A DNA stretch of 30,788 nt from positions 1 to 30,788 of the IMG/VR virus record IMGVR_UViG_3300025853_000412; one strand, 5' to 3'. This stretch comes from a virus. Positions 1 to 30,788 of this stretch are shown here, piece by piece. The notes below the pieces were generated by a model that was not told where the DNA came from, made no database searches, and was given only the letters and a program-made list of their open reading frames with translations. Position numbers and translations under genes: made by a program. Position 1 is the first letter of the stretch, and every line of letters starts with the position of its first letter.

Positions 1-616
1 CGTGGAAGTTAAAGCCTAAGAAAGTGTTTACTTCGCCTGAAACCAATGCGCGAACGCTGTTGAAATCAGATGAAGTCACTTCAGTTTCACCCAACAACGC
101 AGAAAGGTTGTTAGCGTGGATCAACATATGACGACCTTCAGCAGGTACGTTGTTAGCGTCCATCAACTTCTTAGCTTCTAACAGCTTGTCCATGTTCAGG
201 TTGGTGTTAGCACCACCGATTGAAGAAGCAACAGTTAGAGAAGTAGAAGCTGCGTCAAGTGCATCGATGATCAACTGGTCAGCACGACGACCGATTGACT
301 TAGATACAACTTGAACCAACTCAGAACGCTCGTCGAAGTTGATTTTAGCTTGGTTGAAGATGTCTGAGTACTCAGCAGCGATGTAATCTGACAAGGTTAC
401 AGTTGCTTGAGAGTAATCAACATTCATTGGAGTAACGTCAGTTTGTGGAACACGAACTTGCGCTACGCCTTTGCCAATTTTAGGGAACTTGTGAGTAGAA
501 CCTTCTACACCAGTACGAAGACGGACGGTATTACGCAACATAGACTCACCCTGGTAAGCCTGTTTAACCTCCGCATCGAACAGCGTAACAAAGGCGTTTG
601 ATACATTAATTGCCAT
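1..616 (-). CDS. Major capsid protein, C-terminus cut by window edge
   Basis: This gene encodes the coat subunit of the phage head. The visible 205 residues begin MAINVSNAFVTLFDAEVKQA and continue with a segment that resembles phage capsid proteins (FPKIGKGVAQ, then repeated DYSQATVTLSDY-type strands, then a helical region with GRRADQLIIDAL). The ATG at 616 follows a good ribosome site (AGGAG) about 6 bases upstream. It comes directly after the scaffold gene, as capsid genes do in T7-like and Bbp-like podoviruses, and it has its own promoter. The open frame runs through base 1, so the end of the protein, probably 100-150 residues, lies outside the window. The assignment rests on remembered family resemblance plus gene order. 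Confidence 0.85.
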   Translation of the reverse strand, partial: MAINVSNAFVTLFDAEVKQAYQGESMLRNTVRLRTGVEGSTHKFPKIGKGVAQVRVPQTDVTPMNVDYSQATVTLSDYIAAEYSDIFNQAKINFDERSELVQVVSKSIGRRADQLIIDALDAASTSLTVASSIGGANTNLNMDKLLEAKKLMDANNVPAEGRHMLIHANNLSALLGETEVTSSDFNSVRALVSGEVNTFLGFNFH

Positions 617-761
617 TGTGATCTCCTGATCAATAATTTACGGTTAAAGTTTCGCTCTTATGGTTGTCCACATTGCGTGGGCCTGAACTTGCGTTTTACA
701 ACTCGCCCGTTGAGTAGGTCACTACTATTTAGGGTCGCTAATGCGATTAGCCTACGGTGAT

Positions 762-790
762 TTTATACACGAATCAGAAACTTGCAACAA
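762..790 (-). promoter_or_regulatory. Sigma70-like promoter of the capsid gene
   Basis: Read on the minus strand, TTGTTG (785-790) and TATAAA (762-767) are separated by exactly 17 bases. They lie just downstream of the scaffold terminator, so the capsid gene would have a transcript of its own with a leader of roughly 140 bases (617-755). The leader contains small palindromes such as CTAATcgcATTAG, of unknown meaning. The promoter call is by motif only. Confidence 0.6.
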
Positions 791-796
791 GTATTT

Positions 797-822
797 AAAG
801 AAAAACCCCAATTAAGGGGTTT
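797..822 (-). terminator. Rho-independent terminator after scaffold gene
   Basis: On the minus strand AAACCCC, a TTAATT loop and GGGGTTT form a perfect 7-bp stem (803-822) followed by a T-rich tract. It lies 8 bases after the scaffold stop codon and before the capsid promoter. It should end or weaken the packaging-head transcript. Confidence 0.8.
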
Positions 823-829
823 AACTTTA

Positions 830-1594
830 CTATTGACCAAATGCCTGTTCGAACATCTTTTCAACTTTTCGTCGATAAGCTGGGTCAGTCTTGTACTCTG
901 GCTTGCCTACCATCTCATATAGCTCATCTTTTGATGGCATATCTGATGATGGAGCAGTCTCAATCTGTACTCGACCTTCATACGAAGAACGTAGCTTTTG
1001 AAGTGCTTTGATGCCATTGGCAGTGCCACCCCAAATCTTAAACTCTTCGTAATCCTCTTGCCCCCAAATGCCTTTATCAACAAAGCCCTGTCCCCAGGTT
1101 GCCATGTTCTTAATAATGGCATCTGCATTAGGGCCTAGAGCTGCTCGCTCTTGCTCTAATGAGACTTGGATTTGTTGCGCCTCATTGCCTCCAAACTCCA
1201 AGACTGCTGATGCAAGCTCGTCAAAAGCCTCTTGATTGATACCGTTCTTCTTTGCCCATTCAACATAAGCGCCGACAACAGGATCGTCTTCTGTCGAGCC
1301 ATTGAACACATCCATCGTGTAGTCTTCTGGAGCTTTGTGATCACCAGCACGGAACTTCTTTTCTAGCTCTGCGTATGATTTGGCAATCTCTTCAAGCATT
1401 GGTTCATTGTCGTCCTTAGCCCAGAACTTCTCTGGCCACCAATCAGGACGCTCTAATGGTTCTGCTGACTCCGCTTCAGGGTCAGCAGCCACATGGCTGA
1501 TTTCCGCTTCAGCAGAGGTTGTGCTGTCTTCTTGTGTTTCAGCTTCCGCTGCTACACCGTCTAACAGGCCACCGCCTTCTTCGGTTTCGCTCAT
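830..1594 (-). CDS. Capsid assembly scaffold protein
   Basis: This 254-residue protein is probably the internal scaffold that guides prohead assembly. It is acidic in its first 60 residues (many E, D and A), then helical and charged, and ends in a basic stretch (YRRKVEKMFEQAFGQ), the usual make-up of podovirus scaffolds whose C-terminus binds the coat protein. WWPEKFW near residue 52 is a motif often seen at the start of phage scaffold domains. The gene sits between portal and capsid, as in T7 (gp9). It overlaps the upstream 82-residue protein by four bases (ATGA). Confidence 0.8.
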   Translation of the reverse strand: MSETEEGGGLLDGVAAEAETQEDSTTSAEAEISHVAADPEAESAEPLERPDWWPEKFWAKDDNEPMLEEIAKSYAELEKKFRAGDHKAPEDYTMDVFNGSTEDDPVVGAYVEWAKKNGINQEAFDELASAVLEFGGNEAQQIQVSLEQERAALGPNADAIIKNMATWGQGFVDKGIWGQEDYEEFKIWGGTANGIKALQKLRSSYEGRVQIETAPSSDMPSKDELYEMVGKPEYKTDPAYRRKVEKMFEQAFGQ

Positions 1595-1839
1595 TCTTTA
1601 ATCCTCTTGATACGTTTTTCAATGTCGCGAATGACAGCATTCTGTCCTTCACGGTAAAACCCGTAGCTGCTTTCAGCTCCAGGTTGCCAGCTTGGATTCT
1701 CAAGATAAGTCTCTCGAAGCCATGCCAACACTTTTTGCCCATTCTCAGTCGAGAATGTTCGTGCAATTAGGATGTCAAGATCGTCGCGTTTACGGTCTTC
1801 TGGAATGCTTACGTCAGGCTCAATTTCGTCCCAGCTCAT
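1591..1839 (-). CDS. Bbp19-like small phage protein
   Basis: An 82-residue protein that I recognise as the family typified by Bordetella phage Bbp19, from the pattern FSTENGQKVLAWLRETY followed by YGFYREGQNAVIRDIE. The family sits next to portal and scaffold genes in many podoviruses. Its exact job is not established to my knowledge. Four-base overlaps join it to the portal gene upstream and the scaffold gene downstream, so all three are probably translated from one message. Confidence 0.7.
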   Translation of the reverse strand: MSWDEIEPDVSIPEDRKRDDLDILIARTFSTENGQKVLAWLRETYLENPSWQPGAESSYGFYREGQNAVIRDIEKRIKRIKE

Positions 1840-3425
1840 TGAGTCATGCCTTCAGCAGCCATTTCTGCCGATTGCATAGGACTAGCGCCTTGCATTTGTG
1901 CTTGTTGGACTGCCATCGCCATTTGCTGAGCTTCCATCATCATCTGCTCACGCTCCATAGGCGTTGTGCGGATAGCGGCAGGAATACCCATCTTGTCAGC
2001 TACATAGTCAATCATGTCGCCTGTCTTAACAGCCAACTGACCTTCTGGCCCCATACCTTGTGCGATTTGAGCGAACTGCATAATCTGATTCACCTCTTCC
2101 ATATTCTGTGCTGCTGCCAATGGAGAAGTAGGACTTACCTTGACTTCTAAGCCATCGACCTTCAACGGAAGGGTAATCATGCCATTCTGATCCATAACTT
2201 CCAGTGTCTTAGCAACCAGTGGGATCATAGTCTCGTTGACCAATCGACCAAACGCAGAACCTAAGTTCTGAGCTAGCTCTTTCATACGCTCGACAACTTC
2301 TGTCGCAGAGCGAGCAGACATATTGTCAGGCGGCAATGATTCATCTAAAAGTGTTTTCTTAATATTCATGCGTAAGTCATTGATAATAATCTGACTTACG
2401 TTGAAATCACCTGCTCGTGGTAGAGCGCGGAGAGATTCACCTTGAGGGCCACCATTCCTCGCAACAGGTATGATCGCGCCAGGAACGATTCGTATTGTTT
2501 GCGGGTTCAATACGCCATCGTCTGCTGCTGTGTACACGCCCGTGATAGCCAGTGACGCATTTTTTAACAACAACTCAAGCGTCTTGTTCAGGGTCTTAAT
2601 GTCAGGCAGCGCAGTAATCACTGGGCCGCGACCATAGATTTCACCAGCCACTTTCATAAAACGGCTGACTACCCAAGGGCTAGACTTCTGGCGCTTGTAA
2701 ACTAGCTCAGATTTGCTCTTTGGGTGAATAACGTGATAGCAATAATCGCCACGATCATAGTCGTAAATAGTTGCTTCAACTAAGTCAACTTCTTCAGTTG
2801 GCTTATCATCAATTCGTTTTTGTAGCTCAGAATCAATTTCAGCGTCAGGCCACTGCTGCTTAATCGCTTCGCCCTTAATACGCATACGACGGTACACATT
2901 GTCTACCTGACCGTTTGCGCCTTCTTCAAATGCCACAAGATACTGAGGAACAGGGATAAAGTTAATCGGTGTAATGCCATCGCCAGGTTGAACCAGCATC
3001 ACTGCTGTACCAACTGACAGGTCAAGCAAGAACTCACCAATCGCAATGTCAAAGTTCGACTGCTTTAACACATCGAACATTTTGTCATTAAATACGTCTA
3101 AAGCTTGTTGTACTTCAAATCGACGCTCAGGTGGAACATCGCTACCTGGCTCTAGCTTGCACCACTTACGCTGTGGCGGGAAGATGCCAGATTGCATACG
3201 GTTAGCAAAACGCTGAGTTGAGTTAATAGCGGTAGAGTCAAATACACGACTCATCTTCTTTTGACCGCCTATTTTGCCCTCAAAGTCACCGTCATAAAGG
3301 TTACGCTGTGGCAATGCAAACTCGTACGCATCTTCGTACAAGTCACGGAAATTGTCTTTGCGAGATTGAGCAAGCTGTTGACGCTTAATAATCTGCTCTG
3401 GTGTGAGTTTCTTTGGCTCTGCCAT
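1836..3425 (-). CDS. Portal (head-tail connector) protein
   Basis: This 529-residue protein matches the T7-type portal family in length and in its N-terminus (RKDNFRDLYEDAYEFALPQRNLYDG). Twelve copies are expected to form the ring through which DNA enters and leaves the head. Further family features are the DSTAINSTQRFANRMQSGIFPP region, a long central beta-rich wing, a helical stretch with SARSATEVVERMKELAQNLG, and a Q/M-rich C-terminal tail. It lies between the small head genes and Bbp19/scaffold, as expected. A ribosome site (GGAG) precedes its ATG. Confidence 0.93.
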   Translation of the reverse strand: MAEPKKLTPEQIIKRQQLAQSRKDNFRDLYEDAYEFALPQRNLYDGDFEGKIGGQKKMSRVFDSTAINSTQRFANRMQSGIFPPQRKWCKLEPGSDVPPERRFEVQQALDVFNDKMFDVLKQSNFDIAIGEFLLDLSVGTAVMLVQPGDGITPINFIPVPQYLVAFEEGANGQVDNVYRRMRIKGEAIKQQWPDAEIDSELQKRIDDKPTEEVDLVEATIYDYDRGDYCYHVIHPKSKSELVYKRQKSSPWVVSRFMKVAGEIYGRGPVITALPDIKTLNKTLELLLKNASLAITGVYTAADDGVLNPQTIRIVPGAIIPVARNGGPQGESLRALPRAGDFNVSQIIINDLRMNIKKTLLDESLPPDNMSARSATEVVERMKELAQNLGSAFGRLVNETMIPLVAKTLEVMDQNGMITLPLKVDGLEVKVSPTSPLAAAQNMEEVNQIMQFAQIAQGMGPEGQLAVKTGDMIDYVADKMGIPAAIRTTPMEREQMMMEAQQMAMAVQQAQMQGASPMQSAEMAAEGMTQ

Positions 3426-3435
3426 TGCAGGCTCC

Positions 3436-4014
3436 TTATTCGTACCAAGTCAAAATGATTTCAGCGGGCTGTGCTGATCCGCTGTTGTTAGTTAAACGCA
3501 GCAAATAAGTTGTTAGCGGCTTAAGAATAATACTCGCTGATGACACATCGCCACCTGCTGCTTTCTTTTTAACACCACCAATCAAAATGTACTGGGCTAG
3601 CGTTGTTCCTGTTGAACTTACAGTAGGAGACAATAAGATAGCGGAGTTGCTAGTGTTAGTACTATTGCGATCTAAGTTGATAGAGCCTAACGGCGTTCCG
3701 CCTGACACGGTTGCGTTTTCATAGAAGTAACCCATGCCGTTGCCGCCACTAATGCCTTCAACATTCATTCTTGCTTCAACGCCAGAACCAAACGCAATCG
3801 CTAAATCTAAGCTAGCACCATCAGCCAATGAGGTTGATACTGCGCCAGCAGAATAGGCATCACCTTGGATAATATGCCCCTCAAGCGTAGATACTGTCGG
3901 TAGTCCGTAAGCTGTGCTTATTAGTACCTGCTCATCATTGCCATCTATATAGGACGGTGACGTATGCTTAGTATTGATACCAAGCGATTCGCGTTTTACG
4001 ACAAGGCGTGTCAT
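3436..4014 (-). CDS. Probable head decoration or fibre-like structural protein
   Basis: A 192-residue protein rich in Ser, Thr, Gly and Ala with alternating beta-type segments and no enzyme motif. It contains repeated short strands (SILLSPTVSS, ASIILKPLTTYLLRLTNNSG) of the kind seen in virion surface proteins. It lies just before the portal gene, inside the head operon. A decoration or head-fibre role is an inference from composition and place. I do not recognise a named family. Confidence 0.5.
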   Translation of the reverse strand: MTRLVVKRESLGINTKHTSPSYIDGNDEQVLISTAYGLPTVSTLEGHIIQGDAYSAGAVSTSLADGASLDLAIAFGSGVEARMNVEGISGGNGMGYFYENATVSGGTPLGSINLDRNSTNTSNSAILLSPTVSSTGTTLAQYILIGGVKKKAAGGDVSSASIILKPLTTYLLRLTNNSGSAQPAEIILTWYE

Positions 4015-4148
4015 TTCTTCTTACGCTCAGCCTCAGAATAAGCAATAGCCGCAGCTTGCTTCTTACTTGTTACCTTTTTGCCAGAGCTAGACTTTAGTTT
4101 GCCTTTTGCAAACTCTTTCATCACTTTAGCAATCTTTTCTTGCTTCAC
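4011..4148 (-). CDS. Small basic protein, DUF6496-like
   Basis: A 45-residue protein starting from GTG at 4148, which overlaps the previous stop in a GTGA; its own stop overlaps the next start in an ATGA. The sequence KVMKEFAKGKLKSSSGKKV followed by KKQAAAIAYSEAERKKK closely follows the pattern I associate with DUF6496 (K-V-M-x-E-F-x-x-G-x-L, then K-Q-A-I-A-I-A). Members are common in phages and bacteria and have no known function. The coupling on both sides argues strongly that it is translated. Confidence 0.7.
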   Translation of the reverse strand: MKQEKIAKVMKEFAKGKLKSSSGKKVTSKKQAAAIAYSEAERKKK

Positions 4149-4372
4149 GATATGATATCCGTACCAAGACCAAGCTCTGAATCTTCACGATCAGCTAACA
4201 ACATACGGCGACCGCCTCGCTGACGAGCAAGTGTTTTAGCCTGAAGTGCAGCACCTTCACGAGCTGTTTGCGCTTGTTGACGCTTCTCTTGTGACTCTAA
4301 CTGCTCTCGTTGAATTCTTAACTGCTCTTCTTGAGCCGAAGTGTCAGGTTTACCAAATATAGCACTCATCAT
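4145..4372 (-). CDS. Small coiled-coil protein of the head operon
   Basis: A 75-residue protein with a Q/E/R-rich helical middle (EEQLRIQREQLESQEKRQQ) likely to form a coiled coil, then RQRGGRRMLL and an acidic tail. Small proteins of this look are frequent between terminase and portal genes in marine podoviruses. No function is known to me. The ATG at 4372 overlaps the preceding stop (TAATG); a second ATG follows at once, at 4369. Confidence 0.6.
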   Translation of the reverse strand: MMSAIFGKPDTSAQEEQLRIQREQLESQEKRQQAQTAREGAALQAKTLARQRGGRRMLLADREDSELGLGTDIIS

Positions 4373-4563
4373 TAACCACCTAATGTATCTTGGGTATCGC
4401 CTAAACTACGAGAAAACAAACCACCCATGCCGCGACGTGCTCGTAAAGAGGCTTGCCTTTGCATTGCTGCTTGCGTGTCCGCTGCTGTTGCAGTAACTTT
4501 TTCTGGAGCTGTGGCTGTAGGCTGTTTGCCTTTGCCTGTAACTTTTTCAACTACAGCGCTCAT
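4372..4563 (-). CDS. Small head-operon protein of unknown function
   Basis: A 63-residue, Ala/Thr/Lys-rich protein with a disordered N-terminal half and a C-terminal half rich in Arg and Gly (RARRGMGGLFSRSLGD). The ending resembles that of other short proteins in this operon. It is tightly spaced (three bases) after the acetyltransferase-like gene. I do not recognise a family, and the call rests on position and coupling. Confidence 0.55.
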   Translation of the reverse strand: MSAVVEKVTGKGKQPTATAPEKVTATAADTQAAMQRQASLRARRGMGGLFSRSLGDTQDTLGG

Positions 4564-4566
4564 AAT

Positions 4567-5052
4567 TTAATCCTTTGTAATTGCCATCATAAAAAAGTCA
4601 GAACCATCGGGGCCAAATCGCCTCATTACACCATCATCTGAAAAGCCTAAGCACTTTGCCCACTTGTACGCTCTGATATCATCGCATCTTACTGTAATTT
4701 GTAAACGATTCAACCTATCTTTTTGAAATTTAAGCGCAATCCACTTTTTTGCAACCTTTGTCATAGCAAGACCGTAGCGTCTTACTGCCTCATCCACTAA
4801 GAACCAACCTTCTTCTAAGCCTGTCCAGATGGGTGATGAGCCAAAGATGCCAAGCGTTTTACCACGCTGTATTACCGTAATCGCCTGACCACCTTCTGCT
4901 TGCGTCGTTATGCGATGACGTAACTCAGACTCATCATGTCCTTGTAAGTCAGGCTGATTCAACACAAAGTTATTTAGATGTTCGCGCATAAATGGCACGA
5001 TCACCACACCAGGTGGCAACTTACAGACAAGATTCAGGTCTAAAGGGTTCAT
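4567..5052 (-). CDS. GNAT acetyltransferase-like protein (gp13-like)
   Basis: A 161-residue protein with the outline of a GNAT fold: a mid-region strand (ITVIQRGKTLGIFGSSPI), a strand-helix segment (GWFLVDEAVRRYGLAMTKVAKKWIALKF), and a late strand-helix (RLQITVRCDDIRAYKWAKCLGFSDDG) where the WAKCLGF motif is typical of the GNAT C-terminal half. Similar proteins beside terminases in T7-like and marine phages are often annotated as acetyltransferases or as internal virion protein A. The classical acetyl-CoA P-loop (Q/RxxGxG/A) is poor, so catalytic activity is doubtful. Its ATG overlaps the terminase stop. Confidence 0.6.
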   Translation of the reverse strand: MNPLDLNLVCKLPPGVVIVPFMREHLNNFVLNQPDLQGHDESELRHRITTQAEGGQAITVIQRGKTLGIFGSSPIWTGLEEGWFLVDEAVRRYGLAMTKVAKKWIALKFQKDRLNRLQITVRCDDIRAYKWAKCLGFSDDGVMRRFGPDGSDFFMMAITKD

Positions 5053-6584
5053 CCAAATACGTCAAAATCAGCCGTTGTCAATGTCTGTGCGACAAAAGTT
5101 TTGTTTGTGCTAGCCGTATTGCGGCGCGTCATATTGCGGTATTCGCCGCCACCCACTAGCAAATAACCAAATGCGTCACCAACGTGTGAGTGTTCGTTCT
5201 TATTTGGCGAATCTTTGAATCGCTCTTGCCCAGCGCCCACCGCGATCCGCTTGAAATGATAACCGCCGCTTAGCGATTTGCGTACCATCTTGCACGACTT
5301 ATGTACTAGCAAGCCAGGTTTACCCATTACCATACGGTTCATTGGTGCAGCGCTTGCCTCACGACGTGCCTTGAAATCGTTGGTTGCCGTAGGCTGTGCC
5401 TTTAGGCCCAGTGTGCGTAGGTACTCGAACGCCGTCGTCTCATAGATTGCATCACGCTGCTGACCTGCGGGGTCGCCCCAGACCAACACTTCGTAGTTAG
5501 GGAACCGAGTTTGCAGCTCTGCGAGCAGCTCGTTACCAAAACGCTCAAGACCCATGTCAAATGTGACGATCTCATGGAAGACTCGCCACTGTCCTGACGG
5601 ATGACGTTGACCAAAGACCGCCGCTGGTGTCAAACCAAAGTCAAGTCCTACCTGAATCGGCAGGTTAGGGTCAGGTACGATCTCCTCAGTTGACATTAAC
5701 TGGTCGTCATACTCTGGCCATACAGGTCTTCCCTCTTGTACATAGGTATATTTACCCTCTGCATAACAGCGAATCCAATCGAGGTTCTTACCCGCTAGCT
5801 GCTGTAAGTAGTAACCAGGCGGTAGGTTCTTGAGATTCTCCCCTTTAGGGTTGAGCTTCCACCATTTACCTGCGCCAAAGACGTGATCATTGGCCTCTGG
5901 GTTCTCCGGTAGCTCTTCTTGCGGCACATCGATGATGCCGCCAGGCTGCGAATAGAACTTCCACGCATATTTACCCGTTATCGGTTCCTTCTCGGCTAGT
6001 CTGAACCACCAGTGATCGTCGTCCATCGGGTTGGTATCCATCCAAATACCATGCCAAGTCGCGCCACCTTCACGTTTTGACGGGTAACGACCCACACGGT
6101 GTGTCAATCCGTCGATAACCGCCTTTGGTAGCTCTCGTGCCTCGTTGACCCAGGCTCCCGTTAATTCAAGGGATAGCAACTTCCGTACGTCTTTTGGCTG
6201 GTCGAGCGCCATAAAGATGACTTCGCAGTCCACACCCGCCGCTTCGCCTCTTGGTGGCAGCTTAATGTGATGCGTTATAGGCGGAGTCCAGCGCAGAGGC
6301 CCAAACGTATCCTCTGGAAAGATGTCAGTCCACGTCTTAATGGTGGTGGTCTTCAACTCAGGGTAGCTGTTACGCACGATAACGAAGCGGCTATAACGTA
6401 TCCCGTCATTGGGTGAAGGTTTTTGCTGCAACGCCACCTTCATCACCTTCAAACAGCTTACATAGGACTTACCAGAACCTACAGGGCCACATATACCCGT
6501 TACAAAGGAGTCATCCTGAAGGAACTTATACGCAATAGGACTACTACTTAGATCAACATTAACACCAGGAAAGCCATCACTCAT
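5049..6584 (-). CDS. terL: Terminase large subunit
   Basis: The 511-residue DNA-packaging motor: an ATPase that drives DNA into the prohead through the portal and a nuclease that cuts the concatemer. The Walker A motif GPVGSGKS lies at about residues 33-40. The Walker B/coupling region is near LTGAWVNEARELP. The C-terminal RNase H-like nuclease shows three acidic sites: VGLDFGLTP, VWGDPAGQQRD and SHVGDAFGYLL. Length is normal for podovirus TerL. It overlaps the small subunit by eight bases. The family does not by itself show whether the ends are cos, pac or direct repeats. Confidence 0.95.
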   Translation of the reverse strand: MSDGFPGVNVDLSSSPIAYKFLQDDSFVTGICGPVGSGKSYVSCLKVMKVALQQKPSPNDGIRYSRFVIVRNSYPELKTTTIKTWTDIFPEDTFGPLRWTPPITHHIKLPPRGEAAGVDCEVIFMALDQPKDVRKLLSLELTGAWVNEARELPKAVIDGLTHRVGRYPSKREGGATWHGIWMDTNPMDDDHWWFRLAEKEPITGKYAWKFYSQPGGIIDVPQEELPENPEANDHVFGAGKWWKLNPKGENLKNLPPGYYLQQLAGKNLDWIRCYAEGKYTYVQEGRPVWPEYDDQLMSTEEIVPDPNLPIQVGLDFGLTPAAVFGQRHPSGQWRVFHEIVTFDMGLERFGNELLAELQTRFPNYEVLVWGDPAGQQRDAIYETTAFEYLRTLGLKAQPTATNDFKARREASAAPMNRMVMGKPGLLVHKSCKMVRKSLSGGYHFKRIAVGAGQERFKDSPNKNEHSHVGDAFGYLLVGGGEYRNMTRRNTASTNKTFVAQTLTTADFDVFG

Positions 6585-7008
6585 CGACGACCTCCGCTTC
6601 TTGCTCGATCTCGACAGGTGCTTTGACGTTAAAGCCGATAACAGACGGCTTATCCATGTTCTGCTCGACCTCTAACAAGCCCGCAGCCTTCGCTAAGGTA
6701 CGCAATGTCTGAACTTTATCGTGTAATTCAACCGTTACGGTGGATGCACCATCTTTGCTAATAGTAGAAGTCACCTTCTTAATGGCTCTATGGGCATATT
6801 CTGGAATATCTTTGGCCGCCTTCAGGCGAACATTGCCATACTCATCCCAATCCATGATGTCACGCACAGAGGTCGTGGCCATACACAACATTTCTGTTGC
6901 TATCGCCTCTTTATTCTGCTTAATGGTATTGCTCTTTTTTAGCTCAGTGACACGGGGCTTACTACCACCATATCCTTTAAGGCTAGGTATTACGTTCTTT
7001 TTTGTCAT
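6577..7008 (-). CDS. terS: Terminase small subunit
   Basis: A 143-residue protein placed directly before the large terminase and overlapping it. It is basic and helical at the N-terminus, then predicted helices around AIKKVTSTISKDG, with an acidic C-terminus (EIEQEAEVVDE), a plausible layout for the subunit that recognises phage DNA. The family is weakly conserved, so position carries most of the weight. The ATG at 7008 has an AAGGTG ribosome site and a promoter 25-50 bases upstream. Confidence 0.75.
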   Translation of the reverse strand: MTKKNVIPSLKGYGGSKPRVTELKKSNTIKQNKEAIATEMLCMATTSVRDIMDWDEYGNVRLKAAKDIPEYAHRAIKKVTSTISKDGASTVTVELHDKVQTLRTLAKAAGLLEVEQNMDKPSVIGFNVKAPVEIEQEAEVVDE

Positions 7009-7024
7009 ATAGCACCTTTAGTCA

Positions 7025-7052
7025 TTGACAGGGAATATAGCAGTAGTACAAT
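7025..7052 (+). promoter_or_regulatory. Rightward near-consensus promoter before the structured RNA
   Basis: TTGACA (7025-7030, a perfect -35) and TACAAT (7047-7052, five of six) are separated by 16 bases. Transcription would start near 7059-7061, exactly where the first arm of the long closing stem of the candidate RNA begins. No protein gene lies downstream on this strand in 7061-7500. Confidence 0.6.
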
Positions 7053-7061
7053 TATTTTAAA
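7034..7061 (-). promoter_or_regulatory. Leftward promoter of the terminase operon
   Basis: On the minus strand TATATT (7034-7039) carries an extended -10 TGC just upstream and a weaker TTTAAA (7056-7061) 16 bases away. The start point would be near 7027, leaving a short leader with an AAGGTG site before terS. Its -10 lies inside the spacer of the rightward promoter at 7025-7052, so the two probably cannot be occupied together. Confidence 0.5.
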
Positions 7062-7313
7062 AGGCAATTCCTGTAAGGCCACCTAAGGTATGAAAAACTA
7101 CCAAGATACTCCAGTGGCCCTATCAGTCTGGGATAAACGTTATACGACGATAATTCTTACAGGAAACCCTTAATGGGATGCCAAGCCGAACAGAGTCCGC
7201 TCCTGACGTAGGCTGAAGCATTAGTCGAGCATCCGCTCCCTAACCATTAATCGGTCAGACCAACCAATAATCATTGGCTAATCCTGAATAGACGGGAGTT
7301 AGCCTATTGCCTT
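7060..7313 (+). ncRNA. Candidate structured non-coding RNA, about 250 nt
   Basis: This stretch has no convincing gene but holds nested complementary segments that form a multi-branched fold. P1 (7061-7068 with 7306-7313, 8 bp) closes the whole element. P2 (7068-7077 with 7156-7165, 10 bp perfect) encloses 7077-7082 with 7114-7119. P3 pairs 7170-7181 with 7229-7233 plus 7244-7250 (12 bp with one bulge) and holds an inner stem 7184-7187/7211-7214 and a small hairpin with a TCCG loop, a UNCG-type tetraloop on this strand. P4 (7276-7285 with 7294-7304) has ten pairs, one a G-U pair only on the plus strand. A promoter starts at its 5' end. The fold matches no RNA class known to me. P1 and P2 share base 7068 and P2 and its inner stem share 7077. 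Confidence 0.5.
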
Positions 7314-7396
7314 CCACTACAGCACAAACGATATATCCCTCTCCTCTCTCGTATACATTGCTCTGCACGATCTAAAAAGCCCGATCAAGGATTTTC

Positions 7397-7452
7397 CAGA
7401 AAATTTTGCGTGAATTTACTCAATCCCAAAAAACTCAGAAAATTTTGCGTGA
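7397..7452. repeat. Pair of 17-bp direct repeats, possible packaging site
   Basis: CAGAAAATTTTGCGTGA occurs identically at 7397-7413 and 7436-7452, 39 bases apart. The second copy runs straight into a G-run and then a C-rich tract (7453-7490). Each copy contains the palindrome AAAATTTT. Position between replication and terminase genes fits a cos or pac recognition region, but the sequence alone does not show a cleavage site. Confidence 0.5.
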
Positions 7453-7464
7453 GGGGGATACGAC

Positions 7465-7500
7465 GCACCCACCACCCCATCCCCCCCAAAGGGTGCTTTT
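7465..7500 (+). terminator. Weak rightward terminator-like hairpin
   Basis: GCACCC (7465-7470) and GGGTGC (7491-7496) can pair around a 20-base loop and are followed by TTTT on the plus strand. It could end the transcript that begins near 7060. The long loop and short T-run make it weak, and the inverted repeat might instead belong to a packaging site. Confidence 0.3.
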
Positions 7501-8151
7501 CTACGAGCGCAACATGATCGATACGCTAGCGGGTGGCCTACCTCGGGATTTAAATAAGACCTGGGTGGCTTTTTTGAAGTCTTCGAGCGTGTAGCGGGTG
7601 GCTAACTTGGTGTATATATCCTTTTCGTATTGATGAGATATTCCATAGACTGCCAGGGCTTCCTGCCACACACGATACAAACTAGTAGGTTTAGCTAATA
7701 CCTCATCATTTGATTTGTTAGTAAGCACTAACTTATCTTTATGTTCTTTAATGGTTTTATCTTGTCGCTCTTTGTCTTGTTGATCCTGGTTAGCTTGGTG
7801 CCAATCGTCAGGATGTGGTGGGTTATTTGGATCGTAGACTATCGCTCTAGGCTTAGCGTGTTTACCTACTGTATAGCTGTTGTTGATTGTTATTAGATAG
7901 CCACGTTGAGTAAGCCAATCAATATGCGCTTTCATGGTTGGCTTTGATATACCCATGTCGTCCGCCATTCTTTCTATGCTGGGCCAAGCATTCCCTTTGT
8001 GATTAGCGTATGAGCATATTGTTAATAGCGCTCGCATTCTCTGAATAGTAAAGCGCTTATCCTGGGCCGCTCGATAAGGAACAACAATATAGATTCTTTT
8101 GTCTTCGGCTATCTCAGGTTTAAAGTCTTCCGGTTTCTTTGGTTCAAGCAT
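7501..8151 (-). CDS. HTH replication-initiator-like or regulatory protein
   Basis: A 216-residue protein with a winged helix-turn-helix at about residues 38-85 (QRMRALLTICSYANHKGNAWPS, then MADDMGISKPTMKAHIDWLTQRGYL), the pattern of phage HTH_36-type proteins often annotated as replication protein O or a transcription regulator. The middle is basic and charged (DQQDKERQDKTIKEHKDKL), and the C-terminal 50 residues form a second small helical domain. It is the second initiator-like protein in the window, besides the one at 11885-12496. The ATG directly follows the T-run of a terminator, and its only ribosome site (GAGGG) lies inside that hairpin. Confidence 0.6.
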   Translation of the reverse strand: MLEPKKPEDFKPEIAEDKRIYIVVPYRAAQDKRFTIQRMRALLTICSYANHKGNAWPSIERMADDMGISKPTMKAHIDWLTQRGYLITINNSYTVGKHAKPRAIVYDPNNPPHPDDWHQANQDQQDKERQDKTIKEHKDKLVLTNKSNDEVLAKPTSLYRVWQEALAVYGISHQYEKDIYTKLATRYTLEDFKKATQVLFKSRGRPPASVSIMLRS

Positions 8152-8179
8152 AAAAAAAGGCCCTCTAAATGAAGGCCTT
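8152..8179 (-). terminator. Strong terminator that also covers a ribosome site
   Basis: On the minus strand AAGGCCTTC, an ATTTA loop and GAGGGCCTT form a nine-pair stem (one G-T wobble; 8157-8179), followed by seven T (8152-8158). It follows the tiny membrane ORF by three bases and ends exactly at the start codon of the next gene. The GAGGG in its 3' arm is the only ribosome-site candidate for that gene. Confidence 0.85.
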
Positions 8180-8182
8180 ATG

Positions 8183-8254
8183 TTATAGCAAATAGAAAAG
8201 TATTGGTGGGATTAGCAGATAGGCAGCGATTGCCAGCGCTTGTACATTGTTCAC
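8183..8254 (-). CDS. Tiny 23-residue membrane peptide
   Basis: A 23-residue frame beginning at GTG 8254, which overlaps the stop of the 63-residue membrane protein in a GTGA. It reads MNNVQALAIAAYLLIPPILFYLL, a single hydrophobic helix with nothing else. Immediate coupling and a terminator three bases after the stop support it being a real last gene of this cassette. It resembles other single-helix phage peptides in form only, and no function can be assigned. Confidence 0.45.
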   Translation of the reverse strand: MNNVQALAIAAYLLIPPILFYLL

Positions 8255-8442
8255 AACCCCATCTTAATCAATAGCCAAGCGCCCAGCTCAGCTAGTCCGA
8301 CAATAACCACCCAAAAGACTAAGCAAACGATTGCTAGGCCCCAGGTCATTGGGTAAACGTCATTTAATTGGACGACTAGATAGCCAAGTAAGCTAGTAAA
8401 GATAAGGTAAAGGCCCATAGCCGCTAATGCTTTAATGGTCAT
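8251..8442 (-). CDS. Small two-helix membrane protein
   Basis: A 63-residue protein with two hydrophobic helices (about residues 5-25 and 33-60), including GLYLIFTSLLGYLVVQL and WGLAIVCLVFWVVIVGLAEL. It overlaps the acidic protein gene upstream by four bases. It is probably an inner-membrane protein. A role in lysis, superinfection exclusion or anti-defence would be guesswork. It is unlikely to be the main holin because it is grouped with early-type genes far from the late operon. Confidence 0.6.
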   Translation of the reverse strand: MTIKALAAMGLYLIFTSLLGYLVVQLNDVYPMTWGLAIVCLVFWVVIVGLAELGAWLLIKMGL

Positions 8443-8879
8443 GAGTGAAATGCCCCGTCTTCAGTGAAGTAATACTCATTCGATTCGCAGAGCTCCTCAA
8501 GCCCTTCATCCGAATAGATATATTCGCCCTCATCATGTAGAAAGCTAAGAGAATTCTCGATATTGAATTCCTTTAGCGCCTGGATAACGTAAATATCATA
8601 GATAACACTTGTTAAAGGTAAATCATCAGGGTTTAATGCTTTTAGCTTTTCATCATCATAGCCAGTTAAGGATATGGATTCGCCGCGATCAGGGAAAAGG
8701 CCAACGGAATAATCTAAATTACCGTCAATTTCATTAGCTAGCGCCTTTAATGATTCGATAAAGTCATTAACGGCAAAATCGCCTAAATCATGCCAATTAT
8801 CCCTTATCCAAGAATAAACGGCCTCTTTATCGGGATGCTGGTCAATGGTATACGCTTGGATTGTTTCTTGCTTAATCAT
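8439..8879 (-). CDS. Highly acidic plasmid/phage-type protein
   Basis: A 146-residue protein with about 33 Asp/Glu against 8 Lys/Arg (net charge near -25), a strong excess for its size. Segments such as ALANEIDGNLDYSVGLFPDRGESISLTGYD resemble hypothetical proteins that I associate with plasmids and phages of marine gammaproteobacteria. Such acidity is typical of DNA-mimic anti-restriction or nuclease-inhibitor proteins, but this is inference. I start it at ATG 8879, preceded by GGGAG, rather than at a GTG 15 bases upstream. It follows the previous stop in a TAATAATG arrangement. Confidence 0.6.
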   Translation of the reverse strand: MIKQETIQAYTIDQHPDKEAVYSWIRDNWHDLGDFAVNDFIESLKALANEIDGNLDYSVGLFPDRGESISLTGYDDEKLKALNPDDLPLTSVIYDIYVIQALKEFNIENSLSFLHDEGEYIYSDEGLEELCESNEYYFTEDGAFHS

Positions 8880-8881
8880 TA

Positions 8882-9247
8882 TTAGCACTCCCACAATTCT
8901 TGAGCCAGGTCTTCAAGGCCCATAGGATCATCATAATATCTAGCGATATATTTATCAGACCACCAATACCCTTCAACGGTTTTTAACTTGGTGTCGATAA
9001 AGATATTAGGGCCACCACCAGCGACCATAAAACGCGCGCCTCTAACGGTTTGCTTGTCTGAATTAACGTAGTATTCAACGTCGTAATAGCCGTCGATATA
9101 ATCGAAAGCGCTGAGAATATCGCCTACTTCATAAAGGCCTTCCCAATAATCGTTTTCTGTTACCTGGTAACCGTTTTCGATTGTTTTAACAATATGGTCT
9201 ACTTGTTCCTGTAATCGGGTATTAGTAGATTTTTTTGCCGTGTTCAT
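8882..9247 (-). CDS. Conserved plasmid/phage-type protein, unknown function
   Basis: A 121-residue acidic, Tyr-rich protein (net charge near -11). The core FDYIDGYYDVEYYVNSDKQ, RGARFMVAGGGPNIFIDT and TVEGYWWSDKYIARYYDDP matches a pattern I know from uncharacterised plasmid and phage proteins (…RGAR.LVA.GGPNIWI.T…VEGYWW…). It is the first gene of a unit with its own strong promoter and palindromic operator. Together with the next acidic gene it may act against host defences early in infection, which is not demonstrated. Confidence 0.65.
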   Translation of the reverse strand: MNTAKKSTNTRLQEQVDHIVKTIENGYQVTENDYWEGLYEVGDILSAFDYIDGYYDVEYYVNSDKQTVRGARFMVAGGGPNIFIDTKLKTVEGYWWSDKYIARYYDDPMGLEDLAQELWEC

Positions 9248-9288
9248 AAGCTATGTTCCTATTTGGTAAATGTTTAGCTTTGTCTTAT

Positions 9289-9327
9289 TGACAAGTGTCA
9301 TTTTAGGAAATTATTGCAACGTGTCAA
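9289..9327 (-). promoter_or_regulatory. Consensus promoter with palindromic operator
   Basis: On the minus strand a perfect -35 TTGACA (9322-9327) and TAAAAT (9300-9305, five of six) are separated by 16 bases. Directly downstream, at the expected start of transcription, lies the 12-bp palindrome TGACACTTGTCA (9289-9300). The TGACA motif recurs in the -35 itself. This looks like a strong promoter blocked by a dimeric repressor and drives the genes from 9247 down to the terminator at 8152-8179. Confidence 0.65.
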
Positions 9328-9345
9328 TACTTTTTTTCAATTATT

Positions 9346-9738
9346 TCAAGGTATTAGGTACTTTTCCCTATATAGGCAAGCAAAGCCCTGGGGCGTTAAT
9401 TCGGCCGTATATTCCAAACCACCGCTGTATTCCAAACCATCGCAGATTCGATTTAACGGCACCACAACCCGCCATTTCTGGTAGTCCAGCTTGTACCACA
9501 GAACAGGATGTAGCCCACCTTGTTCTGCCTGGGCCACTGTCTGTGTCCACCATTGAGCCAGTAGCGGTTTCTTGGCCCGTTTAACTTCTATGGCCCAACC
9601 ATCCAAACCACTGAGGTCAAAGCCACCTGAGCGCCATTGGTCTAGGTTTCTCTCTACCTTTATCCCTAGCTCATCGAAGATAATCTTGGCCACTTCTCTC
9701 TCAGCAGCAGCTCCTTTATTACGGCTATTAATCGCCAT
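9346..9738 (-). CDS. PDDEXK-type nuclease, possible Holliday junction resolvase
   Basis: A 130-residue protein with an N-terminal KGAAAEREVAKIIFDELG helix containing the conserved Glu, followed by GGFDLSGLDGWAIEVKRAKK, which supplies the Asp and the E-x-K of the PDDEXK nuclease core. Phage proteins with this layout are usually annotated as resolvases or VRR-NUC-like nucleases that cut branched DNA before packaging. I prefer ATG 9738 (MAINSRNKG) to an upstream alternative. It overlaps the previous gene by 11 bases. Confidence 0.7.
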   Translation of the reverse strand: MAINSRNKGAAAEREVAKIIFDELGIKVERNLDQWRSGGFDLSGLDGWAIEVKRAKKPLLAQWWTQTVAQAEQGGLHPVLWYKLDYQKWRVVVPLNRICDGLEYSGGLEYTAELTPQGFACLYREKYLIP

Positions 9739-9937
9739 AAAGACTCTCCATTGCCATCTCAATCACTAGCTCAGGATATTGATCCTGTAGCCTGTAAATA
9801 GCCATCTCATCTAACGGGTAGCCTGAGTGCGCCCAGGTAGCATCACAAATAAAGGCATCACAAAAGTCAGGTGCATCCTTTGAATCAACCCCATCGATCA
9901 TAATGTCAACCACTTCTTTTCCATCAAGCGTTACCAT
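9728..9937 (-). CDS. Small acidic phage protein
   Basis: A 69-residue acidic protein with the segment DGVDSKDAPDFCDAFICDATWAHSG, a pattern (GVD…D.PDFCDAFI…A.W) I recall from small uncharacterised phage and plasmid proteins. It is probably translated with its neighbours, overlapping the gene upstream by 14 bases and the nuclease downstream by 11. No function is known to me. Confidence 0.6.
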   Translation of the reverse strand: MVTLDGKEVVDIMIDGVDSKDAPDFCDAFICDATWAHSGYPLDEMAIYRLQDQYPELVIEMAMESLYGD

Positions 9938-10100
9938 TCATCTCCTCCAATAGTCTTTCCAGTGCGTCTCTTCCACGCTTCTTTTCAATCGCATCCTTAC
10001 GAGCATTCCACCAGCCACGTCCATTCTTACGGGCTTGTTCCTTCCAATACCTAGCCTCACACTCAAGCATATATTGAGCCAAGTCGGTCTTCTTATACAT
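9924..10100 (-). CDS. Small phage protein, DUF7696-like
   Basis: A 58-residue basic protein starting at ATG 10100, which overlaps the PAPS-reductase-like stop codon by one base. It begins MYKKTDLAQYMLECEARYW and ends KKRGRDALERLLEEMNGNA. The CEARYW and the KRG…A…L..EM tail recall the DUF7696 family of short phage proteins, but I hold that loosely. It fills what would otherwise be a 160-base gap in a tight operon, which supports it. Confidence 0.6.
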   Translation of the reverse strand: MYKKTDLAQYMLECEARYWKEQARKNGRGWWNARKDAIEKKRGRDALERLLEEMNGNA

Positions 10101-10954
10101 CAATCAAACATATCCAATTGACAATTAAATACCTCACAGGATTCTTCACAAGAACCCGAAGCTGATCGCAATGTCCTTAGTAGCTCTTCACGAGTATTGT
10201 CTTCAAATGCCTCTGTAATCCCGTTAAAGGTCTGATAGTTACGATAGCAAGCCTCATTTGGAATACCTGCTTCTTTTCTGCCAGCAGTAACGTGCATTCC
10301 ATCTCGATACACCATGTCACGCCACTGATCAGCAAGATAAGGTTCATCTCTTTGCCCTAATGCAATTCGATTAGCGCCTTTTTTGATACAGAACACGCAA
10401 TTACCGAGGTAATCAGGCAAGCCTAAGTCGAATGGTTGGTCATACCACCAATCATTAATGTCTTGCTTGTCTTTAACGGATAATTCAGCCAAATAGCGCA
10501 TATTAGGCACATCTTTTAATCGTTTAGGCTCATCAATACGAATGCCAAGCCATGTTGTGTAGTTATCTTTGCCAAACTGATCAATACACCACTTCTTAAA
10601 CGGCATAATCTTCATTACATCAGTACATTTCGGCATAGTTACATGAGGCATACCGTATTTCTTGGTGTAGTCATACCAGGGGATCAGATCAGGCTTACAA
10701 TCCTCTAGTGATACCACATGGTAAGTGGCACTTTTACCTTGCTCTTGAATCACATTGGCTCGAAGGCAAACCAAATCTATCCCAAAGTATTTGACAACAT
10801 TACGGATAAATTCATAAGTTTTTGGATGCTCTGCGCCAGTATCCATAAAGACATAATGCACATCATCAATCTTCCCTGCTTTACGTCTTTGCTCAATCTC
10901 CCAAACAAGATAAGCAGACGTTCTGCCACCACTGAAGCTCACTACATTAGGCAT
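10100..10954 (-). CDS. PAPS reductase / adenine nucleotide hydrolase-like protein
   Basis: A 284-residue protein of the N-type ATP pyrophosphatase superfamily that contains PAPS reductase and DndC. The PP-loop SFSGGRTSAY is at residues 6-15, with FMDTGAEHPKTYEF shortly after as a typical second motif. Cys pairs follow (NCVFCIKKG near residue 187, and CEESCEVFNC near the end), which could bind metal or an Fe-S cluster. Such genes are frequent in phages and sit near replication genes. Known members reduce PAPS, make iron-sulfur cofactors or modify nucleic acids. Its role here is open. It overlaps the helicase gene by eight bases. Confidence 0.8.
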   Translation of the reverse strand: MPNVVSFSGGRTSAYLVWEIEQRRKAGKIDDVHYVFMDTGAEHPKTYEFIRNVVKYFGIDLVCLRANVIQEQGKSATYHVVSLEDCKPDLIPWYDYTKKYGMPHVTMPKCTDVMKIMPFKKWCIDQFGKDNYTTWLGIRIDEPKRLKDVPNMRYLAELSVKDKQDINDWWYDQPFDLGLPDYLGNCVFCIKKGANRIALGQRDEPYLADQWRDMVYRDGMHVTAGRKEAGIPNEACYRNYQTFNGITEAFEDNTREELLRTLRSASGSCEESCEVFNCQLDMFD

Positions 10955-11888
10955 AAATACCTCCTAGACGGTCTTCCACTTGATCATTCTTACTCCACTG
11001 CCTGCCTGGTTCTGGCCAGGGCATAGCACCCATCTTAGGACTAGGAACCCATTGCTGTGAATCCTCATGGAACCAGAATCCCCAAGTACCTTCCCACTCG
11101 CCATGACGGTGCTTAGCGACTCGAATAAAGCCAGTAGGATTACCGTCATCAAGATCACCAATGGTTCTGCGGTGAATTACCAAAAGATTATCAGCCAAAT
11201 CTACAATGGCTCCACTACCCTTAACGTCAAATTTTTGGGGCATCTCTGACTCATTCGGCTGCTTTCTCATATGCAAGATCAAGTGAATGTGGACGTGTTC
11301 ATCCTTTGCAATCTGAGTCAACTTGTTCACAAACTCTTGCTGGGCAGTGTAATCATCAGGCCCAACACCTTTAATCTTTACCAATGAGTCGATGAAAAAA
11401 TGCTTGACACCAAGCTCAGCAGCAGCGTAGTGGATCATTCCGAACAAATTACCCTGCTCTGCATCACCTACTTGGTTATAGATATACACTCTGCCATCTA
11501 GCTGTTCCGTTATAGCGGTTGCATACTCCTTGCTCGGATTACTCATACCACCAGCCTGACGAATCATGCGAGCTAAGGTAGCCTCAGGTAGCATTTCCAT
11601 CGAAGCCACGACAACAGGACGCTCTAACCAGATAGAGGTCATACCCGTTACCAATGACTTACCCATACCATTCACACCAGCCCATAACGTCAACTCTCCA
11701 TCCCTAAATCGGAAGTGTTCGTGGGTTTTATGCCAGGGAAGAGTGTCACCATAGGGCTTTAGAGTCCCTGAGAGACGTTCTAAGGCCTTTTCTAGGTGCT
11801 GGGTAGGTCTATCTACCTTCTGTAGGTATAGATCGCTCTCTCGCTGTTTTAAATACTTCTCAAAATCAATGTCGGGTAGTTCTTTCAT
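10947..11888 (-). CDS. DnaB/Twinkle-like replicative helicase
   Basis: A 313-residue RecA-fold ATPase. Walker A AGVNGMGKS is at residues 70-78 and a Walker B-like KHFFIDSLV at 162-170, followed by ILHMRKQP and VKGSGAIVDLADNLLVIHR, the sensor and arginine-finger regions of DnaB-type helicases. It is shorter than DnaB because it lacks the N-terminal domain, as in T7 gp4-like helicase-only phage proteins. It follows the O-like initiator, which probably loads it, and a zinc-primase protein lies one gene further upstream. I chose ATG 11888, overlapping the previous stop in an ATGA. Confidence 0.85.
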   Translation of the reverse strand: MKELPDIDFEKYLKQRESDLYLQKVDRPTQHLEKALERLSGTLKPYGDTLPWHKTHEHFRFRDGELTLWAGVNGMGKSLVTGMTSIWLERPVVVASMEMLPEATLARMIRQAGGMSNPSKEYATAITEQLDGRVYIYNQVGDAEQGNLFGMIHYAAAELGVKHFFIDSLVKIKGVGPDDYTAQQEFVNKLTQIAKDEHVHIHLILHMRKQPNESEMPQKFDVKGSGAIVDLADNLLVIHRRTIGDLDDGNPTGFIRVAKHRHGEWEGTWGFWFHEDSQQWVPSPKMGAMPWPEPGRQWSKNDQVEDRLGGIYA

Positions 11889-12496
11889 ATCCAATCCGTT
11901 ATCTGCTGCTGTTTAGGTTTTGGTGATGGGTCATTCCATCTCTCACCGTTAAGGTAAGTCGGTGCCATTGGTATGAACTGACGTTGCACACCCTCATAAC
12001 GCTCTTTGGCATCTTTAATGGCTTTCTCTTTGCTCGTCTTGCTTAGCTTGTTCCAAGCCTGACGTGCCTTCTTCTTGCTGTCCTTACGGGGATAGTTTTC
12101 CCAGAACTTCTCGAAGAACTCGTCTTCCGCTTTAGCGGCAGACAATAGTTCTCCCTCTCCCTCTCCCTCTCTCTCTGCGCTAGCATCTTGATAGCACTCT
12201 GCTAGCACGTTGCTAGCAACTTTGAAGAAACCCTGTCGTATCAAGGCTTCCAGACCCTCTTTTATTTCTGACTTCTTCATTCGTAGTCGAAACTCAAGAT
12301 CGTCGAGATCGGCATTGATTTCACTTTTTTCGGACTCACTAGCTAACAACCACAATAACGGTGCAAGTGCTTTTGCAGAGGTTGGTAGCAACATAAAGGC
12401 TCGGTCATTCAGGACATCACGATGGAGCTTAATCCAGGGTGGTGTTCTGTTTCGGTAATGCTGGAATTTATCCCAGTTCTTAGGTCTAATTATCAT
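11885..12496 (-). CDS. Replication initiator, lambda O-like
   Basis: A 203-residue protein. Residues 1-110 look like a winged-helix DNA-binding domain (TPPWIKLHRDVLNDRAFMLL, later LEALIRQGFFKVAS). A low-complexity acidic linker (EREGEGEGE) follows, then a C-terminal part with FEKFWENYPRKDSKKKARQAW. That last motif, with the following YLNGERWND, is common in phage O-type and DnaD-like initiators. It should bind the origin and recruit the helicase encoded next. The gene contains a tandem 11-bp iteron array (12179-12222), just as lambda ori lies in O. Confidence 0.75.
   Translation of the reverse strand: MIIRPKNWDKFQHYRNRTPPWIKLHRDVLNDRAFMLLPTSAKALAPLLWLLASESEKSEINADLDDLEFRLRMKKSEIKEGLEALIRQGFFKVASNVLAECYQDASAEREGEGEGELLSAAKAEDEFFEKFWENYPRKDSKKKARQAWNKLSKTSKEKAIKDAKERYEGVQRQFIPMAPTYLNGERWNDPSPKPKQQQITDWI
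12150..12176. repeat. Polypyrimidine simple repeat (TCTCCC)n
   Basis: Three TCTCCC units then TCTCTCTC form a 27-bp strand-asymmetric tract. In the minus-strand gene it encodes the REGEGEGE linker. It lies two bases from the iteron array and may form an easily opened or triplex-prone segment. Confidence 0.7.
12179..12222. repeat. Four tandem 11-bp iterons, candidate replication origin
   Basis: The plus strand reads GCTAGCATCTT, GATAGCACTCT, GCTAGCACGTT and GCTAGCAACTT in direct succession, each exactly 11 bases with G(C/A)TAGCA at its head. A period of 11 is not a multiple of three, so coding constraints cannot explain it. It would place identical sites about one helical turn apart. The array lies in the initiator gene, as lambda ori does. 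Confidence 0.65.
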
Positions 12497-12909
12497 TAGG
12501 CTGCACCTTGATCCTCAAGGAAGTTCTTCAGCTTGTAGGCTTTTACGATGACCTTCTCGTCAACCACCTCACCAGCTCGAAGCTGAGCTGTCACCAAGCC
12601 AAGATAGGTTCTTGCATACTCAATCTTGTCCTGAGTCTTTCTGCGAGCTGCCATTTCCCGTTGTGCAAAGGCCATTGGATGCTCTTCATGGGCATCAGGA
12701 AACAAATCCTCTAGCGTCAACTGCATAGATTGGACAATTTCTAGGGCAGAACAGCCCGCAAAGCACTTCAGCAGTATCTTGCCATTCGGAGTCTCCGTAA
12801 CGGCTAAAGATGGGTCAGAATCAGCGTGTGCAGGGCAACTACAGAGGTATTGACCCCTTCCCTTTGTCTTGACGTTTTCAAGACGGGCTACAAAGTCTTT
12901 TGCATCCAT
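12496..12909 (-). CDS. Primase-type zinc-binding protein
   Basis: A 137-residue protein carrying a CHC2-like zinc ribbon: CSCPAH near residues 23-28 and KCFAGC near 48-53, separated by a strand pair (DPSLAVTETPNGKILL). This is the DNA-template-reading domain of DnaG-type primases. No TOPRIM catalytic core follows, so it is a truncated primase or a stand-alone zinc-domain partner for the helicase or host primase. The ATG at 12909 has GAGGAAG upstream. A longer frame to 12990 exists but overlaps the Cro-like gene in another frame. Confidence 0.75.
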   Translation of the reverse strand: MDAKDFVARLENVKTKGRGQYLCSCPAHADSDPSLAVTETPNGKILLKCFAGCSALEIVQSMQLTLEDLFPDAHEEHPMAFAQREMAARRKTQDKIEYARTYLGLVTAQLRAGEVVDEKVIVKAYKLKNFLEDQGAA

Positions 12910-12911
12910 GA

Positions 12912-13076
12912 TTACTTCCTCAAATAGGTAGCAATCGCTTGCAAGTCTTCCTTTAACGGGGTCTGTGTTCGGCCAGTGGCAAGTCGCCACAACTTAGAAT
13001 GTTCCATGCCAATGCGCTCGGCAACTACTCGTAGGTTTCGGTCTGTTAATTTGTCTTTTATTTTTTCGTAATTCAT
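12912..13076 (-). CDS. Cro-like HTH regulator
   Basis: A 54-residue protein from ATG 13076, with an AGGAG ribosome site (CAGGAGAAACGT before the ATG). The sequence RNLRVVAERIGMEHSKLWRLATGRTQTP forms a helix-turn-helix of the Cro/CI kind, and the size is that of Cro. It is the first gene of the leftward operon and is divergent from the rightward operon across two promoters with shared repeats, the standard place of an early-control repressor. No CI-like partner is visible in this window. Confidence 0.75.
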   Translation of the reverse strand: MNYEKIKDKLTDRNLRVVAERIGMEHSKLWRLATGRTQTPLKEDLQAIATYLRK

Positions 13077-13093
13077 ACGTTTCTCCTGTTTGA

Positions 13094-13128
13094 GTGCTGC
13101 ATTAAAGCACAAAAAATTAATTTGTAAA
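13094..13128 (-). promoter_or_regulatory. Leftward early promoter and operator
   Basis: On the minus strand TTTACA (13123-13128) and TTTAAT (13101-13106), each five of six to consensus, are 16 bases apart and point into the Cro-like gene. The -10 lies inside an inverted repeat GTGCT…AGCAC (13094-13110) that contains the 8-bp core GCATTAAA. Confidence 0.65.
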
Positions 13129-13130
13129 AG

Positions 13131-13162
13131 ATATTGCATTAAATATTTTTTCCATCTATACT
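13131..13162 (+). promoter_or_regulatory. Rightward early promoter and operator
   Basis: TTGCAT (13134-13139) and TATACT (13157-13162) are separated by exactly 17 bases and drive the plus-strand operon. The -35 overlaps an inverted repeat ATATT…AATAT (13131-13146) that contains a second copy of GCATTAAA. One regulator could thus cover both early promoters. Confidence 0.65.
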
Positions 13163-13189
13163 CAAAGCTCAAACAACAAAGAGGTGAAT

Positions 13190-13393
13190 ATGTACCAAAT
13201 AAGCACACGCCTAAATTATGGTCATCCCGACTATTACAGGGCTATCGACCTGGCAGCTAAATGCACTCGACACGCTATTGACAATGGCCGTCACCACAGT
13301 GCTGAACAGATGGAAGACATCCTGTACTGCCAACCAAGCTATCGAACCTTAAACCTAACAGTGGAGCCTATGTATGTACTGGGACACGCCTGA
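13190..13393 (+). CDS. First gene of rightward operon, unknown
   Basis: A 67-residue protein, MYQISTRLNYGHPDYYRAID onward, rich in His, Tyr and Cys, with no motif I recognise. ATG 13190 follows GAGGTG at good spacing and is preferred to a GTG six bases upstream. It starts about 20 bases after the expected transcription start. Being first in the early operon, it may be an early host-takeover protein, but nothing in its sequence proves that. Confidence 0.55.
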   Translation: MYQISTRLNYGHPDYYRAIDLAAKCTRHAIDNGRHHSAEQMEDILYCQPSYRTLNLTVEPMYVLGHA

Positions 13394-13709
13394 TCGTCAA
13401 ATTGACCCTGACAATGACCCTGACTTGGAAGCAGCATTCGAGGCTTACCTTGATTCAACAGAATATCTGATTGATCTAGGTGATGCGATTGAAGAGCTGA
13501 TTGAGTCAAACCCGTCAATGTTTGGCGAGATCATCCTAGAGCAGCTTATGTCAACTGACTTGCTGCGTTTGATGAACCATCCTGAAACCTTTGGCATTGA
13601 ACTGCGCGAAGACGTGGAACGTGCCTTAACTATCCAAGTGCAAGAGGACGTAGAAAATGAGTGGATTGAAAAGTACCAAGAAGCCCGAAGAGACGGCGGT
13701 TTACACTGA
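13374..13709 (+). CDS. Acidic early protein, unknown
   Basis: A 111-residue acidic protein (many D and E, for example DNDPDLEAAFEAYLDSTEYL and DAIEELIES), mostly predicted helical, with no cysteine and no known motif. The ATG at 13374 has GGAG nine bases upstream and overlaps the previous gene by 20 bases. Its acidity is similar in kind to the proteins at 8439-9247. No function assigned. Confidence 0.6.
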   Translation: MYWDTPDRQIDPDNDPDLEAAFEAYLDSTEYLIDLGDAIEELIESNPSMFGEIILEQLMSTDLLRLMNHPETFGIELREDVERALTIQVQEDVENEWIEKYQEARRDGGLH

Positions 13710-13878
13710 GAACGACTATACGTTAGGGCCATTTGAAGTTGACCCTAACCATGATATCTGGCTTGCCGTTAATGCCATTAGGAATCTTGTCTCTGCTGGT
13801 TATTACGATCAGCACAAAGATATGACCTGGCGTTTGAATGACATTGCTACTCGACTAGAGGAGTCAATGAATGAATAA
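13657..13878 (+). CDS. Small early protein, unknown
   Basis: A 73-residue protein whose core GPFEVDPNHDIWLAVNAIRNLVSAGYYDQHKDMTWRLND suggests two or three helices. It overlaps the previous gene by 53 bases, a long overlap in this genome, and an internal start is possible. I recognise no family. Confidence 0.5.
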   Translation: MSGLKSTKKPEETAVYTENDYTLGPFEVDPNHDIWLAVNAIRNLVSAGYYDQHKDMTWRLNDIATRLEESMNE

Positions 13879-14080
13879 CGACAAGCTAATCCCAGTGGAC
13901 GAGTACCCTGATTTAGAGGACTTGTTCCACACCATCGCCATGATCACTAAGTTGTTGACCACATGGCATTTCGTGTCAGACGAGAAGCTAACTGATGCCA
14001 AGCTGCTACTGATGCACGAGTCATTAGAAAACTGCAAGAAGAAACTCGAAGCACTGATACCTGAGGGGCATCAACGATGA
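13871..14080 (+). CDS. Small early protein, unknown
   Basis: A 69-residue acidic, helical protein (DLEDLFHTIAMITKLLTTWHF, then LLMHESLENCKKKLEALIPEG). It overlaps the preceding gene by eight bases and the HTH gene after it by four. No motif recognised. Genomic coupling supports translation. Confidence 0.55.
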   Translation: MNNDKLIPVDEYPDLEDLFHTIAMITKLLTTWHFVSDEKLTDAKLLLMHESLENCKKKLEALIPEGHQR

Positions 14081-14331
14081 CCGATGATATTAATAACAGA
14101 AAACGCGATGCTAGCATCTTGCATGATTATGAAAGCGGTATGACTTATACGGATGTTGGAAAACTGTATGGGCTAAGCCGTTCTCGTGTTCAAGCTATTG
14201 TGTACAAGCAAAAGTATAGACCAGTCAATTTTATGGGTCGTGAGAAAGACAATGATTATGTTGGCATAGCAATAAGAAACTGGCTTAAAGAAACGAGAAG
14301 CGAGTGGATAGAAAAAAAGGAGCAGAAATGA
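14077..14331 (+). CDS. HTH DNA-binding protein
   Basis: An 84-residue protein with a helix-turn-helix of the sigma-region-4 or resolvase kind at about residues 15-45: ILHDYESGMTYTDVGKLYGLSRSRVQAIVYK. The SRSRVQ recognition helix is clear. The C-terminal half is unassigned. It lies before the recombination genes and may control the rightward operon. Its stop overlaps the next start (ATGA). Confidence 0.65.
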   Translation: MTDDINNRKRDASILHDYESGMTYTDVGKLYGLSRSRVQAIVYKQKYRPVNFMGREKDNDYVGIAIRNWLKETRSEWIEKKEQK

Positions 14332-14927
14332 GCTTTGAAAAGAAAGTCTGGGAAGAGATGTCACACCTTAATGTGAATGACAAGACTTCCAAGAAAATGA
14401 ATTTGACTTACCTCTCATGGAGCGACTGCTGGGCAACCCTAGCGGATTACTACCCTGAGTCTAACTATGAGTTTGGTGAGCCAATTTACTACCGAGATGA
14501 AACCGTTGAGGTGTCATGTGTAGTAACCGTTAAGGAAGGTGAACACTCATTCAGCAGAAGTATGTATCTGCCTGTAATGGATCACCGTAATAACTCAGTA
14601 GTCAATCCCACTAGCCGTCAGATCAGTGACGCTAGGCAACGATGCCTGGTTAAAGCAGTAGCAGTTGCAACGGGACTTGGCCTTTACATTTATCGTGGCG
14701 AAGACTTGCCTTCAGAGGACAAGCCTAAGCGCATAAATAAGGAACTGGTACAACAGTATGTTAAAGGATTCGTGGATGCGCTCGACAGTGAGGACGGTTT
14801 GGCCTTACGTCAACTGGGCGATGAGCTTAAAGAAGACGAGGACACTATGGCCGAAGTCTGGAAGCTCTTTAATTCAAAGCAGAAAGCTGCAATCAAATCA
14901 TTAATTCACTCTACAAAAGGAGAATAA
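14328..14927 (+). CDS. Single-strand annealing recombinase, SAK3 / DUF1071 type
   Basis: A 199-residue protein that matches the DUF1071 (SAK3, Rad52-like) pattern: MNLTYLSWSDCWATLADYYP near the N-terminus, a central beta sheet (VEVSCVVTVKEGEHSFSRSMYLPVMD), and SRQISDARQRCLVKAVAVATGLGLYIYRGEDLP, the strongest family signature. These proteins anneal complementary single strands in phage recombination. The following gene encodes an SSB-like protein, the expected partner. I use ATG 14328, preceded by GGAG, rather than a GTG 24 bases upstream. Confidence 0.85.
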   Translation: MSFEKKVWEEMSHLNVNDKTSKKMNLTYLSWSDCWATLADYYPESNYEFGEPIYYRDETVEVSCVVTVKEGEHSFSRSMYLPVMDHRNNSVVNPTSRQISDARQRCLVKAVAVATGLGLYIYRGEDLPSEDKPKRINKELVQQYVKGFVDALDSEDGLALRQLGDELKEDEDTMAEVWKLFNSKQKAAIKSLIHSTKGE

Positions 14928-14929
14928 CT

Positions 14930-15181
14930 ATGCCTTTACAAGAAGGTCAGATCGAATTTGCACTCTGGAAGAATGACCAGAAGGAGCAAGAAACTCACGC
15001 AGACGTTAAAGGTACTGCTAAAGACTCAGATGGTAATGAGTACTGGGTAAACGCTTGGAAGAAAAGTCCTGACGCTAATCCTAATGCTCCCGTTATCAAG
15101 GGTTATCTAACGCCTAAGAAGGATAAGCCACAGGCTGCTCCAGCTAAAGCTAAACAAGCTGACGAGGATATTCCTTGGTGA
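14930..15181 (+). CDS. Small SSB-like protein
   Basis: An 83-residue protein. The N-terminal 60 residues form a small beta-rich domain (IEFALWKNDQKEQETHADVKGTA, then NEYWVNAWKKS), then a disordered Ala/Lys/Pro linker and the C-terminal tip DEDIPW. That tip closely resembles the acidic D-D-D-I-P-F tail by which bacterial SSB recruits partner proteins. A single-stranded DNA-binding role beside the annealing protein is likely. The domain is shorter than a standard OB-fold SSB, so this remains inference. An AGGAG site precedes the ATG. Confidence 0.65.
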   Translation: MPLQEGQIEFALWKNDQKEQETHADVKGTAKDSDGNEYWVNAWKKSPDANPNAPVIKGYLTPKKDKPQAAPAKAKQADEDIPW

Positions 15182-15360
15182 GTGGTAAGTTAAGCGACGA
15201 TGATGTTCGCTTAATGAGGGCTTTGGACAGGGAACGTCTGAAGCACCGTCAGATAGCGGAATCAATTACTCGGAAAAAAATTGCTGAGAAATTCGGCGTA
15301 AGCCCATCAAGGGTTTATGACATCTGTGAATTCATTTCGTATCGTCATGTCGATGATTAA
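15178..15360 (+). CDS. Small HTH protein
   Basis: A 60-residue basic protein with a helix-turn-helix (RLKHRQIAESITRKKIAEKFGVSPSRVYDICEF); GVSPSRVY is the likely recognition helix. It starts at GTG 15178, overlapping the SSB-like stop in a GTGA. It resembles the HTH protein at 14077 in fold type but not closely in sequence. Confidence 0.55.
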   Translation: MSGKLSDDDVRLMRALDRERLKHRQIAESITRKKIAEKFGVSPSRVYDICEFISYRHVDD

Positions 15361-15529
15361 ACGTGAAAGACTGAAGGGCAGACAGGAAGCGACTAGGCGG
15401 AATGTCTGCCTGACAGATAACGATTACGAAATAGCCAAAGCCTTAGGTCAGGGTAACGCCTCACATGGCATCAAGATGGCTCTCAGATTAATGACCAAAT
15501 TAGACCAAGCTACCTATGAATTATTATGA
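15347..15529 (+). CDS. Small basic protein, possible DNA-binding
   Basis: A 60-residue protein from ATG 15347 (or 15353): MSMIKRERLKGRQEATRRNV, then a helical C-terminus NDYEIAKALGQGNASHGIKMALRLMTK. The pattern ALGQGNASHGIKMAL recalls short phage ribbon-helix-helix or antitoxin-like proteins (G.GNAS.GI..A), a loose resemblance. It overlaps the HTH gene before it and the methylase after it. Confidence 0.5.
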   Translation: MSMIKRERLKGRQEATRRNVCLTDNDYEIAKALGQGNASHGIKMALRLMTKLDQATYELL

Positions 15530-16110
15530 AAGTATTAGTTGCGTGTGAATACTCAGGCAGAGTAAGGGAAGCCTTTAGAAAGTTAGGGCATGACGCTTGG
15601 AGTTGTGACCTAATCCCATCAGACGATGACTCTGAATACCATTACCAGGGCGATGTGTTTGATCTACAGCAACAGCACTGGGACATGATGATAGCGTTCC
15701 CACCCTGTACTCACCTAGCCGTTAGTGGTGCTAAGCATTTTGCCGCTAAAAGAGCAGATGGTAGACAGCAACAGGGTATTGATTTCTTCATGGCCATAGT
15801 GGAGCTAGGGGAGAAGATAGGTAGATACGCTATCGAGAATCCTGTCGGAATTATGTCAACATTGTGGCGAAAGCCTGACCAAATTATTCAGCCCTGGGAG
15901 TATGGTGATCAAGCACAAAAGAAAACCTGCTTGTGGTTACACGATCTTCCATTGTTAGTGCCTACTAACATTGTAGATAAGGGGGAGTTTTATGTATCGC
16001 CTACTGGGAAGAAGCTGCCTAAGTGGTACTCAGATAACAAGAGTCCTAAGGCTAGGAGTATGACGTTCCAGGGGATAGCTAATGCAATGGCCCAACAATG
16101 GGGACGATAG
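15526..16110 (+). CDS. DNA cytosine methyltransferase-like protein
   Basis: A 194-residue protein resembling small phage proteins annotated as C5-cytosine methylases. The N-terminal VACEYSGRVREAFRKLGHDAWSCDL looks like the SAM-binding motif I region, then DMMIAFPPCTHLAVSG gives a PPC motif like the catalytic Cys loop, and IENPVGIMS matches the ENx motif. It is far shorter than a normal C5 methylase and lacks an obvious target-recognition domain, so it may act differently or be a reduced form. It could protect phage DNA from restriction. Last gene of the rightward operon. Confidence 0.65.
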   Translation: MKVLVACEYSGRVREAFRKLGHDAWSCDLIPSDDDSEYHYQGDVFDLQQQHWDMMIAFPPCTHLAVSGAKHFAAKRADGRQQQGIDFFMAIVELGEKIGRYAIENPVGIMSTLWRKPDQIIQPWEYGDQAQKKTCLWLHDLPLLVPTNIVDKGEFYVSPTGKKLPKWYSDNKSPKARSMTFQGIANAMAQQWGR

Positions 16111-16115
16111 TCCCC
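16100..16115. other. GC-rich hairpin at the methylase stop codon
   Basis: GGGGAC, a GATA loop and GTCCCC form a perfect 6-bp stem that includes the methylase stop codon. No T-run follows on either strand, so it is not a standard terminator. It might stabilise the ends of the converging transcripts. Confidence 0.4.
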
Positions 16116-16130
16116 AAAGTGGGTACATTA

Positions 16131-16376
16131 TTAACGGTAGTAGTACGGAGTAGACTCAGAACCAAAGATGTTCTGCATCATACCGTCAGCATCCATATTA
16201 CCTTTAGTGGTAGCTGAACCTGAGAAGCTCATAGTGAAGTTAGCAACACCACGACCCTCTGCATCTACTGTAGCTTTAGACTCAGCAGAACCGTTATGGT
16301 TAGTGTTAGTGTCATCAACGAAAGCAAATGACTGAGCTGAAGCAACAAGAGCTGCTAGTGCGATTAAGTTTTTCAT
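16131..16376 (-). CDS. Exported small protein, sulfur-globule-protein-like
   Basis: An 81-residue protein with a clean signal peptide (MKNLIALAALVASAQSFA, cut after Ala18). The mature part is Asn/Gly/Ser/Thr/Ala-rich with VDAEGRGVANFTMSFSGSATTKGNMDADGM and ends PYYYR. I recall host proteins annotated as sulfur globule family with the same E-G-x-x-x-F-x-M-x-F-S-G motif, but I cannot confirm the match. It is alone on its strand between two operons, with its own promoter. It looks like a moron, a host-type gene carried by the phage. ATG 16376 has a GGAG site. Confidence 0.55.
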   Translation of the reverse strand: MKNLIALAALVASAQSFAFVDDTNTNHNGSAESKATVDAEGRGVANFTMSFSGSATTKGNMDADGMMQNIFGSESTPYYYR

Positions 16377-16401
16377 GTGTATCTCCAATGTGTATACATA
16401 C

Positions 16402-16430
16402 AGTATATTAGAAGATGCTAATTAAGTCAA
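16402..16430 (-). promoter_or_regulatory. Near-consensus promoter of the exported protein gene
   Basis: On the minus strand TTGACT (16425-16430) and TATACT (16402-16407), each five of six, are separated by exactly 17 bases. A start near 16395 gives a short leader. Among the best sigma70-type promoters in the window. Confidence 0.7.
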
Positions 16431-16452
16431 TCATGTTTATAGGAGCTGACAG

Positions 16453-16623
16453 ATGAAATGGATACTGGTCTACATTGCCTTAACAGGTGATCGAGTAGAC
16501 GTTAATAAGATGGCTGCATTCAATTCGATGGATGAATGCTTTGATGCAAGAGAGCAGTTTGTCGAGGTGATTGGCAGACCTATCGTGAACTACCAGGCGG
16601 TTTGCATTATTGACGATCAGTAA
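16453..16623 (+). CDS. Small protein, unknown
   Basis: A 56-residue protein (MKWILVYIALTGDRVDVNKM at the start) with a short hydrophobic N-terminus, then MDECFDAREQFVEVIGRP and a C-terminal CIIDDQ. ATG 16453 follows AGGAG. Short phage and bacterial proteins of the form MKW.LVY…F.SM.EC..AR..F are common, and none has a function known to me. It is divergent from the exported-protein gene and convergent with the late operon. Confidence 0.6.
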   Translation: MKWILVYIALTGDRVDVNKMAAFNSMDECFDAREQFVEVIGRPIVNYQAVCIIDDQ

Positions 16624-16647
16624 AAAAAGACCCCTCGCGTGGAGGGG
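16624..16647 (-). terminator. Late operon terminator
   Basis: On the minus strand CCCCTC, a five-base loop and GAGGGG form a 6-bp GC stem (16631-16647) followed by TCTTTTTTT. It lies about 45 bases past the last late gene, so it is the end of the leftward late transcript. It also shields the plus-strand gene from it. Confidence 0.85.
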
Positions 16648-16689
16648 CCAAAGACCAAAAGCCTAAAAGGAGCAGATCTGAATAGATCG

Positions 16690-16836
16690 CTAGTCCACTT
16701 TACCACCAGTAATACGGATACACAATGGAACAGAATCAAAATGACAATCGCTTTCGTCGCTTGGCTGAGTGCCTAGCCAACCCTTACTGGAGCAGCCGCT
16801 TAGTATCAATACTGATATTGCTAGCATGGTTCTCAT
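16690..16836 (-). CDS. Small lipoprotein, possible o-spanin
   Basis: A 48-residue protein from ATG 16836, overlapping the stop of the membrane protein upstream in an ATGA. It begins MRTMLAISVLILSGCSSKGW: a short hydrophobic signal and a lipobox L-S-G-C, so Cys15 should be lipidated and the remaining 34 residues sit on the outer membrane. Small lipoproteins at the end of late operons are typical outer-membrane spanins (Rz1-like) that finish lysis. No certain inner-membrane spanin partner is seen; the upstream membrane protein is a candidate. The opposite strand has an open frame (16725-16967) that I consider a shadow. Confidence 0.65.
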   Translation of the reverse strand: MRTMLAISVLILSGCSSKGWLGTQPSDESDCHFDSVPLCIRITGGKVD

Positions 16837-17273
16837 TTGCGTTGCATAGCAGCACTACCAAAGTAGAAGCCGACAATGTTAGTGATAGCGTAAGGGAGCC
16901 AATCGGGTGTCACAAACCCATACATCTCTTTGTATTCGGTCACTGTATTGGTGAAGTCGAGAAATAACAACTTGAATCCATTAGTGATTTCTACTGGTAC
17001 AAACGTGGCGTGACCGAGGATTGGAGCAAGGAATACAATACCCAGACCGCCCAGCATTGCAGAGATAACAATAAAACGACGAATCCAAGCTGCATTAGGG
17101 TTCTGCATAGCTCTCGCATTCTGTACACCTTCTTCGATCTGCTCATTACGCTGCATCATCATCTTAAATTGCTCAGCTTTATCCTGCTGGGCTTGACCCC
17201 ATGCTTTCATAACACCACCTAAAACGGTGCTAAAAATCATAGTGACTGCTTCTAATGGTAATCCAAACATCAA
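16833..17273 (-). CDS. Late membrane protein, holin or lysis-associated
   Basis: A 146-residue protein with three hydrophobic stretches: LPLEAVTMIFSTVLGGVMKAW near the N-terminus, a charged helix (QQDKAEQFKMMMQRNEQIEEG), then FIVISAMLGGLGIVFLAPILG, and a C-terminal YAITNIVGFYFGSAA. The layout (membrane helix, soluble coil, two helices) is common in a family found in marine phages beside lysis genes. A holin or inner-membrane lysis role is inference. It overlaps the lipoprotein gene downstream and the phosphoesterase gene upstream. Confidence 0.55.
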   Translation of the reverse strand: MMFGLPLEAVTMIFSTVLGGVMKAWGQAQQDKAEQFKMMMQRNEQIEEGVQNARAMQNPNAAWIRRFIVISAMLGGLGIVFLAPILGHATFVPVEITNGFKLLFLDFTNTVTEYKEMYGFVTPDWLPYAITNIVGFYFGSAAMQRK

Positions 17274-18448
17274 TCTTCTACCTTAAACTTAGGAGTTACG
17301 GTTACTCTGCGATGCTCCCCGTACGCTTTGTGGTACGTTATTGCATGAGCCGCCCGCCAGGAATGATAGCCACCACGAGCAGCATAGGCATCCTTACCCG
17401 CTAGAGTAGGATGACGCTCAACAATAGCGCCACCACCCTCTCCCATCATCTGTTCTGTATGGTGGTAATGTCCCGTATGGATGTAGGTATATTCTGACAT
17501 ACCCCACATCTTTCTGTAACGGGGTTCTGAAGAAAATAATGCTGGCAGACTACCGTTCTTCACCTTGTGTCCATGATGGAATGCCAACATGATGTCCCCG
17601 TGAAGGTGAGCATAGAAAGGGAAGTCAGTGTCATCGACCTCAACCCGCAGATTCTTCTCATAGATTTTCTTGATGGCTTTACGAATCCACATAGAGCCTA
17701 CTAGATCATGGTTGCCCTCACAGACAATCACCTTAACCTGGCTAAACTTAGCTAACATGATCTCAACTGACATCATGATAACGTCTAGCGACATATCGAT
17801 CAGTCGAGAGAAGCGGGTATCAGCATCCAGAACGTGCTTGCTGGTAGGAGTAACAGCATCTAATCCGTCCCAGTGTAGGAAGTCACCCTGTAGATTCAGG
17901 ATACCTACCTCAGAATCCGGTGAGCCATCACACATTTCCTGTACTGCGGCTAGATATTCCTTTACGGCAATGCCAGTATCCCAATCATCTCCTGTCTCCT
18001 TGGAGTAGGCATACATACCCATGTGGAAGTCTGTGATCGTCAGAAGCGTACACAGCTCGCTGTCGTGCTTTTTAACGTTGCAGGCAATCTTAGGAGCAGG
18101 CTTCCATTCAAACGCCTCTAATCGCTCTACAAGGGCGTCTATTCTGGCTTGCTTATCTTCCTGTGATTTGACCCACTGACCTCTGACTTTGCCGTCTTCA
18201 TCATAATAGGTGGATACACCCTTTACATTGAAACCCTCAGGGACAGGATGGGTCATGTCGTGATCAGGGGAGTGTCCCCTTCTTGACGCTGCTCTACGGA
18301 CAGATTTGATTGCCCTGGTGATGTTAGTTCTGTGAACGCCTATGATCTTGCCAGCTTCAGTGGCATTGCATCCACAATCAATATAGGCCTGAATCTTTCT
18401 AGCTTGGCTTTCGTTTGCGTACTTTAGTAGTTCGGTTAGGTTTTCCAC
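17270..18448 (-). CDS. Metallophosphoesterase with N-terminal HTH
   Basis: A 392-residue protein. Residues 1-55 hold a helix-turn-helix (CGCNATEAGKIIGVHRTNITRAI). From about 130 there is a calcineurin-like phosphoesterase core with all metal motifs in order: DFHMG (140-144, D-x-H), GDFLHWDG (188-195), GNHD (245-248), FHHGH, and GHYHH. It should hydrolyse phosphodiesters or phosphomonoesters with two metals. Similar HTH-phosphoesterase proteins occur in marine and other phages with unknown substrate. It sits in the late operon with virion genes, where a DNA-binding phosphatase is unexpected. GTG start at 18448. Confidence 0.8.
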   Translation of the reverse strand: MENLTELLKYANESQARKIQAYIDCGCNATEAGKIIGVHRTNITRAIKSVRRAASRRGHSPDHDMTHPVPEGFNVKGVSTYYDEDGKVRGQWVKSQEDKQARIDALVERLEAFEWKPAPKIACNVKKHDSELCTLLTITDFHMGMYAYSKETGDDWDTGIAVKEYLAAVQEMCDGSPDSEVGILNLQGDFLHWDGLDAVTPTSKHVLDADTRFSRLIDMSLDVIMMSVEIMLAKFSQVKVIVCEGNHDLVGSMWIRKAIKKIYEKNLRVEVDDTDFPFYAHLHGDIMLAFHHGHKVKNGSLPALFSSEPRYRKMWGMSEYTYIHTGHYHHTEQMMGEGGGAIVERHPTLAGKDAYAARGGYHSWRAAHAITYHKAYGEHRRVTVTPKFKVED

Positions 18449-18668
18449 TTGTTAGCTCCACGATCTCCTGCACACATCCCATAGGGAATGTGGTTATGTT
18501 TCCAATGGCGTTACCCGTATCGGATATTGTGAGCTTTGTTTTTGTTTTTCGTAGGATAAATCCGACCGTAAAGAATACTGCTGGCTCGTCTTTTCCTTGC
18601 TCGATTAGTTCATCGTTCCAACCTGACCAGGAGACGATATCGACCCATTTGATCAGGACTGGCTTCAT
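18399..18668 (-). CDS. Small late protein, unknown
   Basis: An 89-residue protein: MKPVLIKWVDIVSWSGWNDE, then AVFFTVGFILRKTKTKLTISDTGNAIGNITTFPMGCVQEIVEL and a basic tail KVRKRKPS. The VKWVDI…W…GFLI….I.I….D…..IP…I..I pattern is one I recall from uncharacterised short phage proteins. It overlaps the phosphoesterase gene by 50 bases and the gene upstream by one. Confidence 0.6.
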   Translation of the reverse strand: MKPVLIKWVDIVSWSGWNDELIEQGKDEPAVFFTVGFILRKTKTKLTISDTGNAIGNITTFPMGCVQEIVELTSGKPNRTTKVRKRKPS

Positions 18669-18820
18669 TAATATTTCTTTTTTTTCATGGCTGTCTTAGC
18701 AGCCTTCTTGAATGCTTTGTCTGTAGGTGCGCCTTTACTACCAGGCTTACGCATCTTCTCGCCTGAGCCTTCTTTAATGCGCTTACGTTTAGCATGTATG
18801 TTTGCGTATAAACCTTTCAT
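18668..18820 (-). CDS. Small basic conserved phage protein
   Basis: A 50-residue, Lys/Arg-rich protein: MKGLYANIHAKRKRIKEGSG, then EKMRKPGSKGAPTDKAFKKAAKTAMKKKKY. I know this form (MKGLYANI..KRKRI..GSGEKMRK.G.KGAP) from many phages, where it is a small protein of unknown function, possibly nucleic-acid-binding. TAATG overlaps on both sides place it firmly in the operon. Confidence 0.8.
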   Translation of the reverse strand: MKGLYANIHAKRKRIKEGSGEKMRKPGSKGAPTDKAFKKAAKTAMKKKKY

Positions 18821-19098
18821 TACCACTTCACCTTGTTTGCCCAAAATGCTGCTGACATCTTACCTTTAGAGATGTTCTTAGCGTGTCTTGCCTTAAAGGA
18901 CTTCTGTCTAGCAGTAGGCTTCTTATCACCCGTTACACCCTGTTGACCAAAGCGAATGGTTTTAACCTTGTCACCCTCTTTAGCCACAACCACATGGCTC
19001 TTGGTAGGATGATTAGGCGTACGCTTAGGCTTGTTATAGCCTGAGACACCAATACGCTTGAGAATGCCAGCGCCCTTTTTGTTCATTTCTTTCGACAT
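18820..19098 (-). CDS. Conserved basic phage protein, unknown function
   Basis: A 92-residue, very basic protein with GAGILKRIGVSGYNKPKRTPNHPTKSHVVVAKEGDKVKTIRFGQQGV spread over its first half and KARHAKNISKGKMSAAFWANKVKW at its end. This pattern is highly conserved in T7-like and marine phages, and beside the 50-residue protein it forms a recurrent pair. No biochemical function is known to me. Charge suggests DNA or RNA contact. Confidence 0.8.
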   Translation of the reverse strand: MSKEMNKKGAGILKRIGVSGYNKPKRTPNHPTKSHVVVAKEGDKVKTIRFGQQGVTGDKKPTARQKSFKARHAKNISKGKMSAAFWANKVKW

Positions 19099-19140
19099 AG
19101 CAACAGAATATACAATAAAAGTTTAAGAAAGTGTTACAAC

Positions 19141-19626
19141 TTATTGATTCTTAATGGCTAACACTAGGACTAGGAGTAGCCCTAATGTAGCAATAGATAA
19201 GACAGTTAGCCCTAAAGCCATTAACAGGTCTTTGACTTTCTGCCTTCTCTCCATCTCAGCATGGACTGTCTTACGTCTTTCTTCACGGATGTCTTTCTCC
19301 ATCCGTAAGAACTCATGCCACCCATTCTCGCCCTGGGTATATTGAATAAGCTGCCGCAACTCGTCTCGCTGTCTCTGAGCAGCCTTCTTTGCAGCGAACA
19401 TATCCATAGCCTGTGCTTGGATACTCTTGCCATTGGATGGGATTAAGCTCTTGAACAGGGAGGGTTTGCGTTTGTCGAGTTCCGCTGCCTTGTCGATATC
19501 CGCTACTGCACCCGCCCACTTGCTCAGTTGGCTCATGCAATCTTCTAGCTCCCTGCCCGCTTCCACTAGGGACTTGAGTCCCTTGAATGCTGCTGAAGCC
19601 GTAGCTACTAAGGTAACTGGGTCCAT
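19141..19626 (-). CDS. Late protein with C-terminal membrane helix
   Basis: A 161-residue protein with Ala/Lys/Glu-rich helices (AAELDKRKPSLF, AQAMDMFAAKKAAQRQRDELRQLI), a long charged helix (RMEKDIREERRKTVHAEMERRQKVKD), and a C-terminal hydrophobic segment MALGLTVLSIATLGLLLVLVLAI. It resembles a family frequent in marine phage late operons. It may be a membrane-anchored lysis or ejection factor. No enzyme motif. The function is unassigned. Confidence 0.55.
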   Translation of the reverse strand: MDPVTLVATASAAFKGLKSLVEAGRELEDCMSQLSKWAGAVADIDKAAELDKRKPSLFKSLIPSNGKSIQAQAMDMFAAKKAAQRQRDELRQLIQYTQGENGWHEFLRMEKDIREERRKTVHAEMERRQKVKDLLMALGLTVLSIATLGLLLVLVLAIKNQ

Positions 19627-19629
19627 CGA

Positions 19630-19842
19630 TCATACCTTCACATAGGCTGTGTTAAGCCATTCTAAGAGCATTTCTTCTGGTACTGCGGTACACCCTTGGA
19701 AAGTCTCTGTTTTGCCTTCAGAGGACTCTACAGGGACGCTCAGGCAGATTTGTGGTACACCATCTGCGGTCATCTTCCACACCCCATTGTTTAGTGCGTA
19801 GATCAGTACCATCTCTGCTACGCTCACTAGCGTTTCATCCAC
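19630..19842 (-). CDS. Small late protein, unknown
   Basis: A 70-residue acidic protein (DETLVSVAEMVLIYALNNGVW … PEEMLLEWLNTAYVKV) with alternating strands and no known motif. Its C-terminal part resembles VTEAMMSEWINNQF in the 96-residue protein at 20046, so the two may share ancestry. It overlaps the gene upstream by 16 bases. Confidence 0.5.
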   Translation of the reverse strand: MDETLVSVAEMVLIYALNNGVWKMTADGVPQICLSVPVESSEGKTETFQGCTAVPEEMLLEWLNTAYVKV

Positions 19843-20030
19843 TCAACGATAGCGATTCCTGCTGCCCATAGACATGAGACCGCAATGGCAATACCACCGG
19901 CAATACCTTTCCACTTAGTCAGTTGATCTTTGACTTCGTGTAGGTCTTTGTGGTTTTCTTCAACCATCTCAATGAGCTTGTCTACCTGCGTCTCTAGCTT
20001 GGCTAATCGTTCTGCTGTTTCAATATCCAT
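19827..20030 (-). CDS. XhlA-like coiled-coil membrane protein
   Basis: A 67-residue protein with an N-terminal coiled coil (MDIETAERLAKLETQVDKLI, then EENHKDLHEVKDQLTKWK), a membrane helix (IAGGIAIAVSCLWAAGIAIV) and a short basic end. This is the layout of XhlA-type haemolysin/holin accessory proteins and of many phage lysis proteins. Its place in the late operon agrees with a lysis role, but no catalytic or pore evidence exists. Confidence 0.6.
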   Translation of the reverse strand: MDIETAERLAKLETQVDKLIEMVEENHKDLHEVKDQLTKWKGIAGGIAIAVSCLWAAGIAIVEWMKR

Positions 20031-20045
20031 GTCTCGTATCCATTA

Positions 20046-20336
20046 TTAAAACGGCAAGCCATGAGCTGCGCTAGGTAGTGAATCAATATTGTCCTGAAGG
20101 TTTGTGCTGATAGCTGTTAATACAGCATCTTCAAACTGATTATTAATCCACTCTGACATCATTGCTTCAGTGACATTTTCAAAATCAACCATATCGTCAG
20201 GCTGATCTTCAAAGCTAACTAAGTAAGGATGAGAGTAAACTGTCTTGCCTTCACTTGTATGTGTGAAACAAAATGACACTGATGTAATGAAACCAGTATC
20301 AGAGTTACGAATTGAATTGAATATAATGGTGTTCAT
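20046..20336 (-). CDS. Small late protein, unknown
   Basis: A 96-residue protein with a beta-rich N-terminus (MNTIIFNSIRNSDTGFITSV, SFCFTHTSEGKTVYSHPYLVSF) and an acidic helix (DDMVDFENVTEAMMSEWINNQFED). It shares the MxxEWxN motif with the 70-residue protein two genes downstream. It lies next to fibre and tail genes, so it may be structural or a fibre chaperone, which is a guess. Confidence 0.5.
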   Translation of the reverse strand: MNTIIFNSIRNSDTGFITSVSFCFTHTSEGKTVYSHPYLVSFEDQPDDMVDFENVTEAMMSEWINNQFEDAVLTAISTNLQDNIDSLPSAAHGLPF

Positions 20337-20346
20337 TGCCTAACCT

Positions 20347-21105
20347 TTAAGTTACTAGAATCTGCATACAATCTTCTACAACAGACGCGTATGTCACTGT
20401 ATTTGTTGTGTTGAAGTAGTTTGCTATTTTGATCGTAATCTCATCACCAATAGCAGGGGTAATGGTTTTCTTTAACCACAACGTGTCACCGTTAGCAGTA
20501 GGGCTAGAGCTTTCAACATATAGATAATAACCATTACCAAGCTGACCTATGGAATTACTGTCAAAATCTGGTGAAGAAACAATACCGTTAGCCATACCCG
20601 TCTGAGATGAGCCTGTACCCTGCCTATCAATATTCCATCTTTCAGCCGTTGTGCCAATAGCTACGGTGGTAAAGGTTAAACCTGTCGGGCTAGTTCCTGG
20701 CGTAACACCTGCTGTTGTTGTTGACCAACCAGACCAAGACGAATCTCTGTAGGTTTCTGTTGTTGATCCGAATTTAATCTCAACACCCGCAATCGTCATG
20801 TCTTTATAGAAAGCTTGACCACTACCTTGTAATACAAAACCGATGTAAATATCGTGAGAGGTTGCATCAGCCGTAGTAAAGAAACGATTTACTCCGTAAG
20901 GCTCAGTGCTGTTGTTTGTAGTACTAAGCTCATAAGCTGCTGGAGTCCATTCAGTAGAAGTATCTAATACTAACTCAGCCGTATAGTTACCCCAGTTCTT
21001 ATCGTTTTGTCTACGGATAGCTTCTTCTAACGACCAAACACCAGAGGCGGTTACACGAGTATCCTCTGGTTCATGTCCAATGAAGCCGCCTGTACGAGCT
21101 AACAT
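20347..21105 (-). CDS. Tail or fibre-associated structural protein
   Basis: A 252-residue beta-rich protein. It starts with MLARTGGFIGHEPEDTRVTA and SGVWSLEEAIRRQNDKNWGN; the SGVWSLEEA motif recurs in structural proteins of marine phages near fibres. The rest is Ser/Thr/Gly-rich with strands, and contains DSSWSGWSTTTAG and GTSPTGLTF. It is probably a receptor-binding or fibre-tip protein. It overlaps the 119-residue protein upstream by one base. Confidence 0.55.
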   Translation of the reverse strand: MLARTGGFIGHEPEDTRVTASGVWSLEEAIRRQNDKNWGNYTAELVLDTSTEWTPAAYELSTTNNSTEPYGVNRFFTTADATSHDIYIGFVLQGSGQAFYKDMTIAGVEIKFGSTTETYRDSSWSGWSTTTAGVTPGTSPTGLTFTTVAIGTTAERWNIDRQGTGSSQTGMANGIVSSPDFDSNSIGQLGNGYYLYVESSSPTANGDTLWLKKTITPAIGDEITIKIANYFNTTNTVTYASVVEDCMQILVT

Positions 21106-21464
21106 TATGAGTAATCCTCATAGGCAACATTAAGATGAATCCCAGAAGCACTAGCTACTGCTTGTAGCGTATGGGATTCTAATAAATATATTGGAGCTTC
21201 TTTTGTAATAATCACTACAGTTGCATTTGCAGGGATAGTTAGTTCATGCACTAAAGTTCTTTCGATACCTGGGTTATCTACCTGCATCTCTAATGTAATG
21301 CTTGATGCTGTTGTGTTACACGCATAAAGACTAACAATCTTTCTTACGTTATCGGTTGAAGGCGCATTTACAACAGTACCCATCGGCAAAGTCGAAGTAC
21401 CTACGATTACGCCTGTCCACGATCCTAAAGAACTTGTTGCTTGAAGTAAATTTGGGTTTGCCAT
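21105..21464 (-). CDS. Small structural protein beside the fibre
   Basis: A 119-residue beta-sandwich-like protein (MANPNLLQATSSLGSWTGVI, then VSLYACNTTASSITLEMQVDNPG, then ELTIPANATVVIITKEAPIYLLE and a final strand HLNVAYEDYS). The pattern of a single small Ig-like module is common next to phage tail fibres. No named family. Ten bases separate it from the tail fibre gene upstream. Confidence 0.5.
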   Translation of the reverse strand: MANPNLLQATSSLGSWTGVIVGTSTLPMGTVVNAPSTDNVRKIVSLYACNTTASSITLEMQVDNPGIERTLVHELTIPANATVVIITKEAPIYLLESHTLQAVASASGIHLNVAYEDYS

Positions 21465-21473
21465 TGTATTTTC

Positions 21474-23918
21474 CTATCCGAATAAATTAGCCATGACCAT
21501 AGCGTGTGCTCGGGTATCTACCCCATCTACTGTTACGCCATCTGTTGCAGCAGTGCCGGTGACTGTTACGCCTGTGTCAGAAGTTTCAAACTTTGAGTTG
21601 TTGTCGTAGTAAAGATAAGCGGCTCCATTTGGTACAAAACTAGCCATTAATTCGCTGCCAATAACACCGGCACCGTTTTTTATGGTAAAACTACCACCAT
21701 CACAAGTAATATAACCTTGATTATCGAAATGTAGCTCACCCCATGTTGAACTCAGATATGAGCCAGTGCTTATTTCTAAGTCATTGTCAGCACCAAAGAT
21801 AGCTTTGTCGGTATCGCCAAAAGTAACGTTATTGCCATTAGAGTCTAAATCACCACCAAGTTGCGGTGTAGTATCGTCAACCAAATCCTGCATCGCAGAG
21901 TCAGCAGTCGTACCCTGAGCTGCGGTAGCGTAGTCACTAGATTCAGTATAAGCAGCACTACCAAGACCTAAAGCAGACTTTAATGTGGTTTCAGCAGTAG
22001 CATCATCATCGATGGCAGTAGCAATCTCTTGTGCTGTCTGATCTGCTGTTGCACCTGATTCAATACCATCTAGCTTTGTTTCATCAGCCGTTGTGAATGA
22101 AGCAGTGGTTCCTGCCAATACTGAGCTATATGCCTGTACTGATACACCAATATCAGATGACTGTAATGCAGAGTCAGCAGTTGCACCTTGAGCCGCTGTG
22201 GCATAGTCAGCAGAGTCAAAGGCTTTAACCTGAGCAAGGTTAGTAACCTCACTATCCATCAAAGCGCCAGCAGCAGTAACGTTAGCGGTATCAGTGACAT
22301 CTGCACCTGCCTCAATTCCATCGAGCTTTGCGCCATCAACTGATACATCACGACCATCAACAGTTTCACTGCCTGTCATTACGATGTTGCCACCGTTCAA
22401 GGTGAAGTCACCTGTAATGGTATCGCCAGTATTTAATATGAACGCATCATCTACGTTAAAGGTAGTGCCATCTAATGAGATGTTAGTACCTGCGGTATAT
22501 ACAGCGGTTTCAGCAATCTGAGTGAAAGTAATATCAGTGGTGCCAAAGGTGATCACGCCAGATGTATTCATGACATACAGCTCACCAGCACCCGTATTAC
22601 CTTCTTTTACAAAGTAAGCATCACCCTCGCCAAGAGCGTCTTGATCTGAAGCACCATAGCTATCAGCATCAGTTGCACGAGTTAATACCCAGGCAGTAGA
22701 ACCATCACCTACGGTGGTAACAGTGTAAATACCATTTTGTGTCGCATCAGTTTGTGCATAAATAAGAACACGATCATTCAGTGATAGTGCGATGCCATCG
22801 ATTGTGATAGCGGCTAATGTTCCTGCGTTGGTTAGTGTCGCACCAACACCATCAGTACCGTTATCATAAGTAACTGTTAGAGCTGTTGGGGATTCAACAC
22901 GAACAGGCGTATGGTAGTGAATACCTGCGGCTGCAATCGTATCAACATAAGACTTAGTAGCAGCATGTAGAGAACTTGTTGGATCACCGTCTAGCGTCAG
23001 CTTTCCAGTCATGGTATCGCCAGCAACAGCAACATAAGTACTAGGAATCGCGCTTACATCTACACCATCAACGGTACTTGTTACTTCAATGTTGCCATTT
23101 ACTTTGATGCCGTTTAAGCGTGTTTCAAATACCTTAGATGCAGTACCACTAGAAACATAATATAAATTCGTTGAGTATTTTGCGGGGCTTGCATGAAACT
23201 CAGTTGCGATAAACTTAGCGCCACCTGAAGTTTGAACGGTAAATGGGTAGTCTACCGTTGTCGTACCTTCAACAGTCAAATCACCTGTAATGGTGTCGCC
23301 AGCTTTCTCTACATAAACAGCACCATTGATGCCATCTGCAACAGTATTTACATCAGCGATGTTGTCTGAAACTGTATTGATATCAGCGATATTGTCAGCA
23401 ACCGTATCGAAGTTTACCGTTAATGGGCCAGCCTCAGGATTGCCTGTAGTGGCATTAAATGACATTACCCGACCAGCTCGACTTGTCTTGCCAGGTAACT
23501 CCATATCAATGTTAGTAGGATCAGTTACAGGCGCTCTAACTGAGCGTAAAACACCATCAGCATTCTGCTGAGCAAAGATGGTCTGATAGTCGAACTCATC
23601 ATTCAGGGTATTAGCAAACAGATCACCACCTGTTGTGAAGTCTGTCTGACGCTCAATCCCTTTATCACCAACGATTGCTATGGTGTCAGAAGAGGTAGGG
23701 GCTGTGGATAACTGCCCACCAAGAACCAACGTAACCGAGCCTGTACCGTCAGCATTAATAGTAACGGTGTAATCAGTCGTCAGGGCTAACAGCGTTGAAT
23801 TAACGTGAACACTGATATTGTCCTCATTGATGATCTCAAATGAGAAAGAGAACGGCCCTGTCGTGCTGTTACCAGCATAGACAATCCGGCGTAGTACGTC
23901 TGAGATTTGAATGGTCAC
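21474..23918 (-). CDS. T7-type tail fibre protein
   Basis: An 814-residue fibre. Residues 1-150 match the T7 gp17 N-terminal domain that binds the tail: ISDVLRRIVYAGNSTTGPFSFSFEII, later IERQTDFTTGGDLFANTLNDEFDYQTIFAQQ. The shaft carries phage-fibre repeats (GDTITGDLTVEG, GDTMTGKLTLDGDPTSSLHAATKSYVD). A middle module with NGIYTVTTVGDGSTAWVLTRATDADS is shared by many phage fibres. Repeats SDYATAAQGTTADSA follow, and a C-terminal receptor-binding end closes it. Starts at GTG 23918 with AGGAG upstream. No intramolecular chaperone signature was seen. Confidence 0.9.
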   Translation of the reverse strand: MTIQISDVLRRIVYAGNSTTGPFSFSFEIINEDNISVHVNSTLLALTTDYTVTINADGTGSVTLVLGGQLSTAPTSSDTIAIVGDKGIERQTDFTTGGDLFANTLNDEFDYQTIFAQQNADGVLRSVRAPVTDPTNIDMELPGKTSRAGRVMSFNATTGNPEAGPLTVNFDTVADNIADINTVSDNIADVNTVADGINGAVYVEKAGDTITGDLTVEGTTTVDYPFTVQTSGGAKFIATEFHASPAKYSTNLYYVSSGTASKVFETRLNGIKVNGNIEVTSTVDGVDVSAIPSTYVAVAGDTMTGKLTLDGDPTSSLHAATKSYVDTIAAAGIHYHTPVRVESPTALTVTYDNGTDGVGATLTNAGTLAAITIDGIALSLNDRVLIYAQTDATQNGIYTVTTVGDGSTAWVLTRATDADSYGASDQDALGEGDAYFVKEGNTGAGELYVMNTSGVITFGTTDITFTQIAETAVYTAGTNISLDGTTFNVDDAFILNTGDTITGDFTLNGGNIVMTGSETVDGRDVSVDGAKLDGIEAGADVTDTANVTAAGALMDSEVTNLAQVKAFDSADYATAAQGATADSALQSSDIGVSVQAYSSVLAGTTASFTTADETKLDGIESGATADQTAQEIATAIDDDATAETTLKSALGLGSAAYTESSDYATAAQGTTADSAMQDLVDDTTPQLGGDLDSNGNNVTFGDTDKAIFGADNDLEISTGSYLSSTWGELHFDNQGYITCDGGSFTIKNGAGVIGSELMASFVPNGAAYLYYDNNSKFETSDTGVTVTGTAATDGVTVDGVDTRAHAMVMANLFG
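21895..22215. repeat. Imperfect DNA repeat in fibre gene
   Basis: A segment of about 45 bases at about 21895-21940 recurs with a few changes at about 22155-22200 (shared core GCAGAGTCAGCAGT, then CCYTGAGC). It encodes the YATAAQGxTADSA repeat of the fibre. Such repeats allow slippage or recombination that changes fibre length. Confidence 0.6.
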
Positions 23919-23974
23919 TTATGCTCTCCTAAAGCTCGCATAATACACTTAGCAATCATAGAGTTAAAACACAT
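23915..23974 (-). CDS. Tiny coupling ORF before the tail fibre
   Basis: A 19-residue frame, MCFNSMIAKCIMRALGEHK, whose ATG (23974) overlaps the stop of the large virion gene (TAATG) and whose stop overlaps the fibre GTG (GTGA). It exactly fills the 55-base gap between two genes. It could couple translation of the fibre or encode a micropeptide. No upstream ribosome site of its own is clear. Confidence 0.35.
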   Translation of the reverse strand: MCFNSMIAKCIMRALGEHK

Positions 23975-26814
23975 TATGGAAGCATCGCCTCAATTCTTGA
24001 TTCGATCTTCATCTCTTTGCCAGCCTTCTTAATATCAGCGCCCATAACCAAGCCAATCTCTTCATCTAAGAGTTGCTGTTTAGCATCTTTGTAGAAGTCA
24101 GAAATAACTTGCTTAATGTACTTTTGAGCCGCTAGAGGATCATCTTGAGCCATTGACATGAACGCATTGTCGTAAGGAAGCTCAGCAATCGAGTCTTCTA
24201 GGGTCTTGCCGTACTCGTTAGGCTCAGAGGTAGCTAGCTCAATCCAACGGTTGTACTGACTAGGAGTCAGCTCAACACCATCAATCTTGCGCTTAGGCTT
24301 GTACTGGCCTACATCAAATACATTGATGACATCGTATGCTGGGCTATATTTCTGCTCAGAAATGCGGAATGGGAAAGCTCTCATCCAAGCGCTAGAAGCT
24401 GCATGAGTCAGTTGCTCACCTGTAATCGGGTCTAACTGCTGTGGCACTTTGCCACTAAGGAATGGATTGCGAGACTTGTACTGCGCTAATGAGTCAATAA
24501 AGCCCTTAGCTACAGGATTCAGATCGTCATATTCCTCAATATCAGCACGAGGAATGCGACGCTCAGGATTGAGTACACGATCTGTGTAAGCAATTAGAGA
24601 GCTGTAAGCACCAGCAGGAGTGCCACCAATAGCAACCTCACCTGCTTGCTCAGACAGACGCTTGATTACACTAGCGTAATAATCAGCACCTTCTTTGCCT
24701 CGACCCACGAAAGTCTGCATGATTTCAGAGATACCTGAAACCATTGGCAGCTCAGAGACATAATCGCTAGTACCGATAACAAGACCCATCATCAAGTCTT
24801 CCATGTTCTTAGCATCAGGCTCCATGATGCTGTACTCACCAAGAGTTGCGCCCATACCCATTAATGCGCCAATTGGCTCTAATCCTGCGTAAGATACGAA
24901 GACTTTGTTGTTGCCAGAGGTAACGGTTGTATACTTTCTGAACTCAGCTAATGTGTCCTCAGATACATCACCCGCATCAAATACGATACTGTATGGTTGC
25001 CAACCAGTAGCCTGAAGCGCTTTCTTCTGATCTGGCGAGAATGGCCCTGCACCTGTGATGCCACCCTCTAATGCTAGAGAGCTAACGCCGTACATCATGC
25101 CAGCACCTAGTGTCATACGAGCCATTACCATGTCACGTCGAATGCCACCAGCAGCCCAGTCTTCACGAACTTTCTTGGAGAGAACAGCAGTAGGTAAACG
25201 CTTGTTCAACTCGATAGCAATGTTGGTAGGAGTACGGATAAATGGAACGTAAATCTTCATCAGCGGGTGCTGAGCAATCTTTTCCATTGACGCTAAATTC
25301 CCCTCTAGCTTACCCGTAAAGGTCATCTCTTCAGAGAAATCAATCGCTTGACGATGCAAGTCATCAGGTGGATCAGCTAATAAATCAGCCATACGCTGCT
25401 GAGCTTTCTGCTCTGCTACAGCAACATCATCACCCATATCTAAGAACTCATTACGAGCCTTAACATATTCACGGTAGCCTAAGCTATTCAGGTGACGACG
25501 ATAGTTGAATGCCTTGAAAAACTCGTCTTCTGCCATCAATGCACGACCTGGCATGGTTACGAACTTACCGTAATACCCCATACCTTTAGCCATAGCCTTC
25601 TGGAAATCAGAAGCGTCATCAGCAACCTCAATAGCAAATGGATCACTAACGGTGCGAGTTTCTAGCTTAGAGCGACCTGTAATCTGCTTATTCTCAGTCC
25701 AGGCTTTCTTGCCTAGAGCTAAGCCTTCACGCATACCCTGACCCATGCTGTACATATCAACAAAGATTTCCTGCTGACGGATGTAATCAGGTGAGTTGAA
25801 TAGAATGTTACGAGTCTTGCCAATCAATGCAGCAGTTTGCTTCTCAGCGAGGTTCAAGCCTGCATAAGCTGCGTTAGCCGTCATATTCTTAATATGGGTG
25901 ACAGGAGAGGACAAAATGCCGTTAATCCATGTCGTAATCCAAATATCCTTGACTCGACCACCAAGAGTGCGCTCAGCGAGCTTGTGAGCCTTCTCAGGGC
26001 CTCCAGCGCTCAAGTAAGCCTTAGCTAGTGCTTGTGCGTCTCCGCGTCCACCAGAGGCTTCTAAGACCTCATCAAGACGGAATCCACGATCTACGTCTGC
26101 TTCACGCGCCTGATTGAAGATAGCCAAAGATCGTGCAACATCAGCTTGCTTGCGTTTAGCACCACGAGCAATAGCGCCCTCAAGAGCTACAGCTTGACGG
26201 AACTCAACTAGAGTTTCATCTGAAACATCGCCAGCCTCAATGCGTTTAGCGAGATCATGTGAGCGTTTACCTGCATCCGTTAATGCAAGCATCATTTTGT
26301 ACACTTCACCAGGATTAGCATTTAGCTTGGCATTAGGGTTAATGATCTTTCTAACGAAAGACTCTGAATAGCCCATTTTTTCGATCTTGCTAGTAAGCTG
26401 ACCGAAATCCATCTTCTCAATCTGACCTGCGCCAGAAGCCTGAGCTACCTGATCAATATGCTGCTTTAGCTCATCAGGGCCATTAATCTTGTTGAGGTTA
26501 AAGATAGTCTCAGGTGGAGTACCCTCAACTGCGCCTGATGTCGGAACAATTTGATCAGGCTCTTCTATCTCAGTTTTACCAACTAGATTAGGGTCTTCCT
26601 TAGTACGCTTAGGTGCTTTGGTAAGAACATCCTTTAGCTTACCCATACCCAAGATAGCCACATCTGTCTCTTCTGGCTCAGGTGCTTCTTCAAGGCCAAC
26701 CTGAGCAATGTCAGAAACCTCTGGCAACAAGTCTTCGGTCATTACGCCATCAATCAAAGCATCTTGCTGCTCTTCTGCTGAAGCGTCTACTAATGGGTCG
26801 ATATTCTCGATCAT
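23974..26814 (-). CDS. Large internal virion protein, gp16-like
   Basis: A 946-residue protein, the largest in the window and in the place of T7 gp16 (before the fibre). The first 130 residues are acidic and disordered. The rest is helical with KMDFGQLTSKIEKMGYSESFVRKIINP near residue 140, a long helical region (TWINGILSSPVTHIKNMTAN near residue 300), and hydrophobic stretches such as MTLGAGMMYGVSSLALEGGITGAG. It is probably ejected with DNA and helps cross the inner membrane. There is no transglycosylase domain here; the lytic part is in the next protein upstream. Confidence 0.7.
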   Translation of the reverse strand: MIENIDPLVDASAEEQQDALIDGVMTEDLLPEVSDIAQVGLEEAPEPEETDVAILGMGKLKDVLTKAPKRTKEDPNLVGKTEIEEPDQIVPTSGAVEGTPPETIFNLNKINGPDELKQHIDQVAQASGAGQIEKMDFGQLTSKIEKMGYSESFVRKIINPNAKLNANPGEVYKMMLALTDAGKRSHDLAKRIEAGDVSDETLVEFRQAVALEGAIARGAKRKQADVARSLAIFNQAREADVDRGFRLDEVLEASGGRGDAQALAKAYLSAGGPEKAHKLAERTLGGRVKDIWITTWINGILSSPVTHIKNMTANAAYAGLNLAEKQTAALIGKTRNILFNSPDYIRQQEIFVDMYSMGQGMREGLALGKKAWTENKQITGRSKLETRTVSDPFAIEVADDASDFQKAMAKGMGYYGKFVTMPGRALMAEDEFFKAFNYRRHLNSLGYREYVKARNEFLDMGDDVAVAEQKAQQRMADLLADPPDDLHRQAIDFSEEMTFTGKLEGNLASMEKIAQHPLMKIYVPFIRTPTNIAIELNKRLPTAVLSKKVREDWAAGGIRRDMVMARMTLGAGMMYGVSSLALEGGITGAGPFSPDQKKALQATGWQPYSIVFDAGDVSEDTLAEFRKYTTVTSGNNKVFVSYAGLEPIGALMGMGATLGEYSIMEPDAKNMEDLMMGLVIGTSDYVSELPMVSGISEIMQTFVGRGKEGADYYASVIKRLSEQAGEVAIGGTPAGAYSSLIAYTDRVLNPERRIPRADIEEYDDLNPVAKGFIDSLAQYKSRNPFLSGKVPQQLDPITGEQLTHAASSAWMRAFPFRISEQKYSPAYDVINVFDVGQYKPKRKIDGVELTPSQYNRWIELATSEPNEYGKTLEDSIAELPYDNAFMSMAQDDPLAAQKYIKQVISDFYKDAKQQLLDEEIGLVMGADIKKAGKEMKIESRIEAMLP

Positions 26815-27923
26815 TGTGGGATTCCTGCTACGTTAGCGTCTGCTAATGGCAATTCATTTTGCACATCGCGTAAACCTTTAATTATTCCTGCGTAATAAAG
26901 CTCTTTTGCCACTCTATTATCCATTCCAGCAGTATACTTGCGATTATCTTTACGACGCATTTCTTTAGCGAAACGCTTTACATCTTGATCTGCGGCAGCT
27001 TTAAGTACAGCAGTCCAACTTTTACCAGCCTTAGTGCCGCCTACGTTGTAGGCTAAAGATGACAATGCTTGACGATATGGCTCACCTAACTGATCCCAAG
27101 ATGTAGCAATATTCGCTAATTTTCCATCCCAGTGCTTTCTAGCTGCTGTAACATTCTTCTGCATATCAGCTTCAAGAATCTTCAATCCATCAGCTTCAGA
27201 GATTTCAATGTAGTTACCTTGAGCATCCTTAAATGGAATGCCGTGAATCTTGCCTGAACGCTCTTCAGCTTTAGTAATCTTGTGGCCAAAACCAATGTCT
27301 TTAGATCGTTGAGCTTCTGGCTTATTAGCTTCTCTAGCATCAGCAGTAGGAACTGCTAAGCCACCATGCCAAGTTTCCATTTGATCAGCTAATGCTTGAT
27401 TGAATTCTTGATTGGTTGCACCTTCTACTGTCGGAGCCACTACTGCTGCACCAGCGCCACCGGCCTGTGCTACAGCTTTAGGGCCTTTCTTAACGACTGT
27501 GCGTATAGCATTAACAACACCACCAGGGCCAAGCATTTCGCCAATAGCGGCTGCTGCTTCTTGATCTTCATTACCTGGAATTTGCGGCATAGCCTCACTA
27601 ACTTCTTCGGTGGTATAAAGTTTAGTCGGCTCAGCCATGCCAGCTAAAAAAGCGTCAGCAGCGCCTTCACCAGCCTCTCTGTCAATAATGTTTTTGATTC
27701 CATAGAATATGCTCTCAATATCGCCACCAGCACCCAATGTGCCAGCTAATGCACCTCGAAGCATTTCGCCCCAAGTACGACCTACACCTTCAGCATAAGC
27801 GCCAACAGAATCATCTGTAGGAACTTCAATGCCTTGCATTGATACCGTTAAAGGGTCTTCACTTGAGAAGCCAATAGAACGTTCCCAATCGTTAAGGAAC
27901 ATATTGTCGAGGTTATCTTCCAT
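26811..27923 (-). CDS. Virion protein with lysozyme-like domain
   Basis: A 370-residue protein. Residues 1-180 are helical with glycine-rich hydrophobic stretches (GGAGAAVVAPTVEG). Residues from about 190 look like a GH24-type (T4 lysozyme-like) muramidase: EANKPEAQRSKDIGFGHKIT, then SGKIHGIPF and LSSLAYNVGGTKAGKSW near residue 290; GFGH and the later AYNVG are the family marks. It would open the peptidoglycan during entry, as gp16 does in T7, or serve in lysis. I cannot name the catalytic Glu with confidence. No separate endolysin gene is visible. Confidence 0.7.
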   Translation of the reverse strand: MEDNLDNMFLNDWERSIGFSSEDPLTVSMQGIEVPTDDSVGAYAEGVGRTWGEMLRGALAGTLGAGGDIESIFYGIKNIIDREAGEGAADAFLAGMAEPTKLYTTEEVSEAMPQIPGNEDQEAAAAIGEMLGPGGVVNAIRTVVKKGPKAVAQAGGAGAAVVAPTVEGATNQEFNQALADQMETWHGGLAVPTADAREANKPEAQRSKDIGFGHKITKAEERSGKIHGIPFKDAQGNYIEISEADGLKILEADMQKNVTAARKHWDGKLANIATSWDQLGEPYRQALSSLAYNVGGTKAGKSWTAVLKAAADQDVKRFAKEMRRKDNRKYTAGMDNRVAKELYYAGIIKGLRDVQNELPLADANVAGIPQ

Positions 27924-29605
27924 TATCGCTCCAGACTCTTAATAGCATTGTTGATAGCGCGTCTAACGCTATCATCCATCTTAATATTCTTTATCAGTGT
28001 TGGATTCTGCATTAACTCAGCCGCTTTAGACTCAAGCTCAGTATCCTCTAAATCAGAGAATGCTGATACTTTGCGTAACGCAGCAGCAATACGCATTTGG
28101 ACAGAAGTAGCTCTTTGCGCTTCAATAGAGTTGACTTTGCGCTGCACTGCTACATCAATCAATTCTTGCAAATTAACATCAGGTGGAGCCTTTAACACTT
28201 CTGACTTTAGCTCAGCCTTCATTTGTGTCTTTTGCTGTGGCTTGAGAGGTAGCTTGTCAATCTCAGCAACAATGCGACGGTTAGCTGCACGAATCTCACG
28301 ATTCTCAGTTTTAACAATACGATCTTGCAGCTTACGAGCCTGAGTCCAGTTAATCTGATTATTCTGCGCTAGATACTTAATAGCCTCATCATTCATCATG
28401 CCATCATCAACAGCAGTCTCTAATTCAAAGATTAGCTCTGCGTTATCTAGCTCTTCACCGATCTTGCCTTCAGCCAACTTCTCAAGATAAGTTCGAGGAG
28501 TCACCATCTCGCCAGCATCAGAATTGTTTTGCCATAACTCGTTAGCAATCTCTTTCTGTCGAGTAGGATCAGCAGTTTCAGCTTCACGCATCAGATCAAT
28601 AGAAATTTGCTTATAGCTTTCTTTCTGTTCTTTCTCTGCCTGGTCTGAAAATTTCTTACGGTCAGCAATCTCTTTAATAAACTTAGACTTAACCTTGTCT
28701 CGCTCATCATCAGACATAACAGCCCAAGAGCTTTCATACTCACCAAGATCATTGTTAATGATGCGCTGATAGGCTTTAGTTGGAGAAGCAGCAAACTTCT
28801 CATCTAACAAACCACGAGTAACACCGTTAATCCGAGCTTCACGCTTAGCTTCTAGTAACTTAGGTAAACGACCCTGTTGGCCCATTGCTACTGCTTGCTC
28901 TTCAATAGGATTGAAAATAGCGCCAATACGATCTTCTGCGCGAATGAGAGATTGAGTTGTAGGATTCCACGAATCACCACGATAGAACTCATCTTCTGCA
29001 AAACGTCTAACTGAGAAAATATCCTCGTCTAGCTTAGCGGCTTGGTTAGCAGCAAAGATTTTAGACTGCTTCTCAGCAACAGACTTGAGGACACCGTTAC
29101 CAGCAGTGGCCATAGAAGCACGAGCTTTGATAGAGGCTTCAGGGCTGAAAGCAGAGATAGTGGCTGCATAGCCATCAATAACGTCTTGAATCTCAACCTG
29201 AGCTTCGTCAAAGCCAATCTGGTTGTTCTCAGCTAGTACTTGTAGCTCACGGAACTTCTTTTGCGCTTCAATCGATAACTGGTTAGCTAACATTGAACCT
29301 TGAGCAGCTTGCAAAGTCTCATCGTAAACATTGCCGCCAGTAAGGGCTGACAACCAAGACTTTTGCTCGCCTTTAGAGGCTACCGCTTCAGCAATCTGAG
29401 CTTCAGTAACAGGATTCTGAGCTGCATATTGCATTGCCTGTTCTTGGGCGTATTCAGTGCCTTCTTTCTTGATAAAAGACTGAAGCTGATCTAATCGACG
29501 ATTAATTGTCTCAAATGATCTAGCGCTCTCTTGCAGGTTTGCAGTCTCTACACGAGGTAGGTCTGCATACATAATTCCGCGTCGTTGATATACAGGTAAA
29601 GCCAT
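27923..29605 (-). CDS. Internal virion protein, gp15-like
   Basis: A 560-residue protein, almost wholly alpha-helical, Ala/Glu/Gln/Lys-rich, in the place of T7 gp15. It starts MALPVYQRRGIMYADLPRVE and continues with NLQESARSFETINRRLDQLQSFIKK, a pattern common in podovirus internal core proteins. It is probably part of the core stack inside the head and of the ejection conduit. It overlaps the lysozyme gene by one base. Confidence 0.75.
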   Translation of the reverse strand: MALPVYQRRGIMYADLPRVETANLQESARSFETINRRLDQLQSFIKKEGTEYAQEQAMQYAAQNPVTEAQIAEAVASKGEQKSWLSALTGGNVYDETLQAAQGSMLANQLSIEAQKKFRELQVLAENNQIGFDEAQVEIQDVIDGYAATISAFSPEASIKARASMATAGNGVLKSVAEKQSKIFAANQAAKLDEDIFSVRRFAEDEFYRGDSWNPTTQSLIRAEDRIGAIFNPIEEQAVAMGQQGRLPKLLEAKREARINGVTRGLLDEKFAASPTKAYQRIINNDLGEYESSWAVMSDDERDKVKSKFIKEIADRKKFSDQAEKEQKESYKQISIDLMREAETADPTRQKEIANELWQNNSDAGEMVTPRTYLEKLAEGKIGEELDNAELIFELETAVDDGMMNDEAIKYLAQNNQINWTQARKLQDRIVKTENREIRAANRRIVAEIDKLPLKPQQKTQMKAELKSEVLKAPPDVNLQELIDVAVQRKVNSIEAQRATSVQMRIAAALRKVSAFSDLEDTELESKAAELMQNPTLIKNIKMDDSVRRAINNAIKSLER

Positions 29606-29615
29606 TTATTATTCC

Positions 29616-30209
29616 TTACGGCGCAAATGCCAATGGGTTTGTGCCATACATCATGGTTCCACCAGTACCAGTGCCAACAACAGTTCCCGTCATTTGATAT
29701 GAACTGCCAACAACAGCAGGGTTAGTAGGCCCAGTAACAGGAGCACCAACACCTCCAGCACCTGGAGTAGACAACGAGTTATACATAAAGGCACCTTGAG
29801 CAACAGAGATTGCCGCATTCAAATATGCTGACTTCATTGCTTGCTTACCAGCAGCTTGTAGTGATTGACTCTGAGCCAAACCACCAGCAATCGCCATGTC
29901 AGCATTCTCAAGACCTAAGTTGTATTCTTCGCCAGCCTGAAATGCGTTCCATTGATCTACCGTCATTGGAGAGCCTGAGAATGGGTCAATGCCACCAGCA
30001 GCAGAACGAGCCACTAATGAGCCAGCCATGCGTCGTTGATTCTCTAAAACACCCAATGCTTGCTGACTGTAGTTCAGTGCATTCTGACGACCTTGAAGTT
30101 CAGCTTGCTTAGCCTTTATTTTGTACTGAGCTTGCTGAAATCTTCCTTGCTGAATAGAGCTAACTGCTTGTAAGCCCGATGCAACGGCTGCTGCTATTGC
30201 CCAACTCAT
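29616..30209 (-). CDS. Internal virion protein, gp14-like
   Basis: A 197-residue Ala/Gln/Gly-rich protein that follows tail tube B, the position of T7 gp14. It starts MSWAIAAAVASGLQAVSSIQ with a hydrophobic N-terminal helix, then a long coil (QAQYKIKAKQAELQGRQNALNYSQQALGVLENQRRM) and SAAGGIDPFSGSPMTVDQ, which is well conserved in such proteins. The end is Gly/Thr-rich. It is expected to reach the outer membrane during DNA ejection. It overlaps tail tube B by one base. Confidence 0.8.
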   Translation of the reverse strand: MSWAIAAAVASGLQAVSSIQQGRFQQAQYKIKAKQAELQGRQNALNYSQQALGVLENQRRMAGSLVARSAAGGIDPFSGSPMTVDQWNAFQAGEEYNLGLENADMAIAGGLAQSQSLQAAGKQAMKSAYLNAAISVAQGAFMYNSLSTPGAGGVGAPVTGPTNPAVVGSSYQMTGTVVGTGTGGTMMYGTNPLAFAP

Positions 30210-30788
30210 TATGCACCTCCGCTAGTAGATACTTTGTACTCAAGGCCTAGCAATGTCATCTTGAGTGGATAATTTTGAGTTACAGATACGGTAGCATCTT
30301 TACTGTAACCACGAACACCGTACAGTGTCTTGATGCCAGTATAAGAGGTTGTTGGATTGTCTAACGTACCTTCTGTGTCAAACGCACGAATAGGCACTAG
30401 AACACCATTAAGGTTGATATGCTGTGTATCGTTAAGGATTGAATTAATCTCAACAATACGCTTCTTGAACGCTATTCGAGTACCGGTGCCAATATCTTTA
30501 TCAACTGGCTGAGTAGTCACTTCTACGCTAAATGGCAGACCAATCTCGTAAGACGTTGTTGGTGATCTATCAAATGTAATGCTGTTAGAAGCAACTGTTT
30601 CATTGCCAAGCACATTACCATCAGCAATAACGTTTAGCGCCTCACCTTCATGGTCAAGATATGACTTTGTGCCGTCAATGTAGGGCTCAGCCTTAACAAC
30701 AAAATCATCGTAATCAAGGTCAGTAGTGCTATCTAAATCTTCTGTTACTGTTGCAGTGATTGTTGAAGTTGCTTTATTTATAGCCGTA
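30209..30788 (-). CDS. Tail tubular protein B, N-terminus cut by window edge
   Basis: The visible 192 residues are the C-terminal part of the T7 gp12-like nozzle protein. The segment PFSVEVTTQPVDKDIGTGTR followed by KRIVEINSILNDTQHINLNGVLVPIRAFD is a clear family signature, and the end is PLKMTLLGLEYKVSTSGGA. The frame stays open through 30788 (translated back from 30613 as …DHEGEALNVIADGN), so the gene begins outside the window. A GTG at 30613 is not the real start. Confidence 0.85.
   Translation of the reverse strand, partial: TAINKATSTITATVTEDLDSTTDLDYDDFVVKAEPYIDGTKSYLDHEGEALNVIADGNVLGNETVASNSITFDRSPTTSYEIGLPFSVEVTTQPVDKDIGTGTRIAFKKRIVEINSILNDTQHINLNGVLVPIRAFDTEGTLDNPTTSYTGIKTLYGVRGYSKDATVSVTQNYPLKMTLLGLEYKVSTSGGA

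Follow-up and report, generated by a model that had tools for sequence, protein, structure and literature searches.

To our knowledge, extensive conserved structure has been described for few phage RNAs, the majority of which have no assigned function. Phage phi29 has a packaging RNA, a small structured RNA that serves as one point of comparison. GOLLD and ROOL, borne by phages and prophages, are RNAs with elaborate conserved folds of ~650-800 nt or more, located near tRNA genes. No protein partner of ROOL has been identified (PMC12286853). Phage regulatory small RNAs such as 24B_1, the mature form of which is very short, are likewise non-coding transcripts from a phage genome (PMC10732415). 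In addition, candidate RNAs near phage domains have been proposed from metagenome scans and, by their description, rest on evidence like that presented here, namely conserved structure in unannotated gaps (PMC8040213).

The RNA described here lies in a gene-free gap of an uncultured phage genome (IMG/VR IMGVR_UViG_3300025853_000412), of which a stretch of 30,788 nt, referred to as the window, was analysed. The gap is flanked by the TerS gene (start at 7008, minus strand) and a replication-initiator-like gene (7501-8151, minus strand) that matches HTH_36 and replication-initiation PHROGs, and no ORF of at least 40 aa was found between 7013 and 7405, as the original prediction of a gene-free gap had held. 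Like the phi29 RNA, it sits beside packaging genes, but it has no Rfam match, a TerS/TerL pair is present, and a close relative is without the RNA. It also differs from GOLLD and ROOL in that it measures ~250 nt rather than over ~600 nt, matches neither in Rfam and is accompanied by no tRNA in the window, while its highly conserved multi-branched pseudoknotted fold sets it apart from 24B_1. Scanning with the 4227 families of Rfam 15 gave no match at the gathering threshold, a permissive scan of 7000-7500 with E up to 10 also gave none, and no description of the RNA was found in the literature. An acquired non-coding RNA gene of a new family, transcribed on its own, is the best reading. A self-splicing group I intron was considered and rejected, since the RNA matches no such Rfam family and sits between two intact genes, and a group I-like P3/P7 topology needs a CCC/GGG pairing that is unsupported. 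The case shows that RNA genes missing from Rfam can be concealed in the gene-free gaps of packed phage genomes. The features of the locus are as follows.

7025-7052, plus strand: sigma70-type promoter (TTGACA, 16 nt, TACAAT), 11/12 consensus match, kept in homologs
7059-7314, plus strand: predicted structured non-coding RNA gene, from the covariance model, covariation and identity relative to TerS third codon positions
7063-7067, plus strand: P1 5' strand GGCAA, pairing with UUGCC at 7307-7311 (85% of cells paired)
7307-7311, plus strand: P1 3' strand UUGCC, pairing with 7063-7067
7068-7077, plus strand: P2 5' strand UUCCUGUAAG, pairing with 7156-7165 (95% of cells paired)
7156-7165, plus strand: P2 3' strand, pairing with 7068-7077
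7078-7118, plus strand: P2a arm GCCAC/GUGGC (7078-7082/7114-7118) with tip hairpin GGUA/UACC (7087-7090/7099-7102)
7108-7112, plus strand: pseudoknot strand ACUCC, pairing with GGAGU at 7295-7299 (paired in 8/8)
7295-7299, plus strand: pseudoknot 3' strand GGAGU, pairing with 7108-7112
7119-7149, plus strand: P2b CC/GG (7119-7120/7131-7132) and P2c CGUU/GACG (7138-7141/7146-7149), 100% paired
7167-7176, plus strand: 5' strand of the long-range helix P3', CC + UUAAUGG, pairing with 7244-7254 (five pairs with two-sided changes)
7244-7254, plus strand: P3' 3' strand, CCAUUAA + GG, pairing with 7167-7176
7178-7221, plus strand: P4 hairpin within P3' (AUGC/GCAU, AGCC/GGCU, CAG(AG)/(CUC)CUG), with a UCCG loop at 7196-7199
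7227-7238, plus strand: P5 hairpin GAGC/GCUC, from the alignments by eye; the pair count is weak and the region does not align

The near-consensus promoter, which is present as had been proposed, runs opposite to the neighbouring genes and is the best-scoring of 5 sites, with 5.8 expected by chance at the looser 9/12 threshold of the scan. TTGAC is present in all homologs, the best -10 box matches at 4-5 of 6 positions with a spacing of 16-17, and P1 opens with AAAGG/AAACG, which the -10 box precedes by 6-7 nt in 7/7 copies measured. Judged from this promoter, the 5' end of the RNA would lie at ~7059, and the transcript would extend at least as far as the 3' strand of P1, giving ~250 nt; no conserved intrinsic terminator was found after P1 among the homologs.

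Relatives were gathered through TerS and TerL searches of IMG/VR, and their gap aligns with that of the window at 64-86% DNA identity. There are 8 distinct full-length copies (window, L014, L008, L007, L009, L016, L017 and L018), the copies of L010 and L011 being identical to that of L009 and the copy of L015 to that of L016, with each set counted once; 3 further copies, in L006, L012 and L013, are truncated. All copies lie in the same place and orientation, between the replication-initiator gene and TerS. Covariance model R1 scores 258 bits on window 7054-7314 and 214-277 bits on the full-length homologs. The three truncated copies belong to contigs that end within the RNA (model positions 68, 115 and 82, respectively; 3 of ~14 carrier contigs), which could reflect assembly breaks at variable sites or a nearby genome end.

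L019, a close relative, keeps the initiator-TerS-TerL order of the carriers and encodes proteins 82% (TerL), 64% (TerS) and 37% (initiator) identical to those of the window, but its initiator-TerS spacing is only 109 nt and the RNA is absent there. Among 24 records searched whole, the RNA was present in 3, all of the carrier clade, and G014 gave a single weak partial match (E = 0.06); apart from that match, MEP301 (TerL 74% identical) and the other TerL/TerS relatives searched whole were without it, and on the RNA's side of TerS the majority of the other TerS relatives carry a nearby gene. The covariance model detected no additional member among TerL and TerS relatives, and blastn found none in phages, queried with the locus or with the L016 copy, or in plasmids, queried with the RNA. 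In IMG/VR, scanning for conserved motifs recovered the known clade and, besides it, only chance matches, which the covariance model rejected; a pattern scan of GTDB genomes gave ten chance matches and no relative. Further members are probably to be found among metagenome contigs. Gain in one clade would be the simplest account of this sequence distribution, with loss in L019 as a possibility, and the RNA is best read as a cassette added between the replication module and the packaging module in a small clade of phages.

The fold is conserved. On the plus strand, 7059-7320 folds at -75.5 kcal/mol (z = -3.5, with 0/200 shuffles as good), and the homologs give modest z-scores for folding energy (-1.0 to -1.8). 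In the model-fitted alignment, 91.1% of the cells of the 59-pair structure are paired, compared with 27-44% when partners are slid by 1-3 columns. The pairing result is independent of model fitting, because a MAFFT alignment built without any structure also gives 89% paired versus 33-43% slid. Moreover, 14 pairs changed on both sides. They comprise 38 changed cells, where shuffles gave 12.7 +/- 2.4 (0/500 as high), and this count corresponds to roughly a dozen independent compensations by eye, as the sequences fall into about three sub-clades. In a blind scan for all helices of at least 4 bp that pair in every sequence, with 150 column shuffles as the null, the fully paired helices that contained one or more covarying pairs numbered 7, versus 0.85 expected (shuffle maximum 4). 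The RNA gene is almost certainly real and structured, and the prediction of a new structured RNA starting at the promoter is borne out by the conserved fold, the covariation, the constant promoter distance and the empty Rfam scans.

P1, P2, the inner stem and P4 occur where they had been predicted and are kept in homologs. Compensation is seen in P2 (C-G to U-A), in P2a (G-C to C-G), in the tip hairpin, where GC, CG and UA occur at one pair, in P2c (U-A to C-G), and in P4, both in the outer stem and in the tip stem (A-U to U-A); the pairs of P4 shift in the L016 clade. P2b is invariant and hence beyond the reach of covariation. Most of the covariation is carried by the long-range helix P3', which was absent from the original model. 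Its core (7170-7176/7244-7250) ranks first in the blind scan with 4 covarying pairs, a number never reached in one helix over the 150 column shuffles, in which the best was 3, once. The core reads UUAAUGG/CCAUUAA in the window, UAACGG/CCGUUA in L008, where a C opposes an A one pair further out, AGUGUUAG/CUAACACU in L016 and AGUGCUAG/CUAGCACU in L018.

The pseudoknot between 7108-7112 and 7295-7299 crosses P2 and was found by the blind scan, having been missed in the original prediction; in L014 it reads ACCCC/GGGGU, a two-sided change within an otherwise nearly invariant loop. The pseudoknot proposed instead, CTCCC with GGGAG, is not upheld, as 70% of its cells are paired, with no two-sided change and no better than slid controls. 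The hairpin originally named P3 (7276-7286/7293-7304) survives in part: its inner part is present in 5/8 and deleted in 3, while its outer part occurs only in the window and, containing mismatches, in L014. Because 7295-7299 overlaps this inner hairpin, the hairpin and the pseudoknot are alternatives. Likewise, the predicted UNCG-type loop is real in the window as UCCG at 7196-7199, but its closing C is changed to A in L009 and L016-L018. The region 7255-7294 and P5 are variable among homologs; at P5 they carry, by eye, a hairpin differing in sequence and length, and L018 has an insertion of ~30 nt that itself appears hairpin-forming.

Pairwise identity is 65-92% in the RNA versus 38-64% at TerS third codon positions, and this sequence comparison demonstrates purifying selection on the RNA. 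The copy in the window has no open stretch of more than 38 codons in any frame; some homologs have open frames of up to 67 codons, which are unshared, and 1-nt gaps interrupt reading frames. Compensatory changes, a promoter of its own and the lack of coding potential are the general marks of a structured non-coding RNA gene, and all are found here at the level of sequence.

As to function, we lean, if only slightly, towards an RNA gene of its own, non-coding and of a new family, that most likely acts in trans as a folded RNA. The conserved promoter would let host RNA polymerase start a transcript at ~7059 against the direction of the neighbouring genes, and this transcript would form a compact pseudoknotted RNA of ~250 nt with the closing stem P1 and a four-way P2 domain; the P3' long-range helix would hold P4 and P5, and the pseudoknot would tie the P2a loop to the 3' end. 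The folded RNA would work in trans, probably bound to a host protein, and might aid host takeover or counter a host process. We infer that the RNA is made, as we do its ends, its action in trans and any partner. A defence decoy may be one option among such trans-acting roles. More tentatively, it is possible that the RNA represents a new class of compact pseudoknotted RNA, gained as a non-coding cassette, with a role unlike those of known phage RNAs, such as that of a ribozyme, RNA-based inhibition of a host defence or mimicry of a host machine. The small size of the RNA, its clear promoter, its presence in some and absence from other phages that are otherwise similar, and a pseudoknotted model in which the compensatory pairs are named make its role testable.

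Regulation of neighbouring messages was weighed against this trans-acting RNA. A leader of a downstream gene is unlikely, because the sole rightward ORF of at least 60 aa before 9270, a 62-codon TTG-start frame at 7406-7594, overlaps the initiator gene. Antisense action on the terminase, as originally suggested, is also unlikely, and is excluded for the terminase coding sequence, since transcription from the promoter at 7025-7052 runs rightward and leads away from the terminase start at 7008. A leftward read-through message could still offer its leader as an antisense target. No complementarity of at least 11 nt was found between the RNA and the rest of the window. The structure might instead belong to the minus strand and control the leftward terminase message as a leader, by attenuation or in a riboswitch-like manner, given that leftward transcription of the replication genes would pass through it just before TerS and most helices are possible on both strands. 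This appears improbable, as the z-score is lower on the plus than on the minus strand in 7/8 sequences and the plus-strand promoter is conserved at a fixed distance from P1. In addition, G-U pairs kept on the plus strand would be A-C on the minus strand in P1 of L018 (C-G to U-G) and in the tip hairpin of L016-L018; clean cases are few, and a single A-C, located where P3' ends, speaks for the minus strand. A further U-G, at columns 18/112, is an artefact that the change in P2 length introduced into the alignment, and was not used as G-U evidence.

The main rival is a cis-acting replication element, which we consider unlikely overall, in which the RNA would act as a primer or R-loop former and an AT-rich AAAATTTTGYGTGA with a G/C-run element downstream would be the start of synthesis, for which plasmid RNA II and some phage origin transcripts are precedents. 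The RNA adjoins the replication initiator gene, and a AAAATTTTG element lies 48-128 nt downstream of it in every homolog; yet the distance to the nearest copy varies over 48-89 nt, the AAAATTTTGCGTGA element that follows the RNA in all carriers also lies in the 109 nt of L019 without the RNA, and there is no GC-skew turn near 7 kb. A DnaB-like helicase is found in the RNA carriers that reach far enough and in none of the near-complete RNA-free relatives (the L019 contig is too short), but this co-occurrence is confounded by descent and may be simple descent. A packaging RNA working with the terminase, also suggested originally, has the phi29 precedent and the adjoining terminase genes in its favour; it is disfavoured because L019 keeps the gene order, with a TerL 82% identical, but has no RNA at this site, and with the same absence from MEP301 and the other relatives and the empty Rfam search it becomes very improbable. 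Hardly any weight is given to a structure of the DNA itself, for instance a region recognised as a terminase or cos site. In its favour, L015 and L016 split at GTGAGGGGGA, ~150 bp off, which may be a genome end or a point of recombination, and three contigs end within the RNA, but the conserved promoter geometry, the G-U pairs and the long-range pseudoknotted fold are unexpected of a DNA site, and L019 keeps the terminase genes without it.

Several further observations were made around the RNA. Carriers and the RNA-free L019 alike have the AT-rich AAAATTTTGYGTGA, adjoining a G/C run, ahead of TerS, and AGAAAATTTTGCGTGA occurs twice in the window (7396-7459), 39 bp apart, and once in each relative; the AGAAAATTTTGCGTGA/AAAATTTTGYGTGA element is possibly a packaging or origin site. 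At window 7453-7490, the G-run/C-run after GTGA differs in orientation among relatives, with GGGGGAT then ATCCCCC in the window, G-rich runs on both sides in L008 and L014, and CATCCCCC in L019. The sequences of L015 and L016 agree fully as far as GTGAGGGGGA and differ after it, a mosaic breakpoint that is a possible genome end or recombination point. Circular closure of the contig by way of the capsid gene was not supported. The DnaB_C-like helicase of the window is encoded at 10947-11894, and the replication module also contains a PAPS reductase-domain protein at 10100-10954 (Pfam E 1.8e-7).
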